Below the pieces are notes generated by a model, which was not told the DNA's origin, ran no database searches, and worked only from the letters and a program-made list of their open reading frames with translations. From Pseudidiomarina tainanensis (GTDB lineage: Bacteria > Pseudomonadota > Gammaproteobacteria > Enterobacterales > Alteromonadaceae): a stretch of DNA of 64,000 bases. The DNA lies in assembly GCF_004214835.1 (NCBI RefSeq), contig NZ_PIQJ01000003.1, positions 62,001 through 126,000 on the forward strand. The letters run 5' to 3'. This document shows, piece by piece, positions 1 to 64,000 of the stretch (its first letter is position 1; each line of letters opens with the position of its first letter). The position numbers were made by a program, and so were the translations under genes.

Positions 1-312
1 ATTCCGGAAACCTATGGTGTACCGGTAGAGCAAATTGCTGAAGGTATTAAACATGGTGTACGCAAAGTCAACATCGATACCGATTTACGACTTGCCTCAA
101 CGGGTGCGATCCGTCGTCACTTAGCGCAAAACACCAGCAACTTCGATCCGCGTAAATACTTAAAAGCATCAACTGATGCCATGTACGAAATTTGTAAGGC
201 GCGTTACGAAGCATTTGGTTGTGCCGGTCAAGCGAGCAAAATTAAGCCTGTATCGCTTGAAGAAATGTTCAAGCGCTATGAACGGGGCGAATTAGACGCT
301 AAAGTGAATTAA
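1..312 (+). CDS. fba: Class II fructose-bisphosphate aldolase, 3' end only
   Basis: The window opens inside this gene; the last 103 codons and a TAA stop are present. The family cleaves fructose-1,6-bisphosphate to dihydroxyacetone phosphate and glyceraldehyde-3-phosphate, and runs in reverse in gluconeogenesis. The visible C-terminal part has [18 protein letters not shown], where NIDTD is the class II loop that contacts substrate phosphate and the active site. It also has the ending [12 protein letters not shown] followed by [10 protein letters not shown], which is characteristic of the Calvin-cycle-type class II branch found in many gammaproteobacteria. The zinc-binding histidines lie upstream of the window. 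An 11-bp hairpin follows the stop codon (separate entry). Confidence 0.95.
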
Positions 313-326
313 TTCCCTCTTAGCGA

Positions 327-365
327 GCGAAACCTTATTCTGTATACTGTAGCGTAAGGTTTCGC
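327..365 (+). other. Perfect 11-bp inverted repeat between fba and the DUF481 gene
   Basis: GCGAAACCTTA at 327-337 pairs with TAAGGTTTCGC at 355-365, with a 17-nt loop. It begins 14 nt after the fba stop. No T run follows, so it is not a typical intrinsic terminator. It may protect the fba mRNA 3' end or act as a weak terminator. An AGGA follows at once and could be mistaken for a ribosome-binding site. Confidence 0.5.
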
Positions 366-402
366 AGGAAATTTGAAATTTAAAGATGGACTTGGGGGTC
401 AC

Positions 403-1197
403 GTGCGCTTAACACTATTATCAATTACTTTAGTATCCGCTCTTGGTTTAGCTAGCTCACCAGCATCAGCTAGTATTTTTATGTACGACGATGTGAGCGA
501 CTTAGATACCGAAACAAAAACTGAATGGGATGCCAGTGCTGAACTCGGTTTACTGTTTACCTCAGGTAACACGGAAACAGAAACCTTCAAGGCAAAACTG
601 AATCTTGCTCGTGATGTAGAAAATTGGCGACACAAAGGCGTTATTGATTACTATCGCTCAGAGCAGCAAGACCAAGCGACCGGTGACACCATTTTGACCG
701 GTGACAAGACCTTCTTGTCAGCCCAAAGTAACTATAAGTTCGCACCGGAAAGCCGTTCTTCTGTGTTTGTCTTTGGCTCGTATGAAGAAGACAAATTCAG
801 TGGTTATGAATACCAAGGTACCTTTGCGATTGGTTATGGTGCTCGCTACCGTTACAGCGAAGCACTTTATGCTGACTACGAAGTGGGTCCTGGTTACTCG
901 GTGAATAAGCCAATCGTTGGCGATGTTCCACAAGAGCAAGAAAGCAGCGCAATTTTGCGTTTAGCCGGTAACCTTGTTTGGGATATTACGAAAAACTCCA
1001 AGTTTAATGCGTTAGCGTCAACGGAAGTTGGTGAAGAGAACACAAAAACGCGAGCAGAAGTATCGATTTCTGCCAACGTTAATAGCTCTCTTGCGCTGAA
1101 ATTCTCAGTGGCGGGCTCGCATAACTCATATCTTGAAGACGTGACGAAAGAAAAACTCGATACCGAAACTGCGGTCACCTTAGTTTATTCTTTCTAA
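403..1197 (+). CDS. DUF481 family outer-membrane protein
   Basis: The protein has a Sec signal peptide (hydrophobic stretch LTLLSITLVSALGLA, then ASA before the likely cleavage). It continues as a roughly 240-residue domain rich in alternating strands, with the GLLFTSGNTETETFKAK motif typical of DUF481/YdiY-type proteins, and ends in an aromatic residue (LVYSF) as outer-membrane barrels do. Family members are salt- or acid-inducible outer-membrane proteins of uncertain function. I chose the GTG start at 403 because it gives a compact signal peptide and follows GGGGGT at 394-399. A TTG at 373 in the same frame would add ten residues, but its Shine-Dalgarno sequence would be only 2 nt away. It lies alone between fba and the convergent TerC gene. 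Confidence 0.85.
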   Translation: MRLTLLSITLVSALGLASSPASASIFMYDDVSDLDTETKTEWDASAELGLLFTSGNTETETFKAKLNLARDVENWRHKGVIDYYRSEQQDQATGDTILTGDKTFLSAQSNYKFAPESRSSVFVFGSYEEDKFSGYEYQGTFAIGYGARYRYSEALYADYEVGPGYSVNKPIVGDVPQEQESSAILRLAGNLVWDITKNSKFNALASTEVGEENTKTRAEVSISANVNSSLALKFSVAGSHNSYLEDVTKEKLDTETAVTLVYSF

Positions 1198-1215
1198 GCC
1201 AGTTTAATTAGTATT

Positions 1216-1237
1216 GCGACGGACTAGAGTCCGTCGC
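1216..1237. terminator. Palindromic hairpin between convergent DUF481 and TerC genes
   Basis: GCGACGGACT (1216-1225) and AGTCCGTCGC (1228-1237) form a perfect 10-bp inverted repeat with a 2-nt centre. It covers the TerC stop codon (CTA at 1224-1226 on the plus strand) and lies 18 nt after the DUF481 stop. A T run appears only about 8 nt further on for the plus strand. It is probably a bidirectional termination or mRNA-end structure. Confidence 0.5.
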
Positions 1238-1970
1238 CAATACGCTTTTTCAAATGTATCGGTTCGCGACGTTTGCGAATCCGTAAGTTCAGTAACTCCA
1301 CCCCTAAGCTAAACGCCATAGCGAAATATACGTAGCCCTTCGGAACGTGGAAGCCTAATCCTTCGCCTACCAGCGTAAAGCCAATCAGTATTAAGAAGCT
1401 TAAGGCCAACATCTTAATTGTTGGATGTGCATCGACGAAATCTCCAATCGATTTTGCTGCAACAAGCATGACCAAAACGGCAATAATGACCGCGATAATC
1501 ATCACGCTAACGTGTTCGACCAAGCCAACCGCGGTAATCACCGAATCTAAAGAAAATACAATATCGATGACCGCAATTTGCGTGATAATTGCGCCAAAAG
1601 TTGCGGCTTTTCCAGCTGATTTTTCTGCTTCGCTACCTTCGAGTGAGTGATGGATTTCCAATGTACTTTTAGCGAGCAGGAACAATCCACCACCTAGTAG
1701 GATTAAGTCACGCCCAGAAAATGAAAATTCCAAAATTGAAAATAGCGGCTTGGTGAGACCCATAACCCAAACGATAGCTAGGAGTAACGCGATACGCATA
1801 CCCATGGCCAACATGAGGCCAACTTGTCGTGCTTTTTGACGTTGTGCTTCAGGTAAGCGCCCGACCAGAATCGAGATAAAAATAATATTATCGATGCCGA
1901 GAACGATTTCGAGCAGTGTCAACGTCAGTAACGCTAACCAAGCTTCAGGCATCATGATCCATTCAAACAT
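1224..1970 (-). CDS. TerC family integral membrane protein
   Basis: This is a 248-residue polytopic membrane protein of the TerC/Alx family, which is linked to manganese export or tellurite resistance depending on the member. It has the family signature with acidic residues inside membrane segments: ALLTLTLLEIVLGIDNIIF near the N-terminus and AVIDIVFSLDSVITAVG in the middle. About seven hydrophobic helices can be seen. The start at 1970 (MFEW) was chosen over the longer frame from 2033 because GGAGAG precedes it at suitable spacing and family members begin this way. I see no yybP-ykoY-type manganese riboswitch in the 168-bp divergent region upstream. Substrate is not determinable from sequence alone. 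Confidence 0.9.
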   Translation of the reverse strand: MFEWIMMPEAWLALLTLTLLEIVLGIDNIIFISILVGRLPEAQRQKARQVGLMLAMGMRIALLLAIVWVMGLTKPLFSILEFSFSGRDLILLGGGLFLLAKSTLEIHHSLEGSEAEKSAGKAATFGAIITQIAVIDIVFSLDSVITAVGLVEHVSVMIIAVIIAVLVMLVAAKSIGDFVDAHPTIKMLALSFLILIGFTLVGEGLGFHVPKGYVYFAMAFSLGVELLNLRIRKRREPIHLKKRIGDGL

Positions 1971-2050
1971 TGCAGGTCTCTCCATGAAGTTAAGTGACTT
2001 ATTCACAATAAATAGGTTATTGTTTGCGCACAACTGTTAAATTATTCTTT

Positions 2051-2102
2051 GCGCAGCTTACTAATCTTCGTTAGTATTCGCGCACCTGAATACAGGTATA
2101 AT
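2051..2102. promoter_or_regulatory. Divergent control region with palindromes and a TATAAT box
   Basis: Between divergent TerC and the DUF47-pit pair there is a perfect -10 hexamer TATAAT at 2097-2102 facing the phosphate genes, without a good -35. Two inverted repeats precede it: TACTAA-6-TTAGTA at 2059-2076, itself flanked by GCGC on both sides, and ACCTG-4-CAGGT at 2085-2098 overlapping the -10. The second could be an operator. I see no PHO-box direct repeats. Confidence 0.4.
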
Positions 2103-2138
2103 TAACGTATATTTCCGCAGCAACAAAGGCGAACTTTT

Positions 2139-2819
2139 ATGTCTGCAAATTCGTTTCTTGGTGTATTTGCCAAGTCACCGATCAAGCCGATGATCGAGCA
2201 TATTGATCAAGTGCACGATTGTGCGATGACTCTAAAACCTTTTTTCCAAGCCGTATACGCTGGCAACTGGGAAGAAGCTGAAATCCACCGAAAAGAAATC
2301 GTCAAAAGAGAAAAAGCTGCTGACGATTTAAAACGCGAAATTCGCTTAAACCTTCCAGGTGGTTTGTTTATGCCGGTTGAGCGTACTGATTTGCTCGAAT
2401 TAGTATCACAGCAAGACCGCATTGCGAATAAAGCCAAAGACATTTCAGGCTTAATGACTGGCCGCGAAATGCAAATTCCTGCCTCAATGGTTGAAGGTTT
2501 CGATGCCTATTTAACCCGTTGCCTTGATGCAACAGACAAAGCGAAAGAGACGATTGGCGAATTTGATGACCTGCTTGAGGTTGGTTTCAAAGGTCGCGAG
2601 CGTAATCTCGTTGACAAAATGATTTCTGAATTGGACGAAATTGAACAAGATACTGATGCGTTGCAAGTTAAATTGCGTCGTCAATTGCGCGCACTCGAGC
2701 AGGATATGACCCCGCTTGATGCCATGTTCTTGTATCAAATTTTAGATTGGGTTGGTGATTTAGCCGACCTAGCCGAGCGCGTGGGTGCACGTTTTGAGCT
2801 CATGCTTGCACGAGTCTAA
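2139..2819 (+). CDS. TIGR00153/DUF47 family PhoU-like protein
   Basis: This 226-residue, almost entirely helical cytoplasmic protein belongs to the DUF47 (PhoU_div) family, which is nearly always encoded directly before a Pit-type phosphate permease, as here (15-nt gap). Members are thought to adjust the activity of the cognate low-affinity phosphate transporter, in analogy to PhoU and Pst. Visible features are acidic and basic heptad-like helices such as EAEIHRKEIVKREKAADDLKREI and a C-terminal DWVGDLADLAERVG. ATG start after a moderate purine-rich site. Function is inferred from the family and its partner. Confidence 0.9.
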   Translation: MSANSFLGVFAKSPIKPMIEHIDQVHDCAMTLKPFFQAVYAGNWEEAEIHRKEIVKREKAADDLKREIRLNLPGGLFMPVERTDLLELVSQQDRIANKAKDISGLMTGREMQIPASMVEGFDAYLTRCLDATDKAKETIGEFDDLLEVGFKGRERNLVDKMISELDEIEQDTDALQVKLRRQLRALEQDMTPLDAMFLYQILDWVGDLADLAERVGARFELMLARV

Positions 2820-2834
2820 GTCGGGGTAAAATAG

Positions 2835-4103
2835 ATGGATATTTTAAGCACATATAGCATGACATTGATCGTGCTTGCTGCGGTATTTGGTTTATTTATG
2901 GCGTGGGGTATTGGTGCGAATGACGTTGCCAACGCCATGGGAACCTCAGTCGGTTCTAAGGCCTTGACCATTAAGCAAGCCATTATTGTTGCAATGATTT
3001 TCGAGTTTGCCGGTGCGTATTTGGCGGGTGGCGAAGTCACCTCAACGATTCGCAAAGGCATTATCGAATCAGCCTATTTCGTTGACACACCAGAGTTACT
3101 CGTATTTGGTATGATCGGCTCTTTGTTGGCCGCAGGAACTTGGTTGCTAATCGCTTCTTGGGCCGGTTGGCCGGTATCAACAACCCATTCAATCATTGGT
3201 GCCATTGTTGGCTTCTCAGCCGTTGGTGTTGGGGTTGAATCGGTGAACTGGAGTTCAGTTGTCGGTATTATTGGTAGTTGGGTTATTACACCAATGATTG
3301 CCGGTATCATTGCCTACTTTGTATTTTTAAGTGCACAAAAGCTTATTTTTGATAGCGAAAACCCATTAAACATGGCGAAACGTTATGTCCCATTCTATAT
3401 GGCATTAACGGGCTTCATGATCTCTTTGGTGACGATCAAGAAGGGCTTGAAGCATGTTGGCATTGAGCTGACTAGTTTCGAAGGATACTCGCTAGCTATC
3501 GGTATTGCAGTCGTTGTCGGCGTGTTAGGTAAGATTCTAATTTCGCGTTTGAAATTTGATCCAGCTGCCGACAAAAACATGCACTACACCAACGTTGAAA
3601 AAGTATTCGCCATTTTGATGATTGTTACAGCTTGTGCCATGGCATTTGCGCATGGTTCAAACGACGTTGCCAATGCGATCGGTCCACTAGCTGCGGTTGT
3701 TAGCGTGGTCGAAAGTGGCGGTGAAATCGCTTCAAAAGCAAAACTAGCATGGTGGGTTCTCCCGGTTGGTGCATTTGGTATTGTGCTCGGTTTGGCCATG
3801 CTTGGCCGTCGCGTTATTGCAACAATCGGTAAAGGAATTACACACTTAACGCCAAGCCGTGGTTTCGCGGCTGAATTGGCTGCTGCAACAACGGTTGTTA
3901 TCGCATCTGGTACAGGCTTACCAATTTCAACTACACAAACATTAGTTGGTGCTGTCTTGGGTGTTGGTATGGCGCGCGGTATTGCCGCGTTGAACCTCGG
4001 CGTTGTGCGTAATATCGTCGTGTCATGGGTCGTGACATTGCCGGCCGGCGCTATCATGTCGATTATTTTCTTCTTCATTATTAAGGCAGCCTTTGGCGCT
4101 TAA
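2835..4103 (+). CDS. Inorganic phosphate transporter, Pit family
   Basis: This 422-residue polytopic membrane protein moves phosphate, usually as a metal-phosphate complex, using the proton or sodium gradient. Both copies of the Pit signature are present: GIGANDVANAMGTSVGS at about residue 26 and GSNDVANAIGPLAAV at about residue 275. This is the internal duplication expected of the family. About ten hydrophobic segments can be seen. It is the second gene of an operon with the DUF47 protein. Two strong hairpin-T-run terminators follow. Confidence 0.95.
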   Translation: MDILSTYSMTLIVLAAVFGLFMAWGIGANDVANAMGTSVGSKALTIKQAIIVAMIFEFAGAYLAGGEVTSTIRKGIIESAYFVDTPELLVFGMIGSLLAAGTWLLIASWAGWPVSTTHSIIGAIVGFSAVGVGVESVNWSSVVGIIGSWVITPMIAGIIAYFVFLSAQKLIFDSENPLNMAKRYVPFYMALTGFMISLVTIKKGLKHVGIELTSFEGYSLAIGIAVVVGVLGKILISRLKFDPAADKNMHYTNVEKVFAILMIVTACAMAFAHGSNDVANAIGPLAAVVSVVESGGEIASKAKLAWWVLPVGAFGIVLGLAMLGRRVIATIGKGITHLTPSRGFAAELAAATTVVIASGTGLPISTTQTLVGAVLGVGMARGIAALNLGVVRNIVVSWVVTLPAGAIMSIIFFFIIKAAFGA

Positions 4104-4116
4104 TGACTGAAGAAAT

Positions 4117-4146
4117 AAAAAAAGAGTACTTCGGTGCTCTTTTTTT
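4117..4146 (+). terminator. Rho-independent terminator of the phosphate operon
   Basis: An A-rich arm leading into AAAGAGTAC, a TTCG-type tetraloop, then GTGCTCTTTTTTT. It lies 14 nt after the pit stop codon and has T runs on both strands' reading. Confidence 0.85.
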
Positions 4147-4215
4147 GATCCAGTTTTTGATAAAGCAACGTACATATATCAACCGGTCACCCTGATCGGT
4201 TGTCATCTCGTTTTT

Positions 4216-4244
4216 AGCGCGCCCCTTTCGGCGCGCTTTTTTTT
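4216..4244 (+). terminator. Second rho-independent terminator before queA
   Basis: AGCGCGCC (4216-4223), a 6-nt loop, GGCGCGCT (4230-4237), then a run of eight T in all. Tandem with the terminator at 4117-4146, it insulates queA from phosphate-operon read-through. Confidence 0.85.
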
Positions 4245-4335
4245 GTCTATAGCCTCATGCACGTATTTGCAGAGCTTTTTTTCACCAGCCAAAAACGGTA
4301 AAGTACGCGCCAATTGAAATTGTGATGAAACCGCC

Positions 4336-5382
4336 ATGAACGTTAAAGACTTTAGTTTCGAATTGCCCGATGAGTTGATCGCTCGCTATCCACAACCGGA
4401 GCGTAGCGCTAGCCGATTGTTATGCCTCAATGGCACAACCGGTACTGTCGCACATGAAACCTTCAAAAATATCGTTGCACATATTCGCCCCGGTGATTTG
4501 TTGATCTTTAACGATACTCGCGTTATTCCAGCGCGCATGCTAGGTGAGAAAGTTTCTGGTGGAAAAGTCGAAGTATTGGTTGAGCGGATTATTGACGAGC
4601 ACCGGGTGCTTGCGCATTTGCGGAGTAATCGCTCACCGAAACCTGGCGCGAAAATGATACTTGAGGGCGCAGTCGAAGTAGAAATGATCGGCCGCCAAGA
4701 TGCCTTGTTCGAATTGCAATTCAATACCGAAGAACCAGTATTAAACGTGCTTGAGCAATATGGCCATATGCCATTGCCACCGTATATCGATCGGCCAGAT
4801 GAAGACAGCGACCGCGAACGTTATCAAACGGTTTACAATAAAAAGCCTGGTGCCGTGGCAGCGCCGACTGCAGGCTTGCATTTCGATGAATCCATATTGA
4901 ACCAGCTACGCGAGAAAGGTGCTGAATTTGCATACGTTACGTTGCATGTTGGCGCAGGAACTTTTCAACCGGTGCGCGTGGATAACATTGAAGAGCACCA
5001 TATGCACAGCGAATACGCAGAAGTGCCTGAAGAGACTATTGCCGCCATTGAGGCAACTCGTGCCCGTGGCGGGCGGGTGATTGCAGTCGGTACAACCTCA
5101 GTCCGTTCACTTGAATCTGCCGCACAAGCGGCAAAGCAAAAAGGTGAACCACTACAGCCGTTCTTTTCCGATACCGATATCTTTATCTATCCGGGTTACG
5201 AATTCCAAGTCGTGGACGCCATGATTACCAACTTCCATCTGCCTGAATCGACACTGATTATGTTGGTTTCGGCGTTTGCAGGACGAGAACACGTATTAGC
5301 TGCGTATGCTGCTGCGGTACAAGAACGCTACCGTTTCTTCAGTTACGGTGATGCGATGTTTGTGACCCGAACTGAGCGCTAA
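4336..5382 (+). CDS. queA: tRNA preQ1(34) S-adenosylmethionine ribosyltransferase-isomerase
   Basis: QueA transfers and isomerises the ribosyl part of SAM onto preQ1-modified tRNA to give epoxyqueuosine, the penultimate step of queuosine synthesis. The 348-residue length matches the family. Characteristic stretches are [16 protein letters not shown] at the N-terminus, [13 protein letters not shown] near residue 177, [13 protein letters not shown] near residue 252 and [19 protein letters not shown] near residue 296. It is followed by tgt after 54 bp, the usual partner. Confidence 0.98.
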
Positions 5383-5430
5383 GGTATACTACGCACCTCG
5401 GACTGTTTTTCCGTGATAACTTGTCGGTGA

Positions 5431-7174
<1,744 letters not shown>

Positions 7175-7315
7175 GACAAGCTCCGAGCAAAGTGTGAGGA
7201 CACAATATAAGTGCACATAGTGTACAAACTAATGAGCAGAACTGCATGATTTTTAAATTATTTTAGAAAATACTTAAGTACAACGTCAGTTTTCGTCGCA
7301 TAGTTGTGCGAAAAT

Positions 7316-7439
7316 TAAATCGAACTGACCTGTTAAGGTGGTTCATAACGCTATCGGAAGTGCTGCCGCACCCCAATGTGAGCCTGTTCAGCCTGTCTCA
7401 CAGCGGCGGAGCTTCCACCTCTCAATACATTCCGATTTA
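7316..7439. ncRNA. Candidate structured RNA or intergenic repeat upstream of rpsU
   Basis: This is part of the gene-free stretch 7175-7586. Nested complementary arms are TAAATCG 7316-7322 with CGATTTA 7433-7439; AGGT 7336-7339 with ACCT 7417-7420; GGAAG 7356-7360 with CTTCC 7412-7416; GCCGC 7365-7369 with GCGGC 7403-7407; and TGTGAG 7377-7382 with CTCACA 7397-7402. All are in the right order to form one long interrupted hairpin with a 14-nt apical loop. I did not recognise it as 6S, SRP, RNase P, tmRNA or a known riboswitch. The strand is undetermined. It could instead be an ERIC-like palindromic repeat. Confidence 0.4.
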
Positions 7440-7453
7440 AATTGATCTTGGGC

Positions 7454-7482
7454 TTTACATCAGGATCTGAACTCGCTACAAT
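7454..7482 (+). promoter_or_regulatory. Sigma-70 promoter of rpsU-dnaG
   Basis: TTTACA at 7454-7459, a 17-bp spacer, TACAAT at 7477-7482. Both hexamers are one mismatch from consensus with ideal spacing. Transcription should start near 7489, giving a leader of about 98 nt that contains a small hairpin (TGGTTA-5-TAACCA) and GAGGTGAG as the rpsU ribosome-binding site. Confidence 0.75.
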
Positions 7483-7574
7483 TCAGCACCAAATTTAATC
7501 GTGGTGGTTATTTATTAACCAGTTTTACAAATCCACAGTTGATTCAACCAATTCAACAACAGAATTTTCATTGA

Positions 7575-7802
<228 letters not shown>

Positions 7803-7871
7803 GTAACTGGTGTGTCACTGGTAACGTAGCGATAACGCCACTTGCGTTTCACTACAGCACAGACCTCGAAG

Positions 7872-7904
7872 AGCCGGAATGAGTTTGACTCAGTCCGGCT
7901 TTTT
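7872..7904 (+). terminator. Terminator/attenuator between rpsU and dnaG
   Basis: AGCCGGA (7872-7878) pairs with TCCGGCT (7894-7900), with an inner TGAGT/ACTCA stem, and five T follow. It occupies the same position as the partial terminator described between rpsU and dnaG in the Escherichia coli cluster, so read-through probably sets the primase level. Confidence 0.85.
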
Positions 7905-7983
7905 CATATCTGGGTTGCACCAATTCCAACAGCGAGTACAATTCTAGCTTCGCAATTTCACCATCACGCAACACAGGCAGACC

Positions 7984-9735
7984 ATGGCAGGTTTAATTCC
8001 AAAGAGCTTTATTCACGATCTCATTGAACGTGCTGATGTTGTAGAGATTGTCGATAGCCGAGTTCCGCTGAAAAAGGCTGGTCGTAATTACCAAGCCTGC
8101 TGCCCATTTCATAATGAAAAGTCACCAAGTTTTACGGTGGCGCCTGACAAGCAGTTTTATCATTGCTTCGGTTGCGGTGAGCATGGAAATGCGCTTGATT
8201 TTTTAATGAAATTCGATGGGCTTGAGTTTCCTGAAGCCGTTGAAGAACTCGCGCATATGCTTGGGCTTGAAGTACCGAGAGAAACGTCAAGTAATCCTGT
8301 CGCTGATGCCCGTAAGCGGGCGCAAGAATCAAGTGACTATGAACAAATGGAGCGGGCGTCGAAGTTTTTTGCTCACCAACTCCGTCATCATACCAACTCA
8401 AGCCGTGTCATCGATTACCTCAAAGGGCGTGGACTCAGTGGCGATATCGTTAAGCAGTTTCAAATTGGCTATGCACCAGATGGCTGGGATGGTTTGCTCA
8501 GTGCGTTAGGATCCGACCAACGATCAAAACAGCAATTAGTTGATCTGAAGCTAGTTAATCAGAATGATCAGGGTCGCCTTTATGACTTCTTCCGCGACCG
8601 CGTGATGTTTCCGATTCGCGATAGACGTGGCCGTGTTGTCGGTTTTGGTGGACGTATACTCGAGGGCGATGGCCCAAAGTATTTAAACTCGCCGGAAACC
8701 AGAATTTTTCATAAAGGCCGTGAGCTTTATGGTTTCTATGAAGCTCGGCAGGCCAATCGCGAGCTGGAACAGGTCGTTATCGTTGAGGGTTACATGGACG
8801 TGGTCGCATTAGCACAAGCTGGCATCAGCTTTGCTGTCGCATCGCTTGGCACTGCAACAACGACCGAACAATTACAGATGCTGTTTCGCGCCACACGTAA
8901 AGTCGTGTGTTGTTACGATGGCGATCGCGCCGGCAGAGACGCCGCCTGGCGAGCCTTAGAAAATGCCTTGCCACTGCTTAATGACGGTATTGAGTTGAGC
9001 TTCTTGTTTCTTCCCGACGGCGAAGATCCAGATACCTTGGTACGCAAAGAGGGTGCTGACGAATTTGCCCGCCGTTTGCAGCAAGCGCAAAGTTTCACCG
9101 ATTATTTTTTCGCACATTTAACCGAAACCATTGATGTTCAATCGGATGCTGGAAAGTCATTACTGCTGAAGCAAGCCAAACCGCTCATTGAACGGATTGC
9201 CAGTGACTTCTATCGTGAAACTTTGATGGAACGCTTAGCACGGTTGCTGCGCCGTGAAACCTCGCAACTCGAAGCACAAATTAAAGCCCCAGAACGCGCG
9301 AAGCCCGAGCGTTCGACGCTCAAAATGACACCGATGCGCCGAGCCATTGGGTTATTAGTTCAACATCCCGAAATTGGCCGCGAGATTCCGCTACATGCAG
9401 AGTTAAAAGCATTGAAGCAACCCGGTATCGATTTGTTGTTGAAGCTGCATGAGCAGACGCATGCACAATCGTTAACCTCAGCTCAAATATTAGAGTTATG
9501 GCGAGGAGAGCCGGAAGAGAAGGCTCTGCGTCAATTGGCGCTTTGGGAGCATCATCTTGATGCCGAAAAAGCAGTCCACGAATTCTTCGATATCTTCGCT
9601 TACTTCATTGATTTGTTTGTTGAACAACGAGCCAATGAACTGCTCGAAAAGGAACGTACTGCGCCATTGAGCAAATCGGAAAAGCAAGAATATCTCACCT
9701 TGTTGCAATATCTGAAAGATCGTGAAAAGCGCTAA
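7984..9735 (+). CDS. dnaG: DNA primase
   Basis: DnaG synthesises RNA primers at the replication fork. At 583 residues it is full length. Domains in order: an N-terminal zinc finger with Cys/His ligands in CCPFHNEKSPSF (about residues 39-50) and YHCFGCGEHG (about 60-68); the catalytic core with RVMFPIRDRRGRVVGFGGR; the TOPRIM fold with IVEGYMDVVALAQ at about residue 267 and YDGDRAGRDA; and a C-terminal DnaB-interacting helical domain. Start ATG at 7984. Only weak ribosome-binding purines precede it, in keeping with its low expression relative to S21. Confidence 0.98.
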   Translation: MAGLIPKSFIHDLIERADVVEIVDSRVPLKKAGRNYQACCPFHNEKSPSFTVAPDKQFYHCFGCGEHGNALDFLMKFDGLEFPEAVEELAHMLGLEVPRETSSNPVADARKRAQESSDYEQMERASKFFAHQLRHHTNSSRVIDYLKGRGLSGDIVKQFQIGYAPDGWDGLLSALGSDQRSKQQLVDLKLVNQNDQGRLYDFFRDRVMFPIRDRRGRVVGFGGRILEGDGPKYLNSPETRIFHKGRELYGFYEARQANRELEQVVIVEGYMDVVALAQAGISFAVASLGTATTTEQLQMLFRATRKVVCCYDGDRAGRDAAWRALENALPLLNDGIELSFLFLPDGEDPDTLVRKEGADEFARRLQQAQSFTDYFFAHLTETIDVQSDAGKSLLLKQAKPLIERIASDFYRETLMERLARLLRRETSQLEAQIKAPERAKPERSTLKMTPMRRAIGLLVQHPEIGREIPLHAELKALKQPGIDLLLKLHEQTHAQSLTSAQILELWRGEPEEKALRQLALWEHHLDAEKAVHEFFDIFAYFIDLFVEQRANELLEKERTAPLSKSEKQEYLTLLQYLKDREKR

Positions 9736-9900
9736 TAGCCGTTAGAAATTGCCACAAATTAGTAGTTTCCACTATCGCGAAAACTCATCAAATCGTTAAA
9801 AACCCAATAAAAACAACACAGTAGGATTATGGCATTAGTCTTGCATAACCTCTTGTGTACAAAACATAAATCAAATTCGAATAACAATTAGGAGTAAAAC

Positions 9901-10287
9901 ATGAAGTTCCCAAAATTAGCCATGGTCGGTGCTGTTGTTATCTTGTCTGCTGGATTACACGGCTGCGTGATTGCAGTTAATGGCGACGGTGAAAATTACA
10001 GCACGAGTGATAGTGTCAGCAAAAAAGAAGCCAGCAATCGCGCTGCAATCGCATCATTCACTGACGGCATGACCGTTGAAACCGTGCAAAATGAATTGGG
10101 CACGCCTGAATTTTCAGATTTGTGGACCGTCGATAACGTACGTTATCGCGTACTTTACTATCGCACTCAGCGCGTTCATGCCGATGGGAATACGACACGT
10201 GACGAATGCACGCCAATAGTCTTTGCGAATGGCAATTTAATTGGCACAGGCGAATTAGCGTTATCACGGATTCCTCAGAATAACTGA
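9901..10287 (+). CDS. DUF3192 family lipoprotein between dnaG and rpoD
   Basis: This 128-residue protein has a lipoprotein signal peptide with lipobox AGLHGC (Cys22). The mature part contains SFTDGMTVETVQNELGTPEFSD, YRVLYYRTQRVHADGNTTRDECTPIVF and a closing GELALSRIP, which I recognise as DUF3192. The GMT..VQ..LGTP pattern resembles the SmpA/OmlA small alpha-beta fold of envelope lipoproteins. Good ribosome-binding site (TTAGGAGTAAAAC) before ATG. It separates dnaG from rpoD, which are adjacent in E. coli. Function unknown. Confidence 0.8.
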   Translation: MKFPKLAMVGAVVILSAGLHGCVIAVNGDGENYSTSDSVSKKEASNRAAIASFTDGMTVETVQNELGTPEFSDLWTVDNVRYRVLYYRTQRVHADGNTTRDECTPIVFANGNLIGTGELALSRIPQNN

Positions 10288-10315
10288 TTAAATTCTGGCT
10301 GAAAACGACAGTATC

Positions 10316-10324
10316 TGCTACAAT
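10316..10324 (+). promoter_or_regulatory. Extended -10 promoter candidate for rpoD
   Basis: TG-C-TACAAT at 10316-10324 is an extended -10 element with only a weak -35 (CTGGCT region). It lies just after the DUF3192 stop and about 120 nt before the rpoD ATG. It would give rpoD a transcript independent of rpsU. Confidence 0.5.
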
Positions 10325-10326
10325 TT

Positions 10327-10414
10327 CCGGTCTTGAATTTTATACCTCACGCACTCATCTAATTAGAGTACATATTCGTACCTATTTGAGTCGCCGTAAG
10401 TTTAAGACCGGTTA
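10327..10414 (+). other. Inverted repeat enclosing the rpoD leader
   Basis: CCGGTCTTGAA at 10327-10337 is complementary to TTTAAGACCGG at 10401-10411 (11 bp with one G-T pair). The enclosed 60 nt carry smaller palindromes (CTAATTAG and GTAC-6-GTAC). The rpoD ribosome-binding site AGGTGG lies about 20 nt beyond the right arm. It may be a folded 5' leader or the stem of a weak terminator for the DUF3192 gene without a T run. Confidence 0.4.
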
Positions 10415-10446
10415 CATTTCTCATTAATAACAGGTGGTAGATCTGT

Positions 10447-12291
10447 ATGCAGCAGAGTCGTCAATCACAGCTCAGGCTTCTTATTGCCAAAGGTAAGGAG
10501 CAAGGTTATCTCACTTTTTCTGAAGTGAACGATCACCTACCTTCTGAGATCGTTGATTCGGATCAAATCGAAGACATCATCGGCATGATCAATGACATGG
10601 GTATTCAGGTGTTTGAAAACGCACCCGATGCCGATGAATTGATGATGAGCGAAGATACCGCTGATGAAGACGCAGCTGAAGCCGCCGCGCAAGCATTAGC
10701 AAGCGTAGATGGTGAGTTGGGTCGCACCACAGACCCTGTGCGCATGTACATGCGTGAAATGGGCACAGTTGAATTGTTAACTCGTGAAGGCGAGATCGAC
10801 ATCGCAAAACGCATTGAAGATGGTATTAACCAAGTTCAATGCTCGGTTGCAGAATATCCTGAAGCCATCAACTTCTTACTGGATCAGTGGGATTCATGTG
10901 AAGCCGAAGAAATGCGTTTAACCGACATCATTTCTGGTTTCATTGACCCGAATGAAGTTGATGAAGCGCCTGTTGTGGCAACCCACATTGGTTCTGAACT
11001 CAGCGACGATCAACTCGATGACGAAGATGACGACGCTGATGATGACGACGATGATAGTGATGATGACAGCTCAGATAGCGGCATCGATCCTGAATTTGCG
11101 CGTCAAAAGTTTGGCGAACTCCGTGACCAATACGAGAAAACGCGTGCTGCGATAAGCAAGCATGGTCGTGACAACGCCAAAGCGCGTAAAGAAATCGAAG
11201 CGCTGAGCGAACTCTTCAAGCAATTCCGTCTAGTGCCGAAGCAGTTTGACCGCTTGGTGAAAGACATGCGCGACATGATGCATCGTGTACGCGTGCAAGA
11301 ACGTCTGATCATGAAGATGTGTGTTGAGCAGGCTGGTATGCCGAAGCGTGCATTCATGAAAGCGTTCGCTGGTAACGAAAACAGCACCGCTTGGTTAGCG
11401 AAAGCCATTGACGATGGTGAAGCGTATTCTGAGTCACTATCAACACTTCAGGTTGAGTTAGAGCGCTGTATCCACAAGCTTGCCGAAGTGGAAGTGGAAA
11501 CTGGCCTAACCATCGCTAAAGTAAAAGATATCAACCGTCGTATGTCGATTGGTGAAGCGAAAGCTCGCCGGGCGAAAAAAGAGATGGTTGAAGCGAACTT
11601 GCGTTTGGTTATCTCCATTGCGAAAAAATACACCAACCGTGGTTTACAGTTCTTGGATTTAATTCAAGAAGGTAACATTGGTTTGATGAAAGCCGTGGAC
11701 AAGTTCGAATACCGTCGTGGTTATAAGTTCTCAACTTATGCAACTTGGTGGATTCGTCAGGCGATTACGCGTTCAATTGCTGACCAGGCTCGTACCATTC
11801 GTATTCCGGTTCACATGATCGAAACGATCAACAAGTTGAACCGTATTTCGCGTCAAATGCTTCAGGAAATGGGTCGTGAACCGACACCAGAAGAGTTGGC
11901 CGAGCGCATGGTGATGCCGGAAGACAAGATCCGTAAGGTTCTAAAAATTGCGAAAGAACCGATTTCAATGGAGACACCAATTGGTGACGATGAAGATTCG
12001 CATCTTGGCGACTTCATTGAGGACACCACATTGGATCTACCGGTGGACTCAGCAACGTCTGAAAGCCTACGCAACGCAGTTCGCGAGGTGTTAGGTGGCT
12101 TGACCCAGCGTGAAGCGAAAGTACTGCGTATGCGTTTTGGTATTGATATGAATACCGACCATACATTGGAAGAAGTTGGTAAACAGTTCGACGTAACCCG
12201 TGAACGGATTCGTCAGATTGAAGCCAAGGCTTTGCGTAAGCTACGTCATCCAAGTCGTTCAGAGCAGTTGAAATCGTTCTTGGACGAATAA
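10447..12291 (+). CDS. rpoD: RNA polymerase primary sigma factor 70
   Basis: At 614 residues it is the expected size for gammaproteobacterial sigma-70. In order: region 1.1 at the N-terminus; the non-conserved region with a very acidic stretch ([19 protein letters not shown]) near residues 192-210; region 2 with [18 protein letters not shown] and the -10 reading segment [15 protein letters not shown] near residue 430; region 3; and region 4 with [15 protein letters not shown] and the helix-turn-helix [16 protein letters not shown] near the C-terminus. It directs housekeeping transcription. A strong terminator follows the stop. Confidence 0.99.
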
Positions 12292-12335
12292 GCTCAGATT
12301 TAATCTGAACGAATTCACGTTAAAAACGTCTTAAG

Positions 12336-12371
12336 AAGCTCTAGCCCTTGTGGCTAGGGCTTTTTTATTTT
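12336..12371 (+). terminator. Rho-independent terminator of rpoD
   Basis: AAGCTCTAGCC and GGCTAGGGCTT pair around a 5-nt loop and are followed by TTTTTTATTTTT. It closes the rpsU-dnaG-rpoD cluster. Confidence 0.9.
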
Positions 12372-12422
12372 TAGCACGAAATTTGTTAAAATGTCGGCTA
12401 ACTTCGCTGAAAAGGATGAAAT

Positions 12423-13217
12423 ATGATCGCAGTTGATCAGAACAACACCGAATTCCAGCAACCGCGTCGAATTATCGATGCGCACTTTCATATCTATAAC
12501 GATTCATTTCCGTTAATAGAGAACCAAGGCTTCTTGCCTGCACCATTTTCCATTGAAGATTATCGTCACCGCACCAAAGATTTTAATATCCGCGGTGGGG
12601 TGATCGTGTCGGGCTCTGTGCAAGGGTTTGACCAGAGCTATTTAAAGTCTGCGCTAGCGGACATGGGTGACCAGTTTGTTGGTATCACCAACTTACCGAG
12701 CAGCGTCTCCGATGAAGAAATTCTTAAATTACGCGACCACCGCATTCGCGGCATTCGCGTGAACTTGAAACGGCGCGTGGTGAGTGGTCTCGATAACTTA
12801 GTTGATTTCGGCCAGCGCATCTGGGACTTAGCCGGCTGGCATTTAGAAATTTACGTTGATAGCCGTGAACTCGATGAAGTGATGCCTAAGCTCTTGAAAC
12901 TTCCGAAAGTGTCGGTTGACCATTTAGGGATGGCGCGTTCTGGTTTATCGCAAATTCAAAAGCTCGCCGAGAATGGTGTTCATATAAAAGCATCAGGCTT
13001 CGGGCGCACGGAAGTGGATGTCGGCAAAGCTGTGAAAGCCATTTACGCCATCAATCCAGAAAGCTTGATGTTTGGCACGGACTTACCATCAACACGAGCT
13101 GAGCGTCCGTTCAATGTGCGTGATATTGAAACCGTGTGCGAAGCGCTTGGCGATGACAAAGCCATTGATAAAGTGTTCGCCGGCAACGCTGCGGATTTCT
13201 ATCATATAAACCTATAA
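12423..13217 (+). CDS. Amidohydrolase family protein
   Basis: This 264-residue metal-dependent hydrolase is of the Amidohydrolase_2 type (TIM barrel). The N-terminal metal motif IDAHFHIYND lies near residue 18. The strand motif KVSVDHLGMA and the late MFGTDLPSTR, which carries the catalytic or metal-binding Asp, follow. Overall it resembles 2-pyrone-4,6-dicarboxylate lactonase-like and decarboxylase-like members. Substrate cannot be read from the sequence. It stands alone between the rpoD terminator and a tRNA gene; ACCCC-4-GGGGT and AAGCGGG/CCCGCTT hairpins follow its stop. Confidence 0.8.
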   Translation: MIAVDQNNTEFQQPRRIIDAHFHIYNDSFPLIENQGFLPAPFSIEDYRHRTKDFNIRGGVIVSGSVQGFDQSYLKSALADMGDQFVGITNLPSSVSDEEILKLRDHRIRGIRVNLKRRVVSGLDNLVDFGQRIWDLAGWHLEIYVDSRELDEVMPKLLKLPKVSVDHLGMARSGLSQIQKLAENGVHIKASGFGRTEVDVGKAVKAIYAINPESLMFGTDLPSTRAERPFNVRDIETVCEALGDDKAIDKVFAGNAADFYHINL

Positions 13218-13276
13218 AAAACCCCAATCGGGGTCATGACAAGCGGGTCGAAATTTCATATACTTGCGCCCGCTTT

Positions 13277-13296
13277 GTTATTCCCACGGGAATAAC
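13277..13296. promoter_or_regulatory. 20-bp palindrome just upstream of tRNA-Ile(CAU)
   Basis: GTTATTCCC at 13277-13285 and GGGAATAAC at 13288-13296 form a perfect 9-bp inverted repeat with a 2-nt centre, ending 14 nt before the mature tRNA 5' end. It could be an operator over the tRNA promoter or a hairpin in the tRNA precursor. I could not place convincing -35/-10 hexamers. Confidence 0.4.
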
Positions 13297-13310
13297 GTCC
13301 TACCTGTAAT

Positions 13311-13386
13311 GGCCCCTTAGCTCAGTGGTTAGAGCAGCCGACTCATAATCGGTTGGTCCCCAGTTCAAATCTGGGAGGGGCCACCA
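13311..13386 (+). tRNA. tRNA-Ile (CAU anticodon, lysidine type)
   Basis: A 76-nt cloverleaf with GGCCCCT/AGGGGCC acceptor stem, D-arm GCTC-AGTGGTTAGA-GC, anticodon loop CTCATAA with CAT at 13344-13346, TTCAAAT T-loop and encoded CCA. The body closely resembles E. coli ileX/ileY (GGCCCCTTAGCTCAGTGG, then ACTCATAATCG) and not elongator tRNA-Met, whose acceptor starts GGCTACG. C34 should therefore become lysidine through TilS, so that the tRNA reads AUA as isoleucine. Automatic tools often call such genes tRNA-Met. Confidence 0.93.
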
Positions 13387-13460
13387 TTTATCATCCCACG
13401 TGGTTTTGTATTTCCTATTTGTGGTAATCTGCTGATATCACCTAGATAGGAAGTAACAAC

Positions 13461-14990
13461 GTGAAACCATTAAATAACTACTTAGTTTGCTTATCTCTTT
13501 TCACCGCATTGCTGTTGCCAGCCACTACTCAGGCGCAAGACGCAGAAGCCAAGCAGGAAACAGCGGAACAATCCGTTCCAGAACCTACTAATTTCCGCTC
13601 GGAGCACAAAGGCACGTTTAACGGTACTCGGGTCACGTATACCGTAGATGCTGGCGAAACCTATATTCGTAATAACGATGGTGACCCAACTGCCGCAATT
13701 TTCTCATTCGATTATGTGGTTGATAGCAAACAAAACCGCCCGGTCACGTTCATCTGGAACGGCGGCCCTGGTTCTTCGTCTAACTGGTTGCACATGGGCG
13801 GTTATGGCCCGAAACGTATTGTGGTGCCGAGCGATGCCGAAAATCCAGGCGCAGCGCCTTACACCTTGAAAGATGCACCAGAAACCATTTTAGATGTCAC
13901 CGATATGGTCTTTGTTGACCCAGTTGGCACGGGGTTTTCACGCGCCATTGGTAAAGGCAAGAAAGAGGATTTTTGGGGATTAACCGAAGATGCAAACTCA
14001 ATGGCGGCGTTTATTGCCGAGTGGTTAACAGAGAATAATCGCTGGAATTCGCCGGTATTTTTACTCGGCGAAAGCTTTGGTACAACGCGAGCTGCTGCGG
14101 TTGCTAAAGTATTACTCGATGATTACGTGATTAATGTAAACGGTATTGTGTTCGTTTCACAGGCACTCGATTATCAAGGCTCAACGCCGTATGTTGATGA
14201 CAATATCATTTCTTACATCACCTACGTGCCAACCATGGCGGCTACCGCTTGGTATCACGGTAAAGTTGATAACTCGGGTGATTTTGAAACCTTTATTCAG
14301 CAGAGTCGTGATTTTGCATCACAAGAACTGTTACCAGCACTCTTTCAAGGTAACTTACTTAGTGCAGAAAAACGCGCGCATTTAGTGAGCCAACTGCAAC
14401 GTTTCACGGGTTTGAGTAAAGAGTACATTGAGCAAGTGGACCTGCGTATTAACGCGTTCCGTTTTGCAAAAGAATTACGCCGTGACGATGGTGTTGCGGT
14501 AGGTTTACTCGACAGCCGCTATATCAACGATGAACGCGATGATGTGGCAGCTCGCCCAGAAGCTGACGCAGCACGATCGATTTCGCCCGCGTATAAAGCT
14601 TCGCTGATGCATTACATGCGTAACGATCTAGGCATCGATTGGAATCGTAAATATTTGAATCCATCTGATCCTGAACTCTCAGGTAAATGGCGTTGGAGCC
14701 CGATGCCAGAAGGTCGCTCGTGGGAACCGCATTATGTGAACACCGCACCAGATTTAGCGTCAGTGCTGCGAAGTAATCCGGCATTAAAAGTTATGGTTGG
14801 CTCTGGCTATTATGATCTCATCACGCCATTTTTTGATGCAGAGTACACATTAAACCGCCATGGCATAGCCAAAGATGACATCATTTATCGCTATTATCAC
14901 GGCGGCCATATGATGTACGTGCATGAACCTGCGCGCCAAGCTTTACTTAAAGATACGCGAGAATTTATTCGCTCGCAGATTGGCAAATAA
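13461..14990 (+). CDS. S10 family serine carboxypeptidase-like peptidase, exported
   Basis: A 509-residue alpha/beta-hydrolase peptidase. The N-terminal signal peptide ends TQAQDAEA. The serine carboxypeptidase oxyanion motif WNGGPGSSSNW lies near residue 99. The nucleophile elbow LLGESFGTTRAAAVA places Ser at about residue 205. The catalytic Asp region is GSGYYDLITPFFDAE, and the catalytic His is in YHGGHMMYVHEPARQ near residue 482. Bacterial members are periplasmic carboxypeptidases of unsettled specificity. GTG start at 13461 preceded by AGGAAG at good spacing. Confidence 0.92.
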   Translation: MKPLNNYLVCLSLFTALLLPATTQAQDAEAKQETAEQSVPEPTNFRSEHKGTFNGTRVTYTVDAGETYIRNNDGDPTAAIFSFDYVVDSKQNRPVTFIWNGGPGSSSNWLHMGGYGPKRIVVPSDAENPGAAPYTLKDAPETILDVTDMVFVDPVGTGFSRAIGKGKKEDFWGLTEDANSMAAFIAEWLTENNRWNSPVFLLGESFGTTRAAAVAKVLLDDYVINVNGIVFVSQALDYQGSTPYVDDNIISYITYVPTMAATAWYHGKVDNSGDFETFIQQSRDFASQELLPALFQGNLLSAEKRAHLVSQLQRFTGLSKEYIEQVDLRINAFRFAKELRRDDGVAVGLLDSRYINDERDDVAARPEADAARSISPAYKASLMHYMRNDLGIDWNRKYLNPSDPELSGKWRWSPMPEGRSWEPHYVNTAPDLASVLRSNPALKVMVGSGYYDLITPFFDAEYTLNRHGIAKDDIIYRYYHGGHMMYVHEPARQALLKDTREFIRSQIGK

Positions 14991-15065
14991 GCTAAAGCGC
15001 AAATGTAACTGCGGAAACAATTGGTTACGACGCCAACCTGTCGTTCTAGTGGTGTAACTGCTAAA

Positions 15066-15101
15066 TTTGAGCTCTCAGTTAAGCTGTTGTGAGAGCTCAA
15101 A
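15066..15101 (+). other. Perfect 12-bp hairpin covering the Sel1 gene start
   Basis: TTTGAGCTCTCA at 15066-15077 pairs with TGAGAGCTCAAA at 15090-15101, with a 12-nt loop. The right arm contains the GAGAG ribosome-binding site and the A of the ATG at 15101. A T-rich stretch follows (TGTTTTCTTCTTT). It can serve as terminator of the S10 peptidase transcript, or it can hide the ribosome-binding site of the Sel1 mRNA. Confidence 0.6.
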
Positions 15102-16018
15102 TGTTTTCTTCTTTATATAAATCTTTCGTTGTTTTAGGTATCCTCGCTGCTTTTGGCGGCATGCCGGCCGCTCAGGCTGACACCACTCAGAATGTGACCA
15201 TTTGCCAGCAGGGTGATTGCGGGCGTGATATCGCTGAGCTGGAGCGCTTTGCACGCAAAGGTAGTGGCGATGCAGCAGCCGTTGTAGCCATGGCGTACGC
15301 CAGTGGCGATGGTGTCGAGCAAGATCTCGAGAAAGCAAAAGATTTTATTGAACAAGGCGCGCGCCGTCGTAATGCGATGGCAATGTTTGTGCTGTCGGAT
15401 TGGCATGGCCGTGGCTTCGTAGTTGAACAAGATGATGCGCAAGCACAACAATGGCTACAACGTTCGGTCGATCTCGGTTACGCCCCAGCGCAGTATCAGC
15501 GCGGTATGCAACTGCTCGCAACAACCGAAGCTACGAGTCAACAAGAGGGCGTCAAACTCATCCAAGCGGCGGCTGACACCAACTTGGTGAGTGCCATGTA
15601 CGTACTCGCTCGGCTTACCCAAACCGGCACATTGGTTGAGCAAGACCTAACCGCTGCTGGCGCACTGTATGCCAAACTGGCGCGCACTGGGCATGCCGAT
15701 GCACAAAAGCAGTTACGCTTAATCAATCAGCAACTCGCGCAAGCTGGCATGGATAACACCGAAGAGGCGAAACGTTTGCAAGCTGCAGAAGCGGGCATGG
15801 AACGCATCACGGTTACCGCCGATGCAAGCCATTATCGTACCCAACTTGGTCGCTTAATTGACCAAATTGATGCTTCGGGCAATTTTGATAACCGCTCAAT
15901 TGGTTCACGCATTCAAGGCGTTGGTTGTGCTGACACCGGCAGTGTTTGTGCCGTGAATAAACCCGAAAAAGGTCAGGGCAGTTTGAGAGATGTCCTATCA
16001 GGTGGGCAAGGTAACTAA
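15101..16018 (+). CDS. Sel1-repeat (TPR-like) periplasmic protein
   Basis: Signal peptide MFSSLYKSFVVLGILAAFGG with cleavage after AQA, then helical repeats of the Sel1 type, for example EKAKDFIEQGARRRNAMAMF, AQAQQWLQRSVDLGYAPAQY and AAGALYAKLARTGHADAQK. A C-terminal segment has two cysteines (CADTGSVC), suggesting a disulfide. Sel1 repeats mediate protein contacts; the partner is unknown. I prefer ATG 15101 over the GTG at 15089 (four more residues) because it leaves a cleaner signal peptide and has GAGAG upstream. The start lies inside a perfect hairpin. Confidence 0.85.
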   Translation: MFSSLYKSFVVLGILAAFGGMPAAQADTTQNVTICQQGDCGRDIAELERFARKGSGDAAAVVAMAYASGDGVEQDLEKAKDFIEQGARRRNAMAMFVLSDWHGRGFVVEQDDAQAQQWLQRSVDLGYAPAQYQRGMQLLATTEATSQQEGVKLIQAAADTNLVSAMYVLARLTQTGTLVEQDLTAAGALYAKLARTGHADAQKQLRLINQQLAQAGMDNTEEAKRLQAAEAGMERITVTADASHYRTQLGRLIDQIDASGNFDNRSIGSRIQGVGCADTGSVCAVNKPEKGQGSLRDVLSGGQGN

Positions 16019-16024
16019 TGTATC

Positions 16025-16064
16025 AAGCGGTATCCGTTAGTGACTTCCAGCACGGATACCGCTT
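16025..16064. terminator. 13-bp hairpin between convergent Sel1 and OsmC-YcaO genes
   Basis: AAGCGGTATCCGT at 16025-16037 and ACGGATACCGCTT at 16052-16064 are perfectly complementary with a 14-nt loop. It sits exactly between the two convergent stop codons. There is no T run on either strand, so it probably acts as a bidirectional 3'-end structure or needs Rho. Confidence 0.55.
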
Positions 16065-16072
16065 ATAACCTT

Positions 16073-18259
16073 CTAGCTTTGTGCTTTTGCGGCGCGAGCA
16101 GCATGGAGTTTCTTGTAGCTCTCAATTAACCGAAGGTGACGATCTAATCCTTCAAGCTGCATATTGGTCGGGGTTAGACCAGGGAAGCGCACCGAGCCTT
16201 CGACTGCACCCACTACGTCAGCCATAGTTTGTTCACCGAACATGCGCTTGAAGTTTGGTAAGTATTCTTCCAATGCCATTTCATCGTCTAACGCAATTTC
16301 GAGCACTGCACTTACCGCGCGATAGAATAAGGTACGGGCAACCGTGTTGTCGTTGTATTGCAAGAACGCTTCAACCAAATCATAAGCATCTTCATGTCGT
16401 TCCAACGCTAAATAAATCAGTATCTTGAGTTCCAGAATGGTTAATTGACCCCATACGGTATTTTCGTCGAACTCAATACCAATCAATGTGATGATATCGA
16501 TGTAGTTGTCCAACTGACTGTCTTCTAAACGCTCAACTAAATCTTCAAGCTGTTCGTCCGTAAGACGGTGCAAATTAAGAATATCTTCGCGGTAATCGAG
16601 TGCTTTGTTGGTGTTATCCCAAACTAAATCCTCGATCGGATACACTTCAGAGTAGCCAGGCACTAAGATGCGGCAAACTGGGGCACCAAGCTCGGTGTAA
16701 ACGGCCATGTAAGCCTCAAGTTCCATACCTTCAAGAATCCCGAATAGATTATCGGACTCTTCTTGGTTAGTGCCTGAGAAGTCCCACTCGCAGAATTCAT
16801 AGTCACTTCGTGCACTAAAGAAGCGCCAAGAGACGACACCTGAAGAATCAATAAAGTGTTCGACAAAGTTGTTCGGTTCAGTCACCGCCATACTATTAAA
16901 GGTTGGTGGTAAAAAGTCATTCAAGCCTTCAAAGCTGCGGCCTTGCATCAGCTCGGTGAGACTGCGCTCGAGCGCCACATGAAAGCTTGGGTGCGCGCCA
17001 AACGAAGCGAACACACCGCCAGTACGCGGGTTCATCAGCGTCACACATGCGACAGGGAAACGACCGCCTAGCGAAGCGTCCTTGACTAAAATCGGATAGC
17101 CCTGAGCTTCGAGCGCCTGAATACCCTCAACAATATCTGGGTATTTTGCTAACACGTCAGCCGGCACATCAGGCAACGCAATTTCATGTTCAATAATCTG
17201 CTTCTTCACCGCACGTTCGAAAATCTCCGAAAGACACTGCACTTGTGCTTCAGGCAAGGTATTGCCAGCACTCATACCATTGCTCAAATAGAGATTTTCA
17301 ATGAGGTTTGATGGGAAGTAAATGGTCTCACCATCGGAGTGACGTTGAAACGGCAGTGCGCAAATTCCGCGGTCAATACGCCCCGAATTGGTGTCGATTA
17401 AATGCGAGCCTTGGAGCTCATTGTCGGGGTTATAAATCTCCAAACAATAATCATCAAGGAGTCCATCCGGAATCGCATTGTTCTCGGTTAACGGGAACCA
17501 CTTTTCATTCGGATAATGAACAAAGTCAGCATGCGCAATTTCTTCTCCGAAATACTGGTCGTTATAGAAGAAATTGCAGTTGAGTCGCTCAATAAACTCA
17601 CCGAGCGCTGAAGCTAATGCGGCTTCTTTGGTGGCGCCTTTGCCATTGGTAAAACACATCGGTGAGGCGGCATCGCGCACATGCAGAGACCACACATGCG
17701 GCACGATATTACGCCACGATGCGATTTCGATCTTCATGCCGAGGTCAGCAAGAATTTTCGTCATGTTGGCGATAGTTTGCTCAAGTGGCAGGTCTTTGCC
17801 TTCGATATAAGTCAGCGAGCTACCTTCAGGTTGTCCCATCAATAAGGCTTGGGCGTCTTCATCGAGGTTCTCAACCACTTCAATTTGGAATTCTGGGCCG
17901 GTTTGCACCACTTTTTTAACGGTACAACGGTCGATTGAACGCAAGATGCCTTGACGGTCTTTTTCAGAAATATCTTCTGGTAATTCCACCTGAATCTTAA
18001 AAATCTGGTTATAGCGGTTTTCAGGATCAACAATATTGTTTTGCGATAAGCGAATGTTGTCCGTTGGAATATTGCGCGATAAGCAATAAACCTTCACGAA
18101 ATAAGCCGCACACATCGCGGATGATGCTAGGAAATAATCGAATGGACTGGGCGCTGAACCGTCACCTTTATAGCGAATAGGTTGGTCGGTTATCACCGTG
18201 AAATCGTCAAACTTGGCTTCTAGTCGCAAGTTATCTAAAAAGTTTACTTTTATTTCCAT
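16073..18259 (-). CDS. OsmC domain / YcaO domain fusion protein
   Basis: This 728-residue protein fuses an N-terminal OsmC-like domain (about residues 1-135) to a YcaO domain (about 170-580) and a helical C-terminal tail. OsmC-type domains are thiol peroxidases or related folds; the cysteine-containing AMCAAYFVKVYCLSR segment is visible. YcaO domains activate amide backbones with ATP; E. coli YcaO assists RimO in beta-methylthiolation of ribosomal protein S12. Motifs in the YcaO part include KGATKEAALASALGEFIER and EAQVQCLSEIFERAVK, which carry ATP/Mg ligands. The fusion is a recognised architecture (TIGR03549). I see no azole-peptide cluster genes nearby, so the S12-type role is the better guess. 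Confidence 0.92.
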   Translation of the reverse strand: MEIKVNFLDNLRLEAKFDDFTVITDQPIRYKGDGSAPSPFDYFLASSAMCAAYFVKVYCLSRNIPTDNIRLSQNNIVDPENRYNQIFKIQVELPEDISEKDRQGILRSIDRCTVKKVVQTGPEFQIEVVENLDEDAQALLMGQPEGSSLTYIEGKDLPLEQTIANMTKILADLGMKIEIASWRNIVPHVWSLHVRDAASPMCFTNGKGATKEAALASALGEFIERLNCNFFYNDQYFGEEIAHADFVHYPNEKWFPLTENNAIPDGLLDDYCLEIYNPDNELQGSHLIDTNSGRIDRGICALPFQRHSDGETIYFPSNLIENLYLSNGMSAGNTLPEAQVQCLSEIFERAVKKQIIEHEIALPDVPADVLAKYPDIVEGIQALEAQGYPILVKDASLGGRFPVACVTLMNPRTGGVFASFGAHPSFHVALERSLTELMQGRSFEGLNDFLPPTFNSMAVTEPNNFVEHFIDSSGVVSWRFFSARSDYEFCEWDFSGTNQEESDNLFGILEGMELEAYMAVYTELGAPVCRILVPGYSEVYPIEDLVWDNTNKALDYREDILNLHRLTDEQLEDLVERLEDSQLDNYIDIITLIGIEFDENTVWGQLTILELKILIYLALERHEDAYDLVEAFLQYNDNTVARTLFYRAVSAVLEIALDDEMALEEYLPNFKRMFGEQTMADVVGAVEGSVRFPGLTPTNMQLEGLDRHLRLIESYKKLHAARAAKAQS

Positions 18260-18366
18260 GAGCTCATTTAAACCACTATTAAAAATTCAGCGGCTATTAT
18301 CTCGTGTTTAAGGTAAATTGTCTTGGTGAATTCAAATTTTGACGGGTGAAACGAGGGATGTTCGCT

Positions 18367-18588
18367 ATGAAGACAACACAAGTCGCTGTCGGCGTGATAA
18401 CTTTTTGCGTGAGCTTAACTTTACTTGCGGGCTGCACGTATCGTGGTGCATACCACGAAATGCAACGCGAGCAATTACGTCAATGTGTTGAAGAGCAGGG
18501 GATTCCCTATCACGAATGTCTTGAGCGCACGAACAAATCTTACGACGAGTACATGCGCGAACGACAAGAAGTGATCAATGATAACTAG
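18367..18588 (+). CDS. Small lipoprotein, unknown family
   Basis: A 73-residue predicted lipoprotein: MKTTQ, a hydrophobic stretch, lipobox LLAGC, then about 50 polar residues with two further cysteines (RQCVEE and HECLER) that may form a disulfide. I do not recognise the family. The start at 18367 follows GAGGGA with 8-nt spacing; ATG 18358 and GTG 18346 are in frame but would lengthen the signal peptide N-region. Its TAG stop shares the palindrome CTAG with the stop of the convergent gene. Confidence 0.7.
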   Translation: MKTTQVAVGVITFCVSLTLLAGCTYRGAYHEMQREQLRQCVEEQGIPYHECLERTNKSYDEYMRERQEVINDN

Positions 18589-19241
18589 GTATTTCTAGAC
18601 ATACCTAGCGCTTCGCGCATGCTGTTGGCAAACGCGACGAACTTTTCTTTCATTGTTTGCTTCACAGATACTTCGACTGAACCCAGTACGCTGTAACCGG
18701 TAATCGTTATTTGCGGTGCTTGACGTCCGGCCATCGACGGCGCTTTATTTTCCGATGAGCCAACAATATCGTACATACGAATAGTCACGTTGACGCTTTC
18801 AGGAACAAATATCTCTAGGCTGCCCAACACGTTAGCCACGTTTACTTCAATATTTTGATGTTGAAAAATGGCGTCAGTGAAATCGATTTTGGTGGAGCCT
18901 AATACATCAATAACATTAATTTTCTTAGGAACAACCCACTGCCCCTCACGTACACTTGAACCTAAAATACTCACAAGTTTGTCATCTTGTGATTCCTCTC
19001 CAGCGCCATAATTAGGAGTAAACGAACGCTCTTTTTTTGCGTCATAGCTGGCATCGGCCTCTAGAGGTAAATCCTCCACGAGTGCCACGAGTTGCTGATG
19101 AGAATCTGTTGCCATTGCCTCGTCCAGTCGACGTTCAAATGCTTCGGCAGAAATGATTGCATGGCTATAGTTAATAATGAGCTTATCGACGGTTTCTTCT
19201 CGAACTTGCTCAATTGGGCGGTCTTCAAGTTTTACTGGCAT
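18585..19241 (-). CDS. DUF1707 / LiaF-like C-terminal domain protein
   Basis: A 218-residue soluble protein. The N-terminal 60 residues (RPIEQVREETVDKLIINYSHAIIS, then FERRLDEAM) match the DUF1707/SHOCT-like segment. The C-terminal half (SILGSSVREGQW, DVLGSTKIDFTDA, NVLGSLEIFVPE, YSVLGSVEV) shows the repeated LGS turns of the LiaF/DUF2154 right-handed beta structure. Family members sense or signal envelope stress. No kinase or response regulator of the LiaRS kind is adjacent. No membrane helix is evident, unlike Bacillus LiaF. The role here is unknown. Confidence 0.8.
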   Translation of the reverse strand: MPVKLEDRPIEQVREETVDKLIINYSHAIISAEAFERRLDEAMATDSHQQLVALVEDLPLEADASYDAKKERSFTPNYGAGEESQDDKLVSILGSSVREGQWVVPKKINVIDVLGSTKIDFTDAIFQHQNIEVNVANVLGSLEIFVPESVNVTIRMYDIVGSSENKAPSMAGRQAPQITITGYSVLGSVEVSVKQTMKEKFVAFANSMREALGMSRNT

Positions 19242-19389
19242 GATTGATTCCTTGTTATTGCTTTAATCACTATAGACAAAAATCATGCAATATCTAGACC
19301 AAAAATAATAACTCCTTTTAAATCATAATATTAGGGTAATATCAGAAACTTGGCTACGAACGTTTTGACAAAAAAATAGTGTATTTGCC

Positions 19390-19932
19390 TTATTCTTGGT
19401 CATTATCTGCATAGCCACTGCCAATGGCGCTAAAGGGCAGATCAAGCCCAAGCTCAGGTACTTGGAGACCAATCCATGCTGGGAAGGTATTGCTATTGGG
19501 CCCTGGCACAGCTTCATACTCATTCGCCCATGGGTAGCGCTCTGCAGCCGCAATAATCTGCGGAATAAGCTCACCAGCTTTATTGCCTACCATTGATAGT
19601 ACTTTTTCTGGCTTAGCACCATACCAGTAACGATCGGGCGTTGCTGTTTGATAGCTATATAGCGCTGGCTGGCCGCGATTCACCCTCCAACCCACCACTT
19701 CATACACGGTGTATTCTTTTGCATTCGCTGGTTTCACGGCAATCCACGTGTGCACAGCGAACCATCCGCGCCAACCAAAGGCATCGGCGGCATAAACCTC
19801 AATAACCGGCTGCGTTTCAGTTACCGGATTAGCGGCGATACCGGCTGGCTCACGCGAAGCTGTACGCCAATCTCCTGACGAACAACCAATGAGCAGAGCG
19901 GTTAATAAAGTAACGACAAGTGTTCTGAACAT
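19390..19932 (-). CDS. DUF3750 family lipoprotein
   Basis: A 180-residue predicted lipoprotein (LLTALLIGCSSGDW lipobox). The mature domain contains FGWRGWFAVHTWIAVKPANAKEYTVYEVVGWR, EYEAVPGPNSNTFPAWI and a closing FSAIGSGYADN, the conserved pattern of DUF3750. The PGPNSNTF segment with His and Cys/Ser-like residues suggests a papain-like or transglutaminase-like fold, but no enzymatic role is proven. Start at 19932 follows GAGA at good spacing. Its promoter overlaps the terminator of the small Fur-box gene upstream. Confidence 0.8.
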   Translation of the reverse strand: MFRTLVVTLLTALLIGCSSGDWRTASREPAGIAANPVTETQPVIEVYAADAFGWRGWFAVHTWIAVKPANAKEYTVYEVVGWRVNRGQPALYSYQTATPDRYWYGAKPEKVLSMVGNKAGELIPQIIAAAERYPWANEYEAVPGPNSNTFPAWIGLQVPELGLDLPFSAIGSGYADNDQE

Positions 19933-19951
19933 AATGATCTCTTTTAAAAAC

Positions 19952-19986
19952 AAAAAGCCCGTGAATTTGTATCACAGGCTTTTTGT
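19952..19986 (-). terminator. Terminator of the Fur-controlled small gene
   Basis: Read on the minus strand, AAAAAGCCTGTGA and TCACGGGCTTTTT pair (one G-T) around a 7-nt loop and end in a T run. It lies about 45 nt after the stop of the 34-residue ORF. The stem-loop itself contains the -10 box of the DUF3750 gene. Confidence 0.8.
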
Positions 19987-19993
19987 ACGTCAA
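19966..19993 (-). promoter_or_regulatory. Sigma-70 promoter of the DUF3750 gene, inside a terminator
   Basis: On the minus strand: TTGACG (19993-19988), 16 bp, then TACAAA (19971-19966) preceded by TG-A, an extended -10. The -10 forms the loop of the terminator hairpin. The predicted start near 19959 gives a 26-nt leader with a ribosome-binding site. Confidence 0.55.
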
Positions 19994-20028
19994 CTTGAGA
20001 CAGATAGATTACTCAAAGGTACGCGGCT

Positions 20029-20133
20029 TTAATACGCAACTAAAAGCACACTGGCAGCAACTAAAAGTAAATTAAATAATAGCGGCAATGCCATTAATAC
20101 AAATAAAGTTAGTTTAATTTTCGTGCGTTGCAT
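20029..20133 (-). CDS. 34-residue hydrophobic peptide under a Fur-box promoter
   Basis: This very short ORF translates to MQRTKIKLTLFVLM, then ALPLLFNLLLVAA and SVLLVAY, ending in TAA. It has a positively charged start (R3, K5, K7) followed by one continuous hydrophobic helix of about 26 residues, as in single-pass small membrane proteins with the N-terminus inside. GGGGGA lies 7 nt before the ATG. A promoter with ideal geometry and a Fur box in its spacer lies 28 nt upstream, and a strong terminator follows, so the transcript is about 200 nt and monocistronic. I know no family for it. The alternative is a Fur-regulated small RNA without a translated product. Confidence 0.6.
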   Translation of the reverse strand: MQRTKIKLTLFVLMALPLLFNLLLVAASVLLVAY

Positions 20134-20160
20134 AAAGAAATCCCCCACAAACTGAATTGC

Positions 20161-20189
20161 ATATTAATGAGAATGGTTCTCATTTGCAA
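20161..20189 (-). promoter_or_regulatory. Fur-box promoter
   Basis: On the minus strand: TTGCAA (20189-20184), 17 bp, TATA-type TAATAT (20166-20161). The palindrome AATGAGAATGGTTCTCATT at 20166-20184 fills the spacer; it matches the Fur consensus inverted repeat (AATGA-AAT-x-TT-TCATT). Fur with iron would block polymerase. Longer arms ACAAACT (20147-20153) and AGTTTGT (20189-20195) flank it. Confidence 0.75.
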
Positions 20190-20206
20190 GTTTGTGAGGG
20201 TGTTCT

Positions 20207-20698
20207 TTATTTAAATTTTGCTTCAATAGACTGATGAAGTTGTTTCTTACCGCCAAGCATAAAAACAACTTCCGCGACAACAAACAATGGACCGATAGCA
20301 AGCCCCATAATGTCATCGACAAATGCGGGCTTACGGCCCTCAAAATAGTGGCCAACAAACTGAAAAATCCAGCCGACGACAAATAACCCGATACCCCAGG
20401 CTAACCACAAAGAAGTCTCAAGCATCGCAACTTGGCTACCTAACCATACGGCTAGCCCGAGTAGCAAAGTCATTAAAATCCCTAAAGCGACATCGAGTTT
20501 GAGGTAAAACAACGCTGCAATCGCACTCACAATAATGGCGGGTGAGAGCATAAAGTCAGCGATAAACCAGGTGGGGCGTGATAATAAAATTTCGATTGCG
20601 ATAACAATCAAAGGAATGCCAACTAAATGCGTCATGATATTGCGACGATCACGATGGTATGCAGCATATCCGGCTAAATGTTCTGTAATTGTTTTCAT
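20207..20698 (-). CDS. Mpo1-like (DUF962) membrane protein
   Basis: A 163-residue protein with four to five hydrophobic helices, beginning YAAYHRDRRNIMTHLVGIPLI and later FVGHYFEGRKPAFVDD. The spaced histidines (YHRDxRN, THLVGIP, GHxxFEGRKPA) are the conserved set of the DUF962/Mpo1 family, whose yeast member is an iron(II)-dependent dioxygenase acting on 2-hydroxy fatty acids. The bacterial substrate is not established. It ends just upstream of the Fur-box promoter, on the same strand. Confidence 0.88.
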   Translation of the reverse strand: MKTITEHLAGYAAYHRDRRNIMTHLVGIPLIVIAIEILLSRPTWFIADFMLSPAIIVSAIAALFYLKLDVALGILMTLLLGLAVWLGSQVAMLETSLWLAWGIGLFVVGWIFQFVGHYFEGRKPAFVDDIMGLAIGPLFVVAEVVFMLGGKKQLHQSIEAKFK

Positions 20699-20763
20699 GG
20701 CTTGCTCACCTATTGTTTTATTGCCAATATTAACCTGATTCTAATAAAGAACAAGGACAACCC

Positions 20764-21858
20764 ATGCGGGAACAACTCGAACGTCGTGCCTTTTTGATTT
20801 TACTGGCGGCAGTGACTATTGCTTTTGGCTTTATTCTGGAACCATTTTGGTCAGCCATTTTTTGGGCTTGCGCGGTATCCGTTATTTTCTTCCCACTCCA
20901 ACAACTACTCGAACGAAAGTGGGGGAGTCACCCGAATATTAACGCACTAGTGACGTTGACAGTGTGCATGCTCATTGTCGTGATTCCAGTGATTTTCATC
21001 AGTACCGCATTTATACAAGAAGGTATTCAGCTCTATCAAAAATTAGACTCGGGCGATATCGATCCGCGTGAAATGTTAATGAAGTTGCGCGACGCGTTTC
21101 CGATTGTCGACGAGCTGTTGGTTGAGTTCGGTGTAAATCCAAACGACATTCGAGAGCAGGTAATTAGTGCCGTGCAGGGCGCTTCTAAATTCTTAGCAAA
21201 AGAAACACTGACCATTGGTCAAAATACCTTTAGCTTCTTAGTCAGCCTTGCGCTGATGATGTACCTGACCTTCTTCTTGCTACGCGACGGCTCACAATTG
21301 CGTGACTTACTCATTAAAGCATTACCCATTGGCGATGAACGGGAGCACGCATTATTTGAGAAGTTTGTCGAAGTAACCCGCGCGACTGTAAAAGGCAACC
21401 TTGTTGTCGCCGTCGTGCAAGGGGCGCTCGGTGGTTTCATTTTTTGGCTTCTTGATATTCCAGCCCCATTATTGTGGGGCGTCATCATGGCATTTTTATC
21501 GCTGATTCCAGCGGTCGGCGCAGCGCTAGTCTGGTTCCCCGCAGGGTTGTATCTATACGCTATTGGCGATTGGATTAGTGCCACGGTATTAATGGCCTAC
21601 GGCGCGATTATTATCGGTTTAGCAGATAATGTGTTACGCCCAATTTTAGTCGGTCGCGATACCAAGTTACCGGATTACATCGTGTTATTTTCAACCATTG
21701 GCGGTATTTCGTTATTTGGTATCAATGGTTTTGTGATTGGGCCATTGGTCGCCGCACTTTTTATGGCGGTGTGGCAAATATTTATGACGGACTTCAATGA
21801 TGAACCCGCATTCAACGATGAGCCCAAATTAAAAGAGCAGTCGGAGACTACTGAGTAA
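20764..21858 (+). CDS. AI-2E family transporter (PerM-like)
   Basis: A 364-residue membrane protein with about eight helices: an N-terminal pair, a soluble linker (about 65-150, including FGVNPNDIREQVISAVQGA), and a C-terminal block with SLIPAVGAALVWFPAGLYLYA and PDYIVLFSTIGGISLFGINGFVIGPLVAALFMAVW, the AI-2E/UPF0118 signature. The family name comes from TqsA, but most members (PerM, YdiK) have no proven autoinducer role and some are ion/proton antiporters. The tail is acidic and repeats the tetrapeptide FNDEP. Confidence 0.9.
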   Translation: MREQLERRAFLILLAAVTIAFGFILEPFWSAIFWACAVSVIFFPLQQLLERKWGSHPNINALVTLTVCMLIVVIPVIFISTAFIQEGIQLYQKLDSGDIDPREMLMKLRDAFPIVDELLVEFGVNPNDIREQVISAVQGASKFLAKETLTIGQNTFSFLVSLALMMYLTFFLLRDGSQLRDLLIKALPIGDEREHALFEKFVEVTRATVKGNLVVAVVQGALGGFIFWLLDIPAPLLWGVIMAFLSLIPAVGAALVWFPAGLYLYAIGDWISATVLMAYGAIIIGLADNVLRPILVGRDTKLPDYIVLFSTIGGISLFGINGFVIGPLVAALFMAVWQIFMTDFNDEPAFNDEPKLKEQSETTE

Positions 21859-21862
21859 ATCA

Positions 21863-22972
21863 TTACGGCCGTCGGTAGCCACCAATGAGGTTCGGCTTAC
21901 TGAACACCCATTGCCATACTTGTAGATCGCGGGCGCGAAAAGCGCCCGCGCACGATAATAAGTAGTAGCGCCACATACGATAAAATGTGGTGTCATAATG
22001 CTCGCTTAGTTGCGGCCACGAACGCTCAAAATTGTCGTGCCACGCCATTAACGTCGGATCGTAATCGGCACCCAAATTATGGACATCTTCAGCACACAAT
22101 AAGTCGCGTGATGCATCGTCAATGTGACTTAGGCAAGGTAACTCGCCGTTCGGAAATATGTATTTGGCTATCCATGGGTCGGTACCACGAACATCACGAT
22201 TTCGGCCAATGGTATGTAATAAGAATAGGCCGCTTGGTTTGAGGCAATTAGCAACAACTTTCATGTAGCTACGATAGTTTTTGTGACCGACATGCTCAAA
22301 CATTCCGAGACTGACAATAGCGTCAAAAGATTCATTCAGTTGTCGATAGTCCTGCAGACGAAATTCTATCGGTAAACCTTCACATAGCTGCTGACCTAGT
22401 TTCACTTGTTCTTTAGAAACGGTCACACCGACACATTCAACGCCATAATGCTCCGCGGCATACTTCATAAAGCTACCCCAGCCGCAACCGATATCAAGAA
22501 TACGCATGCCAGGTTGTAGTTGCAGTTTTTTACATACCAGTTCGAGCTTGTCTATTTGCGCCTGTTCGAGCGACTGCGCTGTCTGCCAATAGCCGCAGGT
22601 ATAAACCATGTGCGGGTCGAGCATGGATTGATACAATGTGTTACCTAGATCATAGTGATGTTGACCAACCAGCCAAGAGCGCTGCGGAGACTGTAAATTT
22701 ATTACGCGGTTTTTAAGGTAATGCCAAATGAGTCGTGAAGTTCGAACCTGATCTTGAACGCGATTAGCTAATAGTCGGCAAAAGAACACATCAAGTTGCT
22801 CACAGTCCCAATCGCCAGCCATATAGGCCTCACCGAGTGCAAGATTACCGCGAGCTAAAACGTCACCTAAAAATGAGGCATCGCGCAATTGCATATCCCA
22901 CGGCCGATTTCCATTGAGTTGGATATCGGCCGGAGCTAATAACTCACTAACAAATGCTTGTGCGTTCGCCAT
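21863..22972 (-). CDS. cfa: Cyclopropane-fatty-acyl-phospholipid synthase
   Basis: A 369-residue enzyme that adds a SAM methyl carbon across double bonds of unsaturated phospholipid acyl chains, stabilising membranes in stationary phase or acid. It has the N-terminal lipid-binding part with LGEAYMAGDWDCEQLDVFFCR, the segment HYDLGNTLYQSMLDPHMVYTCGYW, SAM motif RILDIGCGWGSFMKYAAEHYG in the middle, and the catalytic FEHVGHKNY with YIFPNGELP. Start at 22972 follows GGAGG at 5-nt spacing; the longer frame from 23002 is unlikely. Confidence 0.96.
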   Translation of the reverse strand: MANAQAFVSELLAPADIQLNGNRPWDMQLRDASFLGDVLARGNLALGEAYMAGDWDCEQLDVFFCRLLANRVQDQVRTSRLIWHYLKNRVINLQSPQRSWLVGQHHYDLGNTLYQSMLDPHMVYTCGYWQTAQSLEQAQIDKLELVCKKLQLQPGMRILDIGCGWGSFMKYAAEHYGVECVGVTVSKEQVKLGQQLCEGLPIEFRLQDYRQLNESFDAIVSLGMFEHVGHKNYRSYMKVVANCLKPSGLFLLHTIGRNRDVRGTDPWIAKYIFPNGELPCLSHIDDASRDLLCAEDVHNLGADYDPTLMAWHDNFERSWPQLSEHYDTTFYRMWRYYLLSCAGAFRARDLQVWQWVFSKPNLIGGYRRP

Positions 22973-23045
22973 GCTACCTCCAGTGACACGATTTACGCAC
23001 AAGTGTAGTCAAGATAACGGCATTTGCACGGCTGCCAAATAAGTT

Positions 23046-24218
23046 CTAGCGTGACTTAGACGCCACAAATTCGGGATAGGCTTCAACGCCACATTCCGAA
23101 ATATCAGCACCTATATATTCATGCTCCATAGAGAGGCGAATGCCAAATGCTCTGGCTAAAAACCACCACACCAGCAAACTACTTGAAAATACCCAGAGAA
23201 AAATAATGGCAGCACCGAGTAATTGAACCGAAATTGATGCCGATACAGATGTCAGCACCGCACAAATCAACCCATAAAGGCCTGCCACGCCGTGCACCGA
23301 AATAGCACCAACTGGGTCGTCAATTTTTAAGCGGTCGAGTAATACTATGGAAGCCACAACAAGCGCACCCGCACCCGTACCGATTAGTACCGAGCTAGTT
23401 GCTGTTGCAGCCGCAGGTTCAGCTGTAATTGCGACTAAGCCTGCAAGTACACCGTTCAAAATCATGGTGAGATCAGCTTTGCGCCAAATGAGGCGAGTAA
23501 TAGCAAAAGCAGAAACGGCACCGGCAGCAGCTGACAAATTCGTATTGAGAAAGATATTGGCCACCGCATTGGCGTTTTCCACAGTGTGAATGCTTAAGAG
23601 CGAACCACCATTAAAGCCTAGCCAGCCAAACCAAAGAATAAGTGTACCGAGAGTTGCCAGCGGCATATTGGCGCCAGGGATTGGATAAATAGCACCACTA
23701 TGTCCATATTTACCCTTACGCGGACCGAGAATCATCACACCAGCAAGAGCAGCAGCAGCTCCCGTCATATGTACAACGCCTGAACCGGCAAAATCTACAA
23801 ATCCCATCTCACTTAAAAAGCCACCGCCCCAAGTCCAGCTACCAACAAGCGGATAGATGACACTCGTCATGATAAGGGTAAATACCAGAAACATTGAGAG
23901 CTTCATGCGCTCTGCCACGGCTCCGGATACAATTGACATCGCGGTTGCGACGAAGACCATTTGGAAGAACAGGTAAGCGCTCGGGGAGTAATCGGAAATT
24001 GTTGTTTCACCATACATCAGGCGATAGCCGATGAAAAAATAACAGAGGCATGCGAGAGCGTATAATAGGATATTCTTGACCAGAATTTCGGTGGTATTCT
24101 TGGTTCGTACCAAACCAGCCTCAAGCATGGAAAAGCCTGCCGCCATCCACATCACTAATGCCGCACTTAATAAAATAAACAAGGTATCTAATGCATAACT
24201 TAATTCGGTCATAGTCAT
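23046..24218 (-). CDS. amtB: Ammonium transporter
   Basis: A 390-residue channel of the Amt/MEP/Rh family with 11 predicted membrane helices. It has AAGFSMLEAGLVRTKN near the N-terminus, DFAGSGVVHMTGAAAALAG carrying the first pore histidine, and ISVHGVAGLYG carrying the second. AAGFSMLEAGL is followed directly by helix 2. No cleavable signal peptide is evident, unlike E. coli AmtB. Start at 24218 follows AAGGAG at 6-nt spacing and leaves a 10-bp gap after glnK. It is co-transcribed with glnK, which plugs the channel when nitrogen is plentiful. Confidence 0.97.
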   Translation of the reverse strand: MTMTELSYALDTLFILLSAALVMWMAAGFSMLEAGLVRTKNTTEILVKNILLYALACLCYFFIGYRLMYGETTISDYSPSAYLFFQMVFVATAMSIVSGAVAERMKLSMFLVFTLIMTSVIYPLVGSWTWGGGFLSEMGFVDFAGSGVVHMTGAAAALAGVMILGPRKGKYGHSGAIYPIPGANMPLATLGTLILWFGWLGFNGGSLLSIHTVENANAVANIFLNTNLSAAAGAVSAFAITRLIWRKADLTMILNGVLAGLVAITAEPAAATATSSVLIGTGAGALVVASIVLLDRLKIDDPVGAISVHGVAGLYGLICAVLTSVSASISVQLLGAAIIFLWVFSSSLLVWWFLARAFGIRLSMEHEYIGADISECGVEAYPEFVASKSR

Positions 24219-24228
24219 GGGAATCTCC

Positions 24229-24567
24229 TTATATCGCGAAGCGATCAATTTCGCCGGTGCGAATCCGAATCACGGTTGAGAGCGGCGTGACGAAGATTTT
24301 GCCATCGCCGGTATTGCCGGTATGCGCGGCGTCTCGAATAGCATCAATAGCAGCTTCGAGCTGTTCATCGGTGACGGCAATATCGATGCGTATTTTGGGT
24401 AGAAAATCGATACGATATTCGGCACCTCGATAGAGTTCGGTGTGACCTTTTTGCCGACCAAAACCACGAACTTCTGTAATGGTCATACCCTGACAGCCAA
24501 TCTGTTCAAGGGCTTCTCGAACGTCGTTGAGTTTGGCGGGTTTTATGATGGCGATAACAAGTTGCAT
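24229..24567 (-). CDS. glnK: Nitrogen regulatory protein P-II
   Basis: The 112 residues match PII exactly. Tyr51 in the T-loop (YRGAEYRIDFLPK) is the uridylylation site. GKIFVTPLSTVIRIRTGE near residue 89 is the B/C-loop ATP and 2-oxoglutarate binding region. The gene is first in a glnK-amtB operon, hence the symbol. The protein senses 2-oxoglutarate and energy charge and blocks AmtB at high nitrogen. It lies behind a sigma-54 promoter with upstream NtrC sites. Confidence 0.97.
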   Translation of the reverse strand: MQLVIAIIKPAKLNDVREALEQIGCQGMTITEVRGFGRQKGHTELYRGAEYRIDFLPKIRIDIAVTDEQLEAAIDAIRDAAHTGNTGDGKIFVTPLSTVIRIRTGEIDRFAI

Positions 24568-24630
24568 GGTGACTCCTTTTTCTCAGCGAACTAGATTTAT
24601 TGGGTTATTCATCGTCTCCGCTCAATAACC

Positions 24631-24648
24631 AAGCAATTGCCATGCCAA
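24631..24648 (-). promoter_or_regulatory. Sigma-54 promoter of glnK-amtB
   Basis: On the minus strand TTGGCATGGCAATTGCTT: the -24 TTGGCA and -12 TTGC elements with correct spacing, one base off the consensus TGGCAC-N5-TTGC. The predicted start is near 24621, giving a leader of about 53 nt. Confidence 0.88.
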
Positions 24649-24694
24649 AAAAAGCATAAAAAAAAGATTAAAATCGCCGAAAATACGCGAAAGC

Positions 24695-24752
24695 TGCACT
24701 AACTTGGTGCGATTGTTCAATTTTCGCAGAGAACTTGCACCATTGGTGGGCA
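24695..24752. promoter_or_regulatory. NtrC enhancer sites for glnK-amtB
   Basis: Two sites match TGCAC-N7-GTGCA: TGCACTAACTTGGTGCG at 24695-24711 (one mismatch) and TGCACCATTGGTGGGCA at 24736-24752 (one mismatch). Centres are 41 bp apart, about four helical turns, and about 82 and 123 bp upstream of the predicted start. A weaker GCACATTGGTG lies at 24774-24784. With the sigma-54 promoter they account for most of the gene-free stretch 24568-24906; the rest holds the promoter region of the RcsF-like gene, where I see no clear hexamers. Confidence 0.8.
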
Positions 24753-24906
24753 TATGAGAGGGCACATGAGTGAGCACATTGGTGGCATACAACGAACGGG
24801 TAAGTCGAACACATGCGGTTTGCTGAGGGATAACATATAATGATTGAATCTTTACAAGGTGCTGTAAGCTCCGTAATGTTAACGCAAAGAAACCAAAGGT
24901 ATCGCC

Positions 24907-25269
24907 ATGAAATATCTATCCTTAATGACTGTCTTATTTGTGCTCGCAGGCTGTTCATCGAATCACTCATCAGTGAGTGAGGTAGATATGTCTGCGGCAG
25001 AGTCGGTAGACTTTATGCGACCTTATGAGTTGTCACGTAACGATGTGAGCTTTGTCAGTTTGGGGCAAGTACAAGGTGAATCTTGCCAAGCAAACGTGTT
25101 CTCCGAAAAACCGACCCAACAAAAAGCTTTACTGCGCATGAAAATTGCAGCGGCAAAACTCGGTGCAAATCGTTTGATATTACGCAGTTGTCAGCAAGAC
25201 CAAACAGATGATTGTCGAGCGCGCTGGATTTGCACTGGTGATGCGCACCAGGCACAACCGTTACAGTAA
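24907..25269 (+). CDS. RcsF-like outer-membrane lipoprotein
   Basis: A 120-residue lipoprotein (VLFVLAGCSSN lipobox, Cys16). The mature domain follows the RcsF pattern: VSLGQVQGESCQ, KALLRMKIAAAKLGANRLILRSCQ, DDCRARWICTGDA, with four cysteines suitable for two disulfides as in E. coli RcsF. RcsF is the outer-membrane sensor feeding the Rcs phosphorelay. No rcsB/C/D or igaA is seen in the window, so its signalling partner is unknown. Ribosome-binding AAAGGT precedes the ATG. Confidence 0.75.
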   Translation: MKYLSLMTVLFVLAGCSSNHSSVSEVDMSAAESVDFMRPYELSRNDVSFVSLGQVQGESCQANVFSEKPTQQKALLRMKIAAAKLGANRLILRSCQQDQTDDCRARWICTGDAHQAQPLQ

Positions 25270-25294
25270 GTGAATTTTTGTAGAAGGAGTCGTC

Positions 25295-26338
25295 ATGCAA
25301 GTTGCTAAGCGTTCTGCAGAGTTAATCGGTCAAACAGATTTATTGCGATTGAACTCACTTTCGGATTTAACCGGTTGTGATATTTGGGTGAAGTTGGAGT
25401 CGCAAAACCCTGGTGGTTCGATAAAAGATCGTGCTGCATTGCAAATGATTAAAGATGCGATGGACAAAGGTGAACTCAAGCCCGGTATGACGATTGTTGA
25501 AGGCACCGCCGGAAACACTGGAATAGGTCTCGCGGTGGTTGCTCGTTCGTTTGGCTTGAACATGCTGGCAGTTATGCCCAATGATCAGAGCAAAGAAAAA
25601 GAGCGCATGATTACGTTGCACGGCGCCCAACTTAAAACGGTTGACCCAGTTCCTTTTAAAAACGAAAACCATTTTTATCATACGGCGCGCCGATTGGCTG
25701 AACAAAATGATGACTATTGGTGGGCCAATCAATTTGAGAATACCAGTAATGCGCGAGCTCATTATCTGACGACTGGCCCTGAAATTTGGCAACAAACCAA
25801 TGGCAACATTGATATTTTGGTGTCTGTCGCTGGCACCGGAGGAACGATTGCTGGTAACTCAATGTATCTCAAAGAGCGCAACCCGAACATGCAAGTTTGG
25901 TTGGCTGATCCAGATGGTTCTGGCATCTACAGTTATTTGAAAACTGGAGAATATGTCAGTCAAGGTAGCTCGTTCACCGAGGGCATCGGCATTATGCGTT
26001 TGGTTGAGAACTTTAAACAGGCGCGTATTGATGCGGCAGTAAACCTTCCTGATGACGATTTAGTTACGTTGTCGCGATACCTTGTGGAGCACGAGGGTTT
26101 AGTGCTTGGCAGTAGCTCGTGTTTAAACGTGGCTGGCGCATTGCAAGCCGCAGTATTGCATGGCCCAGGAAAGACGGTCGTGACGTTCTCTTGTGATCTT
26201 GGCGAGCGCTCGGCGAGCAAACTCTACAACGAAGACTATTTAAAACAACGCGGCGTTCGTACCGAGCCCGAGAAGATATCTGAGTTAATTCGTCGTTACC
26301 AGAATCAGGGTGATAAAGTTTGGTATCGTCAATCATGA
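25295..26338 (+). CDS. PLP-dependent cysteine synthase family protein
   Basis: A 347-residue fold-type II PLP enzyme. ESQNPGGSIKDRAAL near residue 37-51 contains the PLP lysine. EGTAGNTGIGLA is the substrate-binding loop, and VAGTGGTIAG binds PLP phosphate. It is closest to O-acetylserine sulfhydrylase (CysK) but has an extra C-terminal extension and a WWANQFENTSNARAHY segment, as in the second cysteine synthase-type subgroup; cystathionine beta-synthase-like activity is also possible. Strong AAGGAG ribosome-binding site. The stop overlaps the glpQ start by 4 bp (ATGA). Confidence 0.88.
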   Translation: MQVAKRSAELIGQTDLLRLNSLSDLTGCDIWVKLESQNPGGSIKDRAALQMIKDAMDKGELKPGMTIVEGTAGNTGIGLAVVARSFGLNMLAVMPNDQSKEKERMITLHGAQLKTVDPVPFKNENHFYHTARRLAEQNDDYWWANQFENTSNARAHYLTTGPEIWQQTNGNIDILVSVAGTGGTIAGNSMYLKERNPNMQVWLADPDGSGIYSYLKTGEYVSQGSSFTEGIGIMRLVENFKQARIDAAVNLPDDDLVTLSRYLVEHEGLVLGSSSCLNVAGALQAAVLHGPGKTVVTFSCDLGERSASKLYNEDYLKQRGVRTEPEKISELIRRYQNQGDKVWYRQS

Positions 26339-27360
26339 AAGGCAAACTCAGCTTCGCCGCTCTTCTGGTCGTAAGCGGACTGGTATGCTCGAATAGTTGG
26401 GCACAGCAGTTAACTGAACCGTCAGCAAGCGAAGAGGCTAAGTCACCGTTAATTATTGCTCACCGCGGAGCTTCAGGTTATGCGCCTGAGCACTCTGCGG
26501 TTGCGGTCGCTTTGGCCCATGCCCAAAATGCCGACTACATCGAACAAGATGTAGTACTGACACGCGACCATGTTCCCGTCGTGTTGCACGATATTATTTT
26601 GGATTTTGTGACCAACGTTAAAGAGGTTTATCCGGACAAACACCGTCCCAATGGCCACTACTATGTGGTTGACTTTACCTTTGCGGAACTCCAAAAGTTA
26701 ACGCTCACCGAACGTAAAAGTAAACATGGCGAGCAGCGTTACCCACAGCGATTCTCCGTGACCAGCGGGGATTTTAAAATCATGTCGCTGGCGCAGCAGA
26801 TTGAGCTTATTCTTGGCTTAAATCAAACGCGCAATACGAATACCGGCCTATACGTTGAATTCAAGGCGGCGCGTTGGCATAAAACTCAAAATTATGATGT
26901 CGTTCAAGCAACACTCGGTGTTTTAGCACGCTATGGATTCAGCGACGTTGTGCCGCCAGCGCCGATTTATTTGCAAAGTTTTGACCCCGAAGTATTGCGC
27001 CGATTGAAGCGCGAATTCATGACACAGCTACCACTAGTGCAGTTGGTCGCTGAAAATAGTTGGAATGAGAGCGATATTGATTACAACACGATGCTCACTG
27101 CCGCAGGTTTAGAAACGCTAAGTAGCTACGCCGGTGGTGTCGGTATTTGGTTGAACCATATTTATTTGGGCCTCGATGAGAACGGCCAGCCAAAGTTCTC
27201 GGATGTTATCGCCCATGCCCAAGCTGCGGGCTTGAAGGTACACGTTTATACGTTGCGTGCCGATGATTTACCGGAAGGCGTGACGAGTTATCAGCAACTC
27301 AAAGACTGGTTACTTGAGCTTGGTGTCGATGGCGTGTTTACCGATTTTCCTGATTTATAG
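26335..27360 (+). CDS. glpQ: Glycerophosphodiester phosphodiesterase, periplasmic
   Basis: GlpQ-type enzymes hydrolyse glycerophosphodiesters from phospholipid turnover to glycerol-3-phosphate and an alcohol. The 341-residue protein has a signal peptide ending SNSWAQQ, then the catalytic IIAHRGASGYAPEHS with the general-acid His, IEQDVVLTRDHVPVVLHD with metal-binding Glu/Asp and second His, and a closing GVDGVFTDFPDL. The ATG at 26335 overlaps the preceding stop by 4 bp, indicating translational coupling. Its 3' end overlaps the convergent GNAT gene by 23 bp. Confidence 0.93.
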   Translation: MKGKLSFAALLVVSGLVCSNSWAQQLTEPSASEEAKSPLIIAHRGASGYAPEHSAVAVALAHAQNADYIEQDVVLTRDHVPVVLHDIILDFVTNVKEVYPDKHRPNGHYYVVDFTFAELQKLTLTERKSKHGEQRYPQRFSVTSGDFKIMSLAQQIELILGLNQTRNTNTGLYVEFKAARWHKTQNYDVVQATLGVLARYGFSDVVPPAPIYLQSFDPEVLRRLKREFMTQLPLVQLVAENSWNESDIDYNTMLTAAGLETLSSYAGGVGIWLNHIYLGLDENGQPKFSDVIAHAQAAGLKVHVYTLRADDLPEGVTSYQQLKDWLLELGVDGVFTDFPDL

Positions 27361-27829
27361 ACGTATCAAAACTAACTCGCATCCGATAACCATCCGTACC
27401 ATCGTCGTAGTACTCAGGAAGTAAATCGATAACCGCAAAATGGAGCTTTTCGTACAAACTTATCGCTGCTGTATTATCGACTTTCACTTCTAATCCCAGA
27501 CTAATTGCACCCTGTTGCTGAGCGGTGTGAATTGCATGCTCGAGGAGTACGCGGCCGAGTCCGGTGCCACGTGACTCTGGTGCGGTAGCAATGGAGTAAA
27601 GCCGCCAACGACGACTGTTCTTTCGCGTCAGCAATAAATAGTAACCGGCAAGCGCGCCGTCTTCGCTCATACAAACAAAAACATGCCCGGTATTCCCGGC
27701 TAATAAGCGCCGAAAACTTCGGCGCCCCATGCGGCTGTAATCGAAACAGCGCTCTTCAAGCTGAACTAAAGCTCCAACATCATTGAATGTGGCTTCGCGA
27801 ATATGCCAACGAGCGCTATTTTCACGCAT
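27338..27829 (-). CDS. GNAT family N-acetyltransferase
   Basis: A 163-residue acetyl-CoA-dependent acetyltransferase with the RimI-like layout: WHIREATFNDVGALVQLEERCF at the start, LYSIATAPESRGTGLGRVLLEHAI carrying the acetyl-CoA pyrophosphate loop (RGTGLG), and VDNTAAISLYEKLHFAVI near the end. It overlaps the upstream RimK-type gene by one base and should be co-translated with it, which suggests that it modifies the amine of the product or target of that ligase. The true acceptor is unknown. Confidence 0.88.
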   Translation of the reverse strand: MRENSARWHIREATFNDVGALVQLEERCFDYSRMGRRSFRRLLAGNTGHVFVCMSEDGALAGYYLLLTRKNSRRWRLYSIATAPESRGTGLGRVLLEHAIHTAQQQGAISLGLEVKVDNTAAISLYEKLHFAVIDLLPEYYDDGTDGYRMRVSFDTSINQENR

Positions 27830-29292
27830 TATTTTTCATCCAAGCGACGGGCAAAATCACGCATGATAATGTGATACAGCTCATCACCTAACAGCAAATC
27901 TTCGACCCCAGAATCAATCGACGGGTTGTCGTTGATCTCAATGATCACAGGGCCTTTTGCCGTCACCTTCATATCAACACCGTACAAGCCGTCGCCAATT
28001 AAACGAGTTGCTTGTAGCGCAGTTTTCACCACATCTTTTGGCACTTGATGAACGCCGACGGTTTCAAAACCACCCGATTTTGCCCGACTTGTCGTGCTGG
28101 CATGGTTGTATATTTGCCAGTGATTGCGTGCCATAAAGTATTTACAGGCATAAATAGGGCGGTTGTTCAAAATCCCAATACGCCAGTCAAATTCGGTTTT
28201 CACGAATTCTTGTGCAAGCAAAATTGTCGATTTCTTAAACAGCTCAGCGGCCACTCGTTGTAGCTCTTCCTCTGACTCTGCTTTTTCGACACCAATTGAA
28301 AACGACCCGTCAGGAATCTTCAGCACGACAGGATATCCCAATCGTTGACCAATTTTTCCGTAATCAATATCTTGTTGGCTCAATAACAACTCAGTGCGCG
28401 GTGTTGGAATACCGTGCTTGTCTAACAACTCTTTCAAAAATACTTTATTCGCGCACTGCAAAATAGAATGCGGCGCATCAATGACAACCATGCCATTCGC
28501 TTCAGCCTTTTTAGCAAAGTGATAGGTGTAATGGTTGATGCGCGTGGTTTCACGAATAAACAGCGCGTCAAACTCAAGTAATCGGTTGTAGTCATCCGCT
28601 GTGATTAATTCTGCATCGATATCAGCTTCTTTGGCCGCTTTAATAAATTTTTGTAATGCCTTTTTGTCGCTGGTCGGAATCGGCTCTTCTGGGTCGTGCA
28701 AAATGGCGAGGTCGTAGCGATACTCTTTCGGCGCGCGTGCCTTGCGCCACACCCGTTTACTGAAACTGTCTAGAGCATCACCAAAAAATGTCTGTTGCGT
28801 ATCGGAGAGGTCCGGTAATGCACCAGCAACTAACTGATTGATAAACCAACGCCCTTGATAACTAAATTCGACCCACATGATCGGACACGGGTAACGGTCG
28901 AACATTTGACGAGCGAAGTTATTCAACAGTGGTTCTTCGGTTTGCCCGAAACAAATCAGGACACGAACAGGCAACGACTTATCAGCCGTCGCTAAAAATT
29001 TATTGAGGTGCTTATCGGTATTGGCAAGCAGCAATTGATAGTGACTGAAGTTCGCCAAATCGTTAATGGTTGTCACGGATGGCAAAACGCGTTGGCCTCG
29101 TGCTTCAGCTAACAAACTGACGTAATAGCCAGTCGATAAATAACTCAAGTCACCACACAAATTGAGAATTTGTGTGCGTGTCTTGCTCGTCGACTGAAGT
29201 AAGTATTCACTTGCCGTAACCGTGGCCTGACTAGGGTAGTAAGGTTGCCAATCGGTAATGTCGTCAAGAATGATTAAAGCTGCGTTTTGCAT
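27829..29292 (-). CDS. RimK-type ATP-grasp ligase with N-terminal RLAN domain
   Basis: A 487-residue protein. Residues about 1-190 match the RLAN (RimK-like ATP-grasp N-terminal) domain, including LNLCGDLSYLSTGYYVSLLAEARGQRVLPS. Residues about 200-487 form an ATP-grasp domain with HGIPTPRTELLL, YPVVLKIPDGSFSIGVEKA (ATP-binding lysine), EFDWRIGILNNRPIYACKY and the Mg-binding VIIEINDNPSIDSGVEDLLL. Relatives ligate amino acids to peptides or small molecules; RimK itself adds glutamate to ribosomal protein S6. The pairing with GNAT suggests a two-step amino-acid ligation and acetylation system. Confidence 0.88.
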   Translation of the reverse strand: MQNAALIILDDITDWQPYYPSQATVTASEYLLQSTSKTRTQILNLCGDLSYLSTGYYVSLLAEARGQRVLPSVTTINDLANFSHYQLLLANTDKHLNKFLATADKSLPVRVLICFGQTEEPLLNNFARQMFDRYPCPIMWVEFSYQGRWFINQLVAGALPDLSDTQQTFFGDALDSFSKRVWRKARAPKEYRYDLAILHDPEEPIPTSDKKALQKFIKAAKEADIDAELITADDYNRLLEFDALFIRETTRINHYTYHFAKKAEANGMVVIDAPHSILQCANKVFLKELLDKHGIPTPRTELLLSQQDIDYGKIGQRLGYPVVLKIPDGSFSIGVEKAESEEELQRVAAELFKKSTILLAQEFVKTEFDWRIGILNNRPIYACKYFMARNHWQIYNHASTTSRAKSGGFETVGVHQVPKDVVKTALQATRLIGDGLYGVDMKVTAKGPVIIEINDNPSIDSGVEDLLLGDELYHIIMRDFARRLDEK

Positions 29293-29477
29293 AGTGGCTC
29301 CAAAGCGAAATTGCCGCGCATTTTTATGCCTAATTTGAACAAATTACAATAGCTCAGAAAGATATTTTTATATAATTTCTTCTATTATTATTTTTGTAAA
29401 AAAGACGTTGAAAAATAGCCGAATGAATTTAGGTAAGCTATTCTTGTGCTTACAAATATAGTTCGGAGTATGTTGTT

Positions 29478-29984
29478 ATGCTTACATTACTGGCAAAATT
29501 TTTAAAGGCGCTCAACTCGGAGTCTGGTGCGTGGGCATTAGCGTTTGCTTTTGTGCTTGGTATGATGATGGGGTTCACGCCACTTTGGCGTCTGCATAAC
29601 TTAGCAATACTGCTGATTGCGTTGCTATTTCGTATTAACCTTACTGGATTTATTCTGAGCTTTATCATTTGCTCGGGAATCGCGTATTTACTTGATCCTT
29701 GGTTCCATCAGTTTGGTTTCTATCTGCTGTCGAGCGAAAGCTGGCAACCACTATGGCAATCCATGTATCAATCTGCATTTTGGCGCGTGTTACAGTTTCA
29801 CCACAGTATTACCTTAGGTAGCTTTATAATTAGTGTTGCCTTTGCGCCCATCCTATTGTTTGTCAGTTTCTTTATCATTACCCAGTATCGTACGCGCATT
29901 CAAAAGTGGTTTAACAAGCTCAAGTTAGTGCAAATGCTTAAAGCGAATCGTTTTTGGGTCATTTACTCAGATTTACGGGGGTAA
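29478..29984 (+). CDS. TIGR03546 family membrane protein
   Basis: A 168-residue protein with three to four hydrophobic helices, a LNSESGAWALAFAFVLGMMMGFTPLWRLHNL opening that resembles DUF2062, and a basic C-terminal tail. It is always found with the TIGR03545 partner, which begins 6 nt after its stop. Function unknown; the DUF2062-like part suggests an inner-membrane anchor for the large partner. Ribosome-binding GGAGTATGTTGTT precedes the ATG. Confidence 0.85.
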   Translation: MLTLLAKFLKALNSESGAWALAFAFVLGMMMGFTPLWRLHNLAILLIALLFRINLTGFILSFIICSGIAYLLDPWFHQFGFYLLSSESWQPLWQSMYQSAFWRVLQFHHSITLGSFIISVAFAPILLFVSFFIITQYRTRIQKWFNKLKLVQMLKANRFWVIYSDLRG

Positions 29985-29990
29985 GCTGTT

Positions 29991-31775
29991 ATGTCCGCAA
30001 CTAATACAAAAAATACCGTTCGCCCAAGCGCTATTCGCTGGTCGGGGCTGAGTGCTTTTATCATTATCTGCGCGCTTCTCGTTGCGTTTTCTTGGTTGCT
30101 CCTCGATACCATTATTAAGTGGACCTTGGAGCGAACTATAGGCACCTTAAATGGGGCGGAAGTAAATATTAGCCAAGTGGAACATCACTGGAGCCCACTG
30201 GGTTTGAAAATTACTGGTATTCAGGTAACTGATCCCGCAGAGCCCGAATTTAATCGCTTGGTAATTGGTGATGTGACGGGTGAGATTAATGTCGAACAGT
30301 TATTGCTTGGTCGCTTCCATTTCGAGAACGTGGTGAGCACTGGTATTCGCGTCCATCAACAACGCTCAGCCCCGGGTGAGGTATATCAGATTCCGGATAA
30401 GCAAGACATCCAGGATTGGACCAAAGATGGCTTAGCGAAGTTGAATCTCTCGATGCCTAATGTTGACGACATTATCGCTCGAGTTGATTTGCAGACACCC
30501 GCAGCAATTGAACGAGCAAAAGTAACGGTCGCTGAGCAAAAAGCTGTACTGGAAGAAGCACGTGATAGTCTGCCCACTGCAGACGATCTCAAAGCCTATG
30601 AAGCTGAACTGAAAAAAATTACTGAAGGTGAGATCAAAACCCCGCAGCAGTTGCAAGAGCGGCGCGAACAATTTAATGCGCTTAAGGAAAAGTTTGAGGC
30701 CGACAGAGCACGCTTGAAAGAAGTAAAAGAACAAGCGTCCGCCGCTGTCGATACGTTAAAAGCTGATTTTGAAGCTGTAAAGTCTGCACCGCAGCAAGAT
30801 TTAGAGCGTGCCCAGCAGCTGATGCAACTTAATAGTGAAGGCCTGAGTGAAATCACGGCAGTTCTCTTTGGTGAGCAAATGCGTCAGTGGAGTCAGTACA
30901 TCTTGTTGGCTTATGAGCAGTTGGCGCCAATGTTAGCCCGTTCAGCAGATGAAACCTTGGTTAAGCCACAGCGTGGCGAGGGTATATGGTTCGAGTTTAG
31001 TGACGCCAACGAACCACCATCGTTTTTAATTAAAAAGGCAAAAACTGAGTTTGCTTGGGGCGAAACCGTACTTGATGTTGATTGGGCAAACATTACCCAT
31101 CAACATGAGCAACTTGGTCAACCGACAACATTTATGGCGCGTGCCGATAACTCAAGTTTGTGGCAAAACTTAAACTTAAATGGCGAACTTGCACTAACTG
31201 CAGAAGGAATTGACGCGAAGCAGCAATGGCAGGTGAAAGGGATTCAACTGAATAGCCTCGAGTTGAGCGAGCAAGCCGAGTTTGTCGCTACTCTGGCGGC
31301 GGCACTGCTCGATTCAGAAGGTGAAGTGTCGTTACGCGACAATATGTTTGATGGTGGCGGCACCGTTCGTTTGGCTGATATGAAAGTAGAGGCGAGTGCG
31401 CAAAACCGCTGGACGGAAGTTATTGCCAATGCGCTTCGCCAATTAAACCGATTGGATATTAACGCGGATATTCAAGGTGCGCTCAATGCTCCGGAGTTTT
31501 CATTTAACTCTGATTTAGATCGTCAATTAGGGAGTGCTTTGAAAGCCGCCGCATTAGATGCCGGTCGTACAGAGCTAGCTGGCTTGCAGTCTAAATTACA
31601 GGAGCAGACTGGCGGATTTCTGGGTGAAAACCAAGACGTCTTAGCGAGCTTTTCAACACTTCTTGGTGATGCAGACCAGCGCGATGCGAAGTTGCAAGAA
31701 TTGCTTAAAGCTAAGTTTGAAAGCAAGCTGGAAGACAAGCTTAAAGATCGTTTGAAAGGCGTTTTAGGTGACTAA
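29991..31775 (+). CDS. TIGR03545 family protein
   Basis: A 594-residue protein with one N-terminal membrane anchor (AFIIICALLVAFSWLLLDT). An AsmA-like opening follows (GAEVNISQVEHHWSPLGLKITGIQVTDPAEPEFNRL). The charged coiled coil spans about residues 170-270 (QQLQERREQFNALKEKFEADR). The periplasmic beta-rich part comes next, and a Lys/Asp-rich amphipathic tail ends the protein. The AsmA-like start suggests a role at the inner membrane or in lipid transport between membranes, but that is inference. It is translationally linked to TIGR03546. Confidence 0.85.
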   Translation: MSATNTKNTVRPSAIRWSGLSAFIIICALLVAFSWLLLDTIIKWTLERTIGTLNGAEVNISQVEHHWSPLGLKITGIQVTDPAEPEFNRLVIGDVTGEINVEQLLLGRFHFENVVSTGIRVHQQRSAPGEVYQIPDKQDIQDWTKDGLAKLNLSMPNVDDIIARVDLQTPAAIERAKVTVAEQKAVLEEARDSLPTADDLKAYEAELKKITEGEIKTPQQLQERREQFNALKEKFEADRARLKEVKEQASAAVDTLKADFEAVKSAPQQDLERAQQLMQLNSEGLSEITAVLFGEQMRQWSQYILLAYEQLAPMLARSADETLVKPQRGEGIWFEFSDANEPPSFLIKKAKTEFAWGETVLDVDWANITHQHEQLGQPTTFMARADNSSLWQNLNLNGELALTAEGIDAKQQWQVKGIQLNSLELSEQAEFVATLAAALLDSEGEVSLRDNMFDGGGTVRLADMKVEASAQNRWTEVIANALRQLNRLDINADIQGALNAPEFSFNSDLDRQLGSALKAAALDAGRTELAGLQSKLQEQTGGFLGENQDVLASFSTLLGDADQRDAKLQELLKAKFESKLEDKLKDRLKGVLGD

Positions 31776-31782
31776 GCACAAT

Positions 31783-31812
31783 AAAAAACACCGGCAAATG
31801 CCGGTGTTTTTC
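31783..31812. terminator. Bidirectional terminator
   Basis: AAAAACACCGGCA and TGCCGGTGTTTTT pair around AA. A and T runs on both flanks allow it to end both the TIGR03545 transcript and the minus-strand MetX-like operon, whose last gene stops at 31820. Confidence 0.9.
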
Positions 31813-31819
31813 TCTGCAT

Positions 31820-32998
31820 TTATTGATTGATAAATTCGGCAAGCTCCGTGGCTTTGGATTGAATATTGTAAACGCCATCAAGGTGTCCAAAAATACCGTC
31901 AATTTCAGCGTACTGCGGTGCTTTGTCTTGCTCTTTAAGAATCTCTACTGCTTGCTTCGCTAAATAAGGCTGTAATAGCAGGTCATTTTTCGCTGGCAGA
32001 AATAGCGTTTTTGCCTTTACCTTACTTAGGCCAGTTGCTAAATCTTGCTCATGTCCAGCGACAAACAATTGATTCGCCCGCACTAAATAAAGAATGTGAT
32101 TCGCGTCTGCTAATGGCGCGTTCTTAGCGGCCGCACCAAACCAAAAGTCGGTTGCAGGCAAGCCATTGGTCACACTTTCAAGTGCTGCTTTTGGCAGCGT
32201 TTCTTGTTTCGGCGATGACTGATTGAAAGCAACTGGGTGCATCGCTTGCTGGGTAATCATTGTTAGTGTACTGGCCAAGCCTTGTAGCGGTGCCTCGCCA
32301 TCATAGTAATTACCGTGGTTCCAATTCGGATCCAATTTAATTGGACGCGCCCAGTGCTCCAGTGCGGTAATGGTCCAAGCATCCATTGCGCCGGCACCAA
32401 TCACTGATACCATGCGCTCCACCATATCTGGATAAGCTGCTGACCATTCCAGCGCTTGTAACGAGCCCATTGAAGCGCCCACAACAGCATGTAACTTGTT
32501 GATACCTAAGCTGGTAACGAGCGCATGTTGCACGTTGACGAAATCGCGGATAGTGACAACTGGAAAATCTAACCCATAAGGCTTTCCAGTTTTCGGATTA
32601 ATTGATGCTGGGCCGGTTGTAATCACGTGCGGTAAATGCGGAAATGCATTAACGAGCGTATCCGAACTCAATACGTAGTACTTATTAGTATCAATTGCTT
32701 TACCAGGACCAATAATCGCGTCCCAGTAGCCCGACTGCGGGTCATTTGGCGTGTATTTACCAGCCGCATGACTATTGCCGGAAAAGAAGTGAGTAATCAA
32801 AATAACATTGTCTTTCGCTTCGTTCAGTTCACCGTAAGCTTCCCAGCCAATGGTCACTTCCGGAATAACTTCGCCACTCACAGTGGCAAAGTTTTTGGTT
32901 GTAAATGACTTTTTTTCAACCAATAGTTCAGATGCATGCACGGCACTTACAGACGAAACTGCCATGATAAAAATAAGTGTTGTGAGTCGAAGAATCAT
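31820..32998 (-). CDS. MetX-like alpha/beta hydrolase with signal peptide
   Basis: A 392-residue protein with the homoserine O-acetyltransferase fold: VTIGWEAYGELNEAKDNVILITHFFSGNSHAAG, the nucleophile elbow VVGASMGSLQALEW, a late Asp in FLPAKNDLLL and a His in IFGHLDGVYN. It starts with a clear signal peptide (MILRLTTLIFIMAVSSVSAV, cleavage after VHA). The acetyltransferase MetX is cytoplasmic, and key substrate-site segments differ, so this is more likely a secreted MetX-like esterase than a methionine enzyme. It is the last gene of an operon; its start overlaps the acyl-CoA ligase stop by 4 bp. Confidence 0.82.
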   Translation of the reverse strand: MILRLTTLIFIMAVSSVSAVHASELLVEKKSFTTKNFATVSGEVIPEVTIGWEAYGELNEAKDNVILITHFFSGNSHAAGKYTPNDPQSGYWDAIIGPGKAIDTNKYYVLSSDTLVNAFPHLPHVITTGPASINPKTGKPYGLDFPVVTIRDFVNVQHALVTSLGINKLHAVVGASMGSLQALEWSAAYPDMVERMVSVIGAGAMDAWTITALEHWARPIKLDPNWNHGNYYDGEAPLQGLASTLTMITQQAMHPVAFNQSSPKQETLPKAALESVTNGLPATDFWFGAAAKNAPLADANHILYLVRANQLFVAGHEQDLATGLSKVKAKTLFLPAKNDLLLQPYLAKQAVEILKEQDKAPQYAEIDGIFGHLDGVYNIQSKATELAEFINQ

Positions 32999-34662
32999 GC
33001 TGATTGCTCCATCAGATAATTTAAGTACTGCTTACGCAGTTCGTTTTTGATTAATTTACCGGTGCCGGTATGTGGCAGACTATCGACAACAATAATGTCG
33101 TCGGGCATCCACCATTTTGCGATTTTACCTTCGAGGAATTTATAAATATCTTGCTTATCAATGTGATGCCCTTTATTAGCGACTACAAGCAACAGCGGGC
33201 GCTCGTCCCATTTCGGGTGCTTGACGCCAATCACGCAACCTTCATTAACATCTGGGTGCTGGCTTGCAATATTTTCAATATCTAACGAGCTAATCCATTC
33301 ACCACCGCTTTTAATGACGTCTTTTTTGCGATCGACGACTTTCATATAACCCTGCGTATCAATCACGGCAATGTCGCCGGTGGCAAGCCAGCCATCAGCA
33401 AAAATATCAGGGTCGTCACGGCGGTAATAGCTACTGGCAATCCAAGGGCCACGTACCTTCAATTCTCCCGAAGTAACACCATCGTGTGGGAGCGGGTGAC
33501 CAGATGCATCAAATATCGCCATATCCACACCGAAACAGGCTCGGCCCGCAGTAGTTTGAATGGCATAGCGTTCGGTTGCAGGAAGCGCCATTATCGCTGC
33601 GGTCGGTGGCGCAGAGCAGGCTAACGGGCCCGTTTCAGTCATGCCCCAAATAGGCTGCCAATAAACATCATAAAGCTCGTCATAGGTTTTCACTAAACCA
33701 AGCGGAGATGCCGCGCCACCTACGCATACACGCTCTAATGAAGGAATATGCAGCTGATGTTCGTGCAAGTAGTTATGCAAGGTTAGCCAAATTGTTGGAA
33801 CCCCCAAACCTACAGTGACATTTTCAGAAGTAATAAGCTCATGCATGTCGGCACCACTCATACCGGCGCCGGGTAGCACCAACTTACTTCCCGCAAGCGG
33901 GGCAGCGTAGGGGGCGCCCCACGCACCAACGTGATACATCGATACCATCGGCATCAACACGGTGTCGGTGCGTAAGTCGAGTAACTCAGCACTCAGGGTT
34001 GCCTGCGCATGCAATACAGTTGAGCGATGCGATGTTAAAACGCCCTTGGGATTACCGGTGGTGCCCGAGGTGTAGCACAACAATGCAGCACTTTGCTCAG
34101 AGAAAATAGGCCAATCAAATTCGCGTGGTTGTTCGCTGAGCAAGGTTTCATAATTTTGCACAGGTAACCAGATATGGTCCAACATAGGTTGTTGTTCTGC
34201 GTCGGTTAAAATCACAATACCTTTTACCGTTTTGAGCTCGTTGGCAAATTCATCCAGAAGCGGGATAAAGCTCGAGTCAACAAACAGCCAACTCGCTTCA
34301 GCATCGTCCAAAATCCACTTGATCTGCTCAGCTATCAAGCGCGGGTTGACAGTATGAATAACGGCGCCAATGCCGCTGACAGCATAATATAATTCGACAT
34401 GTCGATAGGTATTCCAAGCGAGGGTCGCCACGCGATCGCCAGGCTCAATTTCGAGCTGTTTTAATGCGTGTGCAAGCTGGCACGTGCGCTCGTAACAGGC
34501 TTGGTAGGAATACCGATGAATATCGCCTTCTAGCCGTCGCGAAACAATTTCTTGCTGCGGGTGTCGGCGCACCGCATGCCGCAGCAAATCGATAATCAGT
34601 AACTGACTATCTTGAACATCGCCTGGTAGGCTGACAGCGGCGCTTGTAGATACTTCAAACAT
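32995..34662 (-). CDS. Fatty acyl-CoA ligase (AMP-forming, AlkK-like)
   Basis: A 555-residue ANL-superfamily enzyme that activates a carboxylic acid with ATP and CoA. Motifs: ALLCYTSGTTGNPKGVLTSHR (phosphate loop), WGMTETGPLACSA, GWLATGDIAVIDTQGYM, DRKKDVIKSGGEWISS and the C-terminal catalytic lysine in PHTGTGKLIKNELRK. Length and N-terminal layout (LLRHAVRRHPQQEIVSRR) fit medium-chain or general fatty acid ligases of the AlkK group. It is followed with a 4-bp overlap by the MetX-like hydrolase and preceded by a permease. Confidence 0.9.
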   Translation of the reverse strand: MFEVSTSAAVSLPGDVQDSQLLIIDLLRHAVRRHPQQEIVSRRLEGDIHRYSYQACYERTCQLAHALKQLEIEPGDRVATLAWNTYRHVELYYAVSGIGAVIHTVNPRLIAEQIKWILDDAEASWLFVDSSFIPLLDEFANELKTVKGIVILTDAEQQPMLDHIWLPVQNYETLLSEQPREFDWPIFSEQSAALLCYTSGTTGNPKGVLTSHRSTVLHAQATLSAELLDLRTDTVLMPMVSMYHVGAWGAPYAAPLAGSKLVLPGAGMSGADMHELITSENVTVGLGVPTIWLTLHNYLHEHQLHIPSLERVCVGGAASPLGLVKTYDELYDVYWQPIWGMTETGPLACSAPPTAAIMALPATERYAIQTTAGRACFGVDMAIFDASGHPLPHDGVTSGELKVRGPWIASSYYRRDDPDIFADGWLATGDIAVIDTQGYMKVVDRKKDVIKSGGEWISSLDIENIASQHPDVNEGCVIGVKHPKWDERPLLLVVANKGHHIDKQDIYKFLEGKIAKWWMPDDIIVVDSLPHTGTGKLIKNELRKQYLNYLMEQSA

Positions 34663-34689
34663 AAAGTGCCTCGATTAAGTGCAAATAAT

Positions 34690-35985
34690 TTATAGCCATA
34701 TAAACAGGCCAATTGCCACGGCAAGGCCAACAAATGGAACAACGACGGTTACGGCGGCCACTGGCCAATACGCCGCTTGGTGGGTCTCTTTACAAATACC
34801 GCGAATGGTCGTTACCACGTAGCCATTGTGCGGCAAGGAATCGAGCGCACCTGAAGAAATCGCCACAATCCGGTGAAGCTGATCCGGATTCACGCCAGCG
34901 TCAATATAATGTGGACCAAGCACAGGTAACGCGATGGCTTGACCACCCGACGCTGAACCGGTTAAACCAGCGATAACACTGACCGCAACCGCAGCACCAA
35001 CAAGTTCATTGCCAGGCAGGCTTGTCATCAATGCGACAGCTTGTTCAAATGCTGGTGTGACTTTAGCGATGCTACCAAAGCCCACCACTGCTGCGGTATT
35101 ACCGATTGCAACTAAAGCGCCAGTGGACGCTTCGGTTAATGCTTGCGATATATTTTGGAAGTATTTGTGGTTGATGATTGAAATCGCTAAGACCCCGCCA
35201 GATAGCGCAATAATCAATGCATTTTGCTTGAGCTCTTCATGAAACATAAAGCTCAGTGCAAGCACCACGATTAATGGCACAAGACCGCTAATGGGGTTAG
35301 GTAGTTTACGCTCTAAGTTTTTCGGGTCATCACTGCGCGCTTCAAAGCATTCACCATTCGCCACCGCGCGACGAATCAGTCGGTTCAGCCACCAATAACC
35401 AAATAGCGCCATTAAAATCGCTACAAACAAGCTGACTTCCCACGCCGCGTACGGTGACGTGCCGAGGAACTCAATCGGAATCCAGTTTTGGATTTCTGGT
35501 GAGCCGGCTGACGTCATGGTAAATGTGACCGAGCCAAAGGCGAGTGCCGCTGGAATAAACCGGCGTGGTAAATTCGCATCTTTAAATAGCGATAGCGCCA
35601 TGGGATAAACAGAGAACGCAACGACAAAGACACTAACACCACCGTAGGTCAAAATCGCACAAGCCAGAACCACCGCTAGCATTGCTTGCTTGCGGCCGAG
35701 TTTTTCAATAATCCATTTGGCAACGCTGTCGGCGGCACCGGTGTCCTCCATGAATTTACCGAAAATCGATCCGAGCAAAAACATGAAAAACCAAGAGGCC
35801 ACAAAGCCTGAAAATCCGCTCATATAAGCGCTGACGAAATTTAAATCACCCTGGAATAGGGGAACGCTGCTGCATAGTGCAACAAGCACAGCACACAGTG
35901 GTGCGCTGATAAATAAGTTCATTCCTCGCAAAGTCAGAATGATGAGCAGGGCTAAGCCCCCAACAAGTCCTATCATGCTTAACAT
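34690..35985 (-). CDS. GntP family permease
   Basis: A 431-residue permease with about twelve membrane helices. Family features include FMFLLGSIFGKFMEDTGAADSVA near residue 68, AILTYGGVSVFVVAF and the late ASGGQAIALPVLGPHYIDAGVNPDQLHRIVAISSGALDSLPHNGYVVTTI. GntP members import gluconate, other sugar acids or hydroxy acids such as 3-hydroxybutyrate. The acyl-CoA ligase directly downstream suggests a carboxylic acid whose first step is CoA activation. AGAGG precedes the ATG. Confidence 0.9.
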   Translation of the reverse strand: MLSMIGLVGGLALLIILTLRGMNLFISAPLCAVLVALCSSVPLFQGDLNFVSAYMSGFSGFVASWFFMFLLGSIFGKFMEDTGAADSVAKWIIEKLGRKQAMLAVVLACAILTYGGVSVFVVAFSVYPMALSLFKDANLPRRFIPAALAFGSVTFTMTSAGSPEIQNWIPIEFLGTSPYAAWEVSLFVAILMALFGYWWLNRLIRRAVANGECFEARSDDPKNLERKLPNPISGLVPLIVVLALSFMFHEELKQNALIIALSGGVLAISIINHKYFQNISQALTEASTGALVAIGNTAAVVGFGSIAKVTPAFEQAVALMTSLPGNELVGAAVAVSVIAGLTGSASGGQAIALPVLGPHYIDAGVNPDQLHRIVAISSGALDSLPHNGYVVTTIRGICKETHQAAYWPVAAVTVVVPFVGLAVAIGLFIWL

Positions 35986-36218
35986 GCATTACCTCTTTGA
36001 AGGTTGGTTTCAGGAGTGCCATGACCTGAACTGCTGCATTGATGTGACGTATCATGCTGCAAGCGCACTTTTTTTTACATAGTACTAACGTACAGAATAC
36101 AAAAGCAAAACTTTAGGCTAGGGTACTTAGGCCATGACAACAGTTTGCTTTCGTTGCACTGAAAATTATTAAAACAACTAGCACACAAAACAACTTAACA
36201 ATCCGGGAGAACGACATC

Positions 36219-38447
36219 ATGAGTCAACCCATTTTTCGCCGCTCATTACTTGCGATGACCATTGCTTCGGTAATGGCGATGCCAGCCTATGCGCAACAAG
36301 AACAGGCCAATGAAGATGAAATGCAAGGTCTTGAACGCATTGAAGTTACTGCACGTCGTAAAACTGAAAGCCTACAAGAGGTTCCGGTATCGGTATCGTC
36401 ATTTGGTGCGGGCGATCTGGAAGAAATTGGTGTTGAAGACATCACCGAATTGCAGCAGCGTATTCCTAACGCCACCATTCAAGTCAGTCGCGGTACCAAC
36501 TCAACACTAACCGCATATATTCGTGGTGTCGGCCAACAAGACCCGCTCTGGGGTTTTGAACCTGGCGTGGGTGTTTATATTGATGATGTGTATGTTGCGC
36601 GTCCTCAAGGCGCCGTTTTAGAAGTGTTCGATATTGAACGTATTGAGGTACTACGTGGCCCACAAGGTACTTTGTACGGTAAAAACACCATTGGTGGTGC
36701 GTTAAAATACGTCACCAAAGAGCTCACTGGATATAATGAGTTATCAGTTCAGGGTGCCATTGGTAGTTACAACCAACGTGACCTGAAAATCTCTGGTCAA
36801 ACTGCGTTAAGTGATAATTTCTTTGTCGGTGGCGCCATTGCCTCATTACAACGCGATGGTTTTGGTACTTTCTTAAACACCGGCGACGAGAACTACAACA
36901 AAGATTTACTGACCTACCGGTTATCGGCTAAGTGGTTGATCAACGAGAATATGGATTTGAAATTCTCTTACGATAACACTGAAGACGAATCAAACGCGAA
37001 AGGTGCACATCGTTTACTGACCAGTTCAGTGACCGGCCAAGAGCCACTTGATGATGTGTATGACTCAAACACTGCAATGCCAGTTGATAACTTGGTTGAA
37101 ACCGAAGGATGGTCATTGGTTTATAACTGGGATATTAACGCCGAGTGGGGCTTTAAATCGGTTACCGCAAGTCGTGAAGGTTATACCAACACCAACATCG
37201 ACTTTAACTCGACTGGTGAGCCAATCTTCATGGTTCCAGCTATCTATGAAGACGAGCAATTTACCCAAGAATTCCAAGTAAATTACAGCAACAACGACAA
37301 CTTTGATTTTGTCGGTGGTGTGTACTTCTATGATGGTGAAGCTTGTGGTGTATTCGGAACCGTTCTACCAATGTACCTCGCTGCCTTAGGCGGTGTAACA
37401 GTTGATAATGGTGGTTGTGTGCAAACCGACAGCTTTGCAGTGTTCGGTCAAGGTAACTATCAAATGACTGACGACCTGACGTTAACGGTCGGTGGTCGTT
37501 ACACCAAAGATGAGAAAGAAGCAGATGTCTTCCGTTATACCTACTTAGGCGTGCACTACGTCAATACGGCCCCAGTGGACAGTTTTGGCGACCCATTTGC
37601 GGTGAACTCAGAGTTTACGACGAAAGCTGATTGGAGCCGATTCTCACCGCATGTTGCCTTAAACTATAAGGTTTCTGACGATGTCATGGTTTACGGTAGT
37701 TACAGCAATGGCTTTAAGTCAGGCGGCGTCGATATGCGTGCTGACCAGTCGTTGAACCCAACGATTAACGAGCCGTACGATCCAGAAATCGTTGATACCG
37801 TCGAGTTCGGGGTGAAGTCTGAGTTGTTGGACGGCCGTATGCGTCTGAACAGCGCCATCTTCTACTCTGATTATCAAGATATGCAAGTGACGGTACAGCG
37901 TGTTGTGCCAGCAGGTATTTCATCGCAAGTATTGAACGCCGGTGAGTCGACGGTGAAAGGTTTTGAGGTTGAATCAGTATTCGCGGCAACCGATACCTTG
38001 AACTTCACTGCTATGCTTGGCTATATCGATGCTGAATTCGATTCAGTTGTCTATGAAGAGCCGGCAACCGGTGAAACCACTGATGTAACCGATGCTTGGT
38101 CATTCCAAAATACACCAGAATTGACGTACAGCATTGGCTTTAATAAGTCATTCGAAATGGCGGGTGGTGAAATTGTATGGTCAGCAAACTATGCCTATCG
38201 TGATGACGTGCAAATGTTTGAAGCCCCGTCACCGCTTGACCAAGAAGGTTACGGTTTACTCAACACCAGCGTAGTGTGGTATTCGGCTAACGGCAACTGG
38301 ACGGTTGGCGTACACGGCAAGAACCTAACTGACGAAGAATATCGTGTTGGTGGTTACAACTTCGGACCAACCTTCGGCGATGACGCAGTTGTCGGTTACT
38401 ACGGTGATCCACGCACTGTTTCCCTGGCTGTGGGGTATAAGTTTTAA
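36219..38447 (+). CDS. TonB-dependent outer-membrane receptor
   Basis: A 742-residue receptor with a signal peptide ending MPAYAQQ, TonB-box-like ERIEVTARRK, plug domain with TAYIRGVGQQDPLW and VLRGPQGTLYGKNTIGGAL, and a long beta-barrel ending in AVGYKF with terminal Phe. The plug subtype (ERIEVTARRKTESLQEVPVSVS) is the one common in marine gammaproteobacteria for sterols, lipids or oligosaccharides, not siderophores. No Fur box is seen in the 233-bp upstream region. The substrate is unknown. A perfect 11-bp terminator follows. Confidence 0.95.
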   Translation: MSQPIFRRSLLAMTIASVMAMPAYAQQEQANEDEMQGLERIEVTARRKTESLQEVPVSVSSFGAGDLEEIGVEDITELQQRIPNATIQVSRGTNSTLTAYIRGVGQQDPLWGFEPGVGVYIDDVYVARPQGAVLEVFDIERIEVLRGPQGTLYGKNTIGGALKYVTKELTGYNELSVQGAIGSYNQRDLKISGQTALSDNFFVGGAIASLQRDGFGTFLNTGDENYNKDLLTYRLSAKWLINENMDLKFSYDNTEDESNAKGAHRLLTSSVTGQEPLDDVYDSNTAMPVDNLVETEGWSLVYNWDINAEWGFKSVTASREGYTNTNIDFNSTGEPIFMVPAIYEDEQFTQEFQVNYSNNDNFDFVGGVYFYDGEACGVFGTVLPMYLAALGGVTVDNGGCVQTDSFAVFGQGNYQMTDDLTLTVGGRYTKDEKEADVFRYTYLGVHYVNTAPVDSFGDPFAVNSEFTTKADWSRFSPHVALNYKVSDDVMVYGSYSNGFKSGGVDMRADQSLNPTINEPYDPEIVDTVEFGVKSELLDGRMRLNSAIFYSDYQDMQVTVQRVVPAGISSQVLNAGESTVKGFEVESVFAATDTLNFTAMLGYIDAEFDSVVYEEPATGETTDVTDAWSFQNTPELTYSIGFNKSFEMAGGEIVWSANYAYRDDVQMFEAPSPLDQEGYGLLNTSVVWYSANGNWTVGVHGKNLTDEEYRVGGYNFGPTFGDDAVVGYYGDPRTVSLAVGYKF

Positions 38448-38461
38448 TTTATCCCCACTTG

Positions 38462-38503
38462 GTGGTTACCTGTCGCAAATGGCAGGTAACCACTGACTTT
38501 TTT
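38462..38503 (+). terminator. Terminator after the TonB receptor
   Basis: GTGGTTACCTG (38462-38472) and CAGGTAACCAC (38483-38493) pair perfectly around a 10-nt loop and are followed by six T after a short spacer. Confidence 0.8.
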
Positions 38504-38519
38504 CATTGGACGCGCTAGC

Positions 38520-39218
38520 ATGGATACTTTCGATAAACATTCCATAGGTTCAGGCATGGCGCGAGCAATCATTGCAGATGATCATCCATTATTTCGGGCA
38601 GCGTTAAAACAAGCATTACTTGAAACTCTGGTTGCCCCTATTCTCGAAGTCGCCTCATTTGAGCAGTTGTTGCAAGTTATTGAGCAAGAACCCCAAGTTG
38701 AACTTGTATTGTTAGATTTGACCATGCCAGGTAATCGCGGGCTAACCGGACTTACCTCCTTGCGTAGTCGTTACCCTGATATCTTGGTCGTTATAGTGTC
38801 GGCTAACGAACAATTGCAGACAATTCGTCAAGCCATGGCATTTGGTGCTAGTGCCTATATTCCAAAATCGATGCCGCTCGCTGAATTACAGCAAGCTGTT
38901 CACTGTGTGCTTGCGGGCGACACTTGGTTGCCGACGCATTTACGTGATGCAGTTGAAGCCGAACATCCAGAACAATATCTCGATTTTGCGCAGCGTCTTG
39001 AGCAGCTAACACCACAGCAATTTCGCGTGTTGGAATGTTTAGCTGATGGCTTGTTAAATAAGCAGATTGCTTATGAATTGAATGTGCAAGAGACAACGAT
39101 TAAACAGCATGTGTCTGCCATTTTGCGCAAGCTAAACGTCATCAATCGAACCCAAGCTGGCATCCTCTTCAAACAAATGCTGAATGCCAGTGAATTTAGC
39201 GACGCAACAGACGTTTAA
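38520..39218 (+). CDS. crbR: LuxR-family response regulator, CrbR-like
   Basis: A 232-residue regulator with a receiver domain (acidic pair D20-D21, phosphoacceptor D66 in LLDLTMPGNRG, Lys116 in YIPKSMP) and a C-terminal LuxR helix-turn-helix (LTPQQFRVLECLADGLLNKQIAYELNVQETTIKQHVSAIL). It is paired with a transporter-like hybrid kinase on the opposite strand, the CrbS/CrbR arrangement that activates acetyl-CoA synthetase in Vibrio and Pseudomonas. An ATG at 38556 (MARAIIADD) is an equally plausible start. Its 3' end overlaps crbS by 23 bp. Confidence 0.82.
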   Translation: MDTFDKHSIGSGMARAIIADDHPLFRAALKQALLETLVAPILEVASFEQLLQVIEQEPQVELVLLDLTMPGNRGLTGLTSLRSRYPDILVVIVSANEQLQTIRQAMAFGASAYIPKSMPLAELQQAVHCVLAGDTWLPTHLRDAVEAEHPEQYLDFAQRLEQLTPQQFRVLECLADGLLNKQIAYELNVQETTIKQHVSAILRKLNVINRTQAGILFKQMLNASEFSDATDV

Positions 39219-42200
39219 CCAGCCGCTTTAACGCCGCCGTTTTGATTGGCTTCGGGGTAAACAGTGCCGACTTGGCAATAACCTGCTCACGCACTGTTTC
39301 ATCGGGGTCAGCGGAGTTGATAATGGCAGGAATGGTCGCATTTTCATAGTGCTCGCGAACCGCTTCAAGTACCGCAATGCCGGTATCTTGCTCGTCCAAA
39401 TGGTAGTCAAATACTAACAAGTCCGGCTCGTGTTCATGCCATGGCAATTGCGCGCGACTGGTTGCCACAACCACTCGGGCTCCCCAGTGCGTAAATAACT
39501 GTTCCATTGCTTGCAGCACTTGCGCATCATTATCGAGTAACCAAACGTTGGTATTTTCCAGAAATCGTTCAGCGCTCAATGTTTGCGGCGGTGCGACCCG
39601 TGGTATCGACTTTTGCCACGTCACATTATGTAGCGATAAGGTGAATACCGTACCTTTGCCAACCGTTGACTCTAATGAAAGTGGAATACCCAGTAGCCGA
39701 CACATTCGCTCTACAATCGCTAACCCCAGCCCCAAACCTGGGTTATCTCCCGATTGGCTGACTTGATGAAACTCGCGGAATATTTTGTCGCGTTGATCCG
39801 CTGGTATGCCTCTACCGGTGTCATAAATTTTGAGTTGGACGCTATCACCGTGGCGTTTCAAACCGATCATAACTTTCCCTGAATCGGTGTAGCGCACCGC
39901 ATTAGACAGAAGATTTTGAATGATACGGCTAATCATCTTCCGGTCAGTAAATAGCTGAGCGTGAGTTGCGACATAACGTATTTGAAGATTTTTTTCTGCC
40001 GCAATAATGCGTTGGCTATCAACCAGTGGTTGAATCACATCGTGCAAGGCGATTTGTTGTTTGTTGACCGGAAGGTTACCCGCTTCAAGTCGGGTCATTT
40101 CAAGCAGCATGGTCAGCAGTTCTTCTGCATTTTGTAATGATTGCTGTATTTGACGCGATAGCTTGGCCGCATCACCGTCAAGCCGTTGCGTTAGCATGTC
40201 GCAGAACAATGTTGCGGCATTAAATGGTTGCATCAAATCGTGACTAACCGCCGCAAAGAAACGCGACTTACTCTGATGCGCGCGCTCTTCTGCTTGTTTT
40301 GCTTCAACCAACTGAACGGTTCTATCGGCGACCCGTTGTTCCAACTCTAAATTTACTTTCTCAAGTGCGCGCTGCGCTTCAACGAGCTCCGTAATGTCGG
40401 TGTACGTCGTGACAAACCCGCCACCCGGCATTGGCGCACCCTGTAATTCAATCACATGTTGGCCTTGCTGGCGCTGGTAACGATAGGCGCTGCCTTGGCG
40501 TAGATAGTTTAAGCGCTTTTCAACTTCATCGTTTAAATCAGATTGTGAGTCCGTATTAATTAAGCCACGTTGCGCGTTGTAACGGAGGAGATCGGCTACC
40601 GGCATGCCAGCTTGCAGAAATCCTGATGGATATTCAAATACTTCAACGTAGCGGTGATTCCAAGCCACGAGGCGAAGGTCTTGGTCAATCACGCTAATTC
40701 CTTGCGGAATATTTTCGACTGAGGCCTGTAATAACTCACGATTGAATTTATAAAGCTGCGATGCCTCAGTGGCCCAAGTGACTACTTGCGCAATCGGTAC
40801 CGAAGGTTGCTGGGTTACGGTATCGAGCAGGATACGGCTGGCGGCGCTACCAATGACCGCTGAGAGTTCACGTTCAATTCGGGCAAGCAATGAGCCAGGC
40901 ACCAGCTCGTCAGCATTGTCGATAGTCAGACCGTGATTTAGGCGTTCGCTCAAACGCTCAAGCTCAACCGAATCGAAAAATCGTGCTAACAATTGGCGTA
41001 AGCGGCCCCAAGTGATGGGCTGATGCTGATAAAGCTCGGCATGACCACCCGTCGGGTCTGTGAACAAACGTCGTTGCTGTTGCTCGATAGTCGAAGATTT
41101 AGAAACGAATGAGGCAAACACGTATAGCGCTAAGTTAACGCCAAGGCTTACCAGTACCCCAAAACTCAATTCAGTATCGGATAGACCGCGGTTGAGTTGG
41201 ACTGACGGGAGAAACAACAGCCATAGCCACAATGCGGTACCGGCGGCAATGCCAAAAGTGGCCCCCGTGTAGTTGCCGCGCTGCCAGATGATACCGCCGA
41301 GTAAAGCTGGCGCTAACTGTGCCAATAAAGCTAACGACAGGAGGCCGGCGTTGACTAATGGTAAATTCGCTTCGGTTAACTTGTGAAAGCCAAACGCCAG
41401 AATAATAATCAGTGCGATGGTGGTGCGCCGAATAGCTAAAATACGTTGCGAAGTAAATGACACATTACGTAATTTACGCTTGGTTGCCTTTAACCAAAAT
41501 GGCATGACAACGTCGTTGGACATCATAATACTCAGAGCCAGCGTCGCGATGATAACCATACTGGTCGCCGAGGCAAGCCCACCAACAAAGGCAACGGCGG
41601 TAACCGCTGGTTGGTCGGCTTCTAACAGCAACGTAATCATGAACGTATCCGTTTGTGCCGCTTCGGGAACAAGTAACAAACCAGCCAGGGCAATTGGCAA
41701 AATGAACAAATTAATGGCAAATAAATACAGCGGAAATGCCCAGCGTGCGGCTCTTAGCTCTTCGGGATCGGTATTTTCGATGTAACTGACATGGAACTGG
41801 CGCGGTAAACAAAACATTGAAATGGCGCCCAGTAGAATATGCGTGACATACACAAAGGCGCCGTCATCGCGACCCGTTAGAACAGTGCTAATTTCGGCTG
41901 TTTGCGAAGCTTGAATGAACACATCGGCAACGCCATCGAACATGGCGTAACTCACGAATGCGCCAACGCCCATAAACGCTAGTAGCTTAACAATGGATTC
42001 AAATGCAACGGCGTCCATTAAGCCAGAATGCTGTTCGGCCAAGCTCATGCGTCGAGTACCGAATAATATTGCAAACATCATCATCGCCAGCGCCACGAGG
42101 GCCGCTACATCACCAAACCATGGCAACGGTTTTTCTGCCAGTCCAGTAACCGCCGCAAAGCTTCCGGTAACAGCGCGTAATTGCAGTGCAATGTAGGGCA

Positions 42201-42573
42201 CGATACCAATCAGGGCAATCAGTGCCACAGTTACTGCAAGCGTGGGTGATTTGCCATAACGATGGCTAATAACATCAGCGATTGAGGTTAAGTTTTGCTG
42301 TTTACAGACGTGTAGTAGGCGCATTTGAATGCGGTGCGCAAATAAAAACACCAACATGGCGCCAATGTATGTCGGCGCAACCGACCAACCGTAATAAGCG
42401 GATTGCGTGATGGTGCCGTAAAACGCCCAAGTGGTGCAGTGAATACCTTGTGCAAGCGCATAACGATAGGGTTTGACTTGATTTGGAGGTTTGCGCTCAC
42501 CGCGATACGCGATGCTGTATAAGATGGCGATATAAATAATTGCGATGAGTATAGCAAACCCAGTACTGAGCAT
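39196..42573 (-). CDS. crbS: Hybrid sensor kinase with sodium/solute symporter domain, CrbS-like
   Basis: A 1125-residue protein. Residues about 1-480 form an SSS/SLC5-type transporter with roughly thirteen membrane helices (AQGIHCTTWAFYGTITQSAYYGW, GGLASATSMVIIATLALS). A STAC-like linker follows, then a PAS domain (YKFNRELLQASVENIPQGISVID), HisKA with phospho-His in FFAAVSHDLMQPFNAATLF, the ATPase domain (IIQNLLSNAVRYTD, GRGIPADQRDKIF, GLGLGLAIVERM) and a C-terminal receiver with Asp in LLVFDYHLDEQDTG. This matches CrbS, which controls the acetate switch. It is co-transcribed with the upstream TRIC gene (2-nt gap). Confidence 0.88.
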   Translation of the reverse strand: MLSTGFAILIAIIYIAILYSIAYRGERKPPNQVKPYRYALAQGIHCTTWAFYGTITQSAYYGWSVAPTYIGAMLVFLFAHRIQMRLLHVCKQQNLTSIADVISHRYGKSPTLAVTVALIALIGIVPYIALQLRAVTGSFAAVTGLAEKPLPWFGDVAALVALAMMMFAILFGTRRMSLAEQHSGLMDAVAFESIVKLLAFMGVGAFVSYAMFDGVADVFIQASQTAEISTVLTGRDDGAFVYVTHILLGAISMFCLPRQFHVSYIENTDPEELRAARWAFPLYLFAINLFILPIALAGLLLVPEAAQTDTFMITLLLEADQPAVTAVAFVGGLASATSMVIIATLALSIMMSNDVVMPFWLKATKRKLRNVSFTSQRILAIRRTTIALIIILAFGFHKLTEANLPLVNAGLLSLALLAQLAPALLGGIIWQRGNYTGATFGIAAGTALWLWLLFLPSVQLNRGLSDTELSFGVLVSLGVNLALYVFASFVSKSSTIEQQQRRLFTDPTGGHAELYQHQPITWGRLRQLLARFFDSVELERLSERLNHGLTIDNADELVPGSLLARIERELSAVIGSAASRILLDTVTQQPSVPIAQVVTWATEASQLYKFNRELLQASVENIPQGISVIDQDLRLVAWNHRYVEVFEYPSGFLQAGMPVADLLRYNAQRGLINTDSQSDLNDEVEKRLNYLRQGSAYRYQRQQGQHVIELQGAPMPGGGFVTTYTDITELVEAQRALEKVNLELEQRVADRTVQLVEAKQAEERAHQSKSRFFAAVSHDLMQPFNAATLFCDMLTQRLDGDAAKLSRQIQQSLQNAEELLTMLLEMTRLEAGNLPVNKQQIALHDVIQPLVDSQRIIAAEKNLQIRYVATHAQLFTDRKMISRIIQNLLSNAVRYTDSGKVMIGLKRHGDSVQLKIYDTGRGIPADQRDKIFREFHQVSQSGDNPGLGLGLAIVERMCRLLGIPLSLESTVGKGTVFTLSLHNVTWQKSIPRVAPPQTLSAERFLENTNVWLLDNDAQVLQAMEQLFTHWGARVVVATSRAQLPWHEHEPDLLVFDYHLDEQDTGIAVLEAVREHYENATIPAIINSADPDETVREQVIAKSALFTPKPIKTAALKRLVKRLLRR

Positions 42574-42575
42574 GG

Positions 42576-43202
42576 TTAACGGTGCCCATCCTGATTCTCA
42601 TGAAAGACTATGAGAGACCATTGCCAGCGAATCGCGCCTAAGCGTATTAATAATGTGGTGATACCACCGATTAAAATCGCAAACAATTGCGAGTACGGCT
42701 CAATCAGTACAAACACTGATGCACCAATGAGGCAAGTTGTGGCATACAACTCACCTTTTAACACCATGGGGATATCGCGTGCGAGGACATCGCGTAGCAT
42801 ACCGCCAAAACAGGCAGTCATGGTACCCATAATCACGCAGATGAGTGGTGAAAAACCTGCTTCAAAGGCTTTCAGTGCGCCCATCACGGTAAAGAACGAA
42901 ACGCCCACCGCATCGGCGAGTAACAAGGTTTTTTGATGAATGTAATCTTTGTAGCGCAACCATAGAATAGTGACTAAAGCGGCAAGGGCAACGGTGTATA
43001 AATAGTATGGATCGTATACCCAAAACACCGGCATATCTAAAATGAGATCGCGCGTAGTTCCACCACCGATAGCGGTTACGGTAGCCAATACGATGACGCC
43101 AAAGCCATCCATGTTTTTGCGAAACGCCAATAAGGTGCCAGAAACCGCGAAAACGGCGACGCCTAAATGGTCAATCCAATAAAATAATGTGGCCAATTCC
43201 AT
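42576..43202 (-). CDS. TRIC-type cation channel family protein (YadS/UPF0126)
   Basis: A 208-residue protein with seven predicted membrane helices and an internal duplication, each half carrying the glycine-rich signature: ATVTAIGGGTTRDLILD near residue 40 and GTMTACFGGMLRDVLARDIP near residue 126. This is the bacterial TRIC (trimeric intracellular cation channel) family, formerly UPF0126, probably potassium-permeable. It is the first gene of a two-gene operon with crbS. Confidence 0.92.
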   Translation of the reverse strand: MELATLFYWIDHLGVAVFAVSGTLLAFRKNMDGFGVIVLATVTAIGGGTTRDLILDMPVFWVYDPYYLYTVALAALVTILWLRYKDYIHQKTLLLADAVGVSFFTVMGALKAFEAGFSPLICVIMGTMTACFGGMLRDVLARDIPMVLKGELYATTCLIGASVFVLIEPYSQLFAILIGGITTLLIRLGAIRWQWSLIVFHENQDGHR

Positions 43203-43321
43203 GTTGTTATTGTGGTTCCTAATATGGTTCGTAACCGTTGCACGTACTGAAATACTAGTTTACGTCAATTTACTCCCTATTTAAGCAGAAATTCGTTAGA
43301 ATGCCCGCCATTCATTAAAAA

Positions 43322-43366
43322 TTAGAAATTAGGGCTTGTTTGCAATATATTCAGCCCCATTTCTAA
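43322..43366 (+). other. Leader hairpin upstream of yajC-secD-secF
   Basis: TTAGAAAT (43322-43329) pairs with ATTTCTAA (43359-43366), and inside it GGGCT (43332-43336) pairs with AGCCC (43353-43357), leaving a 16-nt loop. It ends 35 nt before the yajC ATG, whose ribosome-binding site is AAGGGG. There is no T run. It may be a folded 5' leader. Confidence 0.45.
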
Positions 43367-43401
43367 CCTCAATAACTTAAAAATACAGTAAGGGGATATT
43401 C

Positions 43402-43737
43402 ATGGATTTCTTAATTCCAACAGCGTACGCACAAGAAGCCGGAGCACCACAAGGTGGCGGTATGGAACTGGTTTTCATGCTGGTTATGTTCGGCTTGATT
43501 TTCTATTTCATGATTTACCGTCCACAAGCAAAACGTGTGAAAGCGCATAAAGAATTGGTATCAAGCATCAGCAAAGGTGATGAAGTACTGATGAACGGTG
43601 GTTTTGTTGGCCGTATCAGCAAAATTTCAGACGATAAAGACTTTATGGTGATCACAGTTGCCGAAGGTATGGAAGTAACAGTTCAGAAATCAGCGGTTAC
43701 TGCAGTACTGCCAAAAGGTACGATGAAATCTCTGTAA
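43402..43737 (+). CDS. yajC: Preprotein translocase auxiliary subunit YajC
   Basis: A 111-residue single-pass inner-membrane protein. It has a short periplasmic N-terminus rich in QEAGAPQGGG, one helix (LVFMLVMFGLIFYFMIY, about residues 23-40), then the family's RPQAKRVKAHKELVSSISKGDEV and the KOW-like domain. It associates with SecD-SecF at the SecYEG translocon. Strong ribosome-binding site AAGGGG. First gene of the yajC-secD-secF operon; in contrast to E. coli, tgt is not next to it. Confidence 0.97.
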   Translation: MDFLIPTAYAQEAGAPQGGGMELVFMLVMFGLIFYFMIYRPQAKRVKAHKELVSSISKGDEVLMNGGFVGRISKISDDKDFMVITVAEGMEVTVQKSAVTAVLPKGTMKSL

Positions 43738-43756
43738 TAAGAGATAAGGATTTAAC

Positions 43757-45604
43757 GTGTTAAATAAGTTTCCGTTGTGGAAGAACTTGATGGTAATCGC
43801 CGTATTGGCGATTGCTGCCTTGTATGCGCTTCCAAATTTGTACGGTGAAGATTACGCCGTGCAAATCTCGGCAAGTCGTAATGCATCTGTAACGACAGAT
43901 ACGTTAGGGCGTGTTGAACAAACCCTTGAGCAATTGGACATCACACCCAAGGGTGTCACGCTTGAGAACGAGCAGATTTTGGTTCGCGTCAATTCTGATG
44001 TTGAACAATTGCAAGCTCGGGATGCGCTGTTAAAAGAGCTAGGCACCAACTATATCGTTGCTTTGAATCTAGCCCCGGCGACGCCAGACTGGTTGGCAGA
44101 TATCGGTGCAGAGCCGATGAAACTCGGTCTTGATTTGCGCGGCGGTGTTCACTTCTTAATGGAAGTGGATATGCAAGAAGCAGTGCGTAAAATTCAAGAC
44201 CAAATGCGTGACACCGTTCGCTCTGAATTGCGCGAAGAACGCATTCGTTCAACCAGTATTCGCCGTGACGATTCAGACGTTGTGGTCGAATTGCGCAGTG
44301 CCGAAGATTACGCCGCAGCGGAGCAGTACTTAGATAACCGTTACCCTGGATATACGCTCATTGAAGACGAAGCAACGCAAACGCTGCGTCTGCGTATGAC
44401 TGAAGCAAAACTGAAAGAGACCCAAGATTACGCCATTTCACAAAACGTGACGATTCTTCGTAACCGTGTGAACGAGCTTGGTGTTGCCGAGCCTATCGTG
44501 CAGCGTCAAGGTGCTGAGCGCATTGTGGTTCAATTACCGGGTGTGCAAGATACAGCTCGCGCTAAGGAAATCTTGGGCGCAACAGCGACCCTCGAGTTCC
44601 GTTTGGTCGATGATGAAAATAGTTTGCGTGATGCCGAAATGGGTCGTGTGCCGTTTGGTTCAGAATTGTTTCCTAACCGTAACGGTGGTAACACCTTATT
44701 ACGCGAAGACGTGATCTTAACGGGTGACCATATTGTTAATGCCACGTCAGGTTTTGACGAAAACCAGCGTCCCCAAGTGAGTATCTCACTCGATGGTGCT
44801 GGCGGCGACAAAATGTCGCTGGCGACACGTGACAACATTGGCAAACCGATGGCCACGTTGTTTATTGAATTTAAAGCAACTGGCGAGCGTGACGAGAACG
44901 ATCGCATCGTGTTCGAACGTCACGCGGAAGTGATTAACGTTGCCACTATTCAAGCCCGCCTAGGTAGCAATTTCCGAATTACTGGTATCAGTTCGCAACA
45001 AGAAGCTCAGAACTTAGCGCTGTTACTGCGTGCCGGTGCTTTGATTGCACCAATCCAAATCGTAGAAGAACGAACTCTAGGTCCGAGTCTCGGTAAAGAG
45101 AATATCGCCTTGGGAACACAAGCCATATTATGGGGCTTTATCCTCGTTATCTTCTTTATGGTGCTGTATTACAAGAAGTTTGGTCTGGTTGCGAACCTTG
45201 CTCTAACGGCTAACCTAGTTCTTATTGTTGGCGTTATGTCCATGATCCCTGGCGCCACGCTTACCTTGCCAGGTATGGCCGGTATTGTTTTGACTGTTGG
45301 TATGGCGGTTGATGCGAACGTACTCATATTTGAGCGTATTCGCGAGGAAATTCGTGACAAACGAAGTCCGCAACAAGCCATTCACCATGGTTATGATAGC
45401 GCATTTTCGACCATTATGGATGCCAACATTACCACGTTGATTGTTGCAATCATCTTGTTTGCGGTGGGTACAGGGCCAGTTAAAGGCTTTGCGGTAACCC
45501 TCGCAATCGGCATTATCACCTCGATGTTTACCGCAATTATCGGTACCCGTGCAGTTATAAACGCTGTCTGGGGTGGCAAGCGCATCGATAAATTGTCGGT
45601 ATAA
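43757..45604 (+). CDS. secD: Protein translocase subunit SecD
   Basis: A 615-residue RND-superfamily protein that uses the proton gradient to help late steps of protein export. It has the N-terminal helix ([17 protein letters not shown]), the conserved [16 protein letters not shown] near residue 122, a large periplasmic part with [22 protein letters not shown], then a C-terminal block of helices with [26 protein letters not shown]. Start is GTG at 43757, after AAGGA with 8-nt spacing. Confidence 0.98.
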
Positions 45605-45615
45605 GGGGTACTGTT

Positions 45616-46563
45616 ATGCATGAGATTATTAAGACAAATAAAACGATACCATTCATGCGCTATCGTCTTGGCGCATGGTTTATTAGTGGCTTATTGATTA
45701 TCGCGTCTATCGTGAGCTTGAGCGTCAACCAGTTGAACTGGGGGCTTGATTTCACTGGTGGTACCGTCATCGAAGTTGGCTATGAAACTGCCGCTGATTT
45801 GCCAGCAGTGCGCCAAACCCTAGACGCCAATGGGTTCGGTGGCGCCGTTGTACAAAACTTCGGTACACAACAAGATGTTTTGATTCGTATCGAGCCGCGT
45901 GAAGGCGTTAAAGCACAAGAGCTAGGTAATCAAATCTTATCTTTGCTACAAGCCGAATCTGACGGTCAAGTGGAAATGCGTCGGATTGAGTTCGTTGGGC
46001 CGCAAGTGGGTGACGAGTTGACCGAGCAGGGTGGTTTAGCGATGTTAACCGCGCTGATCTGTATTCTCATCTATATTGCATTGCGCTTCGAGTGGCGACT
46101 CGCTCTCGGTGCTGTAGGCGCATTGGCGCACGATGTCATCATCACCCTTGGCTTGTTCTCAGTGCTCGGGCTTGAGTTCGATTTGACGGTATTGGCAGCG
46201 TTGCTCGCGGTAATTGGTTATTCAATTAACGATACCGTGGTGGTATGTGACCGAATTCGTGAAAACTTCCGTAAGTACCACAAAGGTACCTCGCAGGAGA
46301 TTATTGACGGTGCCTTAACAGATACGATGAGCCGGACGGTGATCACGTCGTTAACCACGATTTTAGTATTGATGGCACTATTTTTCTTAGGCGGCCAGTT
46401 AATCCACGGTTTTGCGACAGCGTTATTGTTTGGTGTCATCATTGGTACCTATTCATCAATCTATATTGCCAGCTCATTAGCGCTTGCGCTTGGTGTTAGT
46501 CGTGAAGACTTGATGCCGCCAGAGGTGGAAAAAGAGGGTGAAGATTTAGACCCGATGCCATAG
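45616..46563 (+). CDS. secF: Protein translocase subunit SecF
   Basis: A 315-residue partner of SecD with six membrane helices. It has LNWGLDFTGGTVIEVGYE near residue 36, VGPQVGDELTEQGGLAM before helix 2, and VIGYSINDTVVVCDRIRENFR near residue 197 as RND signature. It follows secD after 11 bp. The C-terminus is acidic. The next gene begins 30 bp downstream without an obvious terminator. Confidence 0.98.
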   Translation: MHEIIKTNKTIPFMRYRLGAWFISGLLIIASIVSLSVNQLNWGLDFTGGTVIEVGYETAADLPAVRQTLDANGFGGAVVQNFGTQQDVLIRIEPREGVKAQELGNQILSLLQAESDGQVEMRRIEFVGPQVGDELTEQGGLAMLTALICILIYIALRFEWRLALGAVGALAHDVIITLGLFSVLGLEFDLTVLAALLAVIGYSINDTVVVCDRIRENFRKYHKGTSQEIIDGALTDTMSRTVITSLTTILVLMALFFLGGQLIHGFATALLFGVIIGTYSSIYIASSLALALGVSREDLMPPEVEKEGEDLDPMP

Positions 46564-46593
46564 GGCTAAAGTCACAAACAAACGGAGATAACG

Positions 46594-47376
46594 ATGCTAG
46601 TAGTCATATCGCCAGCAAAGAACTTAGATTACGACAGTCCATTGCCAACCGCTGAACATTCGCAGCCGCGCATGTTAGAACGGGCGCAGGAACTGGTGGA
46701 TCGGTGCCAAGCGCTATCTCCGATGCAGTTAAGCGAATTAATGAAAATTAGCGATAAGTTGGCAGGTCTCAATGCTGCTCGGTTCGCCGAGTGGCATACG
46801 CCATTTACGCCAAACAATGCGCGTCCTGCTATTTATGCATTTGACGGTGATGTATACAGTGGTTTAGCCGCAGAAAAGTTATCTGCTGAATCAATTGCCT
46901 ATGCTCAGGAACATTTACGCATATTGTCAGGTCTATATGGTGTATTGAGGCCACTCGACTTAATGCAGCCTTACCGATTAGAGATGGGCACCAAGCTCGA
47001 CACGTCGCGTGGACGTAATTTGTATGAGTTTTGGGGCGATGAAATTACTGACATGCTCAATGAAGATTTAGAGACGATCGATTCAGAGCTGGTCATTAAT
47101 TTAGCGTCACACGAATACTTCTCAAGCGTGCAAACAAAACGTTTGAAAGCGCAAATTGTGACCCCAGTGTTCAAGGACGAGAAAAACGGTGAGTACAAGG
47201 TTATTAGCTTTTGGGCTAAAAAAGCACGCGGTATGATGGCGCGCTATATTATGACCGAACAGCCGAAGTCAGTGGCAGAACTGCGCCAGTTCAACGCCGG
47301 TGGTTATCGATTTAACGCCGATGAATCTACCGATAGTGAATTGGTTTTTTATCGAGCTGAGCGCGATCAGAAATAA
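46594..47376 (+). CDS. yaaA: Peroxide stress protein YaaA
   Basis: A 260-residue member of the YaaA/UPF0246 family, which in E. coli lowers free intracellular iron during peroxide stress and binds DNA. It matches from the first residues (VISPAKNLDYDSPLP) through AIYAFDGDVYSGLAAEKLS, ILSGLYGVLRPLDLMQPYRLEMG and VINLASHEYFSSV to FWAKKARGMMARYI. Full length. The AACGGAGATAACG ribosome-binding site precedes the ATG. Confidence 0.96.
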   Translation: MLVVISPAKNLDYDSPLPTAEHSQPRMLERAQELVDRCQALSPMQLSELMKISDKLAGLNAARFAEWHTPFTPNNARPAIYAFDGDVYSGLAAEKLSAESIAYAQEHLRILSGLYGVLRPLDLMQPYRLEMGTKLDTSRGRNLYEFWGDEITDMLNEDLETIDSELVINLASHEYFSSVQTKRLKAQIVTPVFKDEKNGEYKVISFWAKKARGMMARYIMTEQPKSVAELRQFNAGGYRFNADESTDSELVFYRAERDQK

Positions 47377-47394
47377 TCGAGCAAGGGGCAAATA

Positions 47395-48261
47395 ATGAGA
47401 GATTTTGGGCAAGATCCATCACCGGCAGCAACAACCGCCACCAATAAAGGTAAGTTGATTATCAGTGTTATTGTGTTACTCGCAATAGCAATTGCTGTGG
47501 TGTTCTATCTTGCCAAGCAACAGGAGCAAGCGGCGAAGCCAGAAATCAAGCAACCTGCGCCAGTTGTTCAAGAGTCTCAACAACCAGAACCCGAAGCTGA
47601 ACTGGAAACCTCGCCAGAAATTGATGAGCCGGTGCCTGAAATTAGCGAAACAGTTGAACTAGAGCCTGAACCTGAGCCGGAAGTACCGTTGCCAGACATG
47701 GCGAATAGCACCACGGCAGTGTTAGATGAACTGAAAGCTGCAGAGCAAAACGTTGAGCCTATCTCTGGTCAGCAACTGATTCGCGATACCGTTGTGTTTG
47801 TCGATAACTTGCGCCAAGGGTTAGTGATTCGCGAGAAAGCTGTTATTGCAGGCCCTACCGCGTCATTCCGAGTGCTCGAACAAAACGGCAAAATTTATAT
47901 CGACCCGCGTAGCTATGATCGCTACAACCCAATGGTTGACTGGTTTGTTAGTTTAGATACAGATGTGTTGGTGTCGATGTTTGAACGCTATCAACCGCTG
48001 GTGAAGCAAGCCCTTGGTGAAATTGGTTACCCCGACCAAGATCCAAACCAGATGTTGTTAGAAGCGATTAACGTGTTGCTGGAAACTCCGTCGGTTGGAA
48101 CCGTTATCGAATTAAATGATGATAGCGTCATGTATCGCTATGCAGACCCGACCTTGGAAGCATTGCCAGCAGCACAGAAGCAAATGTTACGTACCGGTCC
48201 AGATAATATTCGCCGTATCAAATTGAAACTTGAAGCGATTCAAGACGCATTAATGCAGTAA
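47395..48261 (+). CDS. DUF3014 domain protein
   Basis: A 288-residue inner-membrane-anchored protein: a short cytoplasmic start, one membrane helix (GKLIISVIVLLAIAIAVVFYLA, about residues 19-40), a Pro/Glu-rich linker (about 45-105, EPEPEPEVPLP), and a folded periplasmic domain matching DUF3014 (TVVFVDNLRQGLVIREK, YDRYNPMVDWFVSLD). Function unknown. It lies between yaaA (18 bp) and an acyltransferase gene (6 bp) in the same direction. Confidence 0.88.
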   Translation: MRDFGQDPSPAATTATNKGKLIISVIVLLAIAIAVVFYLAKQQEQAAKPEIKQPAPVVQESQQPEPEAELETSPEIDEPVPEISETVELEPEPEPEVPLPDMANSTTAVLDELKAAEQNVEPISGQQLIRDTVVFVDNLRQGLVIREKAVIAGPTASFRVLEQNGKIYIDPRSYDRYNPMVDWFVSLDTDVLVSMFERYQPLVKQALGEIGYPDQDPNQMLLEAINVLLETPSVGTVIELNDDSVMYRYADPTLEALPAAQKQMLRTGPDNIRRIKLKLEAIQDALMQ

Positions 48262-48267
48262 GCAACC

Positions 48268-48876
48268 ATGACACAATCTTATCCTGAGTCCATACCGGAT
48301 AACGTTAAAGGGGCATTTCCGTTACGCGGGAATGCCTTTAGTCGTTGGGTTGGTCGTGTTGGCTTGCGTTTGTTGGGTGGCTGGCGTGTCGTTGGCGATT
48401 TGCCGCATGTGAAAAAGGCGATTATACCGGTTGCACCGCATACCTCGAATTGGGATTTCTTTATTGGTGTTTTTGCCATGTTGGCACTTGGCCTGAACTT
48501 AAGTTACCTCGGCAAACACACCATTTTTCGTTTCCCAGTAAATGGCTTATTGCGTTGGCTGGGTGGAATTCCTGTTGATAGACGAGCAGCCAGCGGCGTC
48601 GTTGAACAAATGGTGGCGCAGTTTAACCAGCGCGACCATTTAATCTTAGCGTTGTCACCAGAGGGAACACGCAAGAAAGTCGCCGAGTGGAAAAAAGGTT
48701 TTCTCCATATCGCGCAGGCGGCGCAGGTACCAGTGGTGCCGATTGCACTAGATTTCTCAAGGAAGGTCGTGGAGATTACCCCAGCATTTATGATCACCGG
48801 TTCAATTGATGATGAATTGCAGCGAGTTAAAGATGCTCTGGCTCATGCAGTAGGAAAATATCCAGAACATGCCTGA
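48268..48876 (+). CDS. Lysophospholipid acyltransferase family protein
   Basis: A 202-residue acyltransferase of the PlsC-like superfamily. The catalytic NHxxxxD motif appears as [12 protein letters not shown] near residue 51, and the glycerol-phosphate or acceptor-binding box as [10 protein letters not shown] near residue 130. LGGIPVDR lies between them. The acceptor may be lysophospholipid or another glycerol derivative. The closeness to 2-acylglycerophosphate-type enzymes is general only. It precedes ribH. Confidence 0.87.
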
Positions 48877-48888
48877 TTGGCAAAATTG

Positions 48889-48897
48889 TGCTATCAT
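48889..48897 (+). promoter_or_regulatory. Extended -10 promoter candidate for ribH-nusB-thiL-pgpA
   Basis: TG-C-TATCAT at 48889-48897 is an extended -10 with one mismatch and a weak -35. It starts 13 nt after the acyltransferase stop and 38 nt before the ribH ATG. Confidence 0.45.
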
Positions 48898-48926
48898 CCC
48901 GCCGATTTTTAGAAAAGGATCCAACC

Positions 48927-49391
48927 ATGAACGTCATTGAAGGCGGAATTGCCGCCCCAGGTAAGAAATTTGCGATTGTTGTTTCTCGGTTCAATCACTT
49001 TGTGGTTGATAGCCTGCTCGAAGGCGCATTAACAACGCTGAAGCACTATGGCCAAGTCAATGCTGACGATATTACGGTCGTGCGAGTTCCTGGCGCTTAC
49101 GAGATTCCACTGACTGCAAAAAAATTAGCTAAATCAGGTCGCTATAATGCGATTATTGCTGTTGGCGCAGTGATCCGTGGCGGTACACCGCATTTTGATT
49201 TCGTTGCTGGTGAAAGCAATAGTGGATTAGGTCGTGTGGCACTGGAGCACGAGATTCCAGTCGCGTTTGGTATTATTACCACCGACAGCATTGAACAAGC
49301 TATTGAGCGCAGTGGCACAAAAGCCGGAAACAAAGGCTCTGAAGCTGCTTTGAGTGCGCTCGAAATGGTTAATGTTCTGAGTCAAATTTAA
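48927..49391 (+). CDS. ribH: 6,7-dimethyl-8-ribityllumazine synthase
   Basis: RibH condenses a ribityl-pyrimidine with dihydroxybutanone phosphate in riboflavin synthesis. The 154-residue length is standard. It has [20 protein letters not shown] at the start, [36 protein letters not shown] (active-site His region) and [19 protein letters not shown]. Start at 48927 after AAGGAT at 6-nt spacing; the longer frame from 48888 reads through promoter-like DNA. It is followed by nusB as usual, but ribD, ribE and ribBA are absent upstream. Confidence 0.97.
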
Positions 49392-49402
49392 GAGAGTTAT
49401 TC

Positions 49403-49822
49403 ATGAAACCAGCTGCACGCCGTAAGGCAAGAAAGCTCGCCGTTCAGGCAATATATTCATGGCAGTTGTCACAAAATAGCATGAGTGACATTGAAGCCCA
49501 GTTTTTAACCGATAATGACACCAGTAAAGTAGATGTTGATTACTTTTTGGCGTTAGTACGCGGTGTTGCTGGGCAATCATCAACTTTAGATGAAGCTCTT
49601 GAACCATTTTTAGACCGTCCGCTCAAAGATCTCGACCAAGTAGAACGCGCCGTGCTGCGTTTAGCTGCGTATGAGTTGCGTGAGCGCTTGGATGTGCCAT
49701 ACAAAGTTGCTATCAACGAAGCGATTGAATTAGCGAAATCGTTTGGCGCTGATGATAGTCATCGTTTTGTGAATGGTGTTCTTGATAAAGCTATCGACTC
49801 ACTCCGCGCTGCTCGTCAGTAA
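49403..49822 (+). CDS. nusB: Transcription antitermination protein NusB
   Basis: A 139-residue all-helical protein that binds boxA RNA with S10 to promote antitermination in rRNA operons. It has [21 protein letters not shown] at the N-terminus, [39 protein letters not shown] and the ending [11 protein letters not shown]. It lies 11 bp after ribH and 11 bp before thiL, the standard order. Confidence 0.98.
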
Positions 49823-49833
49823 GCGTTATTGCT

Positions 49834-50832
49834 ATGGCCTTTGGCGAATTTGATCTGATTGAAACCTATTTCACACATCGTCTACCGCAACGTGACGATG
49901 TTGATTTAGGTATTGGTGACGACGGCGCAATTGCGCGGGTTCCTGAAAATAGTGAACTGGTGATTGTTACCGACACTATGGTTGAGGGCGTGCATTTTGA
50001 TCGCGATACCCCGGCTCGCGCACTAGGCCATAAAGTCGTTGCGGTGAATCTTAGCGATTTAGCAGCAATGGGAGCAGAACCCGCATGGATCAGCCTCGCT
50101 ATTACGTTACCGGAAATCAACGATGACTGGTTAACCGGCTTTGCGCATGGTTTACGTGAAATCTGCGACTACTACAATTGCCAACTCATTGGTGGCGATA
50201 CGACACAAGGTCCGCTATCAGTAACGATCACCGCCCACGGTTTTGTGCCTACAGGCAAAGCGTTACGTCGCAGTGGTGCGAAGCCAGGCGATTGGATTTA
50301 CGTGAGCGGCACCTTAGGTGATGCTGGGTTAGCTTTAGCTGCTCGCCAACATCGCCAGCAGTTAAGCCCTGATTATCAACGTAAACTCACTGAACGCCTG
50401 TATTTCCCATCACCGCGTGTCGCCCTAGGTCAATCATTGCGTGGAATAGCCAGTAGTGCTATCGACGTATCAGACGGACTACTCGCCGATTTGCGCCATA
50501 TTCTTAAAGCATCGCATGTTGGTGCACGTTTAAGTGTCGACGAAGTGCCCTTATCGTTGGCCTTAACGGAGAGCCTCACCGAGGAACAAGCGCTGATTTA
50601 CGCTTTAACGAGTGGCGATGATTACGAATTGTTGTTTACCGTGCCAGAAGCCCAGCGGGGCTTGTTTGATACGGTGACTGCACATAGCCCTAGCAAACCT
50701 GTATGCATAGGACGGGTCACCAAAGATGCCGAAATGATTCAGTTGTTACATGATGACGAACCGTGGCAACTCCCCGATATTACACCAGGTTTCGAACATT
50801 TTCGTTCGCCTGCTGATTCATCCGCAGAGTAA
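49834..50832 (+). CDS. thiL: Thiamine-monophosphate kinase
   Basis: ThiL phosphorylates thiamine monophosphate to thiamine diphosphate. The 332-residue length is typical. It has GEFDLIETYFTHR, GIGDDGAIAR, VTDTMVEGVHFD, LIGGDTTQGPLSVTITAHG and DVSDGLLADLRHI, the AIR-synthase-like ATP/Mg-binding set. Its stop directly abuts the pgpA start. Confidence 0.98.
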   Translation: MAFGEFDLIETYFTHRLPQRDDVDLGIGDDGAIARVPENSELVIVTDTMVEGVHFDRDTPARALGHKVVAVNLSDLAAMGAEPAWISLAITLPEINDDWLTGFAHGLREICDYYNCQLIGGDTTQGPLSVTITAHGFVPTGKALRRSGAKPGDWIYVSGTLGDAGLALAARQHRQQLSPDYQRKLTERLYFPSPRVALGQSLRGIASSAIDVSDGLLADLRHILKASHVGARLSVDEVPLSLALTESLTEEQALIYALTSGDDYELLFTVPEAQRGLFDTVTAHSPSKPVCIGRVTKDAEMIQLLHDDEPWQLPDITPGFEHFRSPADSSAE

Positions 50833-51309
50833 ATGATGAAGCGTTTATTGTTGCATCCAGTTCACTGCTTGGCGTTTGGTTTTGGCAGTGGGCTTGCGGC
50901 AAAAGCGCCGGGAACCTTTGGCACGTTAGCAGCAATTCCACTTGTTTATGCAATGCAACTGAGTGGTTTGCTCACCTACAGTATCATTACCATCATTGCT
51001 GCCATCGTTGGCTTTTGGATTTGTGGTTACACCGCAAAAACATTAGGCGTGCATGACCATCCTGCGATTGTTTGGGATGAAATTGCTGGCTATATGATTG
51101 CAATGATTGCATTGCCATTCACGTGGTACAACGTTTTGGCGGCATTCGCACTGTTTCGCTTTTTTGATATCGTCAAGCCAGGACCAATCGGTTGGTGCGA
51201 TCGAAACTTAAAAGGTGGGGCGGGCATTATGGTTGACGACTTGCTGGCCGGAGTGGCCAGCACCGTAGTTTTACATGCTGCTCATGCGTTGCTTAATCTG
51301 AGCCTCTAA
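50833..51309 (+). CDS. pgpA: Phosphatidylglycerophosphatase A
   Basis: A 158-residue membrane phosphatase that makes phosphatidylglycerol from its phosphate. It has [41 protein letters not shown] and [18 protein letters not shown], with the Asp-rich catalytic residues of the family. ATG 50833 or the next codon ATG 50836 both follow the thiL stop immediately, implying translational coupling. It overlaps the convergent dxs gene by 39 bp. Confidence 0.97.
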
Positions 51310-53151
51310 GCCTGCGGCATCGAGTTGTAACTCAGCACGGATTTCTTCTTGGCTACCATGTTTAATAAACTCATCAGGCAAGCCAAGATGAAGCATTTGC
51401 ACTGTCTTACCTTGTTGGGCCAAGTATTCACTGACGGCGCTACCAGCCCCACCAGCAACTACATTTTCCTCAACACTCACCAATAGATCGTGCTCAGCGG
51501 CAAGCGAATCGATGAGGTTGGTATCCAGTGGCTTCACAAAACGCATATCGGCCACGCTGGCATTAAGCGTTTCAGCACAGCTCATCACCTCGCTAAGCAA
51601 TGTACCGAAGTTAAGAATCGCGACCTTTTTACCTTCACGAACCATGCGGCCTTTGCCGATCTCAAGCTTCTGCATTTGCTCATCCATGCTCACACCCGAG
51701 CCATTACCGCGTGGATAACGAACGGCTGCCGGCCCTTGGTGCAGGTGGCCGGTGAAGAGCATATTACGACACTCGTTTTCATCGCTCGGTGTCATGATGA
51801 CGATGTTCGGCACACAGCGCATGTAACTGATATCGAACGCGCCTTGATGGGTTGGGCCATCGGCACCAACAATACCGGCTCGATCAATCGCAAATAGCAC
51901 CGGTAAATTCTGTAGCGCCACATCGTGAATGAATTGATCGTAGCCACGCTGTAAAAACGTTGAGTAAATCGCAACCACCGGATGATAGCCGCCGATTGCT
52001 AAACCCGCACCAAAAGTTACCGCGTGCTGCTCGGCAATGGCAACATCAAAATATTGCTGTGGAAACTTCTGCGAAAACTCGACCATACCTGAGCCTTCAC
52101 GCATAGCTGGTGTTACGGCCATAAGTTTCTCATCTGCAGCAGCCATTTCGCAGAGCCAATCACCAAATACTTTTGAATAAGACGGCGTAGCGGCCTTTTT
52201 GCTAGGTAATGAGGTTTGCGACGGATCAAATTTAGGCACACCGTGGTAACCAATTGGATCTTTTTCAGCCGGTGCGTAGCCCTTACCTTTGCGCGTCACA
52301 ATGTGCAAAAACTGTGGGCCCTTCAAATTACGCATATTGCGAAGGGTATCAACCAACAGGTTCACATCATGACCATCAATCGGGCCAATATAATTAAAAC
52401 CCAGCTCTTCAAAGATCGTGCCCGGCGCAACCATGCCTTTCATATGCTCTTCGGCGCGGCTCGCAAGGTGAGAAATGCCTGGCATACCTTGCAATAGCTT
52501 TTTACCGCCTTCACGAATGGAGGTATATACCTTGCCCGATAATACGCGCGCCAAATGGTTATTCAATGCGCCAACATTTTCCGAAATCGACATGTCGTTG
52601 TCATTCAGAATCACCAACATGTCGGGTTTGATATCACCCGCGTGATTCAAGGCTTCGAAAGCCATGCCCGCGGTAATCGCACCATCGCCAATAATCGAAA
52701 CAACTTTTTGCTGGGTATTGTTGCGTTGTGCAGCAATGGCCATGCCTAAAGCAGCGCTAATTGAGGTACTCGAATGGCCGACGCTGAGTGTGTCGTATTC
52801 ACTTTCTGGACGCCATGGGAACGGGTGTAAGCCGTCTTTCTGACGAATGGTATGCAGTTGGTCTTTACGGCCAGTGAGAATCTTGTGTGGGTAGGCTTGA
52901 TGGCCAACATCCCATACGAGTTGATCATGCGGTGTCGAGTAAACGTAGTGTAGCGCCACCGTCAGCTCAACGGTGCCTAACCCGGAGGCAAGGTGACCAC
53001 TGCTTTGGCTTACTGAGTTTAATAGAAACTCGCGCACTTCGGCACAGAGCTGCGGCAACTGACGTTCGTTTAACAAACGTAAGTCGGCAGGTGTATTGAT
53101 GCTGTCCAACAAAGCTGTTGAAGCGGCTGAGTGACTACTTGATGACGACAT
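51271..53151 (-). CDS. dxs: 1-deoxy-D-xylulose-5-phosphate synthase
   Basis: Dxs joins pyruvate and glyceraldehyde-3-phosphate to DXP, the first step of the methylerythritol phosphate isoprenoid pathway and also a thiamine and pyridoxal precursor. The 626 residues include the thiamine diphosphate site [18 protein letters not shown] and [15 protein letters not shown], the catalytic-region [16 protein letters not shown], and [18 protein letters not shown]. It is the last gene of an xseB-ispA-dxs operon; ispA ends 3 bp before its ATG. Confidence 0.98.
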
Positions 53152-53154
53152 GTA

Positions 53155-54042
53155 TTAATGATCCCGGTTCAGCAGATGATCTGCGAATGCTTCCAATAAT
53201 TTGGTATTGTAAGGAATTTTGCCCAGCGCATGAAGCGCTTTATGGTGTAAATCGTTGAGGCGCTGCTGCGCACCCTCTAAGCCAAGTAAACTAACATAGG
53301 TGGTTTTGTTAGCTTCAATATCGCTACCTTGGGTTTTGCCGAGCGCTTCAGTATTGCCAATTACATCTAAAATATCATCGCGCACTTGAAATGCTAACCC
53401 TAAATAATGCGCAAAAGCATCAAAGTGGGCGCGATATGGCTGTGCATCGTCGTTGCCGGCGAGTACTCCCAGTTGTACCGCTGCTCGAATCAGCGCACCG
53501 GTTTTATGAATGTGCACTTGTGCGAGTTCTGATTCAGGCACGGCATTGCCGGTGGCTGCTATATCTAAAGCTTGACCGCCGCACATCCCACGATCACCAC
53601 TGGCATCAGCCAATACATGAATCATTTCGAGTTGGCGCGTGGCGTTTAATTGTTTATCTGGTGTACTGAGTAACTCAAAAGCTAATGTTTGTAATGCATC
53701 ACCTGCGAGTATAGCGGTGGCGTCATCAAAGGCGATATGACAAGTTGGGTGGCCTCGTCGCAAGCTATCGTTATCCATGGCTGGTAGGTCATCATGCACC
53801 AATGAATAAGCATGGATACATTCAACCGCAGCTGCCGCGCGCTCTAAACTATGGGCATCAGCACCGCATAACGCACCGACGTGCAAGGTCAAAAATGGCC
53901 GAACACGTTTGCCGCCGAGAACCAAAGCATAATGCATTGCTTCATTTAATCGCGGTGCTATTGCCACACGTTCCTGCAACAAGCGCGACAAATAGTTATT
54001 AATATGCTCTTTGGTGTCGTTGAGTTGCTGCGTCAGATTCAC
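53155..54042 (-). CDS. ispA: Farnesyl diphosphate synthase
   Basis: This 295-residue prenyl transferase condenses isopentenyl diphosphate with dimethylallyl and geranyl diphosphates. The first aspartate-rich motif appears as YSLVHDDLPAMDNDSLRRG near residue 80 and the second as AFQVRDDILDVIG near residue 218. ALVLGGKRVRPFL gives the diphosphate-binding lysine and arginines. Its ATG overlaps the xseB stop by 4 bp. It supplies chains for ubiquinone and undecaprenyl carriers. Confidence 0.97.
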   Translation of the reverse strand: MNLTQQLNDTKEHINNYLSRLLQERVAIAPRLNEAMHYALVLGGKRVRPFLTLHVGALCGADAHSLERAAAAVECIHAYSLVHDDLPAMDNDSLRRGHPTCHIAFDDATAILAGDALQTLAFELLSTPDKQLNATRQLEMIHVLADASGDRGMCGGQALDIAATGNAVPESELAQVHIHKTGALIRAAVQLGVLAGNDDAQPYRAHFDAFAHYLGLAFQVRDDILDVIGNTEALGKTQGSDIEANKTTYVSLLGLEGAQQRLNDLHHKALHALGKIPYNTKLLEAFADHLLNRDH

Positions 54043-54275
54043 GCCTCATCCTCGGCATTGGGTTGAAATGGCGTGAGATTTTCTTGGCCTTGCTGCTGCA
54101 ATAGCTGGCTGACTTTTTGTTCCGCTTGTTGCAGTTTCTGTTGGCTCAAACGAGATAATTTTACCGCTTGCTCGAATTGCTCCAGCGCTTGTTCAAGAGG
54201 CAACTCACCCTGTTCTAACTGCACAACAATTTTTTCAAGTTGTTGCATGGCTTGTTCGAAAGACAAATCACTCAT
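54039..54275 (-). CDS. xseB: Exodeoxyribonuclease VII small subunit
   Basis: A 78-residue helical protein: LSFEQAMQQLEKIVVQLEQGELPLEQALEQFEQ and AVKLSRLSQQKLQQAEQKV are the XseB signature. With XseA it forms an exonuclease on single-stranded DNA. Start at 54275 (MSDLSFEQ); the open frame continues upstream to 54344, but those residues do not match the family. The ribosome-binding site is weak. Confidence 0.95.
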   Translation of the reverse strand: MSDLSFEQAMQQLEKIVVQLEQGELPLEQALEQFEQAVKLSRLSQQKLQQAEQKVSQLLQQQGQENLTPFQPNAEDEA

Positions 54276-54327
54276 AAGGCATGGTATCCAGTAGCTACGT
54301 GGAATAATGGCGCACAAGTTACCTTGA

Positions 54328-54356
54328 TTCCGTAGCGTGGTCAAATCAGGTATAAT
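54328..54356 (+). promoter_or_regulatory. Promoter candidate for thiI
   Basis: A perfect -10 TATAAT at 54351-54356 with a poor -35 (TTCCGT at 17-bp spacing). It is 45 nt before the thiI ATG in the divergent xseB/thiI region. Confidence 0.5.
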
Positions 54357-54401
54357 GCCGCCTTTTTACACTCAGTAACAGTAACGGCATCAAATAATCT
54401 C

Positions 54402-55889
54402 ATGAAATTTATAGTTCGATTGCACGCAGAAATCACCATTAAAAGTAAAGGCGTTCGGAAACGCTATGGCAAGGTACTGGTAAATAATCTGAAAAGTATC
54501 TTGCGCCGTAACGACGTTAACGCCAAGGTGATCTGGTGTTGGGATCGAATCGAGGTTGTTGTCGCCGATGACGCACAACAAGATGCGAACCAAGTGAGTG
54601 ATATTTTACAACGAGTTCCTGGAATTTCTTGGTTTAGCCGTTCGCATGAGCTACCACTTCCCAAAGGCGACCCAACCGACTTCACGCCAATTATGGAAGA
54701 AGTATTAGCGTGTTGGCAGGCTATCATTCCGGGTCAAAGCTTTGCTGTGCGAGTGAAGCGCAAAGGTGAGCATCCGTTTCGTTCCCTTGATTTAGAGCGC
54801 TATTTAGGCGGTGCCATTCTCAAACATTGCGCGGATAGCAAGGTCAACCTGAAGAAGCCGGATATTGAAGTTCGCGTTGAAATTGATCATGACGTTGTGC
54901 GCGTGTTCGGGCACAAAGAACAAGGCTTAGGTGGATTCCCGTTACCAACACAAGAAAATGTGTTGAGTTTGCTCTCCGGTGGTTTTGACTCGAGTGTTGC
55001 CAGTTTCCAGTTGTTACGTCGCGGTGCGCGAGTTCACTTTTGCTTTTTTAACCTAGGTGGCGCGCAACACGAAACAGGCGTTCGACAAACGGCTTATTAC
55101 CTTTGGCAGCAATACGCGAGTTCGCATCCGCTAAAGTTTATTAGTATTGATTTTGCCCCTGTGGTTGAAGAAATTCTTACCAAGGTTGATAACGGCTTGA
55201 TGGGCGTGGTGTTAAAACGGCAAATGTTGCGGGCGGCGGAAATCGTTGCGAACAACTTACACACTGCGGCGATTGTTACTGGTGAAGCGCTAGGACAAGT
55301 ATCAAGCCAAACATTGAGTAACTTAAGTGTGATTGATGAAGCAACCGATAAATTGGTGCTGCGCCCGTTAATCACCATGGATAAGCAAGAAATCATTAAC
55401 ATTGCGCAACAAATTGGTACCGCCGATTTTGCCCGAAGTATGCCAGAATATTGTGGTGTGATTTCGAATAAGCCAACGGTCAAGGCACAGCGCGATGCGC
55501 TAGCTGAAGCGGAAAGTCAGCTCGATACTGAATTGATTAAGCAGGTGGTGCGTCAATCGCGTGTTGAAGATGTGAGCCAAATAGGTGAAGCAACTGAGCA
55601 ACGCGTTCAAAAAGTTGATGCAGTGCAGAGTGTCAACGGTGCGACTCACGAAATCATTGATATTCGCACTCAGGATGAAGTGGATAATAAGCCTTTTAAC
55701 GCACCAAAAGACGATATTGTGGTTCGCCATATTCCGTTTTTCAAATTGGCGACAGCGTTTGCTGATTTAGATAATAGTAAAACTTATTTGTTGTATTGTG
55801 AAAAGGGTGTCATGAGCAAGTTGCAGGCTTTGTATTTGCAAGAGCAAGGGCACCAAAATGTAGCGGTATATCAGCCGCCGTCAAAGTAA
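54402..55889 (+). CDS. thiI: tRNA 4-thiouridine synthase / thiazole sulfur carrier enzyme
   Basis: A 495-residue protein with a ferredoxin-like and THUMP N-terminus, the PP-loop LLSGGFDSSVASFQL near residue 191, and a C-terminal rhodanese domain whose persulfide Cys is in LLYCEKGVMSKLQ near residue 466. The second conserved Cys lies in MPEYCGVISNKPTV. ThiI makes s4U8 in tRNA and provides sulfur for thiazole; the rhodanese domain is what makes it active in thiamine synthesis. It is divergent from xseB-ispA-dxs. Confidence 0.97.
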   Translation: MKFIVRLHAEITIKSKGVRKRYGKVLVNNLKSILRRNDVNAKVIWCWDRIEVVVADDAQQDANQVSDILQRVPGISWFSRSHELPLPKGDPTDFTPIMEEVLACWQAIIPGQSFAVRVKRKGEHPFRSLDLERYLGGAILKHCADSKVNLKKPDIEVRVEIDHDVVRVFGHKEQGLGGFPLPTQENVLSLLSGGFDSSVASFQLLRRGARVHFCFFNLGGAQHETGVRQTAYYLWQQYASSHPLKFISIDFAPVVEEILTKVDNGLMGVVLKRQMLRAAEIVANNLHTAAIVTGEALGQVSSQTLSNLSVIDEATDKLVLRPLITMDKQEIINIAQQIGTADFARSMPEYCGVISNKPTVKAQRDALAEAESQLDTELIKQVVRQSRVEDVSQIGEATEQRVQKVDAVQSVNGATHEIIDIRTQDEVDNKPFNAPKDDIVVRHIPFFKLATAFADLDNSKTYLLYCEKGVMSKLQALYLQEQGHQNVAVYQPPSK

Positions 55890-55928
55890 ACAACGTGGCT
55901 TAAATCAGAAAAGCAGTAAGGAAATTGA

Positions 55929-56282
55929 ATGACGTCAAGAAACATTGCGCGGCTTATATTTTTAATCGTACTGATTGGGCTGTCTGCTGCATTCTTAATG
56001 CAAGTATCAACTAATCAAGTACCGCGCTTTGAAAATGCTGACAAAGTGGTGCATTTTGGGGCATTCTTTGTTTTGGCTCTGACGTTCCATCGCGCTTTTC
56101 CGATTCCAATCTGGGCAGCTTTAGTGATTCTGACGCTTTATGGTGTTGCCATAGAGTGGGTGCAAGATATGTTGCCGTATCGTGACGCAAGTTTGGGTGA
56201 TTTGATTGCCGACGCGGCAGGCGCTTCAACCTATTATGCCTATGCTTACTTTAGGTTTCGTCAAAAGAAAAAAGCGAAGTAG
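55929..56282 (+). CDS. VanZ-like family membrane protein
   Basis: A 117-residue membrane protein with four hydrophobic segments. It has the VanZ-type ADKVVHFGAFFVLALTFHRAF, GVAIEWVQDMLPYRDASLGDLIADAAG and a basic tail ending RQKKKAK. The conserved H, E and D residues inside the helices mark the family; function in non-resistant bacteria is unknown. AAGGAAATTGA precedes the ATG. The TAG stop directly abuts the srmB stop on the other strand. Confidence 0.85.
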   Translation: MTSRNIARLIFLIVLIGLSAAFLMQVSTNQVPRFENADKVVHFGAFFVLALTFHRAFPIPIWAALVILTLYGVAIEWVQDMLPYRDASLGDLIADAAGASTYYAYAYFRFRQKKKAK

Positions 56283-56300
56283 TTACTTCGCTTTCTTTTT
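56271..56300. terminator. Bidirectional terminator containing both stop codons
   Basis: AAAGCGAAGTA (56271-56281) and TACTTCGCTTT (56284-56294) are perfectly complementary around 2 nt. The VanZ stop TAG (56280-56282) and the srmB stop (TTA at 56283-56285 on the plus strand) both lie at the tip. T-rich DNA follows on each strand. Confidence 0.75.
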
Positions 56301-57500
56301 GTTCGCTTCTTTTTTCTTTGCCTTTTTCTTTTTCGCTTTCCCCGGCGTTGGGAACTTGTATTGCGGCCGTAAGTCGTCAAACACACGACGTTCAAGTTTG
56401 GCTTTCTGGTAGCGCTCGATACGACCGAGTAATTCGGCATCATGCGCTTCCACCAACGCAATAGCTAAACCCGATTTACCAGCGCGGCCAGTGCGACCGA
56501 TACGGTGCAAGTAAACATCCGCAGTCTTCGGTAAATCAAAGTTCACCACCAACTCGATGTCTTCCACATCAATACCTCGAGCAGCAACATCTGTTGCGAT
56601 CAGTGTGCTGTCTTCAAACTTTTCCATCCGTGCAATAATGCGCTGACGGTCTGATTGTGGCATGTCGCCACGCAGCGTTAAGGTTTTAATACCAGCCGAT
56701 TGTAACTTGCCTGACAATTCTTCAACACGCTCACGGGTACGAACGAAGATAATACGGCGTCCAGTATTTTCGGCTAGCACACGCTCAAGAAGTTTAAACT
56801 TATGCTCGGCAGTATCCGCTTGATACCAACGCTGTAAGATTTTGCCGCGCTCGCGCTTCGGTGGTTCCACGGTAATGTGCTGCGGTTCTTTTTGAATTTC
56901 CCCAGAGAAGCGTTTAACACCAGCGCTTTCTAATGTGGCTGAGAACAATAAAGTTTGCTTGAGATGCCGCGCTTCATTTACCAACTGCTTCACCGCACTA
57001 CTGAAGCCCATATCGAGCATACGGTCAGCTTCATCAATAATCAGCCATTCGACGTTTTCAAGTTCGTATTGGTCAGCGCCAATCAAATCCAATAAGCGCC
57101 CTGGCGTAGCTACCAAAATATCATGGTTGGCCTGAAGCTGTTGATGCTGCGAACCATAATTCACACCACCAGTAATCAACACCGTTTTGAGTTCTGTGGT
57201 TTCACCAAACGCATCCGCTTGCTCAGCAATTTGCTGAGCAAGTTCGCGTGTTGGTGCCAAAATAAGAATGCGTGCTGACCCCGGTTGGCGACGAGGAAAA
57301 TCCAAGAGATGCTGGATAGCCGGCAATAAAAAGGCGAGCGTTTTACCAGTACCCGTTGGTGAATTGACTAACAAGTCTTGACCATCCAAAGCTGCTGGAA
57401 TAACTGCTTGCTGTACTTTCGCTGGCTTGTTAATGTCTGCAGCCTTGAGAACATCGATGAGTTCGTCATCCAGTTCTAATTGTTCCCAATCGGGTGTCAT
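56283..57500 (-). CDS. srmB: ATP-dependent RNA helicase SrmB
   Basis: A 405-residue DEAD-box helicase that helps early assembly of the 50S subunit. Motifs: NSPTGTGKTLAFLLPA (motif I), APTRELAQQI (Ia), ATPGRLLDL (Ib), LIIDEADRMLDMG (II), LFSATLE (III), FVRTRERVEEL (IV), ATDVAARGIDVEDI (V) and YLHRIGRTGRAGK (VI). The LELDDELIDVL opening and VEAHDAELLGRIERY region match SrmB specifically. The tail is a Lys-rich low-complexity stretch (KKKKAKKKEANKKKAK), shorter than in E. coli. It is divergent from trmN6 as in E. coli. Confidence 0.95.
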   Translation of the reverse strand: MTPDWEQLELDDELIDVLKAADINKPAKVQQAVIPAALDGQDLLVNSPTGTGKTLAFLLPAIQHLLDFPRRQPGSARILILAPTRELAQQIAEQADAFGETTELKTVLITGGVNYGSQHQQLQANHDILVATPGRLLDLIGADQYELENVEWLIIDEADRMLDMGFSSAVKQLVNEARHLKQTLLFSATLESAGVKRFSGEIQKEPQHITVEPPKRERGKILQRWYQADTAEHKFKLLERVLAENTGRRIIFVRTRERVEELSGKLQSAGIKTLTLRGDMPQSDRQRIIARMEKFEDSTLIATDVAARGIDVEDIELVVNFDLPKTADVYLHRIGRTGRAGKSGLAIALVEAHDAELLGRIERYQKAKLERRVFDDLRPQYKFPTPGKAKKKKAKKKEANKKKAK

Positions 57501-57555
57501 GCTTAGTTCCTGTCGTTACGGATAAGTAGTGCGCTAAATGCTTACGGAGAAGCCA

Positions 57556-58263
57556 ATGGGCTTTCAATGCCGGCAATTTTACCTCAAAGATGACCAATGT
57601 GCGATGAAAGTTAGCACCGATAGCCTGCTGTTCGGTGCTTGGGTTCAGGTAGGCATGGCGCAACGCATACTGGATATGGGCACCGGTTGCGGCATTCTTG
57701 CATTAATGTTGGCACAACGTAGCGCAGCCACGGCAATGATTGAGGCGGTTGAGCTTGATCCAAACGCAGCAATACAAGCTCAGCAAAATGTGTTGGCATC
57801 GCCGTGGTCCGACAAAATCGTGATCACACAAGGTGATGTAATCACCGCGGCTTACCGTGAGAATCAGTACGACCTCATTGTCATGAATCCACCGTACTTC
57901 GCCAACCATCTGGCGAGCGCATCCAAAGAGCGTGAATTAGCACGGCAAGGCACCGGCGATATTTGGCAGGCGTGGCTGCAACGAGCCGCTCAGTTACTTG
58001 CACCAAACGGTCGTATTGCCGTGGTTGCACCAATACAAGCACTAGATACAATTGTTGCTGAATTAGCCGCGATGAACCTACAAGTGGCGTGCCAGTGCAT
58101 GGTTCAGAGCACTCCGAAAAAAGCACCATACTTAGTTTTGTTCGAGTTTGTTAGAGATTCAGAAGAGCAGACTGCGAAATTCGAAGAACTCGTGATTCGT
58201 GATGAAGTAGGGCATTACACAGTGAGCTTTAAGCAAATAACAAAAGACTTTTATTTAAACTAG
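57556..58263 (+). CDS. trmN6: tRNA1(Val) (adenine-37 N6)-methyltransferase
   Basis: A 235-residue SAM-dependent methyltransferase (YfiC family) that methylates A37 of tRNA-Val. It has GFQCRQFYLKDDQCAMKVSTDSLLFGAW, the SAM motif ILDMGTGCGILALMLAQR, and the catalytic NPPY motif in LIVMNPPYFANH. GTGDIWQAWLQRAAQLL follows. Start at 57556 has GGAG at 7-nt spacing; ATG 57538 is in frame but has no site. It shares the divergent promoter region with srmB. Confidence 0.95.
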   Translation: MGFQCRQFYLKDDQCAMKVSTDSLLFGAWVQVGMAQRILDMGTGCGILALMLAQRSAATAMIEAVELDPNAAIQAQQNVLASPWSDKIVITQGDVITAAYRENQYDLIVMNPPYFANHLASASKERELARQGTGDIWQAWLQRAAQLLAPNGRIAVVAPIQALDTIVAELAAMNLQVACQCMVQSTPKKAPYLVLFEFVRDSEEQTAKFEELVIRDEVGHYTVSFKQITKDFYLN

Positions 58264-58301
58264 TTTGAGCGCGCGTGAATTATCAATAAAAAGGCAGGGA
58301 A

Positions 58302-58334
58302 AGGGAGCCAAAATTTTTGGCTCCCTTTTTTATT
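58302..58334. terminator. Terminator between trmN6 and the M49-like gene
   Basis: GGGAGCCA and TGGCTCCC pair around an A/T loop and are followed by six T on the plus strand. It lies between convergent genes and ends right at the stop of the M49-like gene. Confidence 0.85.
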
Positions 58335-60008
58335 TTATAAACCCAGTACGCTCTTACCTTGGCGGAAAGTAATATCCACAGGAATATCAGCAGCCGACAA
58401 GCGATCTAAATCGGCTTGTAACTGCGGGCTAATATTGCCCATGGTATCAAAGAGCTCGCCTACACCTTGGTAATCGCCGTTACCTTGAAGCGTCAGAATC
58501 TTCTCTGACAAACTATTCATCGCTGCGCGCATCGCATCCATATTCACTGAATATTGACCTTGTTCATTGCGCGAAAACGCACCCGCTTGTTCAAAGAAGT
58601 TAAAGCGAATCATGTTGGCTTTGCCGTGGGCACTTGAGGCACCAAAACGTACCGAGCGGAAGATACCCGCCAAGAACGTGGTGTAATAATCCTCGAGCAC
58701 GCCTTCAGTAATGACACCAGCTTCGAGCAACTGCGTCACCATGTATAAGCCTAGAATATCGGCTTTGCCTTCTTCTAAGGCTGAAGCGTGTTCTTTCAGG
58801 GCCTCACGCACGGTGCCTTCTGCGCCAACTAAGTTTTTGATACCAAGGCCGTGTGCCACTTCATGGAACATCGTATTGGCGAAAAACGCATCAAAGGTAA
58901 TGTGCTGGCGTTGCTCAGGCACTATGAGCTCGTCGGCTATCGGCAACATGATTGCGTCGAACTTGGCGCGCATGGCGTTTTTCAGCTGTAATCGGCGCGT
59001 GCCTTTTTCCAACTGAACTTCTTCGTCATTGGGCAAGTTGATAGCAATGGTTTTACTGCCAGCATTCGAGTGACCGGCATAATAAACCACATCGTATGCA
59101 TTAAGCTGCGCACCTGCACCAGGTACTTCGGCTTTGTATTCAGCAGGTACCGGCAGATTTTGCTGTAGCTCAGGTAAGTACTGCGCATACACCGCTAACT
59201 TTTCGCTCCATTCGAGGTCTTTAATTAACACATAAGACTCGAACGCTGCACGATAGCCGTATAGCTGATCTTCATAGCTTTCAATTGGGCCAATCACCAC
59301 ATCGATATCGTTGTTGGTCATGTCCATCCAAGCGAAATCAGATGGTTGATATTCGTTACTCAAAAACGCATCGGCTCGCATGCTAAGATAATTTTTGAAG
59401 CCTTCGTCTTCAGCAAACTCAGCAGCCTCACGTAATAACCCCGCTGCTTTTTCTAACTGTGCACGATACGCCTCGTTGTAAGGTATCGCGTAAAGCTCAC
59501 CTTGGTCGTTGCGACGAACCAGTGTGTAGAGGTCAATTTTGCCTTCAAAGTCAGCAGCTTCGAACTCTTCTTTAGTCATATCGGACGGATAAAAATTTGC
59601 ACCTGCTGGCTTTTCACCGAAACCAGTTAAGAATGGCTTATCGTTATTGAGGCGATCCCAAGGGCCATAATTAATTTCAGCAAATTTTTTCACGCGCTCA
59701 TCATCAATGCGACCAAGAAGGCTACCCGCACTAGCGCCGTATGCTTGCTGCCAGAATAAGTCGTCCATAATCTCAGATGCTTCAATCAACAGCTCAACAA
59801 CGTGGCGTTGACGATCAGACAGGTGGCTTAAGTCAGCGGTAAGATCCATCGGGTAATAAATGTCGAGACGTGATTGCGCATCGGCAACTAATTCAACGGC
59901 TGGCGCATCCGATTGAGCTTTTTCGACCGGCGCAGGCTCTTGGCTACAACCAAGTAGCGTTAAACTCACGGCTAACGCTGTTAGTGGAAAACGGATTGTT
60001 TTAATCAT
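58335..60008 (-). CDS. M49-like (dipeptidyl-peptidase III family) zinc peptidase, lipoprotein
   Basis: A 557-residue predicted lipoprotein (SLTLLGCSQEP lipobox). It has a metallopeptidase site MFHEVAHGLGI near residue 383 and the second metal motif EEGKADILGLYM near residue 413, which correspond to the dipeptidyl-peptidase III pair HExxGH and EExRAE. Here the first motif is the shorter HEXXH form, as reported for some bacterial DPP III enzymes. It probably trims peptides in the periplasm. Its start overlaps the rdgC stop by 4 bp. Confidence 0.85.
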   Translation of the reverse strand: MIKTIRFPLTALAVSLTLLGCSQEPAPVEKAQSDAPAVELVADAQSRLDIYYPMDLTADLSHLSDRQRHVVELLIEASEIMDDLFWQQAYGASAGSLLGRIDDERVKKFAEINYGPWDRLNNDKPFLTGFGEKPAGANFYPSDMTKEEFEAADFEGKIDLYTLVRRNDQGELYAIPYNEAYRAQLEKAAGLLREAAEFAEDEGFKNYLSMRADAFLSNEYQPSDFAWMDMTNNDIDVVIGPIESYEDQLYGYRAAFESYVLIKDLEWSEKLAVYAQYLPELQQNLPVPAEYKAEVPGAGAQLNAYDVVYYAGHSNAGSKTIAINLPNDEEVQLEKGTRRLQLKNAMRAKFDAIMLPIADELIVPEQRQHITFDAFFANTMFHEVAHGLGIKNLVGAEGTVREALKEHASALEEGKADILGLYMVTQLLEAGVITEGVLEDYYTTFLAGIFRSVRFGASSAHGKANMIRFNFFEQAGAFSRNEQGQYSVNMDAMRAAMNSLSEKILTLQGNGDYQGVGELFDTMGNISPQLQADLDRLSAADIPVDITFRQGKSVLGL

Positions 60009-60910
60009 TGTTCGTTCCTTTCAACAAATAAGCTGACAAGATCTGGATAGAAAGCGCGGATCTCACCAGCCAAAAGGGCAAAGTCAGCATCAATTTTTTG
60101 CTCTGGTGTGGCATCAACAAGCTTATCTTGCTCATCAATCAATAAGTCTGTTGGTTTAAAACGTTTTACAGCTAGATCATGTTCTAGCACAAAAGTTAAA
60201 CGCTCATTCCAGTCTAAACCTATTTTCGTTGCTTGTTTACCATGGGCGAGGTGAGTTTCAATTTCGGTACCTGTCAACGCATGTTGACGCACACGCACAA
60301 TACCGCCGTCGTCACTGTTATCACGCAGCTCCACTTCGTCACCAAAATCGAAGTTGCCGGGAACTGTGCCGTCTTTCAGCCATTGCGTGAAATAAAGCTC
60401 GCTGGGGTTCTCACTGAACAATGGTTTCACGGGTAATGAACCAAAGCTACTGCGTAGCATACCTAGGAAGTCTTCAGCACGATTCGCGGCAGAAGCATCC
60501 ACCACCACAATACCTAAATCGGTGTCAAGTAACCCCCAAGTGAGGCGAAAGCGAGTAAATGCTTGTGGCAGTAGCCGATGGATAATGTCCTCTTTAAGGT
60601 TCTGCTTCTCTTTACCAGCAACTTTGCGACCTTGCTCGGCTTCAATTTGATTCACTGCTTCATCAACTTCAGCGCTTACTACTGCCGCCGGCAGTACTTT
60701 TTCTTCTTTACGGGCACAAAATAAATAAGCGTTACCAATTTGATGAAACAGCACTTCACTGTGTTGGCCAAACGGTGAACTCCAACCAAAGCTTGCTAAC
60801 TCTTGTCGACCACATGGGCGAAACGCATGATCACTCAGGCGTTGTTCGAGGTTTTCAGGTAAAACAAAATCGTCTGCGAGCGTATAAATTCGCAAGTTCT
60901 TGAACCACAT
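60005..60910 (-). CDS. rdgC: Recombination-associated protein RdgC
   Basis: A 301-residue nucleoid-associated ring protein that binds double-stranded DNA and dampens RecA-dependent recombination. It matches through MWFKNLRIYTLADDF, FGWSSPFGQHSEVLFHQIGN, KEDIIHRLLPQAFTRF and KPTDLLIDEQDKL. It is co-transcribed with the downstream M49-like gene (4-bp overlap). A small palindrome TTCGA-4-TCGAA lies at about 60932-60945 upstream of the ATG. Confidence 0.97.
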   Translation of the reverse strand: MWFKNLRIYTLADDFVLPENLEQRLSDHAFRPCGRQELASFGWSSPFGQHSEVLFHQIGNAYLFCARKEEKVLPAAVVSAEVDEAVNQIEAEQGRKVAGKEKQNLKEDIIHRLLPQAFTRFRLTWGLLDTDLGIVVVDASAANRAEDFLGMLRSSFGSLPVKPLFSENPSELYFTQWLKDGTVPGNFDFGDEVELRDNSDDGGIVRVRQHALTGTEIETHLAHGKQATKIGLDWNERLTFVLEHDLAVKRFKPTDLLIDEQDKLVDATPEQKIDADFALLAGEIRAFYPDLVSLFVERNEQ

Positions 60911-60950
60911 GTTATGTCCTTGATATTTAACTTCGAGATATCGAATTGAA

Positions 60951-62681
60951 TTAGATAAATGTCACCGCTAATGTCATGCGATAGGTTAATCCTTGTCCCA
61001 CTTCGCTTTCAGCTTCAATCGTGCCGTTGAGGGTTTGCGTCACGAGATTTCGAATAATGTGTGTGCCTAAGCCACTTCCGCCTTGCTGCACTTTGGTCGT
61101 GAAAAACGGGTCAAATAATTGGTCAAGTTGCTGTTGCGTCAAGCCTTTACCATTGTCACGATAAACAATGACAAGCTTGTCATCTTTGCGTTTGATGCTG
61201 ATATCAATTTCACCATCTTGCTTATTTTCGAAGCCATGAATCAAGGAATTGATAATTAAATTTGTGAAAATCTGCGCAAACGCACCTGCCGGGCAGCGAA
61301 TTTCAATATCATCTGGGCACTCAATGGTCAGGCGCGGTTTAAACGGTTTCAAGCGCGGATTTAGGGTTTGAATCACACCGTTTAAGTAGTCTTTGATATT
61401 GATTTCGCGAACCACTTCAGAGGTTTGATCCACAGCCACTTGCTTGAAGCTACTGATAAGGTCAGAGGCGCGTGCTAAATTGCTTTCCAATAAATCAAGC
61501 GACTCTTTGCTGAGCTTAAATACTTTGGTGAGCTGCGCTTGGGTAAGGGCTTTTTTGTTCAAAGCTTCTTCGGCTTCAGTCAGTTGATCACGAATATACG
61601 TTGCAGCGGTAACCGAGATACCAATTGGCGTATTTACATCATGTGTAATGCCGGCAACTAGACCACCAAGTGATGCCATTTTCTCTGACTCAATCAGCTG
61701 ATCCTGAGTACGTTCAAGGGCACTCAATGACTCTTGTAAGCGCGTATTAATTTCGCGCAAGTCTGTTTCGATGATCCGCCGCTGGCGAATTTCGTTCTCG
61801 AGCGTGTCTTGGCGTAGCTCAAGGTCATTCTTTTGACGCTCTAGGTCAACCAACACCCGACTGAGATTGCTCGTTTTACGGGCAACTTCTTGCTCGAGGA
61901 TACCGTTTTGTTCATCGAGCTTTTGGTTAACGTGTATCAACTGCTTTTGGGCGCGGTCGAGGTCTTCCTGATATTCTTTAAGGTTCTCAACCAACTGGTT
62001 ATAGGCGCGCTCAAGTAGCAAAAATTCGGTGTTACGCAGGCTACGAATATGTAGCTTCGAGTGTTCTAAGTCGTCTAAACGAAAGTTTTGAATTTGATTG
62101 ATCAAATCGCGCATAGGTCGATTCAGCATGCGATGAAAGGCAACGCTGAACAACATAATCAAAAAAGTACTTTTAACGATGGCTGAACCAATAATGAAGT
62201 ACAGACTAACTTTAATGCGCTGAATCGCAATGTCGCGGGTGGTGTAGAGCGTGACATCGCCCACTTGAGTCGAATCACCAGAAAATTCAAACACGAGCTT
62301 GGAGTAGTAACCGAACACACCTTCACGCTCGGGTAGCTCATAACTGTCGGCTGAAATGGTCGGAAAACTGCGTAACGGTGGGGTTCGTCCAAGCTGGCTA
62401 ACAATGCGTCCGGTATCGTCTCGAATCACGAGGCCGGCAATGGCTGGGATGTTAATCAAGCCATCGGCAATGGCTTCAATTTGCGGTGTGTTGTATTCCC
62501 ACAATGAACGTGCCAATGAATGACTAAAGGTACTTTGCTGGTTATGTAATTCTTGTACCAGCATATTTTTGGTGTCGTAGTATTCCCCGACAACTTGTAC
62601 CGACGTCACAATCAAAGTCAGTACAAAATAGACTGAAAGTACGTTGGTTAAGAGGGATTTTGAAATACTCGACGTAGCCAT
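60951..62681 (-). CDS. Membrane sensor histidine kinase
   Basis: A 576-residue kinase: one membrane helix near the N-terminus (LSVYFVLTLIVTSVQVVG), a periplasmic sensor domain of about 120 residues, a second helix (VSLYFIIGSAIVKSTFLIMLF), then a coiled coil of about 150 residues (NQKLDEQNGILEQEVARKTSNL). The phosphoacceptor His is in GGLVAGITHDVNTPIG, and the ATPase boxes are IFTNLIINSLIHGFEN, DNGKGLTQQQLDQLFDPFF and GGSGLGTHIIRNL. No response regulator is adjacent. Start at 62681 follows AAGGA; the frame from 62735 is unlikely. Signal unknown. Confidence 0.92.
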   Translation of the reverse strand: MATSSISKSLLTNVLSVYFVLTLIVTSVQVVGEYYDTKNMLVQELHNQQSTFSHSLARSLWEYNTPQIEAIADGLINIPAIAGLVIRDDTGRIVSQLGRTPPLRSFPTISADSYELPEREGVFGYYSKLVFEFSGDSTQVGDVTLYTTRDIAIQRIKVSLYFIIGSAIVKSTFLIMLFSVAFHRMLNRPMRDLINQIQNFRLDDLEHSKLHIRSLRNTEFLLLERAYNQLVENLKEYQEDLDRAQKQLIHVNQKLDEQNGILEQEVARKTSNLSRVLVDLERQKNDLELRQDTLENEIRQRRIIETDLREINTRLQESLSALERTQDQLIESEKMASLGGLVAGITHDVNTPIGISVTAATYIRDQLTEAEEALNKKALTQAQLTKVFKLSKESLDLLESNLARASDLISSFKQVAVDQTSEVVREINIKDYLNGVIQTLNPRLKPFKPRLTIECPDDIEIRCPAGAFAQIFTNLIINSLIHGFENKQDGEIDISIKRKDDKLVIVYRDNGKGLTQQQLDQLFDPFFTTKVQQGGSGLGTHIIRNLVTQTLNGTIEAESEVGQGLTYRMTLAVTFI

Positions 62682-62809
62682 TGAAAGTCCTTGCAACAAT
62701 TCACACAAGGTACTGTAAATTAACTCGCTTCGCAATATGTGAAAGATTGAGAAATCGCCCCCATTAGGCTATGTTATGGGCTCTTCATTAGCTGCAGGAA
62801 CGCACAAAA

Positions 62810-64000
62810 ATGGACGTCATTACAAGCATGCAAGAGCAACTGGACAGTTGGCAAAAGTGGTTGTCGGAACATGCCGACATTGACACCATGGTCAAATTAG
62901 CGCTGCTCCTGGTCGCTGCCTGGCTGGCTAATTTTGTAGTGAAGAAAATATTAATGCGTGGTGCGATGACGGTGCTGTCGTACACACCTGCAGGTAAAGA
63001 TCGCCAATTATTCGAGCGCAATATTATCGCGCGTCTAGCGAATGTCGTGCCAGCTCTGGTTATTTCCTATGGCATCAGTTCGGTTCCTAACCTGCCGGAG
63101 GAGCTGACCATCGTCATCAGCAACGTTTGCAACGCATTCGTTGTACTAACAATTGGACGCGCAATGAGCGGCGCATTGACCGTTGTTAATACTCTATATG
63201 AGCGTCAACCCGATGCCCATGAAAAGCCAATCAAAGGCTATATTCAAGTTGTCAAAATCGCTATTTATGCTGTCGCTACAATTCTCATTGTCGCCGCGTT
63301 AATTGACCGTTCGCCGATTATTTTATTATCTGGCCTCGGTGCGATGGCGGCGGTACTGATGTTAGTGTTTCAAGATACGCTCCTGTCTTTGGTGGCCAGT
63401 GTTCAAATCACATCAAATGACATTATTCGCGTTGGCGATTGGGTCGAAATGCCCAATCTGAATGTCGATGGCGATGTCACGGATATCGCGCTGCATACCG
63501 TGAAGGTGCAAAACTGGGATAAAACCATCTCAACGATTCCGACGAAACGCTTTATTTCAGACCCATTCAAAAACTGGCGCGGCATGCAAGAGTCTGGCGG
63601 GCGCCGGATTAAGCGCAGTCTCATGCTCGATCAAAATAGCGTGCATTTTTTGTCGCAAGACGAGCAAAAAAGGCTCCATCGTTTCCGTTTATTAAAAGAT
63701 TATTTGAATAATAAACAGCAAGAAATCGATGACTGGAATCAGAAATTAAAAGACGAAGGCAAAGAGCCGGTTAATACGCGGCGAATTAGCAATATCGGTA
63801 CTTTCCGCGCCTATGTTCTGCAGTATCTAAAAAATCACCCGCGCATTCATCAAGAGATGACGATGATGGTGCGTCAATTGAATCCAACCGCTGACGGTTT
63901 GCCGCTCGAGGTGTATTGTTTTACCGCGACCACAGAGTGGGTTGAATATGAAGGCATTCAATCGGATATCTTTGATCATCTCATCTCGATTTTGCCAGAG
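62810..64000 (+). CDS. MscS family mechanosensitive channel, 5' part
   Basis: The gene runs off the window end; 397 codons are visible from ATG 62810, after AGGA at 9-nt spacing. About five N-terminal helices are followed by the MscS pore helix and beta-domain: ILLSGLGAMAAVLMLVFQDTL, LVASVQITSNDIIRVGDWVEMPNLNVDGDVTDIALHTVKVQNWDKTI and STIPTKRFISDPFKNWRG. This layout is the YbdG-type miniconductance channel, which releases solutes on osmotic downshock. It is divergent from the sensor kinase. Confidence 0.9.
   Translation, partial: MDVITSMQEQLDSWQKWLSEHADIDTMVKLALLLVAAWLANFVVKKILMRGAMTVLSYTPAGKDRQLFERNIIARLANVVPALVISYGISSVPNLPEELTIVISNVCNAFVVLTIGRAMSGALTVVNTLYERQPDAHEKPIKGYIQVVKIAIYAVATILIVAALIDRSPIILLSGLGAMAAVLMLVFQDTLLSLVASVQITSNDIIRVGDWVEMPNLNVDGDVTDIALHTVKVQNWDKTISTIPTKRFISDPFKNWRGMQESGGRRIKRSLMLDQNSVHFLSQDEQKRLHRFRLLKDYLNNKQQEIDDWNQKLKDEGKEPVNTRRISNIGTFRAYVLQYLKNHPRIHQEMTMMVRQLNPTADGLPLEVYCFTATTEWVEYEGIQSDIFDHLISILPE

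Follow-up and report, generated by a model that had tools for sequence, protein, structure and literature searches.

The Escherichia coli small protein MntS reportedly derives from an export signal and has a function of its own. FbpA, FbpB and FbpC of Bacillus subtilis are small basic proteins of the Fur regulon that work with the small RNA FsrA, RyhB-type small RNAs are short transcripts under Fur, and MgtS and MgrB respond to stimuli that differ from the iron starvation considered here. MntS plays a part in manganese and iron balance, according to an excerpt of the published work (PMC4361602), and MgtS, MgrB and similar small membrane proteins are described, likewise in an excerpt, as acting on larger membrane proteins (PMC11539335).

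Here, we analyzed a 34-codon gene in the window, that is, the whole 64 kb stretch of DNA under study. The best explanation as a whole, to which we assign a probability of about 0.6, is that the gene encodes an orphaned peroxidase anchor that is controlled by Fur, acts with a membrane partner and is insulated from upstream transcription in the window species. Among the literature matches listed on Pseudidiomarina/Idiomarina, on Fur-regulated small proteins and on signal-peptide-derived small proteins, the excerpts contained nothing on this gene, and the excerpts of those listed on MauG/TonB/Fur operons made no mention of it.

The gene, its promoter and its product

The features of the locus are given below, with G000 denoting the genome of the window, G025 that of P. 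woesei and G004 that of P. donghaiensis.

20207..20698, minus strand: Mpo1-like gene, directly upstream (PF06127, 5.1e-22)
20184..20189, minus strand: -35-like hexamer TTGCAA, read in the sequence; same letters in G013, G025 and G004
20166..20184, both strands: 19-bp Fur-box palindrome in the promoter spacer, kept in G013, G025 and G004
20161..20166, minus strand: -10-like hexamer TAATAT; TAATAT in G013, TAGACT in G025, TAGGCT in G004
20141..20146, minus strand: GGGGGA, Shine-Dalgarno-like; GGGGG present too in G013, G025 and G004
20029..20133, minus strand: 34-codon ORF (P0001), single-helix membrane peptide by frame, selection, hydropathy and AlphaFold
~19951..19985, minus strand: hairpin resembling a terminator, with A/T pairs at the base, not common to relatives and absent from the scanner list
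19390..19932, minus strand: DUF3750 gene, downstream past the hairpin (PF12570, 5.2e-46)

A sequence-only reading of the window had described TTGCAA-N17-TAATAT on the minus strand at 20189-20161, with a palindrome filling the spacer and GGGGGA before an ATG. All three elements were recovered: the hexamers are separated by 17 nt (ATGAGAACCATTCTCAT, minus strand), this spacer forms the central part of a 19-bp Fur-type palindrome that shares one base with each hexamer (ends at 20184 and 20166), and GGGGGA is present at 20146-20141. A consensus scanner did not list a promoter at 20189-20161, the hexamers having, by our count, 8/12 matches at a cut-off of 9. The Fur pattern TGAGAAYNRTTCTCA has a single match at ≤2 mismatches in the 64 kb window, with 0 mismatches (0.73 expected at ≤2), and in the whole genome this site is the sole 0-mismatch match, with 28 sites at ≤2 mismatches compared to 10 for a reversed-pattern control; these counts are biased towards this site because the pattern was derived from it. 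A test of the putative Fur-box promoter that does not depend on this choice comes from three other genomes, in which both promoter and frame are conserved.

Across 394 genomes of the order, the composite TTGCAA/Fur-box promoter occurs at ≤2 mismatches in 25 genomes (28 sites), so that the promoter architecture itself is not peculiar to this gene; 27 of these sites lie in genomes other than the window's, ORFs were listed after 16 of them, and none resembles the peptide. In two genomes from another family of the order (L126 and L132), the gene after the composite promoter encodes a hydrophobic protein of 63-69 residues; by eye these are unrelated to the peptide and represent other Fur-box small membrane proteins.

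Fur itself is encoded in the window's genome (PF01475, 6.2e-46). Fur-type sites with 1 mismatch precede DUF2788-flavodoxin-fur, a solute-binding protein (SBP_bac by Pfam, of the ferric-iron kind by our reading) and a DUF6746 protein, and one with 2 mismatches precedes a TonB receptor and the PepSY_TM protein that follows it; several other two-mismatch sites examined lie within or close to unrelated genes. Because similar boxes precede other genes in this genome, Fur control of the site is likely rather than proven, and we infer that the peptide gene is controlled by iron. At eight loci of the genus (L052, L057, L059, L063, L065, L067, L071 and L078), a Fur-type box directly precedes the gene for a DUF6746-like protein whose start is signal-like (the Pfam assignment was made in the window's genome only), which suggests that the DUF6746 family is part of the Fur regulon.

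The product of the 34-codon ORF, MQRTKIKLTLFVLMALPLLFNLLLVAASVLLVAY, reaches a hydropathy maximum of 2.52 at residues 8-26, and AlphaFold run without an alignment predicts one helix at residues 3-33 (mean pLDDT 90.8), in agreement with the sequence-only description of the frame (20133-20029) as a single hydrophobic helix with a basic start. That reading had also named a conserved frame with synonymous changes as the mark of a protein, and the substitutions do follow the reading frame. Between G000 and G013, 17.5/25.7 synonymous and 11.5/76.3 non-synonymous sites differ (pS 0.68, pN 0.15, p=7e-7), between G000 and G025 15.5/25.5 and 20.5/76.5 (pS 0.61, pN 0.27, p=0.0015), and between G013 and G025 19.2/25.8 and 24.8/76.2 (pS 0.74, pN 0.33, p=0.0004), these being Fisher tests on rounded counts for pairs that share branches and are thus non-independent. 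G004 and G025 have the same coding sequence, even though identity over the 8.6 kb around it is 92%. This pattern indicates that the ORF is under purifying selection and evolves as a protein and, with a selected frame and one hydrophobic helix, P0001 is classed as a small single-pass membrane protein. The preferred sequence-only reading, an iron-regulated small membrane protein, thereby gains support, since promoter, box, Shine-Dalgarno region and frame are common to 4/26 genus genomes, and the lack of conservation of promoter or ORF in relatives that it had named as its refutation was not observed. We consider that the sequence evidence identifies a real, conserved small membrane protein gene that is probably iron-repressed. 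P0001 had no match at E≤1 in Pfam, one NCBIfam match (E 0.13) far under its cut-off and no match in plasmids (tblastn); in viral contigs, 83 stretches fit a pattern and 0 were confirmed.

DNA similarity among the solo loci runs from the promoter through the stop codon and then ends. The intrinsic terminator of the sequence-only reading was found as a hairpin at ~19985-19951 (CAAAAAGCCTGTGA-loop-TCACGGGCTTTTTG), though the consensus scanner did not report a terminator there; the T run lies within the stem. This bears on an explanation by a Fur-regulated small RNA or dual-function RNA, with the ORF incidental or secondary. The predicted transcript is short, self-contained and ends in a hairpin, and the 207-nt RNA folds better than its shuffles (z -3.31), mainly, we think, due to the terminal hairpin; the coding substitution pattern, the end of similarity at the stop codon, the unshared hairpin and the Rfam search (four matches at E≤1, all far under their gathering scores) oppose this explanation, which is thus highly improbable. 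The purely regulatory RNA that the sequence-only reading had offered as an alternative did not hold up either and is unlikely because conservation does not extend past the stop codon and the hairpin has no counterpart in relatives; it is the frame, rather than the RNA as in the RyhB type, that was found conserved. A role as leader peptide for the downstream gene was ruled out because the adjacent downstream gene points the other way in G013, G025 and G004.

Occurrence of the solo gene and the inverted repeat at its promoter

Of 26 genus genomes, four (G000, G013, G025 and G004) have the solo gene together with its promoter, at two sites, and G002 carries a longer solo version at a third site. 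In a DNA search of the 26 genomes at E≤0.01, 6/26 matched, four of them with the module; the G017 match corresponds to an operon promoter described below and the G011 match (L006, E 0.002) is by eye unrelated. The G013 copy lies at the same place as the window's, after the Mpo1-like gene, and inspection by eye of the stretch after this gene in 25 genomes located the solo gene in G000 and G013 only. In G025 and G004 it lies between YcaO and LiaF-like genes, a site that is empty in their sister G020. By eye, the empty site (L179 ~5550-5600, compared to L162 ~3900-4110) looks like the outcome of recombination at a TAAT repeat: the copy may have been deleted between TAAT repeats in G020, or its insertion in G004/G025 may have duplicated TAAT.

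Protein searches gave a similarly narrow distribution. Among 147 family genomes, 16 matched at E≤1, and only G000, G013 and G025 did so significantly (E 6.2e-8 or better, the next being 0.113); G004 is missing from these matches, presumably being outside that sample. Named genomes yielded 3 loci, two being the solo genes of P. woesei and P. donghaiensis and the third (L076) the C-terminus of a transporter-like protein, judged a chance match. Because G006 (no match) and G020 (E 0.46 only), which are nested among carriers in the tree, seem to be without it, the peptide is apparently dispensable. This patchy presence, without a significant match in G006 and G020, would suit a decaying, non-functional remnant, as would the circumstance that peptide function is inferred and none is known; pN is well under pS in all three comparisons and promoter, box and GGGGG are kept, which leaves such decay with very little probability.

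Two arms of an inverted repeat flank the promoter, a feature on which the sequence-only reading was silent.

20189..20210, both strands: upstream arm of the 22-nt inverted repeat, overlapping the Mpo1-like stop codon
20132..20153, both strands: downstream arm of the 22-nt inverted repeat, containing the Shine-Dalgarno region and reaching the start codon

The 22-nt arms are 86% complementary, with a repeat score of 11 in G000 and 14 in G013 (0/2000 shuffles each) and of 4 in G025 and G004 (p ~0.4). The carriers of the repeat, G000 and G013, are those with a same-strand gene immediately upstream; the upstream gene in G025 and G004 is opposite in direction. In the promoter transcript of G000 (folded with a start assumed near 20153), the Shine-Dalgarno region has a predicted unpaired probability of 0.50, compared to 0.17 in read-through RNA; the corresponding values for G013 are 0.20 and 0.00. 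For G025/G004, the promoter transcript gives 0.32 and a longer RNA 0.86. This comparison covers two contexts only. These predictions suggest a model in which, in the window species, read-through RNA from the Mpo1-like gene would fold via the inverted repeat and bury the start region, so that the peptide would be made mainly from its own promoter. Even in the promoter transcript, the G013 Shine-Dalgarno region is largely paired (0.20 unpaired), which counts against insulation, and the inverted repeat could just as well serve to terminate the Mpo1-like transcript.

A related peroxidase anchor in a Fur-box operon

A profile built from the three distinct solo peptides only matched 14/26 genus genomes at E≤10. 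Beyond the four carriers, the matches were G017 (1.8e-8), G011 (1.9e-7), G003 (1.5e-5) and G002 (7.6e-4), all remaining ones being 0.247 or worse. In G017, G011 and G003, the match begins at residue 1 of a 366-387-residue peroxidase, which in G017 is CCP_MauG by Pfam (1e-36) and has TIGR04039 (MbnH) as its nearest NCBIfam model at 149.5 bits, compared to a cut-off of 362.85. Two CxxCH haem motifs are present in each of five peroxidase orthologues and absent from the peptide. Judged by this similarity, the peptide is a homologue of the anchor with which a MauG/MbnH-like di-haem peroxidase begins. The sequence-only reading was made without sight of this match between peptide and Fur-operon peroxidase.

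The peroxidase is the last gene of an operon, after a lipoprotein and a TonB receptor, in 3/26 genus genomes (G017, G011 and G003).

L157:1694-8148; L158:2020-8579; L159:2708-9234: Fur-box operon encoding an Ig/cadherin-like lipoprotein, a TonB-receptor-like protein and an MbnH/MauG-like peroxidase

The start of the peroxidase gene overlaps the end of the gene for a ~890-residue protein, which we read as a TonB receptor, its only Pfam match in G017 being Plug, just under the cut-off. The lipoprotein-like gene before it has ~907 codons with Ig/cadherin-like domains and is preceded by a TTGCAA promoter with a Fur-type box (mismatches: 1 in G017, 2 in G003 and 3 in G011). In another family (L129), a by-eye similar lipoprotein follows the same promoter type. 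As indicated in an excerpt of PMC3621798, methanobactin operons have MbnH-type enzymes beside TonB transporters, and the abstract of that paper calls the role of these enzymes "a mystery".

Over residues 1-27, identity among the three peroxidases is 67-78%, compared to 31-56% for receptor and lipoprotein, the receptor start in G003 being our choice. Sequence-specific membrane contact would explain this conservation of the anchor, and overlap with the receptor gene alone may also raise that of the first residues. Conservation of the sequence beyond mere hydrophobicity and homology to an enzyme anchor both weigh against a type I toxin-like hydrophobic peptide (TisB-like) under Fur that acts on the membrane itself. 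The size, basic start, single helix and start-hiding hairpin resemble such genes; as to an antisense RNA partner, the other strand has one promoter-like site only, with 1.4 expected, which is chance level, and we regard a toxin as improbable.

An enlarged profile of seven rows, which included the fused sequences and G002 so that these match by construction, matched 24/395 family genomes at E≤0.02, namely the eight above and 16 others. The latter, all outside the genus (E 0.0058-0.019), were judged to be chance matches, ~8 being expected at E≤0.02, after 15 of the 16 (L191 excepted) had been read; besides the eight, nothing in the 395 genomes fell below 0.0057. The peroxidase family itself is widespread (112/395 family genomes at E≤1e-30). 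We read 27 of its N-termini, two being those of G009 and G023, whose orthologues gave no score with the anchor profile, and the 25 outside the genus differ by eye from the anchor and are mostly ordinary signal peptides (L225 seems partial).

Peroxidase orthologues (E<1e-90) occur in 5/26 genus genomes (G017, G011, G003, G023 and G009) and solo peptides in five others (G000, G013, G004, G025 and G002), no genome having both; this non-overlap is consistent with replacement but no proof of it, because chance alone accounts for it at 0.31. The window's genome has a distant peroxidase match only (E 4.8e-24, the sole match at E≤1e-5). The peroxidase-like gene concerned (L171, G000:C1, 175999-176718) has upstream of it a TGAGAATTCGTTCTCA palindrome that exceeds the usual Fur core by one base. 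Near the solo genes no remnant of the receptor, lipoprotein or peroxidase body was found, and a receptor-end remnant before the solo start codons is not recognisable (p=0.99). Leader similarity between solo genes and operon has a mean score of 15.7, reached by 0/500 shuffles, with control leaders equally high at 15.5; the resemblance to the operon is only suggestive.

Direction of descent and comparison with known systems

A 25-genome tree of two neighbouring proteins, in which several deep supports are low, places G002 among the species with a fused gene and the other four solo carriers in a second clade. The G002 ORF lies in an open frame of 88 codons that follows a Fur-type box (2 mismatches), and it is 69% identical to the peroxidase over 39 aligned residues, linker included; it looks truncated because the peroxidase linker is retained. 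The gene beside it (L160:4167-5813) encodes dual-specificity phosphatase and diacylglycerol-kinase/YegS-like domains in one protein. Descent by truncation is thus supported by sequence for G002 and, for the window's clade, it is our preference over fusion.

The opposite order, in which a free peptide is older and was captured as the peroxidase N-terminus in an ancestor of G017, G011 and G003, the window copy being no relic, fits the presence of the anchor-type N-terminus in only 3/5 genus peroxidase orthologues. It also fits the absence of anchor-profile matches from any other genus among the 395 family genomes, of which 112 have a related peroxidase, and the different appearance by eye of the 25 N-termini outside the genus. 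Since the solo ORF of G002, with its linker and among fused-gene species, shows the reverse direction there, we consider an older peptide unlikely, while giving it real weight.

In the mechanism favored here, that of an anchor orphaned by truncation, iron-loaded Fur would sit on the promoter spacer and keep the gene off, and iron starvation would release it. The product would be a 34-residue single-pass inner-membrane protein from a free-standing gene, in which R3, K5 and K7 together with the helix at ~8-30 would direct N-in/C-out insertion, no cleavage region being obvious. A Fur promoter and the anchor would have outlasted the loss of the lipoprotein, the TonB receptor and the catalytic body. 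Since solo and fused settings alike show conservation of the helix sequence, we propose a specific membrane partner for the helix, perhaps the one that once held the peroxidase, and the peptide may modulate iron uptake or periplasmic redox chemistry in starvation, as MntS does for manganese.

For many small membrane proteins, no origin or partner is known. The present peptide has a likely parent in the peroxidase anchor and a likely regulator in Fur, and a single genus offers solo, fused and empty relatives for contrast, which makes both origin and function of a small metal-response protein testable. The case also points to the operon of Fur-box lipoprotein, TonB receptor and MbnH-like peroxidase.

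Compared to the systems described above, the peptide resembles FbpA/FbpB/FbpC as a small protein of a Fur regulon and differs from them as a membrane helix, and it differs from RyhB-type small RNAs in that the conserved unit is a reading frame. With the MauG/MbnH-like di-haem peroxidase (PF03150; TIGR04039 under cut-off) it shares homology of residues 1-34 to the N-terminus in three species, and it is without the haem motif and catalytic body of that enzyme. Like MntS, it would be a small protein induced in a metal response, and the sequences point to the MntS type of relationship, in which a small protein is homologous to the N-terminal part of a larger, exported one that has the same kind of metal-regulator site. 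We tentatively suggest, at rather less than even odds, that the anchor was freed at least two times in one genus and kept as a Fur-driven regulatory peptide, a second MntS-like case, with the hairpin added in the window's lineage; if true, this would suggest that metal-regulated export genes repeatedly give rise to small membrane regulators. In contrast to MntS, however, sequence, metal and regulator are others, the relative is a peroxidase anchor, and solo forms are found at three sites in five genomes.
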